Origin: Thiotrichaceae bacterium
GTDB lineage: Bacteria > Pseudomonadota > Gammaproteobacteria > Thiotrichales > Thiotrichaceae
Assembly (NCBI GenBank): GCA_026991755.1
Contig: JALXAX010000070.1
Coordinates: forward strand, 1-64,000
Direction of reading: 5' to 3'
Length of the DNA: 64,000 nucleotides
The notes beneath the pieces are model-generated. The model saw nothing but the letters and a program-made list of their open reading frames with translations, was not told where the DNA came from and made no database searches. The position numbers were made by a program, and so were the translations under genes. Below are positions 1 through 64,000 of the stretch, in pieces (the stretch's first letter is position 1; the number at the start of each line of letters is the position of its first letter).

Positions 1-105
1 CTAAAAATTCGGCAAATAGCTCGGCTATTACCCTCTTTTTTAGCAAAAATAGAGAAAATTACGCTCATTTTTCTCTCGCCATCCTTTCATGCAAAGGTCT
101 CATTG
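1..105. repeat. Palindromic repeat, family 2, cut by window start
   Basis: Ends in GCAAAGGTCTCATTG, and its last 45 bases (ACGCTCATTTTTCTCTC and onward) recur nearly unchanged at 16749-16792. The left part has a small hairpin, AATAGC-tcg-GCTATT. The matching left end GAGACCTTTGC is seen only in the second copy, so this copy is truncated by the window edge. It looks like a non-autonomous mobile repeat; no coding sequence is visible in it. Confidence 0.6.
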
Positions 106-128
106 TAAATATTATTGGTAGCTACTTG

Positions 129-295
129 TTAAGGAAGCTCTGATCAACTCATGATTCGTTTTCTGAGGCTAGAATCCGCCAGCTTTTCGCTATAAAAGTG
201 ACCAATAGCTACGGCTATTGCTAACTTTTCTATCAAAAATCTGACAAATTCTATCTCTCAGAAATTCAGATCAGAGTTAATCAGAGATTCCTTAA
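129..295. repeat. MITE-like inverted-repeat element, family 1 (copy B)
   Basis: Begins TTAAGGAAGCTCTGAT and ends ATCAGAGATTCCTTAA, so the two ends are imperfect inverted repeats. The centre is a hairpin around AATAGC-tacg-GCTATT, flanked by arms rich in TTTTCGCTATAAAA. Related copies lie at 24636-24793, 24791-24955, 27993-28195 and 29217-29312. It fills most of the space downstream of the LysM gene. No transposase is present. Confidence 0.7.
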
Positions 296-315
296 GCTAG
301 CTACAGCATACAAGA

Positions 316-1497
316 TTAAGGATTACCAATCTTATAGCCTTTTTTGATGTGATGACCAGATTTGTTAATTAGTGCATAGCTTAAACGCTCATTGACACTA
401 TAAACTATCATAGATCCTACACGTTCTGGCGGTAGCTTAACCTCAATAGATTGCTTGGTGTGCCACTTATCTAGACGTTTCTGATAAGGATCAGTGGCAA
501 AACGGGGTGGAGAGTACACACCTAAAATATGACCAGGACGAATACCATCGCGACTACCACGGTTAATAACAGCAATCATGTTCTGTCCACTAATGAGATC
601 CGCATCGTATAAGCTCATAATAGTGCCACGAACTTTGTTTGTAGGAGGTGTAATCGGCATATTTAATGCTTGGGGATTAGGATTAACCTTAATAAGACGA
701 TCTCCTTTTCTAATCTCACGACTACTAGTTTCTATCGTACCTGTAGTTATATCGTCAGGATTAATAATCGCCACTTGACCATGATAACTAATCTCAATAC
801 CTAATAACTCGTTAGTGTCGATATCATGCAGCTCTTTTCCAGTGTGATAAATGCCGTAGGTATCACCTCGTTGAGCATGTGATAAGCCTTTAATATAAAC
901 ATCAGTATCTTTTTCTAAAAGCAAGGCTGCATCGCGAGCGGCAACAATATAAGGCGCACTGGTTAAATCATCTTTATCAATAACGCGAGGCCATGACAGG
1001 AAAGGCGCTAGCGTCGAAATAGGTTCACCTGTTCCCTTTCGAGTAATACGAATAGTAGGTAACAATTTAGCACCTGTATTACCGCCCCTTGTTACAGTAC
1101 GACCACCCTGATGAATATAAAGAACATCACCAGGATAAATACGATGTGGATTACGCACTTTTTGGTTTTTATCCCAAATCTCAGGCCAGTAAGAAGGATC
1201 TTTTAGAAAGAGTCGGCTGATCCCCCATAAAGTATCACCCTTTTTTACTACATAACGAGTGGGCGCATTAGCACGAAATGCTGAGGTTGAAGCAGAAGCA
1301 CCAGAGCCTGAAGAAAATCGAGCACGGTTATTACTTTTATGATGGCTTCTATCTGGCTGACCATAATAAGCATCATATTCAACTTCAACAGGTGAAGTAT
1401 GCGCTGCATCACCTTTGGTGTAGTTTGTGCTACAGCCTTGTAGCATCAGTGCAGAAACAGAAAGTAAGGTCAACGATAATGGTAATGATAATTTCAT
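316..1497 (-). CDS. LysM-domain lipoprotein
   Basis: A 393-residue envelope protein predicted to bind peptidoglycan. The N-terminus (MKLSLPLSLTLLSVSALM, then LQGC) is a lipoprotein signal with the lipidated cysteine at residue 22. A single LysM domain follows at about residues 81-128 (RYVVKKGDTLWGISRLF through YPGDVLYI). The remaining 260 residues show no family I can name. The start is placed at the internal ATG because the 15 upstream residues spoil the signal peptide. The gene diverges from def-fmt-rsmB, the same placement as the LysM gene of Pseudomonas and relatives. A cell-wall-linked role is likely; the precise function is unknown. Confidence 0.85.
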   Translation of the reverse strand: MKLSLPLSLTLLSVSALMLQGCSTNYTKGDAAHTSPVEVEYDAYYGQPDRSHHKSNNRARFSSGSGASASTSAFRANAPTRYVVKKGDTLWGISRLFLKDPSYWPEIWDKNQKVRNPHRIYPGDVLYIHQGGRTVTRGGNTGAKLLPTIRITRKGTGEPISTLAPFLSWPRVIDKDDLTSAPYIVAARDAALLLEKDTDVYIKGLSHAQRGDTYGIYHTGKELHDIDTNELLGIEISYHGQVAIINPDDITTGTIETSSREIRKGDRLIKVNPNPQALNMPITPPTNKVRGTIMSLYDADLISGQNMIAVINRGSRDGIRPGHILGVYSPPRFATDPYQKRLDKWHTKQSIEVKLPPERVGSMIVYSVNERLSYALINKSGHHIKKGYKIGNP

Positions 1498-1663
1498 AAT
1501 TATTCTTATTTTTATACAAATAGACGATGCAAAATTGTGCAAAGTTATGAATAAACGCTAAATAGCAAAGATTATTCAATAGATTAAACTGATAGAAGCA
1601 TCAGCTAGTGGCAGGTATAATAATAGTTTGCTCGCTATTACACATATTTTTCGGATTTTCGGT

Positions 1664-2167
1664 ATGACCCTATTAGATATTTTACGATACCCAGACCCTA
1701 GACTACGCAAGAAAGCTAAAACCGTCGAGAAAGTTGATGACGGTATCAGACAGATTGTTGATGACATGTTTGAGACCATGTACGCAGCACCAGGTATTGG
1801 ACTGGCAGCTACTCAGGTAAATATACATAAGCGTATCGTAGTGATTGATGTCTCTGAAAATCATGATGAACCACTTTGTTTAATCAACCCGGAAATCTTG
1901 CAGAAAAAAGGCACAGGTGAGTCAGAAGAAGGCTGTTTATCTGTACCTGAATACTATGCTCCTGTGCAACGGGCTGAAGAAGTCACTGTACGTGCTTTAG
2001 ATAAAGAGGGTGAAGTTTTTGAAATGGAAGCTGATGGGCTATTGGCGGTATGTATTCAACATGAGTTAGATCATTTACAAGGCAAGGTGTTTGTTGATTA
2101 CTTATCACCGTTAAAACAATCACGCGTGCGTAAAAAGCTTGAAAAAGCAGCTAAGCAGATGTCTTAG
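1664..2167 (+). CDS. def: Peptide deformylase
   Basis: Removes the N-formyl group from nascent polypeptides; a metalloenzyme, normally Fe2+. All three signature motifs are intact in the 167-residue protein: GIGLAATQ (about 44-51), EGCLSVP with metal ligand Cys91, and HELDHLQG with metal ligands His133 and His137 and catalytic Glu134. The start is the ATG giving [11 protein letters not shown], which matches the family's N-terminus; the ORF is open 12 codons further up but that part is not conserved. First gene of the def-fmt-rsmB group, although 159 bp with two palindromes separates it from fmt. Confidence 0.97.
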
Positions 2168-2190
2168 TCGTTTGCAGGCTACTTGTTAAT

Positions 2191-2224
2191 GCCTCACCCT
2201 AGCAGGGAGAGTGCTGGGTGAGGC
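2191..2224. terminator. Inverted repeat after def
   Basis: GCCTCACCC pairs with GGGTGAGGC, and an inner AGCA/TGCT pair extends the stem. No U-tract follows, so it may be a dispersed palindromic repeat acting as an mRNA stabiliser rather than a true intrinsic terminator. A second, shorter palindrome (CTCCCC/GGGGAG) lies at 2265-2287, just upstream of fmt. Confidence 0.45.
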
Positions 2225-2326
2225 TAGAAGGTTTGAACTACACTAATGCTTCAAATAATCTATTCTCCCCGTCCTTGCTAAGGGGAGGGAACCAAGTATA
2301 GATAACGAATAAAAAAGGAAAGAACA

Positions 2327-3304
2327 ATGAAAGGATTACGCATCATCTATGCAGGCACTCCCGAATTTGCTGTACCTGCGTTACTAGCACTCATTGACTC
2401 GGAGCATGAAGTTGTTGCGGTTTATACACAACCTGATAGACCCTCAGGCAGAGGCAGAAAAATCCGTTATGGTGCCGTTAAACAAGTAGCGGTTGATTAT
2501 AATATCCCCGTTGAACAACCCCTTGCGTTAAAAGAACAAGCCATTCAACAAACCTTGGCAGATTACAACGCCGATGTAATGATTGTTGCTGCTTACGGCC
2601 TAATACTACCCCAAGTGGTGTTAGATACGCCGACGTATGGCTGTTTAAACATCCACGGCTCATTACTTCCAAAATGGCGTGGTGCTGCACCCATACAATG
2701 GGCTATTCAAGTGGGTGATAACGAAACGGGTAACACCATTATGCAAATGGCAGCAGGTTTGGATACGGGTGATATGTTACATAAATCTATTTGTCCGATT
2801 ACCTCAACCGATACCGGACAAAGTATTCACGACAAGCTAGCAAAACAAGGTGCGAGCGACATCCTAACCGTGCTCAATCAACTTACTGAGGGAACACTAA
2901 CCCCCGAAAAGCAAGACGAAAACCAAACCAGTTACGCCCATAAGCTATCTAAAGAAGATGCCAAAATAAATTGGTCAAACACGGCGGTAGAAATTGATCG
3001 AATGATAAGGGCCTTCAACCCATGGCCTGTTGCCTTTACTGAATACCACGGTAAACCAATGAAAATATGGATGTCTGAAATAAAAGGTAAAGATAAGGAT
3101 GAGCAATTAGATAACAATAAAATGCAAGCAAGCACGGAAGAAGCTCCTGCTGGAATGGTCATCAACGAATCTAAACAAGGTATAGAGGTTGCCACGGGAG
3201 AAGGAACGCTCATTATCCACCGATTACAAATGCCAGGAAAAAAAGCCATGGACGTAAAAGACTTCCTCAATGGGCATTCTCTTAGTAGTGTTCAACTAGG
3301 ATAA
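2327..3304 (+). CDS. fmt: Methionyl-tRNA formyltransferase
   Basis: Transfers a formyl group from 10-formyl-THF to Met-tRNAfMet for translation initiation. The 325-residue protein has the N-terminal formyltransferase Rossmann fold (RIIYAGTPEFAVPALLAL). The catalytic region reads NIHGSLLPKWRGAAPIQWAI, with the Asn-His pair, and is followed by GDTIMQM-like and LDTGDML segments. The C-terminal OB-like tRNA-binding domain begins around residue 205. The start ATG has AAAGGAAAG upstream. It follows def and precedes rsmB by 20 bp, the usual order. Confidence 0.97.
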   Translation: MKGLRIIYAGTPEFAVPALLALIDSEHEVVAVYTQPDRPSGRGRKIRYGAVKQVAVDYNIPVEQPLALKEQAIQQTLADYNADVMIVAAYGLILPQVVLDTPTYGCLNIHGSLLPKWRGAAPIQWAIQVGDNETGNTIMQMAAGLDTGDMLHKSICPITSTDTGQSIHDKLAKQGASDILTVLNQLTEGTLTPEKQDENQTSYAHKLSKEDAKINWSNTAVEIDRMIRAFNPWPVAFTEYHGKPMKIWMSEIKGKDKDEQLDNNKMQASTEEAPAGMVINESKQGIEVATGEGTLIIHRLQMPGKKAMDVKDFLNGHSLSSVQLG

Positions 3305-3324
3305 CGATCAGGTTATATCCCCAC

Positions 3325-4686
3325 ATGGCGACAAAAAGAACAACTAACCCAAGAGCGGCGGCGGCACTATCGCTTCATCAAGTGATTTATCAAGGGAAAT
3401 CACTAACTGAAATACTGCAAAGCACATTAGTAACCGACCTGGACGAATCGGATAGAGGCTTTGTAAAAGACCTGTGCTTCGGCAGTTTACGTTGGCATTA
3501 CGCCTTAGAGACGATGTTGGAATCCCTACTTGCTAAACCACTAAAAAAGAAAGACAAGGATGTAGAGTGCCTTATTCGAGTAGGCTTATATCAATTGCAA
3601 TATCAGCATACCGCTGACCATGCAGCCATCAACGAAACCGTAAAAGCTAGCAAAGCGTTAAAAAAGCCGTGGAGCAAAAACCTAATCAATGGTGTGTTGC
3701 GTAGCTATACCCGTGAAAAAGAAAAAATACTAAAAAAGATCAAGCCTCATACCGCTTTTCCGTACTGGATGATCAAACGAATCAAACACGCATGGCCAGA
3801 ACAATGGCGCGAGATTCTAGAAGCTAGCAACCAACGCGCACCGATGACGTTACGCGTCAATCAATCCAAAATATCTACAGCAGATTACCTAAAGCAGCTC
3901 GAAGCAGAGGGTATCGAAGCCTTACCTCATACTCACGTTAGCTCGGCGATAGAACTTAAACAGCCAGTTAATGTCCATAAATTACCGAACTTCATGCAAG
4001 GTTATGCATCGGTACAAGATGCTTCAGCTCAGCTAGCGGCACATTTACTGGGTTGTAAAACAGGCATGAAAGTACTTGATGCCTGTGCAGCGCCAGGTGG
4101 TAAAACAGGACATATTGCAGAAAGTAGCAAGGGACTAGAGATAACTGCGATTGATAACGTAGCGAATAGATTAACTCTGGTAAAAGATAATCTGGACAGA
4201 CTAGGTGAGCAAGCTACACTTATTGAAGCTGATGCCAGTGACTTGGCAGCTTGGTATAAAGGAAACCAAAGTGCTAGTAATAATAGTGACAAGAGCGAAA
4301 AGGGTTTTGACCGAATCCTGTTAGATGCGCCCTGCTCTGCGTTAGGTGTCATGCGTCGACATCCCGATATAAAAGTATTAAGGCAAGAGAGTGATATCGA
4401 AACGTTAGTCGAGTTACAACAACAGCTACTAACAACACTATGGAGTATTCTTAAACCTGGCGGAAGACTACTTTATGCCACATGCTCTATACTGCCCGAT
4501 GAAAATGAGCAACAGATAAAGCGATTTATTAGCGCTCACAAGGACAAGGTAAAAGATAGAGTAAAGGTGGTGGCACTAGATGTACAATGGGGAAATAGAT
4601 GCGATTACGGTCGACAAATATTCCCAAATAATGACAACATGGATGGTTTTTATTATTGCTTATTGGAAAAGCCTAAAAACTTATAG
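3325..4686 (+). CDS. rsmB: 16S rRNA (cytosine-967-C5)-methyltransferase
   Basis: SAM-dependent enzyme that methylates C967 of 16S rRNA. Length is 453 residues. The N-terminal third is a NusB-like RNA-binding domain (from NPRAAAALSLHQVIYQGKSL). The methyltransferase domain follows, with SAM motif KVLDACAAPGGKTGHIAE at about 247-264 and the two catalytic-cysteine motifs DAPCSALGVMRRHPDIK and YATCSILPDENEQQI. The spacing from fmt and the gene order match the conserved def-fmt-rsmB cluster. Confidence 0.96.
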   Translation: MATKRTTNPRAAAALSLHQVIYQGKSLTEILQSTLVTDLDESDRGFVKDLCFGSLRWHYALETMLESLLAKPLKKKDKDVECLIRVGLYQLQYQHTADHAAINETVKASKALKKPWSKNLINGVLRSYTREKEKILKKIKPHTAFPYWMIKRIKHAWPEQWREILEASNQRAPMTLRVNQSKISTADYLKQLEAEGIEALPHTHVSSAIELKQPVNVHKLPNFMQGYASVQDASAQLAAHLLGCKTGMKVLDACAAPGGKTGHIAESSKGLEITAIDNVANRLTLVKDNLDRLGEQATLIEADASDLAAWYKGNQSASNNSDKSEKGFDRILLDAPCSALGVMRRHPDIKVLRQESDIETLVELQQQLLTTLWSILKPGGRLLYATCSILPDENEQQIKRFISAHKDKVKDRVKVVALDVQWGNRCDYGRQIFPNNDNMDGFYYCLLEKPKNL

Positions 4687-4817
4687 GAAGCCGATTAGAA
4701 TAAATAGAGGTTTGTATAACCCTCTAAGAAATAATAAAGACGATTGTTCTACAATCCTATAAAGTGGTGGCTAGACTTATACATAACCACCATCAATACT
4801 GATCGACCCATAAATAA

Positions 4818-5387
4818 ATGATAACACCCTCATACATAAAAAAAATAATGCTTATCATGCTGTTGTTGCTATTACCCGTGCAACAACTCATTGCGGATGG
4901 TGAAGTAGATATTCAGAGTATTAAGATATCCGCAGAACAACCTTACCAATACGAAGTTAATGGAAGCGTCTCGTTTCAACTCCCAGAAACGTTACAAAAG
5001 GCACTTACTCACGGTGTAAAACTCAATGCCAATATTGATTACACACTGGGTAAACATAGGTGGTGGTGGAATTCGGCGCGGCTTATCTCAAGAACAACCT
5101 ACGAGCTAAAATATCACTCACTGAGTAAGCATTACGTATTAAAAAAGAAAAACAGTAACCAGCATTGGAGCTTTAGCAACCTACCCTCAGCACTTAAGCA
5201 AATGGGTAAAATAGAAAAGCATCAATTACCTAAATTACCGACTGCCATTGATGACGGTGACTTCTATCTATTTATTCGTGCCAAAGTTGGCGTTGCTTCA
5301 AGCAGCTTGCCCCTAAAAATACAATCCTACTTTAAAAGCAGTAAGTATCATATAAAGAGCGAAGGTGTATTGTGGGCTTTACCCTAA
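4818..5387 (+). CDS. DUF4390-type exported protein upstream of ntrYX
   Basis: A 189-residue protein with a hydrophobic signal segment (KIMLIMLLLLLPVQQLIADG) and a mature part of about 160 residues. The ARLISRTTYELKYHSLSKHY region resembles DUF4390 proteins, which in gammaproteobacteria sit between rsmB and ntrY. Its last 16 bases overlap the ntrY start, so the two are probably translationally coupled. Function unknown; a periplasmic partner of the NtrY sensor is a reasonable inference from the coupling only. Confidence 0.75.
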   Translation: MITPSYIKKIMLIMLLLLLPVQQLIADGEVDIQSIKISAEQPYQYEVNGSVSFQLPETLQKALTHGVKLNANIDYTLGKHRWWWNSARLISRTTYELKYHSLSKHYVLKKKNSNQHWSFSNLPSALKQMGKIEKHQLPKLPTAIDDGDFYLFIRAKVGVASSSLPLKIQSYFKSSKYHIKSEGVLWALP

Positions 5388-7534
5388 GAACTTTTTTCTA
5401 TCAGGTACTACCTGTATCGATTACTGTCATTCTATTGATTGTGTCGATGTTTTTGCTTGATAGCTCAACTAGTAGCCCAGAAGCAGCGGAGAATATAGAG
5501 CGCTGGTTAGCCCCGCTTAATTTAATCACACTGACTATCCTGAGCGTATTAATTATAGTCAACCTGATACGTGCGCTAAGACACCTAAGATCAAAAAAAG
5601 CAGGCTCACGCTTCAACCTTAGGCTAATGACAGCCTTCGCTATACTCACTATTTTACCAGCACTCGTCGTTTCCTATTTCTCGATGAATTTTATCGGCCA
5701 AAAGATAGATAGCTGGTATGACGTTGATATCGAACGTGCTCTAGGGGACTCTCTTGAACTAGCTCAACGCTCATTAAAAACAGGAACAAGTTTGCACCTG
5801 CGTGATATCGAGCTAACAGCACGTGAGTTATTTAAAACGGATGAGACCGCTTACTCTTACTTTCTTGATCAAAAAAGAATCGACCTCAACGCTTATGAAA
5901 TGCTGTTGTTAGATTCGAGTAAAAGAGTCGTCGCCTATAGTGGTATCAACCCCGACATGCTTTTTGATAACTTTCCTGAAGACACCCTATTTAGAGTGCT
6001 AAGTAGCCGAGGGTTCTATCTAGAACTAGAGCCAGGGGGTAATGACGAGCTGTATTCAAGAGTTGCTGTAACCCTGCAAAGAGACGCCCTAAGCGAAACC
6101 TACACCCTCACCGCTTTATTTCCCGTATCACGTAGATTTACCGCCTTAAGTGAAAGTGTTCAGGAAGCAAGGGATCAATACCAAACTCGAAAATTTCACC
6201 GTAACAGTATCAAATATGGCTTCCGTATTAGCTTGTTTATTATCTTATTGCTCTCAGTTTTGTTTGCATTGTGGGCAGCATTCATTTACTCCCAAAAGCT
6301 CACCAGCCCTATTCGCAAACTACTTGATGGAACACTTGCCGTAGCCTCGGGTGATTTACAAAAGAAGCTACCTGTTTCTACCAAAGATGATTTCAGTCTG
6401 CTAGCGCGCTCATTCAATACCATGACAACCAAACTGTTATCAGCACGCAGAGAAAGTGACAGCAGTCGCTTGCAGGTACAGCGTCAACATGACTACCTTA
6501 ATGTAGTACTAAACCATCTAACATCTGGGGTAATTACGCTAGATGAAAGCCTGACCATACGCCGTATTAATGCAGCAGGTGAACAGTTGTTACAGCTTGA
6601 ACCGGGTAAAAATATAATAGGTAAAAAGTTTGGTGATATAGGTGATTACTCTGAATCACTAGCGGACTTTATACAAGCCATCGTGCCCCACCTGCAATCC
6701 GATCAAGCCGAATGGAAAACAGAAATCATGACCTTAACTGACAACAAACGACGCATGTTTGTTTGTCAGGGCGTGACACTACCCGAGCTAATCAATGGTG
6801 ATAAAGGAGTTGTTCTAGTATTAGATGATATGACAGAAATCGTTCAGGCAGAGCACGATGCAGCATGGGCAGAAGTCGCACAGCGCCTAGCACATGAAAT
6901 CAAAAATCCACTCACCCCTATACAGCTATCAGCTGAGCGTTTACAACATCGCCTACTCCCCGAAGTAAGTGAATCATCGGCTGATTTATTAAAACGTATG
7001 ATACAAACCATCACCCAACAAGTCGAAAGCATGAAAACCATGGTAAATGCTTTTAGCGAATACGCCAGAACACCCTCACTACAACTACAATTAAGCGATA
7101 TCAATAAGTTAATCAGTGAAGTAGCCGAGCTATACCATTCCAATCAACAACAAGTAAAAATACAGCTAGCATTGGAAGAACTACCACCAATACGTATTGA
7201 TGTACATCGTATGCGACAAGTTATTGTTAACCTGATAAAAAATTCATTAGAAGCATTGGAAAACAAAGAACAACCAAGGATAGTGACGATATCTACACAA
7301 CAAACAGATATGGATGAAATACTCATCAGAGTCAGCGACAATGGGCCTGGTATAGAAGCATCCTTATTACCCGAATTGTTCGACCCCTATGTGAGCAATA
7401 AGCAAAAAGGCAGTGGTTTAGGCCTCGCTATCGTCAAAAAAATCATAGAAGAACACTCTGGCAATATATCAGTTAGAAATAATGACACAGAGGGTGCTAT
7501 ATTTACTATCCTGTTACCCATGCCGGGTATTTAG
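5372..7534 (+). CDS. ntrY: NtrY-type membrane sensor histidine kinase
   Basis: 720 residues starting at GTG, with GAAGGTG as ribosome-binding site inside the upstream gene. Order of parts: three N-terminal membrane segments (about 7-30, 48-70, 88-110), an extracytoplasmic region to about 280, a fourth membrane segment (FIILLLSVLFALWAAFIYSQ), HAMP (LTSPIRKLLDG onward), a PAS-like region, then the HisKA box RLAHEIKNPLTP with phospho-acceptor His508. The ATPase domain carries NLIKNSLEAL, DNGPGI and GSGLGLAIV. NtrY with NtrX is a two-component pair linked to nitrogen metabolism, envelope or redox state in different bacteria; the signal here is unknown. Confidence 0.93.
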   Translation: MGFTLRTFFYQVLPVSITVILLIVSMFLLDSSTSSPEAAENIERWLAPLNLITLTILSVLIIVNLIRALRHLRSKKAGSRFNLRLMTAFAILTILPALVVSYFSMNFIGQKIDSWYDVDIERALGDSLELAQRSLKTGTSLHLRDIELTARELFKTDETAYSYFLDQKRIDLNAYEMLLLDSSKRVVAYSGINPDMLFDNFPEDTLFRVLSSRGFYLELEPGGNDELYSRVAVTLQRDALSETYTLTALFPVSRRFTALSESVQEARDQYQTRKFHRNSIKYGFRISLFIILLLSVLFALWAAFIYSQKLTSPIRKLLDGTLAVASGDLQKKLPVSTKDDFSLLARSFNTMTTKLLSARRESDSSRLQVQRQHDYLNVVLNHLTSGVITLDESLTIRRINAAGEQLLQLEPGKNIIGKKFGDIGDYSESLADFIQAIVPHLQSDQAEWKTEIMTLTDNKRRMFVCQGVTLPELINGDKGVVLVLDDMTEIVQAEHDAAWAEVAQRLAHEIKNPLTPIQLSAERLQHRLLPEVSESSADLLKRMIQTITQQVESMKTMVNAFSEYARTPSLQLQLSDINKLISEVAELYHSNQQQVKIQLALEELPPIRIDVHRMRQVIVNLIKNSLEALENKEQPRIVTISTQQTDMDEILIRVSDNGPGIEASLLPELFDPYVSNKQKGSGLGLAIVKKIIEEHSGNISVRNNDTEGAIFTILLPMPGI

Positions 7535-7539
7535 TACCC

Positions 7540-7596
7540 ATCAAACCAATATTGTTGGAGTATTGGTAGCATCAATAGAAGTGAATTAACAAGGGA
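7540..7596. repeat. Dispersed GTTGGAGTA repeat, copy 1
   Basis: The ntrY-ntrX spacer contains ATCAAACCAATATTGTTGGA then GTATTGGTAGCATCAATAGA. Close relatives lie at 39298-39342 and 49964-49991, with a 3' part at 39119-39140. The consensus is roughly ATCAAACCTAA-TTGTTGGAGTACTAGTATCAATAGACAAGGA. All copies are intergenic. No function can be assigned. Confidence 0.6.
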
Positions 7597-7602
7597 GTTA
7601 GC

Positions 7603-8979
7603 ATGACGGCACAATACATCTTGGTAGTAGACGACGAACCCGATATTCGTCAGCTAGTCAGTGAAATACTGGAAGACGAAGGCTACCAAGTAGATACCGC
7701 AGAAAACGCTAAAGAAGCACGTGCAAAATGGGCGCAACGCAAACCAGACCTTGTGTTGCTAGATATTTGGATGCCTGATGAAGATGGTATTTCACTCCTC
7801 AAAAGCTGGCAAGAAACAGGTGGGCTATGTTGTCCTGTCATCATGATGTCAGGTCATGCGACGATTGAAACAGCGGTAGAAGCCACCCGTCTAGGTGCAT
7901 ACGACTTTATAGAAAAGCCGCTCTCCATGGCAAAAATGCTATTGACCATCGAAAACGGACTACGTACAGGCCAACTTGAACATGAAAACAGAGATCTACG
8001 CGAGCAAGTCAGCATCGCATCAGAACCCGTAGGCTCTAGCAAAATCATGTTAAAGCTCAGAGAAAATGCAGAAAAGATAGCCAACCAACCTTCAACTGTA
8101 TTGATTTATGGTGCATCAGGCACTGGTAAAGAAGTAATGGCGCGATATATCCACAGCCATAGTACGCGCAAAGACCAACTCTTTGTAAAATTAATAGCCA
8201 GTGGGCAATATGCTGAAACTATAGAGAAAAAGCTATTCGGTTATGAAGAAAACGGCACCGTACACTATGGAATACTGGACGAAGTAGGTAATGGCGTCCT
8301 TTATATAGCAGACATCTTCGCACTGGATAAAAACTCCCAAGAGCGTTTACTGAATACCCTAAAACAAGGTAGCTACATTCGTGTTAATGGAACAACCTCA
8401 ATCGACATGAACGCACGATTGATCGTAGCTACTACACATGACTTGCGTGATGACATCCAATCAGGAGACTTTAACGAAGAGCTATACTATTTACTGGATG
8501 TAATACCGCTAAGTATTCCACTGCTACGGGATCATTCCGAAGATGTCCCCGACTTACTCAGCTACTATGTGGATTTATTAACCGAACAAGAAAACCTGCC
8601 CTATCGGCACTTTTCCGTATCCGCACAAAATTATCTGCGCAATCACCCTTGGCCTGGTAACATCCGCGAACTACGCAACCTGGTACAGCGCCTACTTATC
8701 CTGGGAACAGACGTAAGTATCTCCCAAGAAGAAGCAGAAGAATCGCTAGGCTCCTACATCCCTGTATATGACGAAGGTGTAGGCCAACTACCCTCAACTA
8801 TGTACGACCTGCCACTACGCCAGGCAAGGGAACAATTCGAGCATGACTACATAAGCTGGCAACTCAAACAAACCAAAGGCAATGTAAGCCGACTGGCAGA
8901 ACGCGTACAAATGGAGCGTACCCACCTGTATAGAAAAATGCACGCGCTTAATATAGACCCGAAAGACTATAACAAGTGA
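7603..8979 (+). CDS. ntrX: NtrX-type response regulator, sigma54-contact motif absent
   Basis: 458 residues: receiver domain (1-120, phospho-acceptor Asp54 in VLLDIWMPDEDG), AAA+ domain (about 140-380) and a C-terminal Fis-type helix-turn-helix (NVSRLAERVQMERTHLYRKM). Walker A is present (YGASGTGKE, 169-177). The GAFTGA loop that contacts sigma54 is missing: LFGYEENGTVHYGILDEV stands in its place. The Walker B region reads GVLYIADI instead of the usual FLDE. It therefore probably binds DNA as a phosphorylation-controlled regulator that does not remodel sigma54 polymerase. Paired with ntrY 68 bp upstream. Confidence 0.92.
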   Translation: MTAQYILVVDDEPDIRQLVSEILEDEGYQVDTAENAKEARAKWAQRKPDLVLLDIWMPDEDGISLLKSWQETGGLCCPVIMMSGHATIETAVEATRLGAYDFIEKPLSMAKMLLTIENGLRTGQLEHENRDLREQVSIASEPVGSSKIMLKLRENAEKIANQPSTVLIYGASGTGKEVMARYIHSHSTRKDQLFVKLIASGQYAETIEKKLFGYEENGTVHYGILDEVGNGVLYIADIFALDKNSQERLLNTLKQGSYIRVNGTTSIDMNARLIVATTHDLRDDIQSGDFNEELYYLLDVIPLSIPLLRDHSEDVPDLLSYYVDLLTEQENLPYRHFSVSAQNYLRNHPWPGNIRELRNLVQRLLILGTDVSISQEEAEESLGSYIPVYDEGVGQLPSTMYDLPLRQAREQFEHDYISWQLKQTKGNVSRLAERVQMERTHLYRKMHALNIDPKDYNK

Positions 8980-9071
8980 AAAGACTAGCCATTTTAAGCA
9001 AAGGTTTCACCGTCTTAAAAGACTCAAATTAAAGCCTAAAATAGACAAATGAAAAAAGCAGTAAAAAGGGC

Positions 9072-9099
9072 TTGAAACCCCTTTTTTGTAGTGTATACT
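9072..9099 (+). promoter_or_regulatory. Sigma70-type promoter of tRNA-Lys
   Basis: TTGAAA (9072-9077) and TATACT (9094-9099) are separated by 16 bp, with the tRNA starting 13 bp downstream. Both boxes are close to consensus and the position is right for a stable-RNA gene. Confidence 0.8.
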
Positions 9100-9112
9100 G
9101 TCGCACTCTTTT

Positions 9113-9188
9113 GGGCCGTTAGCTCAGCCGGTAGAGCAGTTGACTTTTAATCAATTGGTCGAGCGTTCGAATCGCTCACGGCCCACCA
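9113..9188 (+). tRNA. tRNA-Lys (anticodon TTT)
   Basis: A 76-nt gene with acceptor stem GGGCCGT/ACGGCCC, anticodon stem GTTGA/TCAAT around loop CTTTTAA (anticodon 9146-9148), TTCGAAT T-loop and an encoded CCA end. The sequence is nearly that of E. coli tRNA-Lys. It decodes AAA and AAG. It has its own promoter and terminator, and a decayed restriction-modification locus lies just downstream. Confidence 0.98.
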
Positions 9189-9195
9189 TATATTT

Positions 9196-9232
9196 AAAGG
9201 CTTGTAGCTGTTATCAGTTACAAGCCTTTTTT
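9196..9232 (+). terminator. Rho-independent terminator of tRNA-Lys
   Basis: AAAGGCTTGTA pairs with TACAAGCCTTT around a loop of about 11 nt, and the stem runs into TTTTTTG. It starts 8 nt past the CCA end. Confidence 0.9.
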
Positions 9233-9408
9233 GTTTGTGGGTTATACGGTGTACTTTCCACTCAACAATAACTTCATATAATATTAAGATAACAAACTGT
9301 TTTACCATCCCCTTCGGTTTTATAAAATCATGTTGCGTGCTGGTATCCAAAGTGTTGCAAATAGTCGCTTTACAGAATATAAATTAGAAAATCATAAAAG
9401 GAATATCA

Positions 9409-9516
9409 GTGAATCACAAAGCACATAGCCAGATTATCAACTACATCTGGAGCATTGCGGATGATGTATTACGGGATGTATTTCACCGAGGCAAGTACAA
9501 AAGAATACCTAAATAG
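9409..9516 (+). pseudogene. hsdM: Type I restriction-modification methylase subunit, N-terminal remnant
   Basis: A GTG start with AAAAGGAA upstream opens a 35-codon frame that reads NHKAHSQIINYIWSIADD, then VLRDVFHRGKYK. This is the N-terminal segment of a family of HsdM adenine methyltransferases. Homology stops at RGKYK, where DVILP would be expected; four unrelated codons and a stop follow. Everything from the catalytic domain on is gone. It is the left edge of a deleted hsd locus whose right edge is the hsdR remnant at 10633. Confidence 0.75.
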
Positions 9517-9593
9517 CCTAATCTACCAAGTTGTTACAGGGCAACTAGAAGTCAAAGATTAGTAGGCAAATATCTCAAGCCACACTTCTCTCG

Positions 9594-9697
9594 TTACGTG
9601 GCTCCAGCCGCGTAATGATGTTTGACGGCTCCGGCCGTCCATAAGTACACAGGTGGCTAGAGCCACAAGCTTAGATTACGAGGCAGGAGCCTCGTAA
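9594..9697. repeat. Row of four short perfect hairpins
   Basis: Four palindromes in about 100 bp: TTACG-t-GGCT/AGCC-g-CGTAA (9594-9615), GACGGC/GCCGTC (9624-9639), GTGGCT/AGCCAC (9653-9666) and TTACGAGGC/GCCTCGTAA (9676-9697). All have GC-rich arms and loops of 2-4 nt, and they share a GGCTC core. They sit between the hsdM fragment and the toxin-antitoxin pair. Dispersed palindromic repeats of this style probably form by local duplication. Function unknown. Confidence 0.75.
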
Positions 9698-9778
9698 CCA
9701 AACCAATCTCAAGCTACGCTTAAAATTGCCCATTATCGGCATATCCTCTACAATGTTCCTACAAGCAAGGAGAACATA

Positions 9779-10129
9779 ATGCAGGCTTTTAATATCCGAC
9801 AACTAAAAAACAATCCCTCTACTGCCCTTCGAGCCGCTCATAAAGAGGATATGGTAGTGGTTATGAATCGAGATAATCCCATCGCTTTACTGGTTGATTT
9901 AGAGAAAATGGCATTGCCTAATCTTGATGCTATCAAAGAAGCATTAGCAATTTCTTTATTTAAAGAGGGTGTTATTTCTTTGGGGTCGGCTGCTCGCATG
10001 GCAAAACATTCACTATCTGAGATGATGACCTTGCTTTCTAGTTTGAGTATTCCTTTAACAGGGAATAATAAAAAAGAAGCGAAGAATGATCTGGCAACAC
10101 TGCGTCAATTTTTAAACGACGATAAATGA
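9779..10129 (+). CDS. UPF0175 / Phd-like antitoxin
   Basis: 116 residues. The first 50 residues resemble Phd/YefM antitoxins (FNIRQLKNNPSTAL, then VVMNRDNPIALLVDL). The later part, EALAISLFKEGVISLGSAARMA, is the UPF0175 helix-turn-helix-like segment. A ribosome-binding site (AAGGAG) lies 7 nt before the ATG. The stop overlaps the next start as ATGA, so antitoxin and toxin are coupled. Expected to neutralise the DUF3368 protein and repress the operon; both are inferences from family and order. Confidence 0.8.
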   Translation: MQAFNIRQLKNNPSTALRAAHKEDMVVVMNRDNPIALLVDLEKMALPNLDAIKEALAISLFKEGVISLGSAARMAKHSLSEMMTLLSSLSIPLTGNNKKEAKNDLATLRQFLNDDK

Positions 10130-10620
10130 AGATTGTTATCGCAGATGCAGGGCCATTAATTGCCTTATCACGTATTGGCAAATTGGAGTTATTACAGCAT
10201 CTTTTTCAGCAAGTGGTCATTACTAAAACTGTCAGCGATGAGATTTTAAATAATGATCACCGTTTAGGTAAACTCGCCATTCAAACTGCTATAAATAAAC
10301 AGTGGTTACAGGTTAAAACGGTTAATTTAGATAATTGGAAACCCATTAATTCAGGTGTGGATGAAGGTGAAGCGAGTGCTATTTTCTTGGCAATGCAAAG
10401 CACAGAACCGACACTATTAATTATGGACGATCAAGCAGGTAGAGCCGAAGCACGTTATCATCATCTCGCTATTATCGGTACGGCGACAGTTGTGGGTATT
10501 GCTAAAGAACAAGGCATTATTGATTCGGCAAGCACAGTGCTAACAGAATTACGTCAAGCAGGTTATTATATTAGTAAATCCATTATACAAACTGTTCTAG
10601 ATGATATTGGTGAGCAATAA
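10126..10620 (+). CDS. DUF3368 PIN-like toxin candidate
   Basis: 164 residues of the DUF3368 family, a PIN-domain relative found next to UPF0175 genes. Acidic residues expected of a PIN nuclease are present: Asp7 in IADAGPLIALSRIGKLELL, Glu in VDEGEASAIFLA and the Asp pair in LIMDDQAGRAEA. The likely activity is RNA cleavage, by analogy to VapC. The frame is intact, unlike the restriction genes on either side; only 12 bp separate it from the hsdR remnant. Confidence 0.8.
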   Translation: MKIVIADAGPLIALSRIGKLELLQHLFQQVVITKTVSDEILNNDHRLGKLAIQTAINKQWLQVKTVNLDNWKPINSGVDEGEASAIFLAMQSTEPTLLIMDDQAGRAEARYHHLAIIGTATVVGIAKEQGIIDSASTVLTELRQAGYYISKSIIQTVLDDIGEQ

Positions 10621-10632
10621 GGGGCTTTAAAG

Positions 10633-11099
10633 ATGGCAATCACACATACCGACACCTCTGAACGAGGCTTGCAGTGATTTATTGTCAAACAATTGTGTGA
10701 AAAGCAAGGCTACCATGAGCTAAATCGTATTGACTTGGTGCTTTCACTAAATGGCTTACCTTTGGTAACACTAGAGCTTAAAAATGGCTTTACCCGTCAA
10801 GCGGTTGTCAATGTCATTAAACAATACAAAACAGATCGTTCTGCTAAAGATAAAATCTTCAATTTCGCCCGCTGCATTTTGCAGTGGATACTGATTTAGC
10901 CTTTATGACTACTCGTATAAATGCCAACAAAACCTTCTTTATGCCGTTTAATAAGGGGCTAAATGATGGCTCACCCCATGAGCCTTTTGGTGCAGGCAAT
11001 CCTTTAAATGCTGAGGGTTTAAAAACGGCTTATTTATGGGAGCAGGTATTCAGTAAATCCAGTTTGAGCAATATTATTGAAAAGTTTGCCCAAGTATAG
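10633..11099 (+). pseudogene. hsdR: Type I restriction endonuclease subunit, broken N-terminal fragment
   Basis: Starts ATG after AGGGG with MAITHTDTSERGLQ, then an in-frame TGA at 10675-10677. The same frame continues (FIVKQLCEKQGYHELNRIDL, then VLSLNGLPLVTLELKNG) up to FNFAR. At about 10880 the homology jumps one frame to HFAVDTDLAFMTTRINA and runs to YLWEQVFSKSSLSNII before stopping. These are successive parts of the HsdR N-terminal nuclease domain (the D..E-K core is in DLVL and LELKNG). All helicase motifs are absent. At least a nonsense mutation, a frameshift and a large 3' deletion have occurred. Confidence 0.85.
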
Positions 11100-11334
11100 A
11101 TGGTCGTTAATTATGTTATTTATTAACTGCTCACTGTGTATATTAGCCTGCTTTGCACGTAAAAGATGACTAGATAAAGCGCCTTTTCTAAACAAGGGAA
11201 TTATGTTATTCCCCCTTTTCCGACTACTATCTTGCTATGCCCCTGTTGAGCATCAAATGATGCATAAAGAGGAACTGTTAATCACTTAATGATTGATACT
11301 ATTAATAATAATCAATCGCAAAAGGAGTAGTCAA

Positions 11335-11940
11335 TTGACCCAAGCCGAAGAAATGTTTAATAAAGCCGCTGAATTAATAGATGCAGCCAATAGCCAAGAC
11401 CCAAATATAGTAGATGGTGAGCCAAAGGAGTTGATTTACTCAAAGCGGATGACCGATATGCTTAGTCGATTTATCCCTGATGCGGACGACGTTGCCAAGT
11501 TATCGGTAAGAGGCCAACATATTCAACGTTGGACTTCGCCACGTAGCGATTACCCTATGAATCGCAAAGGCTATCATTTATGGCGAACACGACTTTATAC
11601 TTTTCATGCAGATACCACTGCGAAACTACTTGAAGAAGCAGGCTATGATGAGGCATTTGTGGAGCGCGTAAGAGCGGCTATTGGTAAGAAAAACCTGAAG
11701 ACTAATAAAGATACGCAGATTATTGAAGATATTGCAGCGCTTACGTTTTTAGAGCATTACATGACTGCGATGTATCACAATTTTCCAGATTACGATGAAG
11801 AGAAGTGGATTGATATTATTCTACGAACCTGGAAAAAAATGTCTGCTGAGGCGCAACAGTTTGTACTGGATGGCAAGATTACCTTGCCAGAAGCATTAGT
11901 GCCTGTGATTTTAAAAGCTGTTGAGAAGGGTAAGTCTTAA
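11335..11940 (+). CDS. DUF4202 family protein
   Basis: 201 residues. Recognisable DUF4202 features are ELIDAANSQDP near the start, AQHIQRW-like RGQHIQRWTSPRSDYPMNR in the middle, then AGYDEAFVERVRA and LTFLEHYMTAMYHNFPD. The His/Asp-rich helices suggest a metal-binding, HD-like fold, but the activity is unknown. The start is TTG at 11335 because AAAGGAG lies 7 nt upstream; an in-frame ATG 14 codons earlier (11293) has no such site and adds a non-conserved tail. Confidence 0.85.
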   Translation: MTQAEEMFNKAAELIDAANSQDPNIVDGEPKELIYSKRMTDMLSRFIPDADDVAKLSVRGQHIQRWTSPRSDYPMNRKGYHLWRTRLYTFHADTTAKLLEEAGYDEAFVERVRAAIGKKNLKTNKDTQIIEDIAALTFLEHYMTAMYHNFPDYDEEKWIDIILRTWKKMSAEAQQFVLDGKITLPEALVPVILKAVEKGKS

Positions 11941-11991
11941 ACCGCTACTTCACGGCTATATCCGTGACTGAAGAGATGATGAAAGTATTCC

Positions 11992-12071
11992 TGTAGGGTG
12001 TCATTAGCGATAGCGTAATGCACCATAAGTATCTGATATTGGTGCGTTACGATTCGCTAACACACCCTACA
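11992..12071. repeat. Long palindromic repeat (TGTAGGGTG...CACCCTACA)
   Basis: Outer arms TGTAGGGTG and CACCCTACA enclose inner arms TTAGCGATAGCGTAATGCACC and GGTGCGTTACGATTCGCTAA, giving an imperfect 80-bp hairpin. Repeats of this design are dispersed in many genomes. It separates the DUF4202 gene from the glycerate kinase gene and has no coding content. Confidence 0.7.
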
Positions 12072-12122
12072 AGTAGTACTTCATGAAATTATTCTTTGGG
12101 ATGATAACAATAGGTAAGCCAT

Positions 12123-13394
12123 GTGGATATTCGACACGATCTACTCTCGTTTTTTGACGCTGCTATTCAAGCTGTAGAAGGCAAACAGGTGGTCGAACAA
12201 GCATTGCCTGAAATAGTGCAAAACCAGTTTGATGACTCACTTTCTGATACGACTGCTTTGGCAGATATACAAATAGTAGCTATTGGCAAGGCAGCAGAGT
12301 CTATGTTGCAAGGGGCATTTAGTTATTTAGAAGGTATAACGAGACTAAGAACCCCCAAGGCTCTACTCATTTCCAAGACGGGGCATATCAGCCCAGAGTC
12401 TTATCAAAACCCGGCTATTAACTGTATCGAATCAGCGCATCCTGTACCTGATGAAACTAGCCTTGTAGCGGGTCAATCGCTCATTACTTTTCTGCAATCC
12501 AGCGAAGTACCGTGTTTGTTTTTAATATCGGGCGGTACTTCTAGCTTAGTGGAGGTGCTGAATGAAGACTGGAGCTTGCAAGAGTTACAAGAAATCACTC
12601 AATGGATGTTGGCCAATGCCTATTCTATTGAGCAAATAAATAGTGTGCGCTGTCGTATATCAAGCATAAAAGCAGGTGGTTTATGGCGTTATTTGGGTAA
12701 CCGAAAAGCTATATGCTTAATGATTTCTGATGTCCCCGATGATGATGTTCGCGTAATCGGTTCGGGCCTATTATTTCCTGAAAAACAACGGACTCACTCA
12801 AACGAAATTCCAAACTCGTTACCCGAGCATTGGAAGCAGAAGTTATCACCCTCTATCACAACAAAAGCTAATAAGGATTTCTATTGGAAGGTAATTGCCT
12901 CCAATACACAAGCCAAGAATGGCGCAGCTAAGCTAGCTAAACAAAAAGGCTACGCTGTGCAAACTATACAAGAGTTGCAGCAAGGGCTAGCGGTCGAGGT
13001 AGCTAAACACTGTGTTCAGATGGCTAAAGAAAACCCTAATACAGTGATGATATGGGGAGCTGAAACAGCGGTTATTTTACCTGAGAGTGTGGGTAGAGGT
13101 GGGCGTAATCAGCATTTGGCATTAGCTGCCGCTATTGAACTGCAAGGTTTAGACAATGCGTTTTTACTATCAGCAGGTACTGACGGCACGGATGGCGTTA
13201 CCGACGATGCTGGAGCGATTGTTGATGGTCAATCACTCAATAGAGCAGCCGTAGATGGTTATCTTGCTAAGAGCAGTTTAAAGCAAGCGGATTCTGGGCA
13301 TTTCCTTTGTGCGAGTGGCGATTTGATATCAACAGGAGTGACAGGGACTAATGTGATGGATGTCATTATTGCGTTTGTTTCTGATAAGGGCTGA
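12123..13394 (+). CDS. Glycerate 2-kinase (MOFRL family)
   Basis: 423 residues of the GckA/TtuD type that phosphorylates D-glycerate at carbon 2 using ATP. Diagnostic segments are VAIGKAAESML (N-terminal nucleotide-binding domain), LISGGTSSLVE, a MOFRL-domain GRGGRNQHLALAAAIEL and SAGTDGTDGVTDDAGAIVDG near the C-terminus. The start is GTG at 12123; the ATG two bases earlier is in another frame. A glyoxylate, serine or glycerate pathway role is likely. It is followed by an unrelated transporter after a 73-bp gap. Confidence 0.92.
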   Translation: MDIRHDLLSFFDAAIQAVEGKQVVEQALPEIVQNQFDDSLSDTTALADIQIVAIGKAAESMLQGAFSYLEGITRLRTPKALLISKTGHISPESYQNPAINCIESAHPVPDETSLVAGQSLITFLQSSEVPCLFLISGGTSSLVEVLNEDWSLQELQEITQWMLANAYSIEQINSVRCRISSIKAGGLWRYLGNRKAICLMISDVPDDDVRVIGSGLLFPEKQRTHSNEIPNSLPEHWKQKLSPSITTKANKDFYWKVIASNTQAKNGAAKLAKQKGYAVQTIQELQQGLAVEVAKHCVQMAKENPNTVMIWGAETAVILPESVGRGGRNQHLALAAAIELQGLDNAFLLSAGTDGTDGVTDDAGAIVDGQSLNRAAVDGYLAKSSLKQADSGHFLCASGDLISTGVTGTNVMDVIIAFVSDKG

Positions 13395-13467
13395 TGTCTT
13401 ACTGAGGTTTCCAGGTTGAATGATATTTTATGATAGAGTGATAACCCATAGGCAAGGAAGCTAATTA

Positions 13468-14808
13468 ATGACAAGCTCAACCAGATCAATACCAGCCACG
13501 ACATCTACTACAACCAACAAACGCCCTTGGTACTGGATACCCAGCCTCTATTTTACTGAAGGTCTACCCTACTTTGCGGTTGTAGTGCTATCTACCATTA
13601 TGTATCAGCGTTTGGGTTTGTCGAATACAGAAAGTGCTTTTTACACGGCCTGGTTTTATTTGCCTTGGGTGATTAAGCCTTTTTGGAGTCCTTTTGTAGC
13701 ACTATACCAAAGCAGACGTAGGTGGATAATTTCCATGCAATTTATCTTAGCGATTGGCTTGGCGGGTGTTGCATTGAGCTTGCCGCTGGATAATTATCTG
13801 CAATACACTATTGTCTTTTTCTGGTTGTTAGCGTTTAGCTCTGCCACGCACGATATTGCGGCTGATGGCTATTATATTGAAACGCTGGATGATGGTCAGC
13901 AAGCCTATTTTGTCGGTATTCGATCTACTTTTTACCGCCTTGCTATGATTACAGGACAAGGCCTAATTGTTATTCTTGCAGGCAAGCTAGAGAAGGTTTA
14001 TGAGGTGCAACAGGCATGGCTAATCACTATGCTACTGCTGAGCCTAATGATGTTGATAGTAGCGGTCTACCATAGCTGGGTATTACCTAAAAGTGAACAT
14101 GTCGATATGGTGGGTAGGGTGGATAGTGTGGATGCCACTTCACGAAAGCATGTCATAAAAGATTATTTTAGTGTTTTGGGTGCCTTCTTTCGTAAGAAGC
14201 ATGTAGGCATCTTTATTGCTTTTATTTTGCTATATCGTCTAGGTGAAGCACAACTAACCAAAATAGCCAGCCTGTTTATGCTCGATGAACGTGTTGATGG
14301 AGGCTTGGGTTTAAGTACTGAATCCGTCGGTTTTATTTATGGCACAGTCGGTGTTTTGGCACTGGTAATTGGCGGTATTTTAGGTGGAATACTGGTTTCC
14401 AGAAAAGGCTTAAAGTACTGGATCTGGTGGATGGCATTGGCGATTAACCTGCCTGATGTGGTTTATGTTTATATGGCGTGGCAACAACCAGAAGCTTCAT
14501 CTTGGTTAATTTATTTATTGGTAGCTATTGAGCAGTTTGGTTACGGCTTCGGCTTTACGGCTTTTATGATGTATCTAATTTATATCGCTGATGGTGAGTT
14601 TAAGACAGCGCATTACGCTATAGCAACGGGCTTTATGGCAGCAGGGATGATGATACCAGGCATGTTTAGTGGTCTTATTCAGGAGTATCTAGGCTATAGT
14701 CGATTCTTTATGTGGGTGATGGTAGCCACATTGCCTGCTTTTTATATTATATCGCGTTTACCGCTTGAGGCTGGTTTTGGTAAAGCTAATCAGCGATTCC
14801 TTAAATAA
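13468..14808 (+). CDS. AmpG-like major facilitator transporter
   Basis: 446 residues, about 12 membrane segments. The opening WYWIPSLYFTEGLPYFAVVV and the loop STIMYQRLGLSNTESAF are typical of the AmpG/PAT branch of the MFS (SLC33-like). Classical AmpG imports anhydromuropeptides for wall recycling, but this branch is broad and the substrate is not certain. It lies 73 bp after the glycerate kinase gene on the same strand. No other cell-wall recycling genes are nearby. Confidence 0.8.
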   Translation: MTSSTRSIPATTSTTTNKRPWYWIPSLYFTEGLPYFAVVVLSTIMYQRLGLSNTESAFYTAWFYLPWVIKPFWSPFVALYQSRRRWIISMQFILAIGLAGVALSLPLDNYLQYTIVFFWLLAFSSATHDIAADGYYIETLDDGQQAYFVGIRSTFYRLAMITGQGLIVILAGKLEKVYEVQQAWLITMLLLSLMMLIVAVYHSWVLPKSEHVDMVGRVDSVDATSRKHVIKDYFSVLGAFFRKKHVGIFIAFILLYRLGEAQLTKIASLFMLDERVDGGLGLSTESVGFIYGTVGVLALVIGGILGGILVSRKGLKYWIWWMALAINLPDVVYVYMAWQQPEASSWLIYLLVAIEQFGYGFGFTAFMMYLIYIADGEFKTAHYAIATGFMAAGMMIPGMFSGLIQEYLGYSRFFMWVMVATLPAFYIISRLPLEAGFGKANQRFLK

Positions 14809-14813
14809 TTTCC

Positions 14814-14841
14814 GTAGAGACGTTGCATGCAACGTCTCTAC
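14814..14841. repeat. 28-bp perfect palindrome, copy 1
   Basis: GTAGAGACGTTGCA followed by its exact reverse complement TGCAACGTCTCTAC. A second copy with one mismatch is at 23460-23487. It sits after the transporter gene and may also act as a terminator-like stem. The neighbouring transposable element duplicated its last four bases. Confidence 0.85.
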
Positions 14842-14847
14842 CATAGT

Positions 14848-14988
14848 CAGGGCTGTTCAATGCTAGTTGGAGAGGGGACTTTAGTCCCTAAAAGAGGTGT
14901 TCGTTGTATAAGTTTTGGGACTAAAGTCCCCTCTCCAAGTAAATTATAGTTTCATAAATCAACGGAAAATTAGCATTGAACAGCCCTG
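14848..14988. mobile_element. 141-bp MITE with 18-bp perfect terminal repeats and 10-bp target duplication
   Basis: Ends are CAGGGCTGTTCAATGCTA (14848-14865) and its exact reverse complement (14971-14988). The direct repeat CTACCATAGT flanks it immediately on both sides (14838-14847 and 14989-14998). Inside lies a second 22-bp inverted repeat (TTGGAGAGGGGACTTTAGTC plus CC at 14867-14888; partner 14917-14938). No ORF is present, so an absent transposase must have moved it. The CAGGGC ends and the 10-bp duplication suggest an ISAs1- or IS4-like enzyme, but this is only a suggestion. Confidence 0.9.
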
Positions 14989-15048
14989 CTACCATAGTAG
15001 ATAAGAAATTTAATAGGCGAACACCTATAGGTCTGTTCTGAAAGGTCA

Positions 15049-16677
15049 TTAAAAAGAGTTTCGAGTCTTGATAAGTACCTGGACACTATCAACCGAGTCA
15101 CGTTCAGTCAGTGGAAAAGCAATATCTAAATGTAGCGTTTTGGCTGAGCTAGAGCGGGTCGGAACCATACGTAATCCTATTCCCACATCAGCCAGTACTT
15201 TGGCATCATTGCCTGCCCCCCAAGCTGTCCCTACATCAGCAAAAGCAACTGCACCAAACTTAGCTAAATGTAAAGGATACCAATCAAAATGGAAGCGTTT
15301 TTCAGCGGTAATTAAAGCCGCTTTATTACCTGTTTGATAACTTGAAGGGTAACCTCGTAAACCGTTATCACCTCCTAATGTTATTTGTTCATTCGGTAAT
15401 AGATTACTTTTTTCGGTGATGGTAGCAGAGAGATACACATCATTACCCTTATCGTTAAAAGAATACCAATCTCCTTTTAGGCTAACCTGTTCACCTTTTA
15501 ATAAACCATCTCCTAAGTAGGAATTGGTCTCTAGTGTTAAAAACCCAAGGTCACGCTCTCCGAGCTCGTAACCTTTGGCAAAACGTGTAGTGAGTTTGAG
15601 CTGATTATCATCAGAGCCGAACTGCTCATGTAAGAAGCCCAATCTTGCGCTAAGGTTAAGCCCAAGAGAGACATCTTCTAAGATATCCATGGTTCTAAAA
15701 TTAGTCTTTTTAGTGTATTTATCCTGTATGTAGGCGTACTCAAGCCAAGGGTATGACTCAATCGAGTTATCTAGCAAAGGTGTTGATAAGCTGAGTGGAT
15801 AGGTCTTGTTAATATATTGCCAACCGACTTTAAACCTGGATACATGATCTTCTTTTCGGCCTTTTGACCAACCATAGAAGAGTGAGTAATCTTGCTTTTC
15901 TTCATCAAATTTATCGACCACAACGCCTTTGTCGTAGATAGAAGACTGTTGTGTAATACTTGATGAGCTAACCCCCCAAGAACGAGTGCTATCAAACGAG
16001 TAGAAAGGCAAATCCAACGAAGCGTTATAGCCTTTACCATCTGAGTTATTTTGTAATGTGATAAAGAAGCGCTTACGTGAACCGAACAGTTGGGGATCAC
16101 CATATGTTAAAAGAGTGGAATTTCTTTCGGTCCCCTTCTCATAGCTTAGTGAAAGGCTTTTGCCGTAACCTAATAGATTATGTTCCTGAATTTCGAAACC
16201 CGATTTACTCTTTCCGCCAGTTCGTCCAAATGAGACTCCAGGCGTTAAAGTCCATACATCGCGGGTAGTCACAGCGATATTAACGAGGTTTCCACATCGC
16301 TCAACAGGAATGACGGTAGCATCTTTAATATAGCGGTTAGCTTGTAGCAAGCGCGCTGTTTCATGGATTTTGCGCAATAGAAAAGCATCACCTGTTGAGA
16401 ACAATAGCTGATTGCTAATAACACTATCTTGAGTCTCGATGTGTATCTTATTGGCAGTACGATGTAAAAAGGTGGATTCTTTGGGGTTAGAGGGGTCGAA
16501 TACATCCATCGTTTCAATGGTAATTTCCCCAATGCGTAGGTTACTTAGCTTGCTATCTTTTTCTTGCCAAGGTACACAGTTATTTTCAGCTGCCAATAGA
16601 GGTTGTACTAGCAAGGGTGGTGCCAGAAATAAGGAAAATAATGCGATAGCTATTGAGTTTTTGTTGTTGGATGACAT
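15049..16677 (-). CDS. Omp85-type outer-membrane beta-barrel protein (BamA/TamA superfamily)
   Basis: 542 residues with a signal peptide (to about LLAAE, residue 30). A POTRA-like region follows (LLFSTGDAFLLRKIHETARL, then IKDATVIPVERCGNLVNIAV), then an approximately 400-residue barrel rich in alternating strands. It ends in phenylalanine (VLIKTRNSF), the expected assembly signal. Family markers include GLRGYPS in LGGDNGLRGYPSSYQ, the lid-lock VRGF/Y-like motif, and FADVGTAWG. With one or two POTRAs it is much shorter than BamA. It could secrete or insert another protein; the nine-heme lipoprotein gene upstream on the same strand is a possible client. Confidence 0.85.
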   Translation of the reverse strand: MSSNNKNSIAIALFSLFLAPPLLVQPLLAAENNCVPWQEKDSKLSNLRIGEITIETMDVFDPSNPKESTFLHRTANKIHIETQDSVISNQLLFSTGDAFLLRKIHETARLLQANRYIKDATVIPVERCGNLVNIAVTTRDVWTLTPGVSFGRTGGKSKSGFEIQEHNLLGYGKSLSLSYEKGTERNSTLLTYGDPQLFGSRKRFFITLQNNSDGKGYNASLDLPFYSFDSTRSWGVSSSSITQQSSIYDKGVVVDKFDEEKQDYSLFYGWSKGRKEDHVSRFKVGWQYINKTYPLSLSTPLLDNSIESYPWLEYAYIQDKYTKKTNFRTMDILEDVSLGLNLSARLGFLHEQFGSDDNQLKLTTRFAKGYELGERDLGFLTLETNSYLGDGLLKGEQVSLKGDWYSFNDKGNDVYLSATITEKSNLLPNEQITLGGDNGLRGYPSSYQTGNKAALITAEKRFHFDWYPLHLAKFGAVAFADVGTAWGAGNDAKVLADVGIGLRMVPTRSSSAKTLHLDIAFPLTERDSVDSVQVLIKTRNSF

Positions 16678-16710
16678 TTATTTTCTTTGCCCTATGGTGT
16701 TTTCTCTTAA

Positions 16711-16792
16711 TAAGAGACCTTTGCTCGAAAGATATGACGGATCAAAACTACGCTCATTTTTCTTTCTCCATCCTTTCATGCAAAGGTCTCAA
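16711..16792. repeat. Palindromic repeat, family 2 (short copy)
   Basis: Ends AAGAGACCTTTGC and GCAAAGGTCTC are inverted, and the right half matches the repeat at the window start (positions 61-105). It lies in the 196-bp gap between the cytochrome and barrel genes, so it could affect their co-transcription. Confidence 0.65.
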
Positions 16793-16873
16793 TAAAAAAG
16801 TGGGAAGGCACATGACCTCCCCACATCTCCCGCTCTTTGGAATTGGCTATATTACAGGATGGCTTTTGCCATG

Positions 16874-19042
16874 TTATAGCTCATTTCTATGGCACATCGC
16901 ACAGGTAATCTGAGTTCCTTTCTTCAGATTAACTCGAAAATTGTCTACTTCTCGCCCTGGGCATAAGCTACCACCTTCACATTCTTCTATCACAAAACTA
17001 CGATCTACGGAAACTCGTGATAGCACGCTACCCTGTCCATTTTTACCATGACAAGTACGACATGAGTTACGGTTACTTCTGGCTAACCTTTCATGTCCAC
17101 CATTCGCAAAGCGTGTAGCACCAACGGGATGCATACCATGAGGGCCGCCTAAAGTATTCCCCAACGTTCCCGCTTCATGACAAGCAGTACATTCAGCGAT
17201 TGAACCGGTATGTCCTTGTATTTGTTTAGCCGCGATATTGTCATTAGAGAGTGGGTTAGGAGTGGGCCAAATAGCATGAGTACTACCATGACAACCCTCA
17301 CACATCACTCCTCCGTGACCTTTGTTACTAGCATTCTCATTACCACTTAAGCGATATAAGCTTTGATTTTCGGCAAATCGAGAGCCTGCTGATGTAATAG
17401 GCGTAGCGCTAGAATCATTGGCTAAATAGGCTTGGGCCAAACGTAATCCATCTTTAGCCACAATTGCATCCGCAGGATGGTTAGGAGTCAATGCATCACC
17501 TGTATGACATGACTGGCATTTAGGTTCGCTTGCCCAAGGAACACGTTTAGCTAAGTCCAGACCTGCACCTGTTGCAAGCCCTTCACTAAAGTCATCACCG
17601 ACTTGCGCCATATTACCATGACAATCCTGGCACACCACGCCGCCCTTAAACATGGCACCGCGTAAGCACTCCGTTTGTTTACCAGGATGGCATTGATAAC
17701 AGGTTTGGTTTAAAAGGCCACGTTCAAAATCATTAACAGCTACACCGCCGCCTGTGCGTTGTGCATCATTAGGTGCGGGCATTTCAGGAAACAGAGGCTC
17801 ACCATTAAACTGGTAGGCTCCATGGGTAAAATGCATCGCTCGCGACATAGTGATATGGCGTGTTTGTTGTCTGCCTTTAGCTTCTTGTTGTGGTTCATCA
17901 ATAGGGCCCACTTGAGCAAGATCTAATGCAGGTGTGTAGTGACATTGCGAACATTGAATAGGAGTTTGATTAGCTAAACAATTAGCATCGTTTGCGTCAG
18001 TTGCAGCGTCACAAATAGCTGCACTACCATCGCTGCTTGTATATTGTTGACCGTGTTTAGCATCGTGCAGTCTGAGGATATTGATTTTTGATGCGTTCTG
18101 TAGCTTTTCTGGCCCAGGTGCATTGGCTTCGCTGATCACATCAAAATTAACGCTGGCGAATGTACTGGCGGCTCCATTTCCTGCGTCGTTAGGGTCAGCA
18201 TGACAGTTTTGACAATCTGCTTCACTGGCAACAGGGAGCACCACATCAACGGCCGCTAGTTCTTTTCCTGCTTTATCTTTTGCGCTAACCGTCATCAAAG
18301 GATAAGCATTGTCTCGGCCTTGATCATCGACAGGAAACATCGGTATGCCATCCGCAGCAAACCAGTTAGCGCCTTGTATCGTAGAGCCAAAGGGAAAGTT
18401 AGCAAAGAAAGGGAGTGTACTGTCGTAGCGATCAAACCTTTGTGGCTCATTCGCGGTATAAGGTGCTGTGATACCAGGCATATGTTGTTGTGCGGCTGAT
18501 AAGCCTGGTAGTACAACAGGGTCAGGAACAGGGATTCCTATATCGCTAGCTAATGGTTCAAATAAGTCAAAAATACTGACAGGATACAACACACCGTAAC
18601 TTTCACCTGCTAGCGTTTTGTTGTTTGTGGTTGTTTTCCAGAAATTACTTTTAAACACATTGGGTTTGTTCTGGCTGGTTGTGTTAATAGAGTTAGCGCC
18701 CGCAGGGTCATTAGGGTTTGAGGCTGCGGAATAAAAAACATCGGCTTGTTGATTAGAGAGAATGCTGGGAGAGCTATTTGCGGTTCCTCTTTTTATGACT
18801 TGGGCATGGACAACATTAAAAGGCGGTAAAATACTCATGATTTGATAATCACGATCTGCGCAGTGCATGCCTAAATCGTTTGCTGCGACTACCCTGTAAT
18901 CCCCTGTAATCACATTTCCACCTTCATCAGGAGGTATGCTGCCACCATCATTCTCACTATCTTCGCCACCGCCACCTCCACAAGCCGTAAATAGAAAGGT
19001 TGTAAAAAACACAATAGCGATAGATTGCTTTCTAAGTTTCAT
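16874..19042 (-). CDS. Nine-heme c-type cytochrome lipoprotein
   Basis: 722 residues. The start is the ATG of MKLRKQSIAIVFF, preceded by AAAGGG; a GTG three codons earlier is less likely. The signal peptide ends in a lipobox (FTAC), followed by GGGGG, so the protein is a lipoprotein, probably in the outer membrane. Nine CXXCH heme sites are visible: CQNCH, CSQCH, CYQCH, CQDCH, CQSCH, CEGCH, CTACH, CRTCH and a final CAMCH six residues from the end. The first 280 residues contain no heme site and form a separate domain of unknown fold. Electron transfer at or outside the outer membrane is likely; partner and acceptor are unknown. Confidence 0.88.
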   Translation of the reverse strand: MKLRKQSIAIVFFTTFLFTACGGGGGEDSENDGGSIPPDEGGNVITGDYRVVAANDLGMHCADRDYQIMSILPPFNVVHAQVIKRGTANSSPSILSNQQADVFYSAASNPNDPAGANSINTTSQNKPNVFKSNFWKTTTNNKTLAGESYGVLYPVSIFDLFEPLASDIGIPVPDPVVLPGLSAAQQHMPGITAPYTANEPQRFDRYDSTLPFFANFPFGSTIQGANWFAADGIPMFPVDDQGRDNAYPLMTVSAKDKAGKELAAVDVVLPVASEADCQNCHADPNDAGNGAASTFASVNFDVISEANAPGPEKLQNASKINILRLHDAKHGQQYTSSDGSAAICDAATDANDANCLANQTPIQCSQCHYTPALDLAQVGPIDEPQQEAKGRQQTRHITMSRAMHFTHGAYQFNGEPLFPEMPAPNDAQRTGGGVAVNDFERGLLNQTCYQCHPGKQTECLRGAMFKGGVVCQDCHGNMAQVGDDFSEGLATGAGLDLAKRVPWASEPKCQSCHTGDALTPNHPADAIVAKDGLRLAQAYLANDSSATPITSAGSRFAENQSLYRLSGNENASNKGHGGVMCEGCHGSTHAIWPTPNPLSNDNIAAKQIQGHTGSIAECTACHEAGTLGNTLGGPHGMHPVGATRFANGGHERLARSNRNSCRTCHGKNGQGSVLSRVSVDRSFVIEECEGGSLCPGREVDNFRVNLKKGTQITCAMCHRNEL

Positions 19043-19198
19043 GGCGTACACCCTTTTGGGAGGCCTGAATAAGTCTGGTCAAATTCTAGCTAAATAGAAA
19101 ATAATCAGGCTTATTCAGAGTTCCTTTTGCTAAGTTGTTTACTGAAAGGTTTGCAGACCTCATGTCAGTAAGTGACTCCTTGCCTTGTAGCACAAGGA

Positions 19199-19293
19199 TA
19201 GTTATGGACGGTATAGCTAAAAACTGCCTCCCTTACTTGGAGGGGGAGAGGAGTTATATCTGGATGGTAACTAGTTATACTCGTCCATAACTA
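19199..19293. repeat. 95-bp inverted-repeat element
   Basis: TAGTTATGGACG (19199-19210) is matched by CGTCCATAACTA (19282-19293), and the pairing extends imperfectly through TATAGCTA/TAGTTATA. A small inner palindrome (CTCCCTTACTTGGAGG) lies between. It is in the space upstream of the cytochrome gene. No ORF. Confidence 0.65.
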
Positions 19294-19395
19294 TATTTGG
19301 GATTATATTCCCAAATAATAAGGATTACAATATATTTTATCTCTGAATAGAGTGAATGAATGATGATGTTTAGCCAACTCTTTATAAATTATATG

Positions 19396-19602
19396 CTTAC
19401 CTAATTACCCAGATGTCTCAGCCATAGTTACAGACATCACCATGAAAATAATAAATGTTCATATGGAACTGTAGGTTGCGGGTGAGGAACGAACCCCAAC
19501 AATAGTGCCACCTCATTTGTTGGGCTTCCTAACGTCAGCCCAACCTACAGATTCTATGAGATATTTATAAGTATGGCTGAGACAGCTACGTAATCAGGTA
19601 TG
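19396..19602. repeat. Nested pair of inverted repeats
   Basis: Outer arms of about 35 bp (19396-19430 and 19568-19602) share the exact core GTCTCAGCCATA / TATGGCTGAGAC and the less exact CTTACCTAATTAC / GTAATCAGGTATG. Inside lies a second repeat, CTGTAGGTTG (19469-19478) to CAACCTACAG (19541-19550). The arrangement suggests one palindromic element inserted in another. The rest of 19043-19697 shows no gene. Confidence 0.65.
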
Positions 19603-19697
19603 TTTATAAATAAGTTGCTGATAAGTTTAAGTGGATGTTGATAGTGTGGATGGGTTATGTGTAGTGTGTTCAGTATAGCTGTATACGTAAAAAGCTC

Positions 19698-20576
19698 TCA
19701 CTTTATCACTGCCTTGTCTCGTGCCGCTTTAGCATCGCCAAATGATTGTAAAATAGCGTCACTGTTATTTTCGACCATGTGTTTTTTCAAAGTCGTTAAA
19801 CGATCTTCAAACTCTCCTAACATACCCAAGATAGCGTCTTTATTTTCCAGACAAATATCACGCCACATGACAGGGTCGCTTGAGGCAATGCGAGTGAAAT
19901 CCTGAAAACCACCCGCAGCATAGTTGAAAACATTGTTACTTACTGCTGAGTTGGATAATGTTGAAACCAACTCAAACGCCAAGATATGCGGTAAATGACT
20001 GGTCGCTGCAAGAATTTGGTCATGCTCTTCCACGCCTAGTAGCTCGACTGTTGCACCTGTAGATTGCCACATTTTGGTAATTGTCGCTAAAGCCTCTGGG
20101 TCGGTAGCGTTTAATCCATTGACGCTTTCTACCGGCGTTAAGATGACTTTTCGTTGTTGATAAAGATCGTCAATGGCAGCACTAACCCCACTTTTTTCAC
20201 GTCCAGCAATGGGGTGGCCTAAGACAAAACGGGCTGGTATATCACCAAAGGCATTTATCGCCGCTTGTTTGACACAGCCTTTAGCACTACCTCCATCCGT
20301 GATAATGGCATGTTCAGGGATGTGGTCTTTAATGCTTTCTAAAATAGGTTGCATTGCACCTAAAGGCACTGAGAGAAAAATCACATCGGCATCACGAACG
20401 GCTTCAACAGGGTCGGTCGTATATTCGTCAATTACTCCTAATTCTTGCGCTTGCTTTAGGTGTTCTGCATTACGGCTACAGCCAATAACCTGTTCACACT
20501 TCCCTGCGTTGCGTAATGCCATTGCTAATGAGCCACCAATCAGCCCCACACCAAAAATACATAACTGTTTAATCAT
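19698..20576 (-). CDS. tyrA: Prephenate dehydrogenase
   Basis: 292 residues. Oxidatively decarboxylates prephenate to 4-hydroxyphenylpyruvate (or acts on arogenate) in tyrosine synthesis. An N-terminal NAD-binding site is present (CIFGVGLIGGSLAMALRNAG), then the catalytic His segment GHPIAGREKSGVSAA and a C-terminal helical dimer domain (ATSHLPHILAFELV). No chorismate mutase or ACT domain is attached. The start is fixed by the ATGA overlap with the hisC stop codon. Confidence 0.94.
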   Translation of the reverse strand: MIKQLCIFGVGLIGGSLAMALRNAGKCEQVIGCSRNAEHLKQAQELGVIDEYTTDPVEAVRDADVIFLSVPLGAMQPILESIKDHIPEHAIITDGGSAKGCVKQAAINAFGDIPARFVLGHPIAGREKSGVSAAIDDLYQQRKVILTPVESVNGLNATDPEALATITKMWQSTGATVELLGVEEHDQILAATSHLPHILAFELVSTLSNSAVSNNVFNYAAGGFQDFTRIASSDPVMWRDICLENKDAILGMLGEFEDRLTTLKKHMVENNSDAILQSFGDAKAARDKAVIK

Positions 20577-21715
20577 GCTAAAACCTTTTTGAGTGCAGTA
20601 ATACAACGTGCATTTTGTTCTTCTAAACCAATGGTAATGCGCAAATGGGTGGGCATTTTGTAGTTGGCGACGGGGCGTACGATAATCGCTTCTTTAAGCA
20701 AGTCGTCATAGACTTGGCTGGCATCACGACCTACATCGACACAAATAAAATTACCTACCGATGGGATATAGTCCCAGCCGTTTTCTTCACAAGCCTGCTC
20801 CCATTGTTGTAAACCTGATGTATTGACGAGCACGCTCATTTTAAGTTGCTCAATATCATCCAGAGCCGCCGTTGCCGCAGCAATTGCAATGGAATTAACA
20901 TTAAAAGGCTGCCTGACTCGGTTGAGTAAATCAGCAATTTCAGCACTACACACACTATAGCCAATACGCAGTGCAGCTAAGCCATATATTTTAGAAAAAG
21001 TACGGGTCACAATGAGATTAGGATAATGCTCTAGCCATTGTAGTGTATCGGGGTATTCATCTTCAGTAACGTACTCAAAATAAGCCTCATCCATAACGAT
21101 GATGATGTGCTTGGGTACGCGCAACATAAAGCTTTCTAACTCATCTGCGGTGAGCCAAGTCCCAGTAGGGTTGTTGGGGTTAGCAATAAAAATAACGTGA
21201 GTATTGTGGTCGATCAAATCAAACATGGCATTTAGGTTGTGACCGTAAGGCATCGCATGGTCGGTTGCTAGTGCGGGGGCGACTTTTGCTTCAGCCCCCA
21301 CCGCTTGCGTAACAATGGGGTAGACGGCAAAAGCATGTTCCGAAAATACTGCATTACGTCCTTCTGCCAAAAAGCAGCGAGCGATGAGATCCAATACATC
21401 GTTAGAACCGTTCCCCAAAGTGATTTGATCTTCATTGACAGAGAGTACCTCCGCCAGTTTTTGCTTGAGTGCAAAACCATCAGGATAAAGCTCCAGCGAT
21501 TGCAACGGTTCCTGGATAGCACGCAAAGCGTTAGAGCTCGCGCCTAATGGGTTCTCATTAGAAGCCAGCTTGAGTGTATTGGTTACACCTAGTTCACGTT
21601 CAAGCTCCTCAATCGGCTTACCGGGTTGGTAAGGGTGTAAGCCTTGTATGCCAGCTAGGGCAAGTGAGGAAAAATCTATGTTGTCTGGTTGTTTATCGGT
21701 GGTATCTGTAGTCAT
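20573..21715 (-). CDS. hisC: Histidinol-phosphate / aromatic aminotransferase
   Basis: 380 residues of class I/II PLP aminotransferases, HisC branch. Visible features are LASNENPLGAS (N-terminal substrate lid), NPNNPTGTWL, DEAYFEYV and the PLP-lysine segment TRTFSKIYGLAALRIGY. The coupling with tyrA suggests that it may serve tyrosine/phenylalanine transamination as well as histidine synthesis. The start is placed at MTTDTTDKQ; the frame is open for 49 more codons into the divergent comM promoter region, but that stretch is not family-like. Confidence 0.9.
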   Translation of the reverse strand: MTTDTTDKQPDNIDFSSLALAGIQGLHPYQPGKPIEELERELGVTNTLKLASNENPLGASSNALRAIQEPLQSLELYPDGFALKQKLAEVLSVNEDQITLGNGSNDVLDLIARCFLAEGRNAVFSEHAFAVYPIVTQAVGAEAKVAPALATDHAMPYGHNLNAMFDLIDHNTHVIFIANPNNPTGTWLTADELESFMLRVPKHIIIVMDEAYFEYVTEDEYPDTLQWLEHYPNLIVTRTFSKIYGLAALRIGYSVCSAEIADLLNRVRQPFNVNSIAIAAATAALDDIEQLKMSVLVNTSGLQQWEQACEENGWDYIPSVGNFICVDVGRDASQVYDDLLKEAIIVRPVANYKMPTHLRITIGLEEQNARCITALKKVLA

Positions 21716-21890
21716 GGTCGGAGTATCGCAAGAATTAGCTAGTGCTGTAAACCAAGTCATAGCGGGTTTATTAGGAAGCTCAATGGTATTCCGACCAGAA
21801 TCAATAGATATACCCTTAAGCAGATAAAAAAGCAGCAAACAATCGATATTGTTACTATCCACATCTAATTATAAAAATAACAAGAAAACC

Positions 21891-23420
21891 ATGTCTCTAG
21901 CGATAATCTACAGCCGAACCAACGATGGTATCAACGCGCCTTTAGTAAGTGTAGAAGTCGATATAGGAAATGGTTTACCTAGTTTGTCTATTGTCGGACT
22001 TCCTGAAGCCGCTGTAAAAGAAAGTAAAGACCGCGTACGTGCAGCGATTATTAATTCTCGCTTTGATTTCCCAGCAAAGCGAATTACGGTCAACCTAGCG
22101 CCCGCTGATATCCCTAAAGATGGAGGACGTTTTGATTTACCGATAGCTCTGGGAATTCTCGCTGCCAGCAAACAAATTCCTCTGGAAACACTGAGTGATT
22201 ATGAGTTTATCGGTGAGTTGTCTTTAGGCGGGCAATTAAGAGCTGTTAAAGGTGTCCTTCCAACTGCTTTTGCAGCGAAATCATCTAAACGAAGCCTATT
22301 TGTACCGAGTGATAATGCTGATGAAGCAACGCTTATAAGTGACTTGGAAGTCTACCCTGCTGCACACTTGGGACAGATTACTTCGCACTTATTGTCAGTT
22401 GAGAAAATTCTCCCGCATGAATGCAAGGCCAGCTTGCAAGTGGCGAGTTACAAAGTAGATATGCAGGATGTGAAGGGGCAATTATTAGCTAAACGTGCAT
22501 TAGAGATTGCCGCAGCAGGTGGGCATAACCTGCTAATGGTTGGCCCACCAGGAACAGGCAAGACAATGATGGCATCGCGTTTAGCCACTATTTTACCACC
22601 GATGACAGAGCCAGAAGCGTTAGAAACAGCTACGATTGCATCCATTAGTGATCAAGGTTTTAGTGTGAAACAGTGGGGGCTAAGGCCGATGCGAGGCCCT
22701 CACCATACTTCATCAGGTGTGGCTTTAGTCGGTGGCGGTGCAAAAGTAAAGCCGGGTGAAATCTCATTAGCACATAACGGTATATTGTTTCTTGATGAGT
22801 TGACTGAGTTTGATCGTAAAGTGCTCGATGTACTCAGAGAACCGCTAGAGAATGGTGAAATTAGTATCTCACGAGCGGCACGACAAGCGACCTACCCTGC
22901 CAAATTTCAGTTTATTGCTGCAATGAACCCTTGCCCTCAAGGCTATGATTGTGATTTTCAAGACCGCTGCGTATGTAGTTTTAAGCAGAAGAAGCGCCAT
23001 ACTTCACGGCTTTCAGCGCCTTTTTTAGATCGTATTGACTTGCATATAGAAGTACCGCGTTTACCGCGAGAAGACTTGCAAGGTGCAGCAAAGGGAGAAA
23101 CTAGCGCGCAGATTCGCAAACGGGTAATAGCCGCAAGACAACAGCAGTATAACCGCCAAGGCTGTAGCAATAATAATCTAGATAATGCGGGGATTGATCT
23201 TCATTGCCAGCTTACAGAAAGCGATAATGCTTTGCTTTCACAAGCGATGGATAAATTTAGGTTGTCTGCGCGCGCTTATCATCGCCTCTTAAAAGTGGCA
23301 CGTAGTATCGCTGATCTTACAGAGAGCGAGTCTATTCAAACTCAGCATTTATCCGAGGCGTTGGGTTATCGTTCATTGGCTTTATTTGAGACATCGCAAA
23401 ATGAAGTGAGTGTTAGTTAA
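21891..23420 (+). CDS. comM: YifB/ComM family Mg-chelatase-like AAA+ ATPase
   Basis: 509 residues. The N-terminal Lon-protease-like domain (VSVEVDIGNGLPSLSIVGLP) is followed by an AAA+ core with Walker A GPPGTGKTMMASRLA, Walker B ILFLDELTEF and sensor region AMNPCPQGYDCDFQDRCVC, then the Mg_chelatase C-terminal domain. ComM is a helicase promoting branch migration during natural transformation. Starting at MSLAIIYSRTNDG agrees with the family. It diverges from hisC; about 175 bp between the two starts must hold both promoters. Confidence 0.93.
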   Translation: MSLAIIYSRTNDGINAPLVSVEVDIGNGLPSLSIVGLPEAAVKESKDRVRAAIINSRFDFPAKRITVNLAPADIPKDGGRFDLPIALGILAASKQIPLETLSDYEFIGELSLGGQLRAVKGVLPTAFAAKSSKRSLFVPSDNADEATLISDLEVYPAAHLGQITSHLLSVEKILPHECKASLQVASYKVDMQDVKGQLLAKRALEIAAAGGHNLLMVGPPGTGKTMMASRLATILPPMTEPEALETATIASISDQGFSVKQWGLRPMRGPHHTSSGVALVGGGAKVKPGEISLAHNGILFLDELTEFDRKVLDVLREPLENGEISISRAARQATYPAKFQFIAAMNPCPQGYDCDFQDRCVCSFKQKKRHTSRLSAPFLDRIDLHIEVPRLPREDLQGAAKGETSAQIRKRVIAARQQQYNRQGCSNNNLDNAGIDLHCQLTESDNALLSQAMDKFRLSARAYHRLLKVARSIADLTESESIQTQHLSEALGYRSLALFETSQNEVSVS

Positions 23421-23459
23421 ACCTAGATTCCTTAGTTGACTGCTTCTTATCAAACTGTG

Positions 23460-23487
23460 GTAGAGACGTTGCATGCAACGCCTCTAC
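23460..23487. repeat. 28-bp palindrome, copy 2
   Basis: GTAGAGACGTTGCA / TGCAACGCCTCTAC, a one-mismatch copy of the palindrome at 14814. It stands between the convergent comM and arfB genes, where it could serve both as a terminator stem, although no U-tract is present. Confidence 0.8.
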
Positions 23488-23537
23488 GGGGGAGCAACCA
23501 TTAATTCCTTGTTTTCTTATGCGAAAATAATACCCGT

Positions 23538-23954
23538 TCAATCTGGTCTCACTCTTTTACGCAGTGTCTTCTTTCGCCCATGTTTGGATTTCTTATCCAT
23601 TCTTTTGCGTTGTGATGATCTGGATGGTTTTGTTTTACGGCGCTTTTTTTGTGTTGTCATGACCGTTTTAATTATTTCGGTAAGTCGACTTAGTGCATCT
23701 TCACGATTTTTCTCTTGAGTACGATAGCTTTGCGCTTTTATAACGATGATTCCCTCTTTATTAATTCGCTGATCATTAAGTGCGAGTAATCGCTCCTTGA
23801 GGTGATCGGGTAAAGAGCTTTGTTGAATATCAAACCTAAGGTGTATAGCAGTAGCTACTTTATTGACATTTTGTCCCCCTTTTCCTTGCGCGTGAATGGC
23901 TTGAATATCGATTTCACTATCTGCAAGGTTAAGACTGTTTGAGAGGGTCAGCAT
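23538..23954 (-). CDS. arfB: Alternative ribosome-rescue factor ArfB
   Basis: 138 residues of the YaeJ/ICT1 family, which hydrolyses peptidyl-tRNA on ribosomes stalled at the 3' end of mRNA without a stop codon. The release-factor GGQ motif is intact in HAQGKGGQNVNKVATA (about residues 22-37). The C-terminal tail after residue 105 is strongly basic (KKRRKTKPSRSSQRKRMDKK), the part that enters the empty mRNA channel. It lacks the codon-recognition domains of RF1/RF2. Nine bases follow the Rof-like gene, so the two are probably co-transcribed. Confidence 0.94.
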   Translation of the reverse strand: MLTLSNSLNLADSEIDIQAIHAQGKGGQNVNKVATAIHLRFDIQQSSLPDHLKERLLALNDQRINKEGIIVIKAQSYRTQEKNREDALSRLTEIIKTVMTTQKKRRKTKPSRSSQRKRMDKKSKHGRKKTLRKRVRPD

Positions 23955-23963
23955 GGCTTAAGT

Positions 23964-24194
23964 CTAACTGGAGCACTCTATATAATCTAATCGAATTAAA
24001 TGAGTCTCGTTTGTTTCATCAATTACTTCAAGAAACTCTTCATGATCCTTTGTTATGAGATCAACAGGCTTTACTTTGATCACCTGTTTGACCTCATCAG
24101 GTAGTTGCCAGCTAAGTGTTAGCCACTTCTTGTGCATAATGGCAAGTTCGAACTCACTATGTTGTCCACAATCAATGGCTATATAGTCGGTCAT
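23964..24194 (-). CDS. rof: Rof-family Rho-binding antiterminator
   Basis: 76 residues. The pattern YIAIDCGQHSEFELAIMHKK at the N-terminus and THLIRLDYIECSS at the end matches the Rof (YaeO) family, small beta-barrel proteins that bind the RNA-binding site of Rho and reduce termination. It overlaps the upstream membrane-protein gene by one base (TAATG) and precedes arfB by 9 bp, so the three form an operon. The function is by family resemblance only. Confidence 0.78.
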   Translation of the reverse strand: MTDYIAIDCGQHSEFELAIMHKKWLTLSWQLPDEVKQVIKVKPVDLITKDHEEFLEVIDETNETHLIRLDYIECSS

Positions 24195-24541
24195 TATGGT
24201 TTGTTGGCTTGCTCATATTGAGAAGGAGTAGCAACAGCAGCATATATTTTTCGTCCAATAATCATTAAGCCTAGTAGTAAACCCGCCAGAGCACTAATTA
24301 AAACGACTTTAATGTGTGCCAAACCTTCAGCATTGGCTAATGCTCCCACTAAGATCACCATTAATAAAGGTGAGATGAAGAGCATCGTGCGTGTATAAGC
24401 TAACCAGAAATAAGCTTGTTCGTCTGAGTGGCAAAGGTTTTGTATTAACTTTCGTAGCGGTGTGGCAATGATGAGTAGAACGATACTACTCAATGTCAAG
24501 CTGAGAAATACTTCGTAAATGAAAAGTGTTAAATCTGTCAT
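24194..24541 (-). CDS. Small three-helix membrane protein, unknown
   Basis: 115 residues with three hydrophobic segments, at about 8-30 (VFLSLTLSSIVLLIIATPL), 51-70 (MLFISPLLMVILVGALANA) and 77-97 (VVLISALAGLLLGLMIIG). I do not recognise a family. The stop overlaps the rof start by one base, which supports it being a real gene. It is the first gene of the rof-arfB operon. The upstream side is occupied by family-1 repeats, so its promoter may lie in them. Confidence 0.65.
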   Translation of the reverse strand: MTDLTLFIYEVFLSLTLSSIVLLIIATPLRKLIQNLCHSDEQAYFWLAYTRTMLFISPLLMVILVGALANAEGLAHIKVVLISALAGLLLGLMIIGRKIYAAVATPSQYEQANKP

Positions 24542-24635
24542 GATAAGCTCCTTTAGAATCGTTGAATGACTTCTTTAGCGTATTGGTTTGTACATATTGT
24601 GGCTTCCTGATTGATAAAAAAAGAAGCAAAAAGAG

Positions 24636-24793
24636 TTCCTTTATGATCTTTCTGGACAAATTCTCGAAGCTGAAATTGCCCATTTTTTGCTGAAAAATCT
24701 CCCTAATAGAGCAACTATTAGCTCCATTTTTAAAGCAAAAACTGAACAATTTCATCTGTCGAGAAATTCCACCCGACTTAATCAGCTTCCTTA
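24636..24793. repeat. Family-1 repeat (copy D)
   Basis: Right end reads CGACTTAATCAGCTTCCTTA, and the centre is a long hairpin around TTTTTTGCTGAAAAATC and AATAGagcaaCTATT. The left end is degenerate (GTTCCTTTATGAT). It abuts copy E. The 614 bp between 24542 and 25155 hold these two copies and otherwise no gene. Confidence 0.55.
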
Positions 24794-24955
24794 GGGAAGC
24801 TCTGATCAAGTCCAATTATTTTTAGCTGGTTAAAACAGTCAATATTTTCCCCGAAGATCGGCGCAATAGAACGACTATTGCCCCTCACTTCGTGAAAAAT
24901 AGCGACTGTTTTTCCTGCGCTAAATTCTAATCGACTTAATCAGAGATTCCTTAGG
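24791..24955. repeat. Family-1 repeat (copy E)
   Basis: Begins TTAGGGAAGCTCTGATCAAG and ends CTTAATCAGAGATTCCTTAG. The centre has AATAGaacgaCTATT within longer arms (GTCAATATTTTCC near the left, AGCGACTGTTTTTCC near the right). It is directly joined to copy D, in tandem. Confidence 0.65.
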
Positions 24956-25155
24956 AAAAGGTTTTTACATCATAGTTTTTATATTTCCTTCAATATAGGC
25001 TATTATTACCGATAGATAGTGAATATAGTTTGTGTAGATTCTGAGTGTATTGGATATTGGCTAGCGGATGCATTTTGTATGATGAGTCTCCTAAAATAAA
25101 TTATCTGTCTAAGCCTGTCCCACACAGCCCCAATTTTTAGAGTGTTATTGTTATC

Positions 25156-26175
25156 ATGTTAGCTTCCTTTGTGAGGAAAATTACGGAGTGGTTTGTTGTA
25201 CTTTTTGTAGCGAGCCTGTTGATATGGTTTGTATTAACTCAACCCACTTTACCCTCTTTAAATGCTTCAGAATTTGAGGTAGCAGATGCGAGCAATTTAC
25301 AGCAACATGTCCTTGCATTAACTAATGCTCCCAGAATGGCAGAGTTTGACAATCTTCGTCCACCTGCACGCTACATTCATAAGCGTTTAAAAGAGTACGG
25401 AAAAGCACGCTATCAACCTTTTAAAACAGCAATAGGCACGGTAAATAACGTTATTATAGATTTTGGCCCAGATACCAAAGATGTATTGGTAGTGGGCGCG
25501 CATTACGACTCTCTGGATGGAATGCCAGGCGCTGATGGCAATGCCAGTGGTGTAGCAGGGCTTATAGAGCTAGCACGTTTGTTATCTAAGCAAGACGATT
25601 TACCCATTCGTATTCAATTAGTGGCTTATGCACTCTCCGAAGGGCAATACTTTGGCACTCGTGACATGGGTAGCTTTCGCCATGCTGAGCGTTTAAAAGC
25701 GCGTGGGAAAAAAGTTGTGATGATGATGTCATTAGATAGCATTGGCTATTTCTCTGAGCAATCAAATTCACAGCGTTATCCTTATGAGTTTATGCGTCAC
25801 TTTTACCCGTCGAAGGGTGATTTTATCCGAATTACAGGACGTGTTCAGGATGTACTGGCTGTGCGAAAAATCAAGAAGAGTTTCAAAAAAGTCGAGGATT
25901 TAGCGGTACGATCTTTAAATGCGCCAGAAATTATCGCTTCCGTAAGTTCGTCTGATAATACTAGTTACTGGGATCAGGGTTTTCCTGCTGTGCTCATCAG
26001 TGATACTGCTGCAGATCGCAACCCTGCTTACCATACCTTGTCAGATACTGCAGAGCACCTTGACTATGATCGTATGGCGAGAGTGGTTCAAGGTGTCGGG
26101 CAGGCTATTTTGGATATTACTAGTGGCTTTGAAGAACCGAACATGATGGTGGCTCAAAAGGATGCTGCTAAATAA
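25156..26175 (+). CDS. M28-family metallopeptidase, membrane-anchored, catalytic Glu replaced
   Basis: 339 residues with one N-terminal membrane anchor (FVVLFVASLLIWFVL). Zinc-site features of M28 aminopeptidases are visible: His116 and Asp118 in GAHYDSLDG, Asp127 in GADGNASG, Asp in MSLDSIGYFS, and the late His in NPAYHTLSDTAEHLDYDR. The Glu-Glu pair, normally LEEPP in this subfamily, here reads LSEGQ: the general-base position (161) is Ser and only the zinc-ligand Glu162 remains. It may be inactive or altered. Probably faces the periplasm. It stands alone between repeats and the oppA-like gene. Confidence 0.82.
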   Translation: MLASFVRKITEWFVVLFVASLLIWFVLTQPTLPSLNASEFEVADASNLQQHVLALTNAPRMAEFDNLRPPARYIHKRLKEYGKARYQPFKTAIGTVNNVIIDFGPDTKDVLVVGAHYDSLDGMPGADGNASGVAGLIELARLLSKQDDLPIRIQLVAYALSEGQYFGTRDMGSFRHAERLKARGKKVVMMMSLDSIGYFSEQSNSQRYPYEFMRHFYPSKGDFIRITGRVQDVLAVRKIKKSFKKVEDLAVRSLNAPEIIASVSSSDNTSYWDQGFPAVLISDTAADRNPAYHTLSDTAEHLDYDRMARVVQGVGQAILDITSGFEEPNMMVAQKDAAK

Positions 26176-26233
26176 ACCTTTCTTATCCGTTCCCTTTGAG
26201 GTATTAAGCAATGCTTTATACCTGTAATGAGTA

Positions 26234-27838
26234 TTACTTACTTATATATCTGGTGGGATGAATATCCATTACATTATTTTCCCAGCCTTTGATTTTTTCG
26301 CTCACCAAGTGTTGTGTGGTGTAGTAGTAAATTGGGATTAACGGCATTTCGGCTAATAAAATTTGCTCGGCTTGTTGCATTAATAGTGCTCGTTTCTCCA
26401 CATCTGTTTCAGCTCCAGCTGATTTCATTAAGTTATCATATTCCGTATTTTTCCATGATGATGGGTTCATTGTGCCCACATCTGACCGGAATAAGTCCAG
26501 AAAGTTAGAAGCATCATTATAATCACCAATCCAACCTGCACGAATCACTTCAAATTGGCGCTGACTGCGTGAGCTTAAGTAGACTTTCCACTCTTCGTTT
26601 CTAAGCGTAGTCTTGATTCCAAGTACTTTTTTCCACATCGCGGCTACCGCTATAACCACTTTTTTGTGGTTTTCACTAGTGTTATAAAGTAGCTCGAGTT
26701 TCAGAGGGTTTGCTTTTGAATAGCCTGCTTTTTCATATAACGCTTTTGCCCGTTTAACTCGCTCCTTTTTATCCAAACTAGCTTCTTGCATAGTTTGAGA
26801 TTGATAATGGGAGATACCTGGTGGAACCCAACCCATGGCAGGCAGCTCTCCTGATTTTGTGATTTTTTGCGTCAGAATATCGCGATCAATGGCCAGGCTC
26901 AGCGCGCGTCGTAGTTCTTTATTATCTTTGAAAGGAGCCTTTTCTAAATTGATGGCCAAGTAATAAGTGCCAATATAGGGTGAGCTACGAAATGCTTTGG
27001 GTAAATGTGTTTTTGCCCAGTCGATTTGGCTGGATGGAATATCATCGGTGATGTCTAACTCATGTGCTCTAAATCGCTTCATGGCTGAGCTTTGATCTTC
27101 TGTTGGATAATAGTTAACACTATCAATTTTAACACTGTTAGCATCATGATAATGGGGGTTTTTAACTAAGGTGAGGTGGGACTGTGGCTCCCATTCTGTG
27201 AGCATGTAAGCACCGTTGGAGACTAAGTTATTAGCGCGTGTCCATTTACGACCATGCTCATCTAAGTTCTTTTTATTAAGTGGGTAAGCCATATGGTGGG
27301 CTAATAATCCAGGCAGAAAGGAAGTAGGATTCTCCAAGGTTATTTTTAGCGTATGCTCATCAATTGCTTCGACCCCTAATTGGCTAAGGTCTTTTAACTC
27401 GTTACTATTAATAGCTTTGGCATTTAAAATAGGCCAGAGAATAAAGGCATATTCAGAGGCGGTAGCAGGATCAACAGCGCGACGAAGTGCAAAAACAAAA
27501 TCCTTTGCGACAACCGCACTTCCATCCGACCATCGCCCATCATTACGCAAGTGGAATGTCCAGACTTTACCACTTTTATCTTGCTTCCAGCTTTGAGCAG
27601 CACCGGGAATTAATTCACCTTTGTCACTTTCACTTATCAAGCCTTCGAATAAGTCACGTTGAATATTGGCTTCTGGTATACCTGATGACTTATGGATATC
27701 TAAAGTCTCTGGTTCAGCACCGTTCCCTCTATGTAATACAGCGTTAGCATTAACGCAGGCTATTGATAAAACGTTTATTAATACAAAAACAACTAGTTGA
27801 GTGAAGGTTGGACTGTTTGAATTCGTCATAAAAAGCAT
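26234..27838 (-). CDS. Oligopeptide ABC-transporter substrate-binding protein (OppA-like)
   Basis: About 534 residues, SBP_bac_5 family. A hydrophobic export signal (FTQLVVFVLINVLSIACVNANA) is followed by HRGNGAEPETLDIHKSSG, DLFEGLI, the segment WKQDKSGKVWTFHLRNDGRW and LLMQQAEQILLAEMPLIPIYYY. These are OppA/MppA hallmarks. The frame opens at TTG (27874), but ATG at 27838 or 27829 is more plausible; none has a good ribosome-binding site. No permease or ATPase genes lie nearby, so it is an orphan binding protein, possibly for murein peptides. Confidence 0.88.
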   Translation of the reverse strand: MLFMTNSNSPTFTQLVVFVLINVLSIACVNANAVLHRGNGAEPETLDIHKSSGIPEANIQRDLFEGLISESDKGELIPGAAQSWKQDKSGKVWTFHLRNDGRWSDGSAVVAKDFVFALRRAVDPATASEYAFILWPILNAKAINSNELKDLSQLGVEAIDEHTLKITLENPTSFLPGLLAHHMAYPLNKKNLDEHGRKWTRANNLVSNGAYMLTEWEPQSHLTLVKNPHYHDANSVKIDSVNYYPTEDQSSAMKRFRAHELDITDDIPSSQIDWAKTHLPKAFRSSPYIGTYYLAINLEKAPFKDNKELRRALSLAIDRDILTQKITKSGELPAMGWVPPGISHYQSQTMQEASLDKKERVKRAKALYEKAGYSKANPLKLELLYNTSENHKKVVIAVAAMWKKVLGIKTTLRNEEWKVYLSSRSQRQFEVIRAGWIGDYNDASNFLDLFRSDVGTMNPSSWKNTEYDNLMKSAGAETDVEKRALLMQQAEQILLAEMPLIPIYYYTTQHLVSEKIKGWENNVMDIHPTRYISK

Positions 27839-27992
27839 CAGTTTGTGAAAAGAATTAAAAGTGTAGCGTAACAAACATTAAGTAATTTTCTAATCTTTCT
27901 TGAGTATTCATACAATATTCAGATAAGCAGTGATATAAAATGATTATAAATACAACAATACGAAGTGAAACCAAGGGCGAGAGGGGCTTGCC

Positions 27993-28195
27993 CTAAGGAA
28001 CACTAAACAAGTTATGACTCGTATTTCTGAGGTTATAATTTGCCAGTTTTTCGCTATAAAAAATAACCAACAGCTACAGCTATTGCTAATTTTTCTATCA
28101 AAATCTGACAAATTCTTTTTGCTGAAGCGTCCAGGTTCGCTAAAGCTCTACCAAGTCTCAGCAACTCCGATCAGACTTATTCATAGCTTCCTTAA
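27993..28195. repeat. Family-1 repeat (copy F)
   Basis: Begins CTAAGGAACACTAAACAAG and ends CATAGCTTCCTTAA. Its centre, CCAACAGCTACAGCTATTGC inside TTTTCGCTATAAAA / TTTTTCTATCAAAA arms, is about 85% like copy B at 129-295. An extra 30 bp (around 28125-28160) interrupts the right arm. Confidence 0.65.
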
Positions 28196-28253
28196 CTTTG
28201 ACAATCAAAGATCTGGTTAAAAACACTTCAACTAACAATAAAAAATAAATAAA

Positions 28254-28601
28254 ATGAAAATATACTATGGGGATTTTTCCAGTACAAACTGGTTTAGTGC
28301 GATAGTGAGAGCTAGGTTTAGGGTTGCTTTACAAATACTAGTATTTTCACAATCATTGTTTTATGGGCTGGCCTTTTGGCTGACTACGCACTCTGCTGAA
28401 AGTGCTATTCACGGTTTTATGATCGGTACACTAAGTACTATTTTAATGGCTCTCCTCCAATGCAATACCTTTCGATGTACTCGCATCTCTCTACGAATTA
28501 GAAAAGTTGTCCATAGTGTTCTATATAATTTTTTCGCCTCAACAAGATCCATTGTGGCTATACTAACTTTAGCGGTGTACTCCCCCGCTATTGCATATTG
28601 A
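28254..28601 (+). CDS. Hypothetical small membrane protein, doubtful
   Basis: A 115-codon frame with three hydrophobic stretches (about 26-44, 52-70, 95-112). I recognise no family. There is no ribosome-binding site before the ATG, and the frame lies just after a repeat, so it may be chance. The gap between the repeat and the DUF2853 gene would otherwise be empty. Confidence 0.3.
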   Translation: MKIYYGDFSSTNWFSAIVRARFRVALQILVFSQSLFYGLAFWLTTHSAESAIHGFMIGTLSTILMALLQCNTFRCTRISLRIRKVVHSVLYNFFASTRSIVAILTLAVYSPAIAY

Positions 28602-28690
28602 AGACCGATGTACCAAACGTACGACGTACGAATAGCTATGATGGATAAAATGGTTTCATATTAATTAATATATTTAAGGAAGGGTAATTT

Positions 28691-29020
28691 ATGAGCACAG
28701 TATACGATAAAGCTATCGCAGATATTGAACGTTATGATAGTAAAGCGGACGTGCCTTTAGTTAAAGCACTCAGTAAAACGTATGCGTTAGTAATGAGCAA
28801 TAAAGATGCAAGTGGTGTTGCTTGTTCTGATGCATCAGAGCTGAAAACGGTTAGAGAGAACTTTTTAAAAAAGAAGCTTGGCTTAACTCAAAGTGATACC
28901 AAATTAGATGAGGCGATTGCTGATGTGTGTAAGCAAATGTCTGCAGACAGGAAGAAGTCACGTATAACCGTTTATTATCTTCTCGCTAAGAAATTTGGAA
29001 AAGAGTCTATTTTTATTTAG
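28691..29020 (+). CDS. DUF2853 family protein
   Basis: 109 residues, soluble and helical. The second half (VACSDASELKTVRENFLKKK, then LDEAIADVCKQMSADRKKSR and TVYYLLAKKFGK) is the DUF2853 signature. AAGGAAGGG lies 8 nt before the ATG. No biochemical function is known for the family. It appears monocistronic; a hairpin (ACATGGAG/CTCCATGT, 29064-29089) follows it. Confidence 0.85.
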   Translation: MSTVYDKAIADIERYDSKADVPLVKALSKTYALVMSNKDASGVACSDASELKTVRENFLKKKLGLTQSDTKLDEAIADVCKQMSADRKKSRITVYYLLAKKFGKESIFI

Positions 29021-29216
29021 GACTTTGTACAGAAGCACTTTTATCTAATCTTATTATCAGAATACATGGAGTGATAGCTCGCTCCATGTTCTAAATTATA
29101 CAGACCTATTCGTTTTTCACGAAAGGTTCACAACAAATCTCACAATTTCCTTTACCTATTCTACGTCTTTCCTTACGATTGTCTCTCAAAGGCATCTGTG
29201 TAAAATCATTATGCAT

Positions 29217-29312
29217 TTAAGGAAGCTCGAAAAGTCATTGAATGGTTTTTGAAGCAAAGACTAAACAATTTCACCTGTCGATAATCTACCCGGCTTATCA
29301 GGGGTTCCTTAA
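29217..29312. repeat. Family-1 repeat (copy G, deletion form)
   Basis: Begins TTAAGGAAGCTCGAAAAGTC and ends CAGGGGTTCCTTAA. The right arm CTAAACAATTTCACCTGTCG matches copy D (CTGAACAATTTCATCTGTCG). The central hairpin is deleted, leaving 96 bp. It lies just upstream of trxB. Confidence 0.55.
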
Positions 29313-29336
29313 GAAAATGCCATCAACTTGAATTAG

Positions 29337-30305
<969 letters not shown>

Positions 30306-30318
30306 TCTATTTCCTAAT

Positions 30319-31059
30319 ATGTCGATTGAGCCTAAACTCACATTATTAGACCCTACCTCTAGCAATGAGGCTTTTCCTCCCGTGGAAATGGCCTGGGATG
30401 AACCTAATGGGTTGATCGCTGTAGGTGGGGATCTTAGTCCTCAACGCTTAATCAATGCCTACAGCTCTGGCATTTTCCCCTGGTTTAATGAAAACGAGCC
30501 GATTTACTGGTGGAGTCCTGATCCACGCGCTGTTCTCTTTCCTACCGCTATGCAAATTTCTCGCAGTTTGCGCAAAACGGCTCGTAATAAAAACTACCGT
30601 GTGAGTATTGATGAAGATTTTTCCGCAACTGTTTTAGCTTGTGCTGCGCCACGTGCTTACAGTAGCGAATCGTGGATTACATCAGAAATGCATACCGCAT
30701 ACTGCCAGCTCAATGCCATGGGTAAAGCGCACTCGATAGAAGTCAGAAATGCTGATAATAAGCTAGTGGGAGGCTTGTATGGAGTAGTAAGCCGGGGAAT
30801 ATTCTGTGGCGAATCTATGTTCAGTACCGAGCGAGATACATCGAAACTGGCGCTACTAGCACTTGCGGCGCATCTTGATGCGTGGGGTTACACAATGATT
30901 GACTGTCAATTAGTCAATGATCATTTGTTATCGCTAGGCGCAGAAGCAATGGATCGCACAACCTATATTAAGCAATTAAGAAAGTCCTCAATACCCGCCC
31001 CACATGAGTGGCTAGTCATTGAGGAATTGGATTTATCGCATTGGAATCAGACGAGCTAG
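30319..31059 (+). CDS. aat: Leucyl/phenylalanyl-tRNA-protein transferase
   Basis: 246 residues. Attaches Leu or Phe to N-terminal Arg/Lys of proteins, marking them for ClpAP (bacterial N-degron pathway). Typical segments are GLIAVGGDLSPQRLINAYSS, GIFPWFNENEPIYWWSPDPR, ESWITSEMHTAYCQLNAMG and GGLYGVVSRGIFCGESMFS. The arginyltransferase gene and infA that often follow are absent here. Confidence 0.96.
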   Translation: MSIEPKLTLLDPTSSNEAFPPVEMAWDEPNGLIAVGGDLSPQRLINAYSSGIFPWFNENEPIYWWSPDPRAVLFPTAMQISRSLRKTARNKNYRVSIDEDFSATVLACAAPRAYSSESWITSEMHTAYCQLNAMGKAHSIEVRNADNKLVGGLYGVVSRGIFCGESMFSTERDTSKLALLALAAHLDAWGYTMIDCQLVNDHLLSLGAEAMDRTTYIKQLRKSSIPAPHEWLVIEELDLSHWNQTS

Positions 31060-31181
31060 TCGTTAATACTTTTTAACAACATCAGCTACCCATCAACCAC
31101 AGTGACCTTAGGAATTTGGCTTCAGCGGTGATAGCATAGGCGCACCGAAACTTTATTACTGATAAGCCGTTAGAAAAGCCC

Positions 31182-32195
31182 ATGAAAACAACCCAATCGC
31201 TAGTAAAAGTACTAGAAAAGCAAGATCTTACTAGAGAAGAAATGCAAGCAGCGATGTCTGAAATTATGACAGGCCAAGCCACGCCTGCACAAATTGCTGG
31301 CTTCTTAATCGGCCTTCGAATGAAAGGTGAAACGGTTGAAGAAATAACCGCAGCAGCCATGGTGATGCGTGATTTATCCACCAAAGTAGAGATAGAATCT
31401 GATTCAGCTGTTGATATTGTAGGCACAGGTGGAGATGGTTCTAGCACGTTTAATATTTCAACAGCGAGTATTTTTGTGACTGCGGCAGCGGGCGGTACCG
31501 TTGCAAAACATGGTAATCGAGCTATATCCAGTAAATCAGGTGCAGCGGATTTGTTAGAAGCGGCAGGTATTAACTTAGATATTAGTCCAGAACAAACCGC
31601 TCAATGTATTAATGAACTAGGCGTAGGTTTTATCTTTGCACAAAAACATCATAGCGCGATGAAGCATGCGATAGGTCCCCGAAAAGAGATGGGGGTTCGC
31701 ACGGTTTTTAACTTATTAGGTCCTCTTACCAATCCTTCAGCAGCACCGAATATGGTACTTGGCGTATATAGTAAAGAGTGGGTTGAACCACTGGCACAGG
31801 TGCTAAAACAACTGGGAAGTAACCACGTTATGGTGGTTCACGCAGCAGACGGCATGGATGAAATTAGCATTGCGTCGCCAACCTATGTAGCAGAACTAAA
31901 GGACGGTGAGATTAGCGAGTACACAATCCAGCCTGAAGACTTTGGCTTGCAGACACAAGCTATTGATTCATTAGTGGTCGATTCAGCAAAAGAAAGCCTT
32001 GGTATCGTACTGGATGTCTTTAACAATTCAGCAGGTGCAGCGCGTGATATTGTCGCGCTGAATGCTGGAGCGGCTATTTATGTGGCAGGTTTGGCAAACT
32101 CTCATCAAGAGGGCGTAAAACGTGCACTAGAAGTCATAGCAAATGGCGGTGCAACTGCTAAACTCAACGCTCTTAAAGAAATGACTAACTCATGA
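31182..32195 (+). CDS. trpD: Anthranilate phosphoribosyltransferase
   Basis: 337 residues; joins anthranilate to PRPP in tryptophan synthesis. The PRPP-binding [18 protein letters not shown], the [19 protein letters not shown] segment and [19 protein letters not shown] are all intact. It overlaps trpC by 4 bp (ATGA). trpE/trpG are not in the window upstream, so the tryptophan genes are split. Confidence 0.96.
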
Positions 32196-32995
32196 CAAAA
32201 ACCCCCGATATTTTACTAAAAATCTTAGCGACCAAAAAGCAAGAGATTGCAGAGCGCTCTGCAAAAAAGAGCCTTAATACGTTAATAGAAACCGCTAAAA
32301 ATGCCTTGGCTATTCGACCTTTTGTAGGGGCATTACAAGCATCAGTGGCAGCGGGCAAACCCGCTATTATCTCAGAAATAAAAAAAGCCTCACCTAGCAA
32401 AGGTGTAATGCGTGAGCATTTTATTCCTGATGAGATTGCAAAAAGCTATCAACAAGGGGGAGCAAGCTGCTTATCAGTGCTTACCGATAAAGACTACTTT
32501 CAAGGCAGTGAAGCCTACTTACAAGCTGCAAGACAAGCCTGTACGCTGCCTGTTTTACGCAAAGACTTCACTATCGACCCCTATCAGGTTTATGAAGCAA
32601 GAGCAGTAGATGCAGACTGTATTTTGTTAATTGTTTCCGCTTTGGAAGACACACAAATGGCAGAGCTGTATTCACTAGCAACCGAGCTAGGCATGGACGC
32701 GTTAATCGAAGTACATGATGAGCAAGAGCTAGAGCGCGCTTTAAAAATAGACGCGCCTTTAGTGGGTATCAACAACCGTAACTTGCGCACCTTTGAAACC
32801 GATCTACAGACCACCATCAGAATGCTAGACAATATTCCATCCGATAAACTTATCGTCACCGAAAGTGGCATTCATACGTTAGAAGATGTAGCTTTGATGC
32901 GTGAACATCAGGTGAATACCTTTCTGGTCGGCGAAGCCTTTATGCGCGCAGACAACCCTGGCAACGAATTACAAAAACTATTTTTTAACTCATGA
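32192..32995 (+). CDS. trpC: Indole-3-glycerol-phosphate synthase
   Basis: 267 residues, TIM barrel. Converts CdRP to indole-3-glycerol phosphate. Catalytic lysine and glutamate segments are visible in [44 protein letters not shown] and VTESGIHT. It is not fused to trpF. It overlaps both trpD and lgt by ATGA, so all three are probably translationally coupled. Confidence 0.96.
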
Positions 32996-33813
32996 TACCT
33001 ACTCTTGCGATAAACCACCCGAATATAGACCCAGTAGCCATTAACATTGGCCCACTTGCTGTGCACTGGTACGGCATTATGTACGTGGTGGGCTTTTTGG
33101 CCTTTCTCTTTCTTGGCAAAATGCGGGCGCGTCAAAAAGGTAGCCCTGTTACACCTGATCAAGTCGATGACATCATGTTCTACGGCGCATTGGGCGTGGT
33201 ATTAGGTGGGCGCTTAGGTTATGTACTTTTCTATAGTTTCGATAAGTTTCTGCAAGACCCGATTATGCTGTTCAAGACTACCCAAGGTGGCATGAGCTTT
33301 CACGGTGGCTTACTGGGCGTGCTATTTGTAGCTTGGTTATTAGCGAGAAAATACAACCTCAGGTTTTTAGAAGTCGGTGATTTTATTGCACCGATGATCC
33401 CTGTTGGCTTAGGTGCAGGCCGATTAGCTAACTTCCTTAATCAAGAACTGTGGGGAAAACCTACCGATGTAGCGTGGGGTGTTATCTTCCCTAAAGCGGG
33501 TGATGGCCTTGCACGACACCCTTCTCAGTTATATGAAGCTTTTCTGGAAGGGCTGGTTCTCTTTTTGATTTTATGGATCTACTCCAAAAAGCCACGACCC
33601 TTTGCAAGAATCTCGGGCATGTTCTTATTCTTCTACGGGTTATTTCGTGCCTCAGTCGAATTTTACCGTTTGCCTGATGATCATATCGGTTATCTGGCTT
33701 TTGGTTGGCTTACCGAAGGGCAGTTACTATCGTTACCGATGATTATAATTGGTTTGATACTAATAGGAGTATCATTTAGAGCCAGTAGCCAATTGTCTAG
33801 CAGTAAAACCTAA
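32992..33813 (+). CDS. lgt: Prolipoprotein diacylglyceryl transferase
   Basis: 273 residues, about seven membrane helices. Transfers diacylglyceryl to the lipobox cysteine of prolipoproteins, the first step of lipoprotein maturation. Conserved segments are [49 protein letters not shown] and [13 protein letters not shown]. Overlap with trpC fixes the start. thyA follows 31 bp downstream, as in E. coli. Confidence 0.96.
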
Positions 33814-33844
33814 AAGTTAAGAAAATAAGTATTTAAGGAAACAC

Positions 33845-34639
33845 ATGAAGCAATATTTAGATCTAATGCGCCATGTAAGAGACAACGGCACACTCAAAGA
33901 AGACCGCACAGGCACAGGCACAACCTCAGTGTTTGGTCATCAAATGCGCTTTAATCTGGCTGATGGCTTCCCGCTAGTGACCACCAAAAAATGTCATCTT
34001 CGCTCCATTATTCATGAATTATTATGGTTTCTGAAGGGCGATACTAATATTGGCTATCTTAAAGAAAATAAAGTAAGAATCTGGGATGAATGGGCGGATG
34101 AAAATGGCGATCTTGGCCCTGTCTATGGTTATCAATGGCGTAGTTGGCCAACACCTGATGGCTCACATATTGATCAAATTACTCAAGTGGTCGATCAACT
34201 AAAAAATAACCCCGATTCCAGACGTATTATCGTCAGTGCGTGGAATGTCGCTGAAATTGATAATATGGCTTTGCCACCCTGTCACGCCTTCTTCCAGTTT
34301 TATGTGGCTGATGGCAAGTTATCCTGTCAATTATATCAACGTAGCGCAGACATTTTCTTGGGTGTGCCTTTTAATATAGCCTCCTACGCCCTATTAACGA
34401 TGATGATGGCACAAGCAACAGGCCTGGAATTAGGTGATTTTGTACATACACTGGGTGATGCGCACCTCTATTCAAACCATATGGAACAAGCCGATTTACA
34501 GCTTAGTCGTGAGCCTTTCCCATTACCTACCATGAAGCTAAACTCTAAGGTGAAGTCTATTTTTGACTTTACCATTGATGATTTCGAGCTGGTAGATTAT
34601 CAAAGCCATGAGCATATTAAAGGCAAGGTTGCAGTCTGA
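33845..34639 (+). CDS. thyA: Thymidylate synthase
   Basis: 264 residues, the E. coli length. Methylates dUMP to dTMP using methylene-THF. [31 protein letters not shown], the catalytic cysteine in [12 protein letters not shown] and [20 protein letters not shown] are all present. Ribosome-binding AAGGAAAC lies before the ATG. The stop codon is probably overlapped by the start of recG. Confidence 0.97.
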
Positions 34640-36708
34640 CTAACCCACTCATTCAACCTGTCACATCCCTAAAAGGCGTTGGCCCTCAAATGGCCGAACG
34701 CTTAGAAAAACTCGGCATTGAACTTGTTCAAGACTTTCTATTCCACCTACCGTTACGCTATCAAGACCGTACCCGAATTTACCCTATTGGTAGCTTAAAC
34801 GAAGGTCAGGAAGTATTGATTGAAGGCGAAATAGAAAACGCCACTATCGTGATGCGTCGTAAGCGCATGTTGCTGTGTACTATTTCGGATGGCTCAGGGA
34901 GGATTACCCTACGCTTCTTTCATTTCTCAAACGCGCAGCATCAGGGGATGACCCAAGGAAAACGCTTGCGTTGTTTTGGCGAAATTCGTCGTGGGCCACA
35001 GTCATTAGAAATAGTCCACCCCGAGTATAAGGTGTTATCAGCAACCTCCAGCATCCCCATGGAGAATACGCTTACACCAACCTACCCCACTACAGAAGGC
35101 TTGCAACAACGTAGTTTCCGTCGTCTTATTGGTTTAGCACTGGCACATGTGAATGAGCTAGAAGACCTAATACCTGTTGAAGTACAACAACAGTATCGAT
35201 TGGCTAATATTCATGAGGCATTAAGAACCTTACACAACCCAACGCCAGAAACTAATGTAAGTGCGTTTCTAAGTGGTCAACACCCCGCACAAAGACGGCT
35301 GATTTTCGAAGAAATGATGGCGCATCATATGAGTTTGAGAAAACTTCGAGAACAAGCCAAACAATTGCCAGGAATTGCCATTGATGAGGGTGATCGTTTG
35401 TATCAAAAGCTTTTGCAACAGTTGCCTTTTACACTAACAAACGCACAACAGCACGTCATTAAAGAGCTACGCAATGACATGCAGCAAAGCTACCCGATGA
35501 GCCGATTAGTGCAAGGCGATGTAGGTTCAGGCAAAACGCTAGTCGCAGCAGCAGCAGCACTGTATGCGATAGAAAGTGACTTTCAGGTTGCATTGATGGC
35601 ACCGACGGAAATCCTTGCCGAGCAGCACTATCAGAACTTTAGTGAGTGGCTAGCACCGTTAGGTCTAGAAGTTAGCTGGATTAGTGGCAAACAAACCGCC
35701 AAAGAGCGCCGTAGCCAGGTAGAAAACTTGTTAATGGGTATTACCCATATTGCCATAGGTACTCATGCGCTATTTCAAGCTGATGTGCAATTTAAACAGT
35801 TAGGCTTAGTGATTGTGGACGAGCAACATCGTTTTGGTGTTGATCAGCGTCTAGCGCTCAGAGAAAAAGGTCAACAAGCCGAGCATTATCCTCATCAACT
35901 TATCATGACGGCAACGCCCATCCCCAGAACATTGGCAATGACGACGTGTGCAGACTTAGATTATTCAGTGATTGATGAGCTTCCCCCAGGCAGGCAAAGT
36001 ATCAAAACAGTGGCGTTAGCAAATGATCGTCGTGATGAGATTATCCAGCGCATTCAAAGTATTTGTGATTCAGGCAGTCAGGTGTATTGGGTATGTACGT
36101 TGATTGAAGAATCTGAAGCCTTGCAATGTCAAAATGCGGAAGAAACATGGGAGCTACTCAAAGAAAAGTTACCTACTCTGGAAATTGGTTTAGTACATGG
36201 TCGTATGAAATCAGACCAAAAAGATGCCGTAATGAGCGCCTTTAAACAAGGTGATATTCATGTGCTAGTCGCCACAACAGTGATCGAAGTAGGGGTTGAT
36301 GTACCCAATGCAAGCTTGATGATTGTTGAAAATGCAGAGCGTTTAGGTTTAGCGCAACTGCATCAGCTACGCGGAAGGGTAGGTCGTGGTACAACGGCGA
36401 GTAGCTGTGTGTTGCTGTACCAAGCACCTCTTTCTAAAAATGCATTTAAACGCATTGATGCCTTGCGCAAGAGCAGTGATGGTTTTGAAATTGCCCGCAT
36501 AGATCTAGAAATCCGAGGCCCAGGTGAAGTTTTTGGTACAAGGCAAACAGGTGAGTTACGCTTTAGAATAGCCGATCTTTCACGAGATCAACACTTGTTA
36601 CCTGATGTTCAACAAGCGGCTCAAGCGGTATTAACTCAAACCCCTGATGTGGCTGAAAAGCTGATTAAACGCTGGATACATCGAGCAGATGATTATTCAA
36701 AAGTATAG
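34636..36708 (+). CDS. recG: ATP-dependent DNA helicase RecG
   Basis: Branch-migration helicase for stalled forks and Holliday junctions. Wedge domain first, then SF2 motifs [47 protein letters not shown] and QLRGRVGRG. The first ATG (34690) would cut into the conserved start [16 protein letters not shown]. In-frame codons upstream read from CTG at 34636 ([15 protein letters not shown]), with AAGG 7 nt before that CTG. I therefore place the start there, overlapping the thyA stop, giving 690 residues. If the ATG is correct the protein is 672 residues. Confidence 0.93.
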
Positions 36709-36729
36709 CTATTGTGAATAGCTATACTT
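36701..36729. terminator. Hairpin ending recG and the convergent SGNH gene
   Basis: AAGTATAGCTATT and AATAGCTATACTT form a perfect 13-bp stem with a GTG loop. The recG stop codon (36706-36708) is inside the left arm. No long U-tract follows, but the position between convergent genes fits a bidirectional terminator. Confidence 0.65.
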
Positions 36730-36750
36730 GATTAGTTGGAATTCGATAGA

Positions 36751-37821
36751 CTATTTCAAGCCACAAAAGCCTTTAGAAATAGCATACTCAGCAAGCTTCT
36801 TATGCCCTGCCCGAGTAGGATGGTTCCAATCTATACGGTCACCACGGTTATAGACAAAGTATTCACCCAACCCATTATCTATTTTACTTTTCTCAGGGTT
36901 TGCAGGGTCTACAAACGCATTATACCCATCCAATACTTCATATTTATCCGTATCAAGATAAGACATGATAAGTTTTTGTGCACTTCCCGAAGTAAAGCCC
37001 TCCGCCCAGTGGAAACCCAGAGACTTATATTTTGCTGCTGCCTCATCTGAAATCTGCATTTCGTAAGGCAGAATAATGATACAAAACTTTTTCCCTTCAC
37101 TGGCTAGCCTATCGGAAAATGCATTGGTGCGTTTGGCGGTACCTTCGAAAATATCTTTATACTTTTTGGGGTATAGTTCGTAGGACTCATGCCCACCATC
37201 ATCCAAACCATGCTTCATTAAAACGGTTTGTATCGTCGTTCTTAAATAATTATACAGATAGGATTTATCACGGAAGTAATCAATAGAGCCTTTCACTATC
37301 AACTTAATCTTACTCAGGAAAGTAGTATTTTCATCACCGTGCTCAAAATCAATAAAGGGCAGGATGTCGTTGAGGTTCATTAGGTAAATAATAGTATTAA
37401 AATCATATTTTTCTAATAGCTGATCAATTAAATCGACATCATGTATACCAAAGCCTACTTGACCCATCGTCATATGTTGATAGTTAGGGTATTGCTTTTC
37501 TAAAATATCAGAAAAACGATAGCCATAACCCGCACCAATCCCATAGTTGACGGAATCACCTAAGTAACCCACTCTTGGTCTAGGATCATTTAGGTCAAAT
37601 TCAGAATCAGGATTACCATCAGAGTTGATGGGTATTTCGCCAAAGGGGTATTTTAGAATTCCCTTGTCTCTAGAAGCGGCATAGTATCCAATATCATATT
37701 TAATACTTGCTCGTAAATAGACCTCACCTATCACTCCTACAAGTGCAAAGATAAGTAGCCATATAATTATTAGCGTTTTTCCAGGATGTCTCTCAAAAAA
37801 ACTGGCAGATTTCTGATTCAT
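36751..37821 (-). CDS. SGNH/GDSL-type hydrolase, membrane-anchored
   Basis: 356 residues with an N-terminal anchor (LIIIWLLIFALVGVIGEV). The catalytic Ser90 block is VGYLGDSVNYGIG; the oxyanion Gly and Asn lie in GQVGFGIHD and YLMNLNDILPF; the Asp-His pair is in DWNHPTRAGHKKLAEYA near the C-terminus. Such proteins hydrolyse esters, often acetyl groups on polysaccharides. The substrate is unknown and no polysaccharide genes are next to it. Confidence 0.82.
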   Translation of the reverse strand: MNQKSASFFERHPGKTLIIIWLLIFALVGVIGEVYLRASIKYDIGYYAASRDKGILKYPFGEIPINSDGNPDSEFDLNDPRPRVGYLGDSVNYGIGAGYGYRFSDILEKQYPNYQHMTMGQVGFGIHDVDLIDQLLEKYDFNTIIYLMNLNDILPFIDFEHGDENTTFLSKIKLIVKGSIDYFRDKSYLYNYLRTTIQTVLMKHGLDDGGHESYELYPKKYKDIFEGTAKRTNAFSDRLASEGKKFCIIILPYEMQISDEAAAKYKSLGFHWAEGFTSGSAQKLIMSYLDTDKYEVLDGYNAFVDPANPEKSKIDNGLGEYFVYNRGDRIDWNHPTRAGHKKLAEYAISKGFCGLK

Positions 37822-37905
37822 TTTTGACCCTCTTAATCAATCAGCAAGATTCTATAATAACTAGTTTATATAGTTATTATAGAATATATAAAGGGTCTAT
37901 TTTGC

Positions 37906-39105
37906 CTAACCAAACCTATTATCAACTCTTGGTTTAAGCAACATGGGGAAATAAGTAAAGCTAAAGAGGCCAAAGCCAATAACCCAAAAAAGCTGAGATA
38001 GGCCGATCCACCAACTCTGTAACGCTGGGAATATTGCGGGAAATATAACTCGTAGAACTGCTGCCAAAATTAATAAAATAAAGATTTTAGATAAGATGGC
38101 TGGAGGATCAAACACACTTCTTCCCGTATGCCCAAGTGCTACTCGACTCATCATACCCGCTGTTATAATGCCGATACCACCAGCAGCGAACGCATGAAGC
38201 GATATCCATGGTGATAATGTTACAATGGCAGAAAGTGCTTTGAGTCCAAAGCCCAATACAATAAAGCTGTAGCCGATATACAAAACCCACAACAGTGGTT
38301 TTTTCCAAATACCTTTCGTGTACCAGCCCCATAATCGAATGCCATGTAGAATAAAGAGAATGGTAGCAAGTGATTGGCTTAAAACGGCTTGACTAAAAAA
38401 TACTTCAACAACGACAAAAACTAAAAATATGAATAAGCTACTGATATCTAGCCATTTCCAGTTTTTGATTTCAGCGTCTTCATCGACTCCTTTTTCAATG
38501 AAAAAAGGAATGACTCGTCGTCCCATTAACATAATCAAAGAAACGATCAAATAGAGACCACTATATAAGCCCCAATGGATAGCAACGGGAGGTAGTATTT
38601 CTAACAAACCTAAATAAAAGAGTGCATTACTTAGTAACATCAAACCTATTTTCAGTACGATAGGAAAATGTTTCCATTGTTTGGTTTTAATTATAGGGTG
38701 AAAAACAGCCATAGTGAGGGCTAACATAAATAAAATATCAACGATGGCAACCCAGACGAGTATTGAATCTGAGCCTACAAAAGGCAGGATGCGGGCGGTT
38801 ATCCAGAGTAATGATAATCCCATTAAACCCTTGCCATGCAATGTTTGAATATTTGTCCAATTCTTAATAGCGGTGAGTAAAAAGCCACTAATGACGGCAA
38901 TACTAAACCCAAAAACCATCTCATGAGCATGCCATGTCATAGGGGCTAATTGTGCAGGTAAAATATTTAAATCTAGCAAGTAAATAGCCATCCAGATCAA
39001 CATGGCGATAGCACCATAGGTACCCGCAAGTAAGAAAAAGGGTCTAAAACCTAGATTAAAGAGAGCAAAAGGTTTGATTTTTTTAGGGTCTTCGATATTT
39101 AACAT
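37906..39105 (-). CDS. NnrS family membrane protein
   Basis: 399 residues, about 12 membrane helices. The opening FALFNLGFRPFFLLAGTYGA and MTWHAHEMVFGFSIAVISGF, with later SRVALGHTGR, are NnrS hallmarks; conserved histidines in these segments bind heme and copper in the Rhodobacter protein. NnrS proteins relieve nitric-oxide and iron stress. No denitrification genes are nearby. A fragment of the GTTGGAGTA repeat precedes it at 39119-39140. Confidence 0.88.
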   Translation of the reverse strand: MLNIEDPKKIKPFALFNLGFRPFFLLAGTYGAIAMLIWMAIYLLDLNILPAQLAPMTWHAHEMVFGFSIAVISGFLLTAIKNWTNIQTLHGKGLMGLSLLWITARILPFVGSDSILVWVAIVDILFMLALTMAVFHPIIKTKQWKHFPIVLKIGLMLLSNALFYLGLLEILPPVAIHWGLYSGLYLIVSLIMLMGRRVIPFFIEKGVDEDAEIKNWKWLDISSLFIFLVFVVVEVFFSQAVLSQSLATILFILHGIRLWGWYTKGIWKKPLLWVLYIGYSFIVLGFGLKALSAIVTLSPWISLHAFAAGGIGIITAGMMSRVALGHTGRSVFDPPAILSKIFILLILAAVLRVIFPAIFPALQSWWIGLSQLFWVIGFGLFSFTYFPMLLKPRVDNRFG

Positions 39106-39297
39106 TATTCTGTATTACCTAGTATCAATAGACAAGGATAAGTATTTTTACTCTTTTAATAGAGTATGACCTTGATATTAAACAATCATAGTAGTTGTAT
39201 GGGGCACTTCTTACAAATTCCCTTTTTAAACCTAAATCCCTCAGTGACGTAGCCGGTATGGAGTTTACGGAATACGGGCTACTATACTAGTACTCCA

Positions 39298-39342
39298 ATC
39301 AAACCTAACTTGTTGGAGTACTAGTATCAATAGACAGGGAGG
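39298..39342. repeat. Dispersed GTTGGAGTA repeat, copy 2
   Basis: ATCAAACCTAACTTGTTGGA then GTACTAGTATCAATAGACAG. In this copy TACTCCAA just upstream (39291-39298) pairs with TTGGAGTA to make a hairpin. The 254 bp between the NnrS and EamA genes carry this copy and a 3' fragment but no gene. Confidence 0.6.
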
Positions 39343-39359
39343 ATAGAACTAGGGTAGAG

Positions 39360-40292
39360 CTACCTCCTTAAAAGACTCACACCTAATAGAACTAGTAATA
39401 ATCCGCTTATTTGAGGCCAACCGAAATCTTCACCCAGTAGATATACGGCTAATACGATAGTAACAACAGGCCCAAGTGTTCCCATAATGCTAGTACGCGT
39501 TGCACCAATACGGTTGATGGCCTCGCTAGTAAAAAAGCTTGGAATTAAAGTACTAAAAATAGCTAGCAAAATGGATAACCCCCATAGCTTGGGAGATACA
39601 TCCAAGTCATTTAACTCATGGGTAGCAAAAAACTGGATTAGAATAAAAATGAGAGATGACGACATTGCAAGGCTAGTAAAAATCAAGCTACCAAAGCGAG
39701 AAATAAAAGCCTTACTAAAGATGACATAAACAGCAAAGCTAAGTGCTGCAACGGCAACTAGTAGCGTTCCAAGCATGACTTTCCCTTCAGCAGCTGAAGC
39801 CATATCGTGTGATTCATTAAAAAATAAAAAACTAACGCCGATATAACTAACCACTAAAGAAGCCATGATAGGGAGGGTGATCTTTTCACGAAAGAACAAC
39901 CAACTGAGTAAAGCAACCATGATGGGGTAGGTGAAAAGTGTTAACCGCTCTAGCTGTGCAGAGACATAACTCAGCCCTTCAAAGTCCAAATAAGAGGCAA
40001 GGTAGTAACCTAAAAAGCCCAATCCTAAAATATAAAGAGTATCTTGTTGTGTAATTAATGCGGCCTTCTCTGGACGAGTCTTGATGGCGTACACCAGAAC
40101 GATCACATAAAACGGAAAAGCGATGAGCATTCTCAAAGTAAGCAATGTTGTAGCATCAATACCTTCGTGAAAAGCAAGTTTGATAAAAATAGATTTCAAT
40201 GAAAATAAGGCCGTCCCTGCGATAGCAAAGAAGATACCTAATCGAAAGTTTTTTTTATCAGAGCTTGTTGTAGATGTTGTGGAAGTTGCCAT
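39360..40292 (-). CDS. EamA-family DMT transporter
   Basis: 310 residues with ten predicted helices in two EamA repeats (first about 20-150, second about 165-305). IAGTALFSLKSIFIKLAFHE opens the first repeat, and ESHDMASAAEGKV separates the two. The drug/metabolite transporter superfamily exports amino acids and other metabolites; the substrate cannot be told from sequence. A structured leader with a terminator-like stem lies directly upstream (40319-40435). Confidence 0.88.
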   Translation of the reverse strand: MATSTTSTTSSDKKNFRLGIFFAIAGTALFSLKSIFIKLAFHEGIDATTLLTLRMLIAFPFYVIVLVYAIKTRPEKAALITQQDTLYILGLGFLGYYLASYLDFEGLSYVSAQLERLTLFTYPIMVALLSWLFFREKITLPIMASLVVSYIGVSFLFFNESHDMASAAEGKVMLGTLLVAVAALSFAVYVIFSKAFISRFGSLIFTSLAMSSSLIFILIQFFATHELNDLDVSPKLWGLSILLAIFSTLIPSFFTSEAINRIGATRTSIMGTLGPVVTIVLAVYLLGEDFGWPQISGLLLVLLGVSLLRR

Positions 40293-40318
40293 GATGATTG
40301 ATCCCAGAGAAAAATAAT

Positions 40319-40352
40319 GCGGGAATCATTAAATGCTGAGGGAGATTCCCGC
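40319..40352 (-). promoter_or_regulatory. Terminator-like stem in the EamA leader
   Basis: On the minus strand GCGGGAATC pairs with GATTCCCGC (9 bp, 16-nt loop), followed by ATTATTTTT, 27 nt before the gene start. GGCTGC, overlapping its 5' arm, can instead pair with GCAGCC upstream (40397-40402), and that segment can also pair with TGGCTG further up (40418-40423). Mutually exclusive pairings are typical of attenuation. Confidence 0.5.
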
Positions 40353-40366
40353 AGCCTTGAGAGAAG

Positions 40367-40435
40367 TTAAGCGTTTACAGAGTACAGAAAACCCTTGGCT
40401 GCGTGTGATTGAATAATCAGCCAGAGTTTGAGCAT
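40367..40435 (-). CDS. Possible 22-codon leader peptide
   Basis: An ATG-to-TAA frame starting MLKLWLII and ending YSVNA lies immediately before the terminator-like stem of the EamA gene. Stem partner sequences fall inside it. There is no strong ribosome-binding site before the ATG, so translation is uncertain. If real, it could sense translation rate for an amino acid exporter. Confidence 0.3.
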   Translation of the reverse strand: MLKLWLIIQSHAAKGFLYSVNA

Positions 40436-40718
40436 GTGAAGTGGGGTTGTGATAAACATGACTCCGATCTTAACAGGTATTAGCTATATCAAATAAACAT
40501 TTCGTATAAAGGTTTCATAATCCACGAATACATGTTCAGTCTCTTTAGCTTGTCACTCGCACAAGCTAAAGCTTGGACTCCAATCTGTTATTTTCTGCTA
40601 AACCACTTTCCTGCTTTTAAAAATTTCCAATCAATCTATAAATCCTCAAAAATAGAAACAGTTCTTGTCTTCTCAAGCGACATCACACGAAGCAAATCAT
40701 ATTTTCTCTTTTAATAAA
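40436..40718. other. Intergenic stretch without a convincing gene
   Basis: Lies between the EamA leader and the Uma2 remnant. A 60-codon plus-strand frame (40532-40714) has no ribosome-binding site and no family resemblance. It presumably holds the minus-strand promoter of the EamA gene. Nothing else was seen. Confidence 0.5.
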
Positions 40719-41081
40719 TCATTCCCTATTCCTCGCTAGGATGAATAATCCAATCAGGCGCACCACGACAGCCTTTTTATCCAATTTAGAAAGATCGAAA
40801 ACTACCAGTAAATCAGGTTGCACTACTGTATCAATTTGATCATCTGCCTCATCTTGTTGCGGCAAACGCACATCAAAGGGCGCGACATACCATTTACATG
40901 ATTTTCCTTGTAAATAATTTCTTATTTGCCCTCCTAACTCACCAACAATTTCTTGATGAATGCGTAACGGTGCATTCATAGCATAAGCTATACCCTCAAT
41001 TAACTCCCATCGTTCGCTTTCCGACCAATTACAATAATCAGCGTAGTAGAAATGATCTTTTAATTGTTCTGCTGTGGTCAT
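40719..41081 (-). pseudogene. Uma2/DUF820 family protein, frameshifted and truncated
   Basis: The first 107 residues are good Uma2 sequence (ERWELIEGIAYAMNAP, IVGELGGQIRNYL, APFDVRLP, DTVVQPDLLVVFD, SKLDKK), a restriction-endonuclease-like fold. At the GATAAAAAGG run the frame slips: the family continuation GCRGAPDWII is found one base over, and then a stop follows. The rest of the catalytic core is missing. Both a one-base indel and a 3' deletion are therefore likely. Confidence 0.75.
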
Positions 41082-41154
41082 ATTTTACCTCCCAAATATT
41101 CCTGCTTTGTAATATATAATTTTAACTTATTTTCTCTCTTTATATTTTATTTCC

Positions 41155-41183
41155 TTGGAGTAGCCTTAACATAGCTATAGAAT
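41155..41183 (+). promoter_or_regulatory. Candidate thi operon promoter
   Basis: TTGGAG (41155-41160) and TAGAAT (41178-41183) with 17 bp between, about 50 bp before the riboswitch. Boxes are near but not at consensus. Confidence 0.5.
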
Positions 41184-41235
41184 CCAGCGAGTAACTTGTT
41201 TGCTAATTGAGCAACAATACTTTTCAAAATTTGCT

Positions 41236-41339
41236 AATCTCTCTCCACTTGTCGGGGAGTCTGCCTTTTTGGGCGGACTGAGAATTATACCCGTTGAACC
41301 TGATACGGTTGATGCCGTCGTAGGGAACAAGCCGAGATT
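41236..41339 (+). ncRNA. TPP riboswitch (thi box)
   Basis: P1 stem AATCTC/GAGATT encloses GGGGAGTC, a short P3 stem, the core GGACTGAGAATTATACCCG, then TTGAACCTGATACGGTTGATG and CGTAGGGAACA. These are the standard CUGAGA and ACCUGAU/CGUAGGGAA elements of thiamine-pyrophosphate sensors. It lies 115 nt before thiC and should turn the operon off when TPP is high. No U-rich terminator is seen between it and thiC, so control of translation initiation is more likely than termination. Confidence 0.93.
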
Positions 41340-41387
41340 GTTTGTCATCATAGCTATTCTTTCTATTAATCTGCTTAATAATATTGA

Positions 41388-43349
<1,962 letters not shown>

Positions 43350-43351
43350 AA

Positions 43352-44419
43352 ATGAAAATTGCTATCATAGGAATGGGATTAGTCGGGCGTATATTGGCTT
43401 GGCGACTGCATGAGTCAGATCGAACGATTCATATCAGCCTATTTGATCAGCAAGATCGTGATTATTATGGCACAGGTTTAATTGCCGCTGCCATGGTTGC
43501 ACCGTATACCGAAGTGCCAAATACTGAGCCTATTGTGCAACGTTTAGGGCAATATTCTTTTCAGCGATGGAAAGAATGGTTGCCCGAACTTTCCACACAA
43601 ACGCAACAAGACATTGGCTATCTACAAAATGGCACCATTGTGGTGGCACATCCTCAAGATCAAAGCGATTGGCAACGCTTTCAAATCAAAGCACAAAGAC
43701 ATATTGACAATGAAAAGTGGCAAACACTTAATCAGACGCAATTAAAGCATCTTGAACCTGAACTGGCACAGACTTTCTCACAGGGTTTATATTTTCCCAA
43801 TGAGGGTGTAGTGGATAATCAAGCACTCTACCCCGCCCTAAATCACTATTTTGAACAGGCTGAAACCATTAGCTTGTATGAAAATACTCGCATTGATAAT
43901 TTAGACTCAATCAGCGCTGATTACGATAAAGTGTTTGATTGTCGTGGCAATGGTGCAAGCCATAATCTTAATAACTTCCGCTCAGTACGTGGTGAAGTAG
44001 CACGGGTTATTGCACCTGAAGTTAAATTTAGCCGCGCAATACGTTTATTGCATCCACGTTTTCCTTTGTATATTGCACCGCGTAAAAACGATGAATATAT
44101 TATTGGCGCAACCCAGATTGAAAGTGATGTCGATACCCCCGTCACTATTCGCTCAGGTCTTGAATTATTATCTGCTTTATATAGCCTACATCAAGGTTTT
44201 GGCGAAGCTCAAATAGTAGAATTTCTAGTCGGTTTACGCCCTAGCTTTTCTGATAATTTACCAAAAATTGAATGGGGTGAAAAAATCATTCGTATCAATG
44301 GACTGTATCGGCATGGCTATCTTTTTGCGCCTATATTAATTGATGATGTTCTTAATAAAATAATGGGGAATGAAACGGGAATCCATTTTCCGCAATTTAT
44401 TGTCAATAATGAAAGTTAG
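43352..44419 (+). CDS. thiO: Glycine oxidase ThiO (FAD-dependent)
   Basis: 355 residues of the DAO family. The N-terminal FAD motif IAIIGMGLVGRILAWRL is followed by GLIAAAMVAPYTEVPN and, near the end, EFLVGLRPSFSDNLPKIEW with RINGLYRHGYLFAPILID. ThiO oxidises glycine to the imine used for the thiazole ring, so this is the aerobic route in place of ThiH. Two bases after thiC, and it overlaps thiS. Confidence 0.9.
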   Translation: MKIAIIGMGLVGRILAWRLHESDRTIHISLFDQQDRDYYGTGLIAAAMVAPYTEVPNTEPIVQRLGQYSFQRWKEWLPELSTQTQQDIGYLQNGTIVVAHPQDQSDWQRFQIKAQRHIDNEKWQTLNQTQLKHLEPELAQTFSQGLYFPNEGVVDNQALYPALNHYFEQAETISLYENTRIDNLDSISADYDKVFDCRGNGASHNLNNFRSVRGEVARVIAPEVKFSRAIRLLHPRFPLYIAPRKNDEYIIGATQIESDVDTPVTIRSGLELLSALYSLHQGFGEAQIVEFLVGLRPSFSDNLPKIEWGEKIIRINGLYRHGYLFAPILIDDVLNKIMGNETGIHFPQFIVNNES

Positions 44420-44612
44420 TATTAATAATTCAATAAAAGAGCTAGATAATCCTATTAGCGTTCTTAAGGCATTAGAGAGTTTAGGCTACAAAAACACCAC
44501 CATGCTAGGTGTTGCTGTGAATCAAGTTTTTATCCCTAAAGATCAATGGGTTAATACCTATTTGCAGGAAAACGATCAAGTCGATATTCTCAACCCCATC
44601 AGTGGAGGCTAA
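44409..44612 (+). CDS. thiS: Sulfur carrier protein ThiS
   Basis: 67 residues, ubiquitin-like. The C-terminus DILNPISGG carries the required Gly-Gly that is adenylated and thiocarboxylated. The start is the ATG inside the end of thiO (11-bp overlap); the frame is open 13 codons further up. ThiF, which activates it, is not in the window. Confidence 0.93.
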
Positions 44613-44614
44613 AG

Positions 44615-45430
44615 ATGCAATCGCCCACATCAACTAATAACTCAAGCGAGACATGGAATGTCTATGGCATCGAGCTTCAAAGTCGTTTTTTTATTGGCTC
44701 TGCGCTCTATCCATCGCCTCATATTATGCAACAGGCGATTAAAGCCTCAAAAGCGGAGGTCATTACACTTTCATTACGCCGTCAATCGCCTGATCAGAAA
44801 GGGGGAGAGAAATTTTGGGATTATATAAAAGACCTTGGTTGTCATCTTCTACCCAATACCGCAGGCTGTCATAGTCCGCAAGAGGCGATTACAATCGCAC
44901 AGATGTCGCGTGAGATTTTTCAAACCGATTGGATAAAACTTGAAGTCATTGGCGATGATTATAATCTCCAACCTGACCCTTTTGGTTTACTAGAAGCCAC
45001 AGAAGCCTTAATAAAAGACGGTTTTAAAGTCTTTCCTTATAGCACCGATGATTTGGTCTTATGCCAACGCTTGCAAGACCTTGGCTGTGAAGTGATTATG
45101 CCGTGGGGATCACCAATTGGCACAGGCAAGGGCTTAATGAATCCTTATGCACTGACAACAATCCGTGAGCGTTTGCCTGATGTTAATCTATTAGTTGATG
45201 CGGGCATTGGCAAGCCTTCCGATGCTTGTCAAGCAATGGAATTGGGTTTTGATGGCATCTTATTAAATACCGCTGTGGCGGAAGCCGTTGACCCCGTGAT
45301 AATGGCAAATGCCTTTGCCAATGCAATTAATGCAGGTCGTGCAGCTTATAAAAGCGGTATTATGCCCCCTCGACAAACGGCTAAACCTAGTACCCCAACC
45401 GTTGGCACACCTTTTTGGCATCAACAATGA
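44615..45430 (+). CDS. thiG: Thiazole synthase
   Basis: 271 residues, TIM barrel. Forms the thiazole phosphate from DXP, dehydroglycine and ThiS-thiocarboxylate. The Schiff-base lysine is in [10 protein letters not shown], and phosphate-binding loops are in [12 protein letters not shown] and [18 protein letters not shown]. It starts 2 bp after thiS; its stop overlaps the thiDE start as ATGA. Confidence 0.96.
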
Positions 45431-46977
45431 GTATTTTATTAATCGGTGGAACTGACCCAAGTGGCGCAGGCTTACAAACCGATTGGCAAGTAAGCCATTA
45501 TCTGCAAGTTCAAGCAAACACTGTCGTAACAGCCGTTACCTCACAAAATGCAAATGCTGTCTTTGATCAGGGTATTGTTTCCTATCAGCAATTAAAATCA
45601 CAATTAGACGCGCTGCAATCACTTTCTTTTTCTGCGATTAAAATTGGCATGTTGGGTAATGAGCAAACCATTAAAGCCATTATTGAGTTTTTAAAAAAAC
45701 AATCCTCTGAAACGGCTGTAATTCTTGATCCTGTATTAGCCAGTAGCTCAGGGGGAGAATTACTTTCTTCTCAAGGTATTCAAGCCTTATTAAAGGATCT
45801 ACTTCCTTTTGTCACCCTGATTACCCCTAATATTGATGAATTAGTTCTCTTAACAGAAACGACTTGTCAAAATTACCCTGATATTGAAACAGGCGCACAA
45901 AAACTACTAGATTTAGGTGCGGATGCAGTATTGGTTAAAGGTGGACACTTTAAAGCAAACGAATTATCAGAGGGTATTAACGTCTGTCCCAATAAAAATA
46001 GCACTGATTTTTTTCTTAGTGCAAAAGAGCAGTTTTATTTACAGGGAGAACGCTGGAAAAATCGCAATAATGTACGCGGAACAGGTTGCGCCCTCGCTTC
46101 CTCTATCGCTTGTTTACTTAGTCAATCCTATGCACTTAATGATGCAGTTGTGGTTTCAAAAGCCCTTATTAGTGCCGCTATTCACAAGGCTGTCTTTCAT
46201 TTTGGACAATATAAACTTTCTTTTAGCCCACCTAAAAATAAGAATTTATTCCCATTAAAGGATTTACCTAAAGTCTATAAAAAATCAGATCAACTCCATT
46301 ATCAATACCATTTTAAACGTTGCGATACGCTATCACTTGGTATTTATCCTGTGGTTGATTCGGTGCAATGGCTGAAAAAATTAATTCCGCTGGGAATAAG
46401 CACGCTTCAGTTACGCATTAAAGACAAACAACAACAAGCGGTTGAAAGCGATATTATTGATGCTATTAACTATGCAAAACAATATAAAGTGCGCCTTTTT
46501 ATCAATGATTACTGGCAACTCGCGCTTAAACACAAAGCCTATGGCATTCATCTAGGACAAGAAGATTTAGATCGCTTATCTAATGCCGATTTAAACGCCA
46601 TTGCAAAAGCAGGCTGTCATCTAGGTATTTCAACCCATAGCTATACCGAAGTTGCTAGGGCACATGCGATTAAACCGAGTTATTTAGCCTTAGGCCCTAT
46701 TTTTGCAACTACCAGTAAAGTCATGCCTTGGATTCCACAAGGCGTTAAAGCAGTGGAAAATTGGGTCGATTTATTTGGTAACCATTACCCTTTAGTAGCG
46801 ATTGGAGGTATTAATTTAGAACGAGCGAAAGCCCTGCAACAAACGGGCATTGGATCAGTGGCAATGATTTCTGAGATTACCCAAGCTGAAAATTACACTC
46901 AAACAACACAGGCATTAATGGATATTTTTAAAAAAGAAAAAACTGAGAGGTTCAATAATCTACTGGATTTGGCATGA
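45427..46977 (+). CDS. thiDE: Fused HMP-P kinase / thiamine-phosphate synthase
   Basis: 516 residues made of two enzymes. ThiD (about 1-255; [31 protein letters not shown]-like segment, [14 protein letters not shown]) phosphorylates HMP-P. ThiE (about 305-505; [61 protein letters not shown]) joins HMP-PP to the thiazole phosphate. A 45-residue linker connects them. ThiD-ThiE fusions are known in several lineages. The start is set by the ATGA overlap with thiG. Last gene of the operon. Confidence 0.94.
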
Positions 46978-47153
46978 TTATATTTAGGTACTAAGGAAGT
47001 TCCCAGTAATTTAATTAATTGAAACATCCTAATTCGGAGTTTTTTAAGTATAAGAGGTTCTTAAGGTTTTCAAACTATCGTGGTTAATGTACGGACATCA
47101 AAAAACCTATACACTACCAACCCTACTAAGTAGCCATTTAAGAACCCTGTCTG

Positions 47154-47876
47154 ATGAGAAACTATATAAACGCAGTTAACGTACTCATAGCTATTAATGC
47201 TTTTATCTATTTTGCGAGTCAATCAGCTGGCGGGCAGATACTTAATAGCCTTGCGCTTTACTTTCCCAAGAATGAGAATTTTGGCATATGGCAACTTTTC
47301 ACCCATATGTTTATGCACGGTGGAGTAGCTCACCTGCTTTTCAATATGTTTGCATTGTGGATGTTTGGCACTCAACTAGAACGGATATGGGGAAGTAGGC
47401 GTTTCTTAATCTTCTATTTCTTGTCGGGGGTTGGTGCCGCCATTTTCTATACCACCATTAACTATGTTCAGTTTGAGCGTATTTTTAATGAGCTAGTATC
47501 TTTGGGGATTACACCTGCTGAGTTGCAATCTTCACTTAGTGAAAGTAAATACTTTCCATCCATAGAAAACTCTGAAAAATTACTGCGCATCTTCCAAACA
47601 CCCATGGTCGGAGCATCAGGTGCCATTTATGGTGTGTTGGTTGCCTTTGGTGTGATGTTTCCTAATACTAAACTGGCGTTGATCTTCTTCCCTGTCCCCG
47701 TTGCAGCAAAATATTTTATCCCAGCATTACTCACCTTAGATCTCTTCGCGGGTGTGACAGGCTTCTCTATATTCGGTGGCTCTGTTGCTCACTTTGCACA
47801 CATAGGAGGTGCCATCATTGGCTTCTTATTGATGATGTATTGGCGTAACACCCTATTGCGTAACGACAACTTTTAA
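47154..47876 (+). CDS. Rhomboid-family intramembrane serine protease
   Basis: 240 residues with about six membrane segments. The catalytic Ser155 is in MVGASGAIYGVL and His216 in HFAHIGGAIIG, with the upstream HMFMHGGVAHLLFNMFALW oxyanion/structural loop. A roughly 45-residue insertion lies between the third segment and the GASG helix (NYVQFERIFNEL to LLRIFQTP). Substrate unknown. It is 11 bp from dbpA and may be co-transcribed. Confidence 0.9.
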   Translation: MRNYINAVNVLIAINAFIYFASQSAGGQILNSLALYFPKNENFGIWQLFTHMFMHGGVAHLLFNMFALWMFGTQLERIWGSRRFLIFYFLSGVGAAIFYTTINYVQFERIFNELVSLGITPAELQSSLSESKYFPSIENSEKLLRIFQTPMVGASGAIYGVLVAFGVMFPNTKLALIFFPVPVAAKYFIPALLTLDLFAGVTGFSIFGGSVAHFAHIGGAIIGFLLMMYWRNTLLRNDNF

Positions 47877-47887
47877 GAGCTACCTCC

Positions 47888-49273
47888 ATGTCTGAACAGA
47901 ACTTCTCAACACTCACGCTATCTAGCGAACTGATCTCCAACCTGAACTCTCTTGGTTATAAAAGCATGACAGCTGTGCAAGCGGCTGGATTGCCACAGGT
48001 TTTAGAAGGTAAAGACCTTATTATTCAAGCCAAAACGGGCAGTGGAAAAACAGCTACCTTTGGGTTGGGTTTACTGCAAAAAATCAACCCACGTTTTTTT
48101 GGAGTACAGGCACTAGTACTGTGCCCTACGCGAGAGTTAGCTGACCAAGTTGCCCAAGAAATACGTCAGCTAGCTCGTTGTATTCCTAATATAAAACTAG
48201 TCGTGTTATGCGGTGGCAAACCGCTCGCACCACAAGCCGATTCGCTAGCACATGGCGCACATATTGCGGTAGGAACACCAGGCAGGGTTAAAGATCACCT
48301 AAGTCGTGGAACTCTGGATATCAGGCAGTTAGAAACATTAGTACTAGATGAGGCAGATAGAATGCTCGATATGGGCTTTTATGATGAAATTATCAATATC
48401 ATAAAAAACACCCCTCGAAGCCGACAGACATTAATGTTCTCAGCGACCTACCCGAACAGCATTAAGAAAATGGCACGATCCATACAACGTGATGCCGTCA
48501 TGGTAAAAGTAGATACAGAGCACGAAGAAGACAGTATTGTGCAATTATTCTATCAAGTCAGCAGTCAACAGCAACGCAAAGAAACCGTACTTGCATTGCT
48601 TGAGCATCATCAGCTAAAAACCACCGTTATCTTCTGCCACACCAAAATTCAATGCGCAGAAGTCGCCAACTTTCTGCAAGACAATCATATACAAGCGCTA
48701 GCCCTACACGGGGATTTAGACCAGCGAGATCGGGATCAAGTATTAGTACGCTTTAGTAATAAAAGCTGCCCTGTTTTAGTCGCAACCGATGTAGCGGCAC
48801 GGGGTTTAGACATTCAATCCCTACAAGCCGTTATCAATTATGAACTGCCTCATGATGCTGAAATATATGTGCATCGCATAGGTCGTACAGGTCGAGCTGG
48901 CGAAAAAGGCTTGGCTTTAAATCTATATACCGATGCAGAAATTTCCCGTGTAATCGCTATTGAGGATTACATCGGTAAAGCCAGTAACTATGAAGAAGTC
49001 AGCCTACTGAAACAAAGCGATGACTTTTCATTACAAGCAGATGTGATTACTTTACAGATAGATTCAGGCAAGAAAAACAAACTGCGCCCGGGGGATTTGC
49101 TAGGAGCGCTTACCAAAGATGCAGGCTTAATAGGATCGGATATCGGAAAAATTACTATTTTCGATACGTATAGCTACGTTGCTATTAATAGTAATGCTTT
49201 CGCTAAAGCCTTACGTTACTTTAAGAATGGCAAAGTAAAAGGGCGAAAGGTTAAAGCTCGTGAAGTTTATTAG
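47888..49273 (+). CDS. dbpA: ATP-dependent RNA helicase DbpA
   Basis: 461 residues. Unwinds RNA around 23S rRNA hairpin 92 during large-subunit assembly. Helicase motifs AKTGSGKTATFG, DEADRMLDMG, SATYP and RIGRTGRAG are intact. The C-terminal domain (about 385-461; KNKLRPGDLLGALTKDAGLI, then IGKITIFDTYSYVAI) is the DbpA RNA-binding module rather than a generic DEAD tail. Its last 23 bp overlap the convergent hydrolase gene. Confidence 0.94.
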   Translation: MSEQNFSTLTLSSELISNLNSLGYKSMTAVQAAGLPQVLEGKDLIIQAKTGSGKTATFGLGLLQKINPRFFGVQALVLCPTRELADQVAQEIRQLARCIPNIKLVVLCGGKPLAPQADSLAHGAHIAVGTPGRVKDHLSRGTLDIRQLETLVLDEADRMLDMGFYDEIINIIKNTPRSRQTLMFSATYPNSIKKMARSIQRDAVMVKVDTEHEEDSIVQLFYQVSSQQQRKETVLALLEHHQLKTTVIFCHTKIQCAEVANFLQDNHIQALALHGDLDQRDRDQVLVRFSNKSCPVLVATDVAARGLDIQSLQAVINYELPHDAEIYVHRIGRTGRAGEKGLALNLYTDAEISRVIAIEDYIGKASNYEEVSLLKQSDDFSLQADVITLQIDSGKKNKLRPGDLLGALTKDAGLIGSDIGKITIFDTYSYVAINSNAFAKALRYFKNGKVKGRKVKAREVY

Positions 49274-49946
49274 CCTCTAAAAAATCACTAATAGCACTCC
49301 AGGCGTCAGTGGGTGCTGCCTGTAAGAGAAAATGTTGTGTGGGGAACTCATAAACGTTGATATCTTTTCGAATACTAAGGATCTTAGATAAATTTCTCTT
49401 GGGTACAACCCAGTCTTTTGTTCCACGGAAATAGGCGATAGGTACAGGGCAATTTCTTAGCGCTTCGCTAGCATCGACCGCAAAGATGGATTTAATTCTA
49501 TCCACCAAAACAAAAGGCATAACTTTTTCCATCTCGGTAGCAATAGCTTTAATAAAGCTTAAATTTTTACCCGTACTCAGTAGCATTCTGATTTTATAAA
49601 GAGGTTTAGTCAGCGTAAACCCAGTATGCCACGGTAAAAATTCTGTAAGCTTTATGTTGGGAGATTGGATAAAAGAAGCCACCAATATTATCCCCACCAA
49701 ATGCGTTGGTTTTTTATTGGCAACAAATAATGAAAGTGGCCCAGAAAATGACTCCCCAACCAATACATATTCTCCTTCCACCTGTTTCAATTGGGTAGTG
49801 ATGTAACTAGTTAGCTCCTTATAACTGAGTGTTCTATCTGTTGGGTACGGTAGGGTAATCGTTTCGAAATGGCTAGGCTTTGCATCTACTAGAGGTTTGA
49901 ATAAACCATCTGTTCCGTTCAGCCCTGGCATCAATATTATTTTCAA
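49251..49946 (-). CDS. Alpha/beta hydrolase
   Basis: 231 residues. MPGLNGTDGLFKPLV forms the oxyanion loop, the nucleophile elbow is VGESFSGPLSL, the acid is probably Asp in FRGTKDWVVPKRN and the base is His in PTQHFLLQAAP. No lid-specific family is recognisable, so it is an esterase or lipase of unknown substrate. It converges on dbpA with a 23-bp overlap of coding ends. Confidence 0.8.
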   Translation of the reverse strand: MKIILMPGLNGTDGLFKPLVDAKPSHFETITLPYPTDRTLSYKELTSYITTQLKQVEGEYVLVGESFSGPLSLFVANKKPTHLVGIILVASFIQSPNIKLTEFLPWHTGFTLTKPLYKIRMLLSTGKNLSFIKAIATEMEKVMPFVLVDRIKSIFAVDASEALRNCPVPIAYFRGTKDWVVPKRNLSKILSIRKDINVYEFPTQHFLLQAAPTDAWSAISDFLEANKLHEL

Positions 49947-49963
49947 AGCTTATCCTCGTATCC

Positions 49964-49991
49964 ATCAAACCTAAATTGTTGGAGTACTAAT
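49964..49991. repeat. Dispersed GTTGGAGTA repeat, copy 3
   Basis: ATCAAACCTAAATTGTTGGA followed by GTACTAATG, a shortened copy of the repeat at 7540 and 39298. It lies between the hydrolase and DUF1456 genes. Confidence 0.55.
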
Positions 49992-49992
49992 G

Positions 49993-50571
49993 TTACTTCT
50001 TAACTTTCCATTGAAAACCACTCTCTTGTGGTGTTTTTTCTTCAGGGGGTTGAGGTTGTGTAGGTTTAGTCGACTCTACGGGAGGCTCAGCAGCTTCAAT
50101 ACTATCAACTCCATCAGCCCGATACTTAAGTTGTAACCCCTGTAAAAAATTACGCATTATCTGGTCTTTACACTCACGATAATGTTTATGACCCAGCTTA
50201 CGGAAGAAGGCGCTTAGCTCAGCTTTACTAATTTGAAAGTTAGCTAAACTAAGTACCTCAATCACATCATCCGCTTTTAGATTTAAGGCAATTTTTAACT
50301 TGGTAAAGATAATATTATTCGTTAAGCGTTTTTCGGGCTTGCGTGGATCACCTTCTTTTTTACCCCGTTTCTTATCAATAAAATTGTTTAAGAAGATGGC
50401 TAGCTGTTTGTCATTGCAGGGCTTCTGTGCAGGGTCATCGTCCTTTTTTAGCCAATCGCTGATTTCTGCACGGCTTACTTTTTCATGTGCATTGCTTGCT
50501 AGGCTCATCATTTCTGAATCACTTAACTCAAAGGTATAGCGAAGACGGCGTAAAATATCGTTATTCGTCAT
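49993..50571 (-). CDS. DUF1456 (YehS-like) protein
   Basis: 192 residues made of two similar helical repeats: NNDILRRLRYTFELSDSEMM (start) and TNNIIFTKLKIALNLKADDV (about 88-107), each followed by a WLK or FFRKLG segment, as in E. coli YehS. A charged linker (DKKRGKKEGDPRKPEKR) joins them. A proline-rich tail of about 35 residues ends the protein. Function unknown. The ATG at 50571 is preferred over one four codons up. Confidence 0.87.
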   Translation of the reverse strand: MTNNDILRRLRYTFELSDSEMMSLASNAHEKVSRAEISDWLKKDDDPAQKPCNDKQLAIFLNNFIDKKRGKKEGDPRKPEKRLTNNIIFTKLKIALNLKADDVIEVLSLANFQISKAELSAFFRKLGHKHYRECKDQIMRNFLQGLQLKYRADGVDSIEAAEPPVESTKPTQPQPPEEKTPQESGFQWKVKK

Positions 50572-50690
50572 GGAGTTTATCATTAGTCGAAAGAAAGCTT
50601 ACTTTACTGCATCATAGGCGTTAATGGTATTTACTTAATAGCGACTACTGATATTCTATTCTTATCGCAAATAAAAAGGAGAGGACTTCC

Positions 50691-51314
50691 ATGACATCAT
50701 TTAAAGACGCACTATTATTTCGCCATGCCTGTAAAGTTTTTGATGCTGATAAACGTATTGATGCGACTCAGTTAAAAGAGATTCTTGAGTTTGGCAGACT
50801 ATCACCTTCCTCATTTGGCATGGAACAGTGGCGCTTTGTTGTAGTTGAAACAAAGGCTTTAAGGGAACAGTTACAAGAAGCTTGTTGGGGACAACCACAA
50901 ATTACCGATAGCAGTCACGTGGTTGTCATTTTGGCAAAGAAAGCCAGCGTAGAGCCTGTTACTGATTATGTGAAAACTATGTTTGAGCGACGTGGTTTAC
51001 CCGAAGCCATGTTTCAAGCCTATCTTGAAAAATATGCCAGTTACTTCGAGACAGAGGTAAAGCCTTATATGAGCACTTTTGCGTGGAGTTCGAAGCAATG
51101 TTACATCGCGTTAGCAAATATGATGACAGGCGCAGCATCCTTAGGGATTGATTCTTGCCCTATTGAAGGCTTTTCAAGAGAAGCTGTTGATGAGTTACTT
51201 GAGGTGGATGCTGATGAGTATCAGACGGCTGTCATCGTAACATTTGGCTATAGAAAAAATGAAGGGACTGAACATTTTCGTCAAGATGCTGATGACGTTA
51301 TTGAATTTCGGTAA
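50691..51314 (+). CDS. Nitroreductase-family NAD(P)H-dependent oxidoreductase
   Basis: 207 residues, FMN-binding fold. FRHACKVFDADKRID at the N-terminus, LEFGRLSPSSFGMEQWRF, then ALANMMTGAASLGIDSCPIEGF are typical of the NfsB/YfkO branch. AGGAGAGGAC lies before the ATG. The physiological substrate is unknown (quinones or nitro compounds in relatives). It stands alone, converging on the minus-strand adaptor gene. Confidence 0.9.
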   Translation: MTSFKDALLFRHACKVFDADKRIDATQLKEILEFGRLSPSSFGMEQWRFVVVETKALREQLQEACWGQPQITDSSHVVVILAKKASVEPVTDYVKTMFERRGLPEAMFQAYLEKYASYFETEVKPYMSTFAWSSKQCYIALANMMTGAASLGIDSCPIEGFSREAVDELLEVDADEYQTAVIVTFGYRKNEGTEHFRQDADDVIEFR

Positions 51315-51332
51315 TTTGAGGCCTTCTTTAGG

Positions 51333-51355
51333 AGTTGGTGCAAGATGCACCTACT
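51333..51355. terminator. Hairpin between convergent genes
   Basis: AGT-t-GGTGCA / TGCACC-t-ACT with an AGA loop, followed by CTTTA. It lies 19 bp past the nitroreductase stop and 9 bp before the end of the adaptor gene, so it can serve both strands. Confidence 0.55.
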
Positions 51356-51363
51356 CTTTACTG

Positions 51364-52158
51364 TTAAGGCAGATTAACCTGCACCACTTGAGCCTGTCGT
51401 AGCATCTCTTTATTACCTTTGTTAAAAATGACATCCAGCTCATACACTGCGCCATTAGTATCTATCCTCACGGATTCTACGCCCAAGCTATATATCTTGC
51501 CTTTATAGTGCTTTCCTTGAAGGGTAACGGTTGCCGGTTGCCCTTTTCGATAGCGATTTAATATAGGGGCAGTCACCAAAACACGCGCTAGCATTTGGTT
51601 GCTGGGTGCAATGGTTAAAGGCGGTGTTTGTTGTAATGTCTTATAAATTACATCCCCTTCCCAGACATTATGATTAATAATGATAGCTGGGAAAGGCGCA
51701 CGTAATGCAGTACGTTCTAGCGCAATCTTTACAATGGCTTGGGTGGCTTTAGCCGAAGCTTCATCAGCAACAGCGATGGCTTTTTTTAGCTCTGAATCTT
51801 TGAGTTCTTCGTCTGCAATCAAGGCACGTTCGTACAATTCTTCAGTGCGTCCATGCTCACGTAGCGCATCCGCTGTATTGATAGCAGCTCGTGCAACCCG
51901 TGCATCGGCAGCTTTGAGCTTGGCTTTGGCCTCACGCGAGTCCATTTGTAGCAACACATCTCCCTTCTTCACAAATTGCCCGACGGTAACATTCATCTTG
52001 GTGATAATGCCACTTTCCAAAACACGTAATTCAACGGTGTGCAGCCATTCTAAACGGCCTTTAAATTGAGTAGCGTGTAATAGCGTTGGACTCATCACTA
52101 ACCATAAAAAAGAAGTGAGTAGAGCCAGTGTGACGCCATTCTTAATAGAATATTTCAT
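51364..52158 (-). CDS. HlyD/RND-type membrane-fusion (adaptor) protein
   Basis: 264 residues, short for the family. Signal peptide to about residue 30; lipoyl half (VELRVLESGIITKMNVTVGQ, then KKGDVLLQMDSREAK); a helical hairpin of about 70 residues rich in alanine (about 80-145); then the second lipoyl half (LRAPFPAIIINHNVWEGDVI) and a beta-barrel. It starts inside the stop of the TolC-like gene (ATGA). Expected to link an inner-membrane pump to an outer-membrane channel. It is the last gene of the nine-gene minus-strand locus. Confidence 0.87.
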   Translation of the reverse strand: MKYSIKNGVTLALLTSFLWLVMSPTLLHATQFKGRLEWLHTVELRVLESGIITKMNVTVGQFVKKGDVLLQMDSREAKAKLKAADARVARAAINTADALREHGRTEELYERALIADEELKDSELKKAIAVADEASAKATQAIVKIALERTALRAPFPAIIINHNVWEGDVIYKTLQQTPPLTIAPSNQMLARVLVTAPILNRYRKGQPATVTLQGKHYKGKIYSLGVESVRIDTNGAVYELDVIFNKGNKEMLRQAQVVQVNLP

Positions 52159-53177
52159 TGCCCTGCCTCGCTAGTCGCTTGAATGGTTTTGGGAGGTGGC
52201 TCTAATAATGCGTTACCCTGCAAGATATTAAGCTGCGCCCACGTTATATTTAAACAATAACTGATTTGTTGTTGCTGAAACTGGCTTCGGGTTTGTTGAG
52301 CCATCGCATCACCTAAGTCAGCTTTCACCTCTTGTTCATAGAGGGTGCGGCTTTGTTCCAGGTTTAAGTCCTGAAAGTTAGCTGCTTTCTCAAAACGCTT
52401 ATTGGCACTCTTTAAGGCTTCTAATTGCGATAACAGTTCGATACTTAGTTGTTGAAGCTGAATATCGATGAGGCTTTTTTCTGCTGTCTTCAAGTCATCT
52501 TTATAGCGGGATAACCAGCTATTGTTTTTCTTAATAGCCTCTAGTACTGCGCTAAGCTCAGGCAACTCATCGGGAATATGCCAAGCAGGCATAGCAATAA
52601 TATTATTAGGTAGTTTACCAAGATGTCCCATTTCTTGAGCTAATACAGAACGACTCAGACGTTGCGCAAAACCACTGGCTTGATAACGTTGTAATTGCTC
52701 AAAATATTGGCTTTCTTTTTCAGCGACTAATACCTCAGAATATTGTTTCAACTCCATGCGTGTTTTTGCTCGATCATAACGAATATAAGCAATTGACATA
52801 CTTTCGTTATCTGCCATAAAAGCCAAATCAGACAGGTCTACATCAAGATAGCTTTGTAAAATATACAGCTGTTGTAGCTGTTCCATAGAAACCAGAGGGT
52901 AAAGTGAGCTAAAACGCTGTCTGTCAGCACTGTCTAGATTGTTATAAGCCAGTTGATGACAGTTTAAGTAGAGGGGATGTTGGTGTGTGTAATGTTGATT
53001 TTGTTCGCTAGTGAGTTTTAATCTTGGATGCTCTTTTGCATAATCCAGCGCTGTTTTTAGTGGCAGAGGATCCATTAGCTTGAGTGCTTTATCATCCGCT
53101 CGCAGTGGCGAGCTGGCCATTACAGAGCTTGCTATCATACAGAGCATAAGCGCGTTTTTTCGAAGTAGCCTAAGCAC
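52155..53177 (-). CDS. TolC-like outer-membrane efflux protein, short form
   Basis: About 340 residues from the GTG that gives MLRLLRKNALMLCMIASSVM, a good signal peptide; the frame opens at TTG 53213. The body is long heptad-rich helices (KTRMELKQYSEVLVAEKESQ; KSLIDIQLQQLSIELLSQLE; QTRSQFQQQQISYCLNITWA) separated by a proline-rich turn, as in TolC. It is much shorter than usual (about 430-490), and the second half lacks a clear barrel. It is coupled to the adaptor gene downstream. Confidence 0.72.
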   Translation of the reverse strand: MLRLLRKNALMLCMIASSVMASSPLRADDKALKLMDPLPLKTALDYAKEHPRLKLTSEQNQHYTHQHPLYLNCHQLAYNNLDSADRQRFSSLYPLVSMEQLQQLYILQSYLDVDLSDLAFMADNESMSIAYIRYDRAKTRMELKQYSEVLVAEKESQYFEQLQRYQASGFAQRLSRSVLAQEMGHLGKLPNNIIAMPAWHIPDELPELSAVLEAIKKNNSWLSRYKDDLKTAEKSLIDIQLQQLSIELLSQLEALKSANKRFEKAANFQDLNLEQSRTLYEQEVKADLGDAMAQQTRSQFQQQQISYCLNITWAQLNILQGNALLEPPPKTIQATSEAGQ

Positions 53178-53190
53178 AATTATTGAAAGG

Positions 53191-53802
53191 CTATTGGTCA
53201 GATGAAGCGTCAACGCTCACTTTTAGCGCTCGCTTATAGCGAGAGAAGGATTGTTTTTCGTTTTCTTTACTGGCGATAAACTTTCCTAGTAAGAGAAACT
53301 CATCTTTGTTTTTGGTGGCGCCTGTTAGTTTACCGTTTTTAAGTGGTTTTCCGTCTAAATCAAAAAACTGAAAGACAGGTGTAGCACGTACTCGATTTTT
53401 TAGAGAAAAGTCCTTTTGTGTGGTGGAGTCCCCTTTAAAGTTGGTGATCTCAATATCGCCATCAATATCAACACTCATGATGCGAAAGTTTTTATGGAAA
53501 TAGTCTTGAATACTACCGTGGTTTAGCACGGTTGCTTTCATACGTGCACAAAAAGGACAGTTTTCCATTTCGTACATAATCAAGACACCTTGCTTACCAT
53601 TTTCTTTAGCGATGGCTAACTCTTGTTGGTAATCATCAAATGTTTCATCGAAGAATAGCTTGGCTTCACGAGTTTCATTGCTTGTGTCTTTTGTTGAGCT
53701 TTCATCAGCTGGGGGTTGAGCCACTGTTGCTGAGTCTTCTGCATGAAGGGTAGTCGTAAGTATTGCACTTATTAGCAAGGAAGAAAGTAGACGAAATAAC
53801 AT
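53191..53802 (-). CDS. Periplasmic thioredoxin-like protein (SoxW type)
   Basis: 203 residues. Signal peptide ends at LHA (residue 21). A linker is followed by a thioredoxin fold with active site MENCPFCARMK (CPFC), cis-proline loop VRATPVFQFFD and a basic C-terminal tail. AGGAGTC lies before the ATG. Family relatives are SoxW-like and DsbE-like reductants. The LolA-like protein of the same locus has two cysteines, so it could be a substrate; that is inference. Confidence 0.83.
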   Translation of the reverse strand: MLFRLLSSLLISAILTTTLHAEDSATVAQPPADESSTKDTSNETREAKLFFDETFDDYQQELAIAKENGKQGVLIMYEMENCPFCARMKATVLNHGSIQDYFHKNFRIMSVDIDGDIEITNFKGDSTTQKDFSLKNRVRATPVFQFFDLDGKPLKNGKLTGATKNKDEFLLLGKFIASKENEKQSFSRYKRALKVSVDASSDQ

Positions 53803-53885
53803 AAGATGACTCCTAGTGATTGTTCTGGGTGTGCTGGCACTTTCATAGCTTTATTAGTATGGGACGAATTATTGAAAGGGTAAAT

Positions 53886-53920
53886 AGGTATAAGTAGTAA
53901 TTTCGTACTTATTTATACCT
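53886..53920. repeat. Inverted repeat in the barrel-thioredoxin gap
   Basis: AGGTATAAGTA and TACTTATTTATACCT pair with a four-base bulge. This gap (171 bp) is the only large one in the nine-gene locus, so it could be an internal terminator or an operator; no U-tract is obvious. Confidence 0.4.
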
Positions 53921-53973
53921 ACTTTGTTTTACCTTATCCACTCTTTATTTTTAGATGGATGCGTGTGAACGCA

Positions 53974-55161
53974 CTAAAAAAATCGTTGAAACTCAAGCTG
54001 TACAAAGTCATCAGCACGTAATGAATGTAACAAGGGGTCATCTGTCGCATCCGTATCTGTTACGGCCTGAGCCTCGAAGTTAATCTTAATATCATCGCCA
54101 ATTCTACGGCTTGCTTCGATACGCAACGTCTTACTATTACTGTCTAAATCAAACACAGTACCCGCTAATAACTCAGTGCTTTGCGCATCATTTAACGTAA
54201 ATCGTGCGCCTAGAAAAATATCATTTTGAAAAGGTGAGGTGGCTAACTTATCGCGTGAATCTGTATGGTATTCAGCTATTGCACCTAAATCTGCGCTAGA
54301 GTCATTAATGCCCACAAAGGTGTATTCAAATCCACCAACCGCTGCGTTGTATCCTGTATCTGCATTTTCACGACGAATGGCTTCTAGTTTCCACAACCAC
54401 GAATCACTGGTGTATTGAAGATCTAAACCCACTTGCTGTATCTGCCGATAATAAGGCACAAGGCTGGCGCCTACTTGCTGTAACTCAGGCTCACGGGAAG
54501 TGCCATCAAAATAGGATAGCCCTAAATCAACAGCATCAAAGGTATGATTCCAACGAAGTGCATAGTCGATATGACGCTCATCATCGCTTGATTCAAAACG
54601 TGGATTGTCGGTGTCAACCACCAAGGGAGTGCGCAATCGACCACTTGCTCCCGCAAAAGTACGCTCCCTAAAATAAGGCAGAACATACAAACCAATCGAA
54701 CCTTCATCAAAGATTCGGCTAACTCTTAGCATCGGCTGGCCAAGCTTATCTTCACCATCAATATTCTCTACAGAGTCGGTTTGATTAATAATATCGACAA
54801 GATGTTGTGATTCAGTAACCCCCCAAAAGACTTTGCTAATACCCGCTTGATACTCCCAGTCACCCGTTGCAATGGTGGTATCAAGCTGGCGAATATCGCC
54901 GTGGCTGCGCTCATCGTCGTTGTTATCCCAACGATAAAAAGGGATGAAGGTGAATGACTTCCTGTCATTATCCCAGCGTTTACGAAACTCTGGTTGTAAG
55001 CTAATAGAAACATTGCTGTTTTCTTGCAGAGGATATAATCCATTATGCGAGAAATAACGCCCCTCTACTGCGATATTTCCAGAAACATCGGCTTGCAGTG
55101 AAGTGGTTAGTGAAGTCATCAACAGGCTGGTTAATAAAGCCGTACGGGTCTTCATGTTCAT
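53974..55161 (-). CDS. Outer-membrane beta-barrel protein of the RND/LolA locus
   Basis: 395 residues with a signal peptide (to about LQADVS). The mature part is dense in amphipathic strands ending in phenylalanine (DDFVQLEFQRFF), the outer-membrane insertion signal. Features such as GDWEYQAGISKVFWGVTESQ and GQPMLRVSRIFDEGSIGLYV recall porin-like proteins encoded beside MMPL permeases. I cannot name a family with certainty. AAAGGA lies 8 nt before the ATG. It probably accepts or passes the exported molecule. Confidence 0.75.
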   Translation of the reverse strand: MNMKTRTALLTSLLMTSLTTSLQADVSGNIAVEGRYFSHNGLYPLQENSNVSISLQPEFRKRWDNDRKSFTFIPFYRWDNNDDERSHGDIRQLDTTIATGDWEYQAGISKVFWGVTESQHLVDIINQTDSVENIDGEDKLGQPMLRVSRIFDEGSIGLYVLPYFRERTFAGASGRLRTPLVVDTDNPRFESSDDERHIDYALRWNHTFDAVDLGLSYFDGTSREPELQQVGASLVPYYRQIQQVGLDLQYTSDSWLWKLEAIRRENADTGYNAAVGGFEYTFVGINDSSADLGAIAEYHTDSRDKLATSPFQNDIFLGARFTLNDAQSTELLAGTVFDLDSNSKTLRIEASRRIGDDIKINFEAQAVTDTDATDDPLLHSLRADDFVQLEFQRFF

Positions 55162-55194
55162 TTATTTATTCCTTTAAATTCTATAGTGGGATGG

Positions 55195-55650
55195 TTATAA
55201 CCAACGTCTAACCGATTGTTTGTAATCAAGATAGTTATCACCGAACTTCGTTTCCAATACCTGCTCTTCAGGGATAATTTGTTGCACGTTAAGTACCACA
55301 ATAAAGAGTGGAATTAATAGGAAAGGGCTAAGGCTACCTAAAAATACAGCCCACCCTGTCAATAAAAGCGCAAGCCCTACATACATGGGGTTGCGGGTGT
55401 ATTGATACATCCCCGTTGTTACCAGTTTACTAGCACTATTAGGGTTAAAGGGATTGGGCGATGTTTTGCGTCTAAAAAATAAAAACAACGAAGACAAATC
55501 CAGTGATAATGCAGTTGCGATAACTACTAAACCCATTTTATTCCACGGTGATGAAACAATTTCCATCAAGGGCAAGTGTTGGTTTAATAGCCACATACAA
55601 CCTGCAAATATCAACATATAACCAGGTGGAGGGATTTTCAGTTTTAACAT
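55195..55650 (-). CDS. Isoprenylcysteine carboxyl methyltransferase-like membrane protein
   Basis: 151 residues, four or five membrane helices. NPMYVGLALLLTGWAVFLGS with the preceding TGMYQYTRNP, and EEQVLETKFGDNYLDYKQSV at the end, are the PEMT/ICMT signature for SAM-dependent methyl transfer to lipid-like thiols or amines. The real substrate in bacteria is generally unknown. It lies 37 bp after the LolA-like gene and 33 bp before the barrel gene. Confidence 0.85.
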   Translation of the reverse strand: MLKLKIPPPGYMLIFAGCMWLLNQHLPLMEIVSSPWNKMGLVVIATALSLDLSSLFLFFRRKTSPNPFNPNSASKLVTTGMYQYTRNPMYVGLALLLTGWAVFLGSLSPFLLIPLFIVVLNVQQIIPEEQVLETKFGDNYLDYKQSVRRWL

Positions 55651-55687
55651 TTATTACTCCTTTGCCGCTCAAAGCAAATGTTATGGA

Positions 55688-56473
55688 TTATCGCCTTTGT
55701 AGCGAGTTTTTATTAAAGTCTCTGCTGGTTAAGCCATTACGAAACTTATAGTTAGACCAAGTAAGCGTTGTACTTTTTCCTGTTAGGTGATTCTGCATAT
55801 TCATCGTTGCAGGTCTCCAGTAGTGACCAATGTATTGCTTATAGCCAGAGCTAACTAGCGTCTTTAACTTGGCATTTTTACGATCATAAAAATCCACTTT
55901 AACTAAGCGATGCTCTTTGGTGTCTGACCAAACTACTTGTCTAGAGTAGCCAGAGTATTGATAAGCAGGTTTGCGCTCAACCACATTACAGGTCCAGCCG
56001 CTACCACAGGGCTCTTCACGCAGGAAGTTGTAGGTATATTTTTCAACTTCTTGAGAGCCTAAGTCCTCAAAAGCAAATTCGCTACCCATAAATGGGCCTG
56101 ATTTATTACGTGAGTTAATACGTTTTACGCGACGTAATGCGGGTAGGTATAACCATTGGTCATCTGCTTTTAAGCCATGTGTATAAGTCAGCATCGTAGT
56201 GCCTTTTACATCAGCGGGAGAGTCGAATAACGACATGCTTTTGTCTCCATCACCGTTCACTTCCAACGTTTTGATGCGAATATTTCGCGTGCTGGTTTTA
56301 CCTGCGCGGTTTTTCAAGATCATTTTCATATCTGCGGTTAGATCTTTAAAACCATTGTCACGGGCATCGGCTTCTTTAGCAATCCTTAAGCCTTTTTCTT
56401 GACTGGTTTCTGCATGTGCAACAGATGCCATTAGACCAAGACAGGTTGCTAGAATGATTTTTTTTATTTTCAT
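55688..56473 (-). CDS. Outer membrane lipoprotein-sorting (LolA-like) protein
   Basis: 261 residues. Signal peptide ends at AHA. The mature protein has a LolA/LolB-type half-barrel: FKDLTADMKMILKNRAGKTS, KSMSLFDSPADVKGTTMLTY, DDQWLYLPALRRVKRINSRN and FAFEDLGSQEVEKYTYNFL. Members of this family (PF17131-like) sit next to MMPL permeases and are thought to carry a hydrophobic cargo through the periplasm. Two cysteines (EEPCGSGWTCNV) could form a disulfide. Confidence 0.88.
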   Translation of the reverse strand: MKIKKIILATCLGLMASVAHAETSQEKGLRIAKEADARDNGFKDLTADMKMILKNRAGKTSTRNIRIKTLEVNGDGDKSMSLFDSPADVKGTTMLTYTHGLKADDQWLYLPALRRVKRINSRNKSGPFMGSEFAFEDLGSQEVEKYTYNFLREEPCGSGWTCNVVERKPAYQYSGYSRQVVWSDTKEHRLVKVDFYDRKNAKLKTLVSSGYKQYIGHYWRPATMNMQNHLTGKSTTLTWSNYKFRNGLTSRDFNKNSLQRR

Positions 56474-56509
56474 GATGTTATTTCCATTATTGTAACTAGG
56501 GTATCTCTA

Positions 56510-56932
56510 TTAGTGAGTAAGGAGTTTGATAAATAACCAAACCCAAAGCGCTAGCAACAATAAGCTACTAACTAAAAAAATATTTCTACGTTGTAATAAT
56601 TTATTCGTACCGATATGAATATAAGCGTGAATAACACGGCTAGCAAGGTAGCCCCATGCTAAAACAACACTGGCACTATCAACGTTGTGAGTGATGAATA
56701 GTAAAATACACACCACATAAAACAGCATCGGCATTTCAAATAAGTTTTCATAATGCTGCGTCACTTGCACTAAATAACTAGGTAGTTTCCCACCCCGATT
56801 TTCTTTAAAGTAGCGCGGGTTTAAGCCATTTTCTAGCACGGCACGATATCGACACTTTAGTAAATAAACCGATACCGTAACGGTCAGTACAACCATAGCA
56901 ATCAAAGGAAAAATAATACTTTCTGGATTCAT
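56510..56932 (-). CDS. MAPEG family membrane protein
   Basis: 140 residues with four membrane helices. KCRYRAVLENGLNPRYFKEN, then VQVTQHYENLFEMPMLFYVV, and ASRVIHAYIHIGTNKLLQRR follow the MAPEG pattern (ENxxE/P and RxxH). Eukaryotic members are glutathione-dependent enzymes on lipids; the bacterial role is unknown. Only 12 bp follow the RND stop, so it is in the same operon. Confidence 0.87.
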   Translation of the reverse strand: MNPESIIFPLIAMVVLTVTVSVYLLKCRYRAVLENGLNPRYFKENRGGKLPSYLVQVTQHYENLFEMPMLFYVVCILLFITHNVDSASVVLAWGYLASRVIHAYIHIGTNKLLQRRNIFLVSSLLLLALWVWLFIKLLTH

Positions 56933-56944
56933 AGCTTACCTGTC

Positions 56945-59299
56945 CTATAAGGTTTCGTTTACGGTAGCAGATTTAAGTTCAACGCTTTCATCTTCATTGA
57001 GCCATTTATCTAACATAATCAATAAAGGCGGGAGAAATAAGAAATCAGCGATTAAGGCAAAGGCGATAACCACAGAAGTTAGTAACCCCATTTCTGAGTT
57101 CAGTGCAAATGAAGAAGTAGAAATCACCATAAAGCCACCAATCAAGGCGATGGATGTTACCCATAAAGCACTACCTACCGTGGAGAAGGCATAACGAACC
57201 GCCTCTTCTGCTGATAGCCCTTGTTCGCGTTTTGCTCTCAAGTATTTGCTTAAAAAGTGTACTGTATCATCAACCACGATTCCAATGGTCATTGAGGTTA
57301 CGACGGATAGCCCTAAGCCAATTTGACCATCAACCACCGCCCATAATCCAAATGCCAAGCCAGCAGGCATCAAGTTGGGGATAAGGCTAACCAACCCGTA
57401 ACGCGCTGATCGTAAGGCAATAATTAAAATAAATGATATCAGTGTAAGTGCGGTAGCTGCACCTATTAATAAGCTAACAATATTTTTCATACCAATATGC
57501 GCAAACATAATGGAGGGGCTTGACCCCCACGTTTGTATCGATGGAGTATTTTGATGCATCCAGTCTTGCACGCGTTGTTCGAAGTCTAAAATCTCTTGGG
57601 TTGAGATAGTTTTCATCGTAACCGTTAAACGTGTTGATTGTTTACTGATGTCGATTTGATTGTTTAAATCTAAACCATAAGGTAGTGACATTTCGTATAA
57701 CAATAAATACTGCGCCGCTAAATCTTGCTGTTCAGGTAATGCATATTGCGCATCATCATCACCATGCATATTACGATTCAAACGCTTCATAATATCGGTG
57801 AGCGTATTGACGTGAATAACTTCAGGCTGGGTGCGTAGCCAATTACTGAAATCTTCAACTTGCTGTAGGTATTTAGGCTCAGACACACTATCGGTTTCTG
57901 TTGATTTTAGTGAGAAGTCTACAAAGTAAATACCCGTTAGGTTTTTTACAATAAAGTCGGTATCCGTACGGAACTGAATACGCTCATCAAAGTATTCTAC
58001 AAAGACATCATTTAGCTCATTTTTAGGTAAGAATGAGATAAGAATTATCGACACAATCCCCATGCCTATCAGTAGTTTCTTTTGGTATTTGATAACAAAA
58101 TTTGCCAGCTTATCCATACCCATAGGTGAGCTTTCTGTTTCTTTTTTCTTGATTTTTGAAGGCAGTAGCGTCACTAATGCAGGCATAAAGGCGACTGATA
58201 AAACCCAGGCAAAAATGACCCCTAAAGCAGAAATATTACCCAAATCTCTAAATGGAGGCGCATCACTAAAGTTAAGGCTCAAGAAGCCGATAGCTGTTGT
58301 CACCGAGGTCAGAAAAACGGGACCAAAGTTAATGCGCATACTTTCCCGCATAGCATTGATTTTATCCATACCTTTGCGCATACCCTGTATCCAGTTGGAG
58401 AGAATATGCACACAATCGGCAACTGCCAACGTCATAATAATAGTCGGTGCCGACATAGCGGGAGGTGATAAGTGAATACCAAGCCAACCCGCACTGCCCA
58501 TTGCTGCGATGACTGAAAAAATAATCACGAGTAGCGTTGCAAAGGTGCCTGCGATACCACGCAATAAAAAGTAAACCAAAGCCAGGATAATGAGAATAGC
58601 TAGGGGAATCAGGTGGCTCATATCGTACATAGACGCTTCAGGAAAGGCATTATTCATCATCACAATGCCACTGAGATACACATCCAAATCAGGGTAAGTT
58701 GTGTGAATATAGCTTTCAAGTGCACGAATAGAATTGACGATTTCAGGGATTTCTTTAGTGACATCAATTTCGGGCTGTTCAACACTGATATTAACCGTAG
58801 TCACGTGGCCTTTTTCAGAAATTAATCGATGCACCATTAACGGTTCATGCAGCGCAATATCGCGGATTTCTTGCAATGCTTTGGGGGTTAGAGAATCAGC
58901 ATCTTCCACTAAATCACGTACGGTTAAATCATCGCCATCTGCTGAGGTATGCTGAAAGTTGGTAACAGAATCGACTCGGATGGAATAGGGTGTTTGCCAA
59001 GCCCGTTCAGTAATATCGGCAACCGCTGCTAGCGTTTCTTTGGTGAAAACATTGCCATCCTTGGGAGCGATAGCCATGATGACACTATCGTTTTTAGTAT
59101 AAGTATCTTGCAAGTTCTCAAAGGCAATCAACTGTGGGTTGTCACCGTCAAAAAAGATACGGTAATCATTATCAAACTTTAATAAACGCGCGCCACTACC
59201 TAATGCAAAAACGAGAAAAAGAGATAACAGTAAGGCTAACCAACGGTTTTGCATTATCCAGTCTGCGTATCTTTCATTAAGGCTGTTTTTAATGTTCAT
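56945..59299 (-). CDS. MMPL/RND-family permease
   Basis: 784 residues built as two halves, each with one helix, a periplasmic loop (about 36-215 and 430-610) and five more helices. The conserved proton-relay region is present in each half: TLAVADCVHILSNWIQGMRK and IGIVVDDTVHFLSKYLRAKR. It resembles HpnN and MmpL-type lipid exporters more than AcrB (about 1040 residues). With the LolA-like, MAPEG and ICMT-like partners, a lipid or amphiphile substrate is likely. It starts 38 bp after the TetR gene. Confidence 0.9.
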   Translation of the reverse strand: MNIKNSLNERYADWIMQNRWLALLLSLFLVFALGSGARLLKFDNDYRIFFDGDNPQLIAFENLQDTYTKNDSVIMAIAPKDGNVFTKETLAAVADITERAWQTPYSIRVDSVTNFQHTSADGDDLTVRDLVEDADSLTPKALQEIRDIALHEPLMVHRLISEKGHVTTVNISVEQPEIDVTKEIPEIVNSIRALESYIHTTYPDLDVYLSGIVMMNNAFPEASMYDMSHLIPLAILIILALVYFLLRGIAGTFATLLVIIFSVIAAMGSAGWLGIHLSPPAMSAPTIIMTLAVADCVHILSNWIQGMRKGMDKINAMRESMRINFGPVFLTSVTTAIGFLSLNFSDAPPFRDLGNISALGVIFAWVLSVAFMPALVTLLPSKIKKKETESSPMGMDKLANFVIKYQKKLLIGMGIVSIILISFLPKNELNDVFVEYFDERIQFRTDTDFIVKNLTGIYFVDFSLKSTETDSVSEPKYLQQVEDFSNWLRTQPEVIHVNTLTDIMKRLNRNMHGDDDAQYALPEQQDLAAQYLLLYEMSLPYGLDLNNQIDISKQSTRLTVTMKTISTQEILDFEQRVQDWMHQNTPSIQTWGSSPSIMFAHIGMKNIVSLLIGAATALTLISFILIIALRSARYGLVSLIPNLMPAGLAFGLWAVVDGQIGLGLSVVTSMTIGIVVDDTVHFLSKYLRAKREQGLSAEEAVRYAFSTVGSALWVTSIALIGGFMVISTSSFALNSEMGLLTSVVIAFALIADFLFLPPLLIMLDKWLNEDESVELKSATVNETL

Positions 59300-59337
59300 G
59301 CTCGTCCTTTGCTATTATTAATTGGTTGATATTGTAG

Positions 59338-60054
59338 CTATTTATTAGTTAATGTCGATACCCAATCTTCTGGGCGCGATGCACTGAGAATATTAATTAA
59401 GCCGCCCCCACAGTCCATCAGCAGCGATATATCTTGCGCGCTTTTAGCCATTGCGATACAGCCTTCTAATGTGGCGATAAACACTGCGGAAAATTGTTTG
59501 GCATTGAGTTTTTTTGCCACGTAGCCATTGGCTTTTCCGTGCTCAAGACTTTCTTCAATAGCTTTTCGCCAAGTGCTATAGGTTTTTTCTAAACGCTGTC
59601 GAAAGCCTTCATCAATGGATGACATTTCTTGAGATAAGTTACTGAGAGGGCAACCGAGCTCGATATCTTCCATCGTCATTTGTTCACCTGCATCAATAAT
59701 AATGTGCTGCAATGCACGGATAGGATCTTTTTGATGTGTTAATGGGTTGATCCACATTTCCAGTACAGATTCGTGGATGATTTCATCAACTACGGCATAG
59801 CCTAATTCATTCTTATTAGGGAAATGATGGTAAAGCGCACCTTTGGAAAGTCCTGTGCTTTTTAGAATATTTTGCAGGCTAGCCGCTTGGAAACCTACGC
59901 GATGAATTTCAGTAAAAGCAGCCATTAAAATTTTCTGTCGAGTTTCATCCGATGCGGTGCTGTTATCATGGTGGCTACACTTACACGATAACATTTGCCA
60001 CCAAGGCATGTCTTTTTTTGAGTCAGATGAATGGGTAGGACTATCAGTTATCAT
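59338..60054 (-). CDS. TetR/AcrR-family repressor
   Basis: 238 residues from ATG 60054. The helix-turn-helix is ETRQKILMAAFTEIHRVGFQ plus STGLSKGALYHHFPNKNELG (about residues 40-85), and a C-terminal ligand-binding helical domain follows. The first 35 residues carry CKCSHHD, a possible metal-binding or redox segment that is unusual for the family. The frame is open to 60141, but that would cross the palindromic operator. It is the first gene of the RND locus and probably represses it and perhaps the divergent radical SAM gene. Confidence 0.88.
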   Translation of the reverse strand: MITDSPTHSSDSKKDMPWWQMLSCKCSHHDNSTASDETRQKILMAAFTEIHRVGFQAASLQNILKSTGLSKGALYHHFPNKNELGYAVVDEIIHESVLEMWINPLTHQKDPIRALQHIIIDAGEQMTMEDIELGCPLSNLSQEMSSIDEGFRQRLEKTYSTWRKAIEESLEHGKANGYVAKKLNAKQFSAVFIATLEGCIAMAKSAQDISLLMDCGGGLINILSASRPEDWVSTLTNK

Positions 60055-60122
60055 GCTATATGCCTGTCTTTTAACGACTAATTCCTTTAAAGTGGATATA
60101 TTACAATAGAAAACTATACATT

Positions 60123-60138
60123 CATACCAGTCGGTATG
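60123..60138. promoter_or_regulatory. Candidate TetR operator
   Basis: CATACC-agtc-GGTATG, a perfect 6-bp inverted repeat in the intergenic region between tetR and the radical SAM gene. ATACCnnnnGGTAT-type sites are typical of TetR-family operators. It lies about 70 bp before the tetR start and 125 bp before the radical SAM start. Confidence 0.65.
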
Positions 60139-60262
60139 CAACTATAAATAAGTATCAGCAATTAAACTAGGCTACAATTCTTTGTCTTTAATTAGGTTCC
60201 TATCACGCTCTTAACCACACCCTACCTAGAAAGGAGCACAGAGCGGAGCAGATCGTTATTCT

Positions 60263-62158
60263 ATGAAAACACTCTTCCTAACCCCCCCGATGACTCAGCT
60301 GAATACGGCCTATCCAGCCACGGCCTATTTAACGGGTTTCTTGCGACAAGAAGGTTATGAAGCAGCGCAGCGTGATTTAGCAATAGAACTCTTATTAACC
60401 CTGCTATCTCAACAAGGTTTACAAGCCATCTTGGAACGTATTGAGGATAACTTTGCAGATACTGAAGACGCAGATTTGCCTGACTCCATCTACCACTTCT
60501 TCACCCATTACGAGCTGTACCATACTCGCGTAGAACCGACGATTCGTTTCTTGCAAGGTAAAGATCCCAGCCTTGCCATTCGTATTGCATTGCGTAGCTT
60601 TTTGCCCGAAGGTCCAAAGTTTTCCAGCCTGTCGGACATGGAAGAAACAGTAGGCGATGTTCTAAATTGGGCATTTGGTGATCTTGGTACACAAGACAAA
60701 GCCAAGTATTTAGCCACGCTCTTTATTGATGACCTCGTTGATATTATTCATGATGGCGTAGACCCTTACTTCGAAATCTCGCGCTATGGTGAGAAGCTAG
60801 CCGCATCCAATCCCTCTTTTGATGATTTATATGCCGTACTGCAAGATGAGCTGACTTTTAGTGAACAGGGTATTCGCCAGTTGCTAGACCGCTATCTGGC
60901 AGACGAGGCACCTGATCTAGTCGCCATTACCGTGCCTTTTCCTGGCAATATGCTGGGCGCTTTACAAATCGGTAAATACCTAAAAGAAATCGCTCCTCAT
61001 ATAAAAATTGCACTAGGTGGCGGTTACGTTAATACCGAATTACGCTCATTGACCGACGCCAGAGTGTTTGAATACTGTGATTATATTTTGCTGGATGATG
61101 GTGAGCGCCCGTTGCTGTCATTGCTCGAGCACTTAAAACATCAGCGACCTATTGATGAGCTGGTTAGAACTTTTCATCTTGATAATAACGAGGTGGTTTA
61201 TACCAACAACAATACACTAGCCGATATTCCCCACAAAGATGTCGGAACGCCTACTTATGACGGTTTACCGCTTGATGATTACCTGTCGTTATGTGAAATG
61301 CTCAACGCCATGCACAGAATCTGGAGTGATGGACGTTGGAATAAACTGACGATTGCCCACGGCTGTTACTGGTCAAAATGTAGCTTTTGTGATGTGAGTT
61401 TGGACTACATTGGGCGATACGATGAAGCAGGTGCAGACATTATTATTGATCGTATCGAAACGTTAATAGCAGAAACAGGACAAACAGGTTTCCACTTTGT
61501 AGACGAAGCAGCCCCACCCAAAGTACTGTTTGCCATGGCGGAAAAGCTGATCGAAAAAGGTATCACCATAACGTGGTGGGGTAATATTCGTTTTGAAAAG
61601 ACGTTTACGCCCGAAAAATGTCAACTGCTAGCAGACTCAGGCTGTATTGCTATTAGTGGAGGATTGGAAGTTGCCTCAGACCGTTTACTGGCATTAATGA
61701 AAAAAGGCGTAACCGTGCAACAAGTGGCAAAAGTCACCCGTGGCTTTGCTGATGCAGGAATCCTGGTTCATGCTTATCTTATGTACGGCTTCCCCACACA
61801 AACAGAAGCTGAAACCGTGTTATCGCTAGAGTACGTGCGCCAACTCATGCAAAACAACTGCTTTCAGTCGGCTTATTGGCATCGTTTTAGTGCAACCATA
61901 CATAGCCCCGTTGGCTTACAACCACAAGAATATAGCATTGTATTACAACCCCCTAAACAAGCTACTTTTGCCAATAATGACGTGATGTTTGTTGATAACA
62001 CAGAAGTCGATCACGACATGCTAGGTAGAGGTTTAAAGAAAGCACTGTACAACTATATGCATGGCATTGGTTTTGATGAGCCTTTGAGTTTTTGGTTTGA
62101 GCAGGAAGTTGAATTACCGCTTATTGGATCTGACTTTATTGCTCGTTCGTTACAGTAG
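60263..62158 (+). CDS. B12-binding-type radical SAM protein
   Basis: 631 residues. The N-terminal third (MKTLFLTPPMTQLNTAYPAT, then ITVPFPGNMLGALQIGKYLK and KIALGGGYVNTEL) is a cobalamin-binding-like fold. The radical SAM domain carries the cluster motif HGCYWSKCSFCD with Cys368, Cys373 and Cys376, a CX4CX2C spacing instead of CX3CX2C. The later ISGGLEVASDRLLALMKKG and LVHAYLMYGFPTQTEAETV fit the methyltransferase/tailoring class. The substrate is unknown. It is divergent from tetR and may belong to the same regulon. Confidence 0.85.
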   Translation: MKTLFLTPPMTQLNTAYPATAYLTGFLRQEGYEAAQRDLAIELLLTLLSQQGLQAILERIEDNFADTEDADLPDSIYHFFTHYELYHTRVEPTIRFLQGKDPSLAIRIALRSFLPEGPKFSSLSDMEETVGDVLNWAFGDLGTQDKAKYLATLFIDDLVDIIHDGVDPYFEISRYGEKLAASNPSFDDLYAVLQDELTFSEQGIRQLLDRYLADEAPDLVAITVPFPGNMLGALQIGKYLKEIAPHIKIALGGGYVNTELRSLTDARVFEYCDYILLDDGERPLLSLLEHLKHQRPIDELVRTFHLDNNEVVYTNNNTLADIPHKDVGTPTYDGLPLDDYLSLCEMLNAMHRIWSDGRWNKLTIAHGCYWSKCSFCDVSLDYIGRYDEAGADIIIDRIETLIAETGQTGFHFVDEAAPPKVLFAMAEKLIEKGITITWWGNIRFEKTFTPEKCQLLADSGCIAISGGLEVASDRLLALMKKGVTVQQVAKVTRGFADAGILVHAYLMYGFPTQTEAETVLSLEYVRQLMQNNCFQSAYWHRFSATIHSPVGLQPQEYSIVLQPPKQATFANNDVMFVDNTEVDHDMLGRGLKKALYNYMHGIGFDEPLSFWFEQEVELPLIGSDFIARSLQ

Positions 62159-62204
62159 CAAATCGTTATACAGAAAAATAAAACAGACAACAGAGCGATA
62201 ATGT

Positions 62205-63181
62205 ATGATTAACACCACCTCAAGATCAAAACATAGTGTTTATAGGCATTATTTATTATTCATTACGCTATTACTAACCACTACTCTTTTAGCAACGCTT
62301 CCACGGCTGGCTTTTGCAGAGACGGTAAATCACTGCCCTACAACAGGTGTCTACCTACAAGTGCTAGGCTCTGGTGGTCCAGAAGTAGAAGATAAACGAA
62401 GCTCATCAGCAAATCTGGTTTGGATCAATGGAAAAGCTCGCGTTCTAATAGATGCGGGAGGAGGCTCTGCACTCAGTTTGGGCAGAGCGATGCAAAGTTT
62501 AGCGACCTGTCTGCCGTTGTGTTTACACATTTTCACCTTGATCATACGGCTGACTTTCCTGCTTTAATAAAATCCTCTTTTTTTGGCAATCGTACTAAAG
62601 ATTTACCTGTTTTCGGACCAGAAGGTAATCAACTATTGCCCTCAACACAGCAGTTTATTACACGACTATTTGATGAGAACCAAGGTGTCTGGCCTTATAT
62701 GAGTGATTATCTGCCCAGCAGTAACAGCAATGAATATAAATTACAGCCACATACCATAAAACTTCAACCCAGAGCAGAAAAGGCGGTGTATAAAGATACC
62801 GAATTAGCCTTAAGTACCATCCCCGTCCATCATGGCTCACTGCCTGCACTTGCATGGAAAGTTACTGTGGGCAACAAGTCGGTAGTTATCAGTGGTGATA
62901 TGAGTGGTCAATATCAAACCTTGCCCAAATTGGCTAACAAAACAGATTTGTTAATAGCGCACCACGCAGTACCTGAAGGTGCTCAGGGAGTCGCAAGACG
63001 ATTACATATGCCTCCTTCGGTTATCGGTAACATTGCAAAAATGGCTCACGTAAAACAACTGGTTTTATCACATCGAATGCTAAGAACACTAGGCAAAGAG
63101 CAGGAGTCATTGAATGTGATTCGGAAATACTATACGGGCAAGATTAGCTTTGCGAATGACTTGAGCTGTTATGCGCTTTAG
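62205..63181 (+). pseudogene. Secreted metallo-beta-lactamase-fold hydrolase, frameshifted
   Basis: The first part (62205 to about 62473) has a signal peptide (LFITLLLTTTLLATLPRLAF) and VLGSGGPEVEDKRSSSANLV, GKARVLIDAGGGSA. The family continuation FGQSDAKFSDLSAVVFTH and the metal motif HFHLDHTADF are in the next frame, running to 63181. Loss of one C in GCACTC(C)AG near 62473 explains the slip exactly. Either the gene is recently broken or the base is a sequencing error. Otherwise the sequence is intact and zinc ligands are present. Confidence 0.8.
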
Positions 63182-63241
63182 GCAAATCCCAGAGGTAAGA
63201 AGTACCTGGGTATCCGGCAAAAAAGGTAGGTTATCCTTTGT

Positions 63242-63550
63242 CTAGAGGCTTGCTGAATATGGCTTTGATGCTGGGTGAATAGTAAAATAGGCATAAAAAA
63301 TAAAGCAAAAAAAACGGCCACTATTGTGGCCGTTTTTTTGAGGTTTTGCTTGAGGATTATTTGGCGGATCGGTATCGCCTGAGCAATTACTATCATCGTA
63401 ATGCAAAGGATCCTTTAAATAATCAGATACCATTTTATTCAGTTGCCGTTTGCTGTGCTGTCGCTTGGCAGTTTTGCCTTTTTCATGGACACCGCCTTTG
63501 CGCAATATAGCAGCGCGGGCAACAGGGTTGCCTTTGTGTTGTTTAGCCAT
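63242..63550 (-). CDS. Small basic protein whose frame runs through a terminator
   Basis: 102 codons. AAGGAGAA precedes the ATG. Residues 1-45 are basic (KGNPVARAAILRKGGVHEKG onward); I recognise no named family. From about residue 72 the frame passes through a strong hairpin (63307-63339) coding NGHNSGRFF, and its stop lies about 65 nt past the U-tract. If that terminator works, the mRNA has no stop codon, as in arfA of E. coli. No clear sequence similarity to ArfA is seen. It is 86 bp after rtcB on the same strand. Confidence 0.6.
   Translation of the reverse strand: MAKQHKGNPVARAAILRKGGVHEKGKTAKRQHSKRQLNKMVSDYLKDPLHYDDSNCSGDTDPPNNPQAKPQKNGHNSGRFFCFIFYAYFTIHPASKPYSASL
63307..63339. terminator. 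Symmetric (bidirectional) intrinsic terminator
   Basis: Eight A, CGGCCAC, TATT loop, GTGGCCG, seven T. It terminates equally well in either direction: for the metallo-hydrolase on the plus strand and for the rtcB/small-ORF transcript on the minus strand. It lies within the small ORF. Confidence 0.9.
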
Positions 63551-63636
63551 TAGTTTTCTCCTTATATGATATGAAAAACTCTAGGCTACGGCATAAGCCA
63601 ATAGCCCAGAGAGGTTGTTACAATGTTACGTTATCT

Positions 63637-64000
63637 TTACCCTTTCACACAAATCACTTGCTTCAAGGTATGGACGACTTCAACTAAATCGTGTTGGTCC
63701 TTCATCACTTTGTCGATGTCTTTGTAGGCAGAAGGGATTTCATCTACCACGCCTTTGTCTTTACGACATTCGACACCTTCTGTTAGTTTTTCCAGATCAA
63801 AACGATCAAACTGTCGCTTGGCTTGGGTGCGGCTCATTTTGCGACCTGCTCCGTGAGAGCAAGAACAAAAAGAGTCTTTATTGCCTTTGCCGCGTACGAT
63901 GAAGGACTTAGCACCCATACTTCCTGGGATAATGCCAAGCTCTTTATGCCCTGCACGTATTGCACCTTTACGGGTGATGAAGACATCTTCGCCAAAATGC
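63637..64000 (-). CDS. rtcB: RNA-splicing ligase RtcB, C-terminal part (gene continues past window)
   Basis: 121 C-terminal residues, beginning with HFGEDVFITRKGAI and PGSMGAKSFIVRGKG. The nucleophilic histidine that takes GMP is in FCSCSHGAGRKMSRTQAKR, and the gene ends with ECRKDKGVVDEIPSAYKDI and HTLKQVICVKG. From this His to the end is 72 residues, which matches E. coli RtcB His337 of 408. It joins 2',3'-cyclic phosphate and 5'-OH RNA ends. The small ORF downstream may be co-transcribed. Confidence 0.95.
   Translation of the reverse strand, partial: HFGEDVFITRKGAIRAGHKELGIIPGSMGAKSFIVRGKGNKDSFCSCSHGAGRKMSRTQAKRQFDRFDLEKLTEGVECRKDKGVVDEIPSAYKDIDKVMKDQHDLVEVVHTLKQVICVKG

Follow-up and report, generated by a model that had tools for sequence, protein, structure and literature searches.

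The wider question addressed here is how hydrophobic molecules pass across the periplasm without a TolC-type tunnel. Judged by its parts, the nearest characterised counterpart of the genes described below would be AmeABCD of Castellaniella defragrans, an apolar monoterpene efflux system made up of AmeA (DUF1302), AmeB (DUF1329), AmeC (YCF48) and the HAE3 permease AmeD (PMC6394551); it is also the only system of this transporter class for which we found a deletion study in the open literature searched. Thalassolituus oleivorans possesses an MMPL-LolA fusion beside a porin (TOL_3187/TOL_3188), which was up 42-fold on C28 alkane (PMC6304351), and the aryl polyene cluster of E. coli encodes, in ApeL/ApeM/ApeN, an RND permease together with a LolA-like carrier (PMC8253772). 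Proton-driven RND export is likewise the work of the HAE1 tripartite pumps of AcrAB-TolC type.

The locus compared with these systems lies in the window, i.e. the whole stretch of 64,000 nucleotides of Thiotrichaceae DNA that was analysed, where nine intact ORFs, all on the minus strand, occupy positions 51364–60138. They are as tightly packed as the first-pass annotation had described them, with intergenic gaps, from the TetR gene downstream, of 38, 12, 36, 37, 33 and 171 bp and a 4-bp ATGA overlap between the 'TolC-like' and adaptor genes. Domain searches upheld that annotation's labels of TetR, MMPL, MAPEG, LolA_like, ICMT-like, thioredoxin and adaptor, and AlphaFold2 that of the barrel, whereas the label 'TolC-like' stayed unconfirmed in shallow tests. 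The nine genes had furthermore been taken for a single set, which did not hold: the neighbourhood counts given below separate the last three genes, and the locus consists of two adjacent gene sets, namely a widely conserved module A (TetR, MMPL permease, LolA-like carrier and outer-membrane barrel) and an unrelated three-gene module B.

In outline, module A resembles AmeABCD, as both combine an MMPL permease, HAE3 in AmeABCD and putatively of that type in module A, a LolA-fold periplasmic protein (the carrier of module A passes the DUF1329 cut-off) and an outer-membrane barrel, in module A putatively DUF1302-related by profile comparison. Unlike AmeABCD, module A has a carrier of PF17131 type with 261 aa (451 in AmeABCD) and a barrel of 395 aa without a Pfam DUF1302 match, adds TetR, its operator and a methyltransferase, and has no known terpene-island location. 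Membership of the AmeABCD type is not claimed, since the operon holds no AmeC (YCF48) gene and the barrel test is indirect. The TOL_3187/TOL_3188 genes, likened to those of the window by their description, look like a fused version of the module A parts, with MMPL and LolA-like portions ahead of a putative porin that lacks known domains; what is known of them is proteomic induction on the long alkane C28. ApeL/ApeM/ApeN differ from module A in having a LolB-like acceptor in place of the barrel and full biosynthetic genes alongside, and module A, unlike the HAE1 pumps, is without its own adaptor or TolC channel.

Gene neighbourhood and parts of module A

The surroundings of the LolA-like gene were sampled on 29 contigs of the order and at 72 loci of named genomes and searched with profiles of all nine proteins, with counts restricted to loci with enough flank. 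The loci were picked by the LolA-like gene alone, so that the association of the other genes was free to fail. Among named genomes, MAGs of Thiotrichaceae, Leucothrix and Cocleimonas came nearest, which makes Thiotrichaceae the most likely family of the window's organism. The MMPL gene was situated upstream of the LolA-like gene at 26/26 Thiotrichaceae and 56/60 other loci, the barrel gene downstream of it at 21/23 and 52/63, and a TetR gene nearby at 21/21 and 30/51, respectively; a few of the 'other' loci are from the same genera, and these counts are not fully independent. The order TetR-MMPL-LolA-barrel is kept in Gammaproteobacteria, Nitrospinota, Nitrospirota and Desulfobacterota, and since it is constant across several phyla, mostly in uncultured bacteria, the arrangement is beyond chance. 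The recurring MMPL and LolA-like pair noted at first pass is thus real, and together with an outer-membrane barrel under TetR it forms a widely conserved unit. The proposed wider association of this pair with MAPEG and ICMT-like genes stood for the ICMT-like gene in Thiotrichaceae only (19/23 loci, against 0/63 elsewhere) and failed for MAPEG (0/21 Thiotrichaceae and 1/52 other loci). No lipid-biosynthesis genes recurred beside the core at the sampled loci, and no relatives were found on viral contigs.

The MMPL-type RND permease (56945–59299, minus strand; PF03176, 115 bits) has as its best NCBIfam model HAE3 TIGR00921, with 152 bits against a cut-off of 351.9, and its residues D677-D678 in the second transmembrane repeat are conserved. 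With the HpnN model TIGR03480 it reached 94.5 bits, far below the cut-off of 751.85. The secreted LolA-like periplasmic carrier (55688–56473, minus strand) matches PF17131 with 201 bits and DUF1329 (PF07044) with 35.6 bits (cut-off 23.1). It is closely related by sequence (E 7.9e-86) to the putative lipoprotein-sorting protein 3BK5 of the Protein Data Bank, known as a solved structure only and without an established function (PMC6394551). We rejected the possibility that the carrier is the housekeeping LolA, as it belongs to PF17131 and the canonical PF03548 LolA is encoded on another contig (G000:C207:25313-25804).

The outer-membrane barrel (53974–55161, minus strand) was modelled confidently by AlphaFold2 (pLDDT 90) with approximately 18 strands. 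It has no match in Pfam, DUF1302 included, and in the PDB only generic porin/AlgE-type matches (TM about 0.5–0.6) were obtained, so that assignment to a family known there was dropped. In profile-profile comparison, it aligned at 97.5% probability with a DUF1302 set in which divergent members were included (0.2% for the reversed control) and with the divergent members alone at 98.4%, but gave no signal (2.9%) with strong, typical members alone. The barrel is therefore probably a distant relative of DUF1302 (AmeA), by a link that fails when typical members only are used.

Two membrane proteins accompany these parts. The ICMT/PEMT-type membrane methyltransferase (55195–55650, minus strand; PF04191, 49.7 bits) has conserved RNPMY and EE motifs, consistent with an active ICMT-like enzyme, and its gene appears to be a family-specific addition to module A in Thiotrichaceae. 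The MAPEG membrane protein (56510–56932, minus strand; PF01124, 68 bits) has homologues that relatives encode on other contigs, and its gene is apparently an insertion into the operon seen only in the window's genome.

In relatives, other lineage-specific genes were found inserted 3' of the LolA-like gene, encoding an OmpO-like porin (L050:6181-6774), a DUF2306 membrane protein (L044:10413-10787) and a TfoX_N protein (L139:9678-10022). On a Pseudoalteromonas plasmid (L256:4640-13186) the MMPL-LolA pair adjoins a gamma-mobile-trio element, which suggests that the pair can move, and on a plasmid of Sulfitobacter dubius (L257:1-7792) a Type I polyketide synthase gene is followed by MMPL and LolA-like genes.

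The palindrome upstream of tetR

The TetR-family regulator (59338–60141, minus strand; PF00440, PF21993) is AcuR/YxaF/NemR-like and would start at ATG 60054 or TTG 60141. Its cysteines were considered as a redox sensor, an idea that was dropped, as they occur in only 62–69% of relatives. Upstream of tetR lies a palindromic putative operator, CATACCAGTCGGTATG (60123–60138; consensus CATACYRRYYRGTATG), which reads CATACCGACTGGTATG on the coding strand. An exact copy precedes tetR at all 21 testable Thiotrichaceae loci, and 12 of 31 tetR genes in other lineages have an upstream site at ≤2 mismatches, with few or none matching in 100 shuffles each. Both core and operator exist in Sinimarinibacterium flocculans DSM 104150, a relative that can be cultured. 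These data support the TetR control that had been supposed earlier, and position and conservation suggest that TetR itself binds the palindrome. We found no description of the core or the operator, and no record of the exact operator letters, in the open literature, to which our coverage is limited.

Across the order, 58 distinct operator sites were detected in 30/63 genomes (reversed-pattern control, 0). The operator is present in 27/29 genomes carrying the LolA-like gene and in 0/16 genomes of genus g8, which is without that gene. The 3.66-Mb genome of the window has a single site matching CATACYRRYYRGTATG, and still one at 1 mismatch. In eight genomes, an off-locus site is placed directly before an operon of an adaptor and an AcrB-type permease; the putative regulon, short as its list of genes is, thus appears to include a classical exporter in relatives, and this HAE1 pump would share it with module A. 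The orthologue of this pump in the window's own genome (G000:C153, 44% identity) has no operator nearby, and co-regulation is therefore shown in relatives only. In two genomes (G021 and G026), operator pairs precede ICMT-barrel operons separated from the rest of module A; because these detached pairs keep their operators, regulation as well as position appears to tie the ICMT-like and barrel genes to the TetR regulon. The palindrome thereby defines a putative regulon whose targets speak for the export of some noxious or hydrophobic molecule, the link to a drug-type efflux pump in relatives being a first clue to the job of module A.

Two further genes adjoin operator sites. An operator of the same type lies directly before an af470-like monooxygenase gene (PF13826; L238:4011-4512, G006:C57). 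In the window, a B12-binding radical SAM gene (60263–62158, plus strand) is divergent from tetR with a common operator region and could be a further target; such a gene also adjoins tetR in a close relative (L039).

Candidate roles of module A

With somewhat better than even confidence, we read module A as an exporter whose cargo would be a small hydrophobic molecule or a compound resembling a lipid, kept under TetR repression and operating much as AmeABCD does. The repressor would sit on the palindrome until a lipophilic ligand frees it; the proton-driven permease would then collect the cargo from the periplasm or the inner membrane and pass it, through contacts that we infer, to the LolA-like carrier for delivery at the outer-membrane barrel. 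The ICMT-like membrane methyltransferase may modify the cargo beforehand in Thiotrichaceae, as may the MAPEG enzyme in the window's genome. The operator together with the carrier-bound ligand would offer a handle on this transporter class. Against the exporter reading stand the single operator in the window's genome, its pump orthologue without one, the missing AmeC (YCF48) partner, the loss of the DUF1302 link with typical members alone, and the pairs of Sulfitobacter (with its polyketide synthase) and of E. coli (ApeLM; PMC8253772), from which related MMPL-LolA pairs may rather serve to place endogenous lipids. A bolder and unlikely extension is a two-tier defence against lipophiles, in which one TetR palindrome would govern both the AcrB-type pump and an MMPL/LolA-like/DUF1302-like relay with cargo capped by the methyltransferase, the relay being a widespread alternative to the TolC channel.

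HpnN and MmpL3 relatives are lipid carriers, which counts in favour of the rival reading that module A serves the assembly or upkeep of the outer membrane, moving a lipid of the cell's own (polyketide-, hopanoid- or aryl-polyene-like) there from the inner membrane. The Sulfitobacter association of polyketide synthase, MMPL and LolA-like genes and the membrane methyltransferase in the operon fit the same reading, as does the role proposed for ApeL/M/N with aryl polyenes (PMC8253772). We nevertheless consider it rather unlikely: the core is not recurrently accompanied by lipid-biosynthesis genes, the operator is common to an AcrB-type pump in relatives, and module A is not housekeeping, since it is repressor-controlled and many related genomes of the order lack it. 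The first-pass proposal of a lipid that is modified and then inserted or exported remains conjectural, and given the regulon shared with the pump, export of a small hydrophobic compound is a better fit than a part in membrane building. Module A could conversely take up lipophiles, hydrocarbons among them, with the barrel as entry pore; this would suit the strong induction of the MMPL-LolA fusion and adjacent porin on C28 alkane (PMC6304351), but is quite improbable given that RND permeases normally export, that the regulon is common to an exporter in relatives and that deletion of AmeABCD raised dye accumulation (PMC6394551).

Module B and the 171-bp gap

Module B encodes a periplasmic CPFC thioredoxin (53191–53802; PF13098), a helical secreted protein, the putative 'TolC-like' one (52155–53213), and a short RND-type adaptor of 264 aa (51364–52158; TIGR01730, 125 bits, over the cut-off), all on the minus strand. 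The 'TolC-like' protein had no match in Pfam, NCBIfam or the PDB in shallow tests and reached 0.2% in hhalign, with shallow profiles, against the genome's four own OEP proteins; its single-sequence structure model (pLDDT 40) was unusable. Absence of the last three genes beside the first six had been named at first pass as evidence against a single set, and as regards co-occurrence the loci showed such an absence. The thioredoxin and 'TolC-like' genes were found near the LolA-like gene at 0/17 Thiotrichaceae and 0/41 other loci (0/58), and the adaptor gene at 0/17 and 1/41, respectively. The trio occurs together in three genomes (G012, G017 and G016) whose LolA-like gene is on a different contig, and also in genus g8 genomes without any LolA-like gene. 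Because module B was nowhere found behind module A in relatives and occurs alone without it, the 171-bp gap, earlier suspected as a split, is taken as the real boundary, and module B as a separate unit downstream of module A by happenstance. A strong hairpin in the gap (53882–53924, minus strand; inverted repeat, z -3.9) has no T-run and is therefore not a standard terminator. The neighbourhood counts led us to reject a nine-gene unit, and one trans-envelope machine of all nine genes, for which the common strand and short gaps speak, is extremely improbable in view of those 58 loci, the trio found elsewhere, the hairpin, and the missing operator upstream of module B (consensus search of its own genome, 1 mismatch included).

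Module B recurs as such in the order, where relatives likewise have the adaptor gene after the 'TolC-like' one. Both thioredoxin cysteines are conserved in it, and so are C85 and C320 of the 'TolC-like' protein, which suggests that the thioredoxin acts on a disulfide of the protein encoded beside it. Elsewhere in the window, a TPP riboswitch (Rfam RF00059, 69.5 bits) was detected at 41243–41343 on the plus strand.
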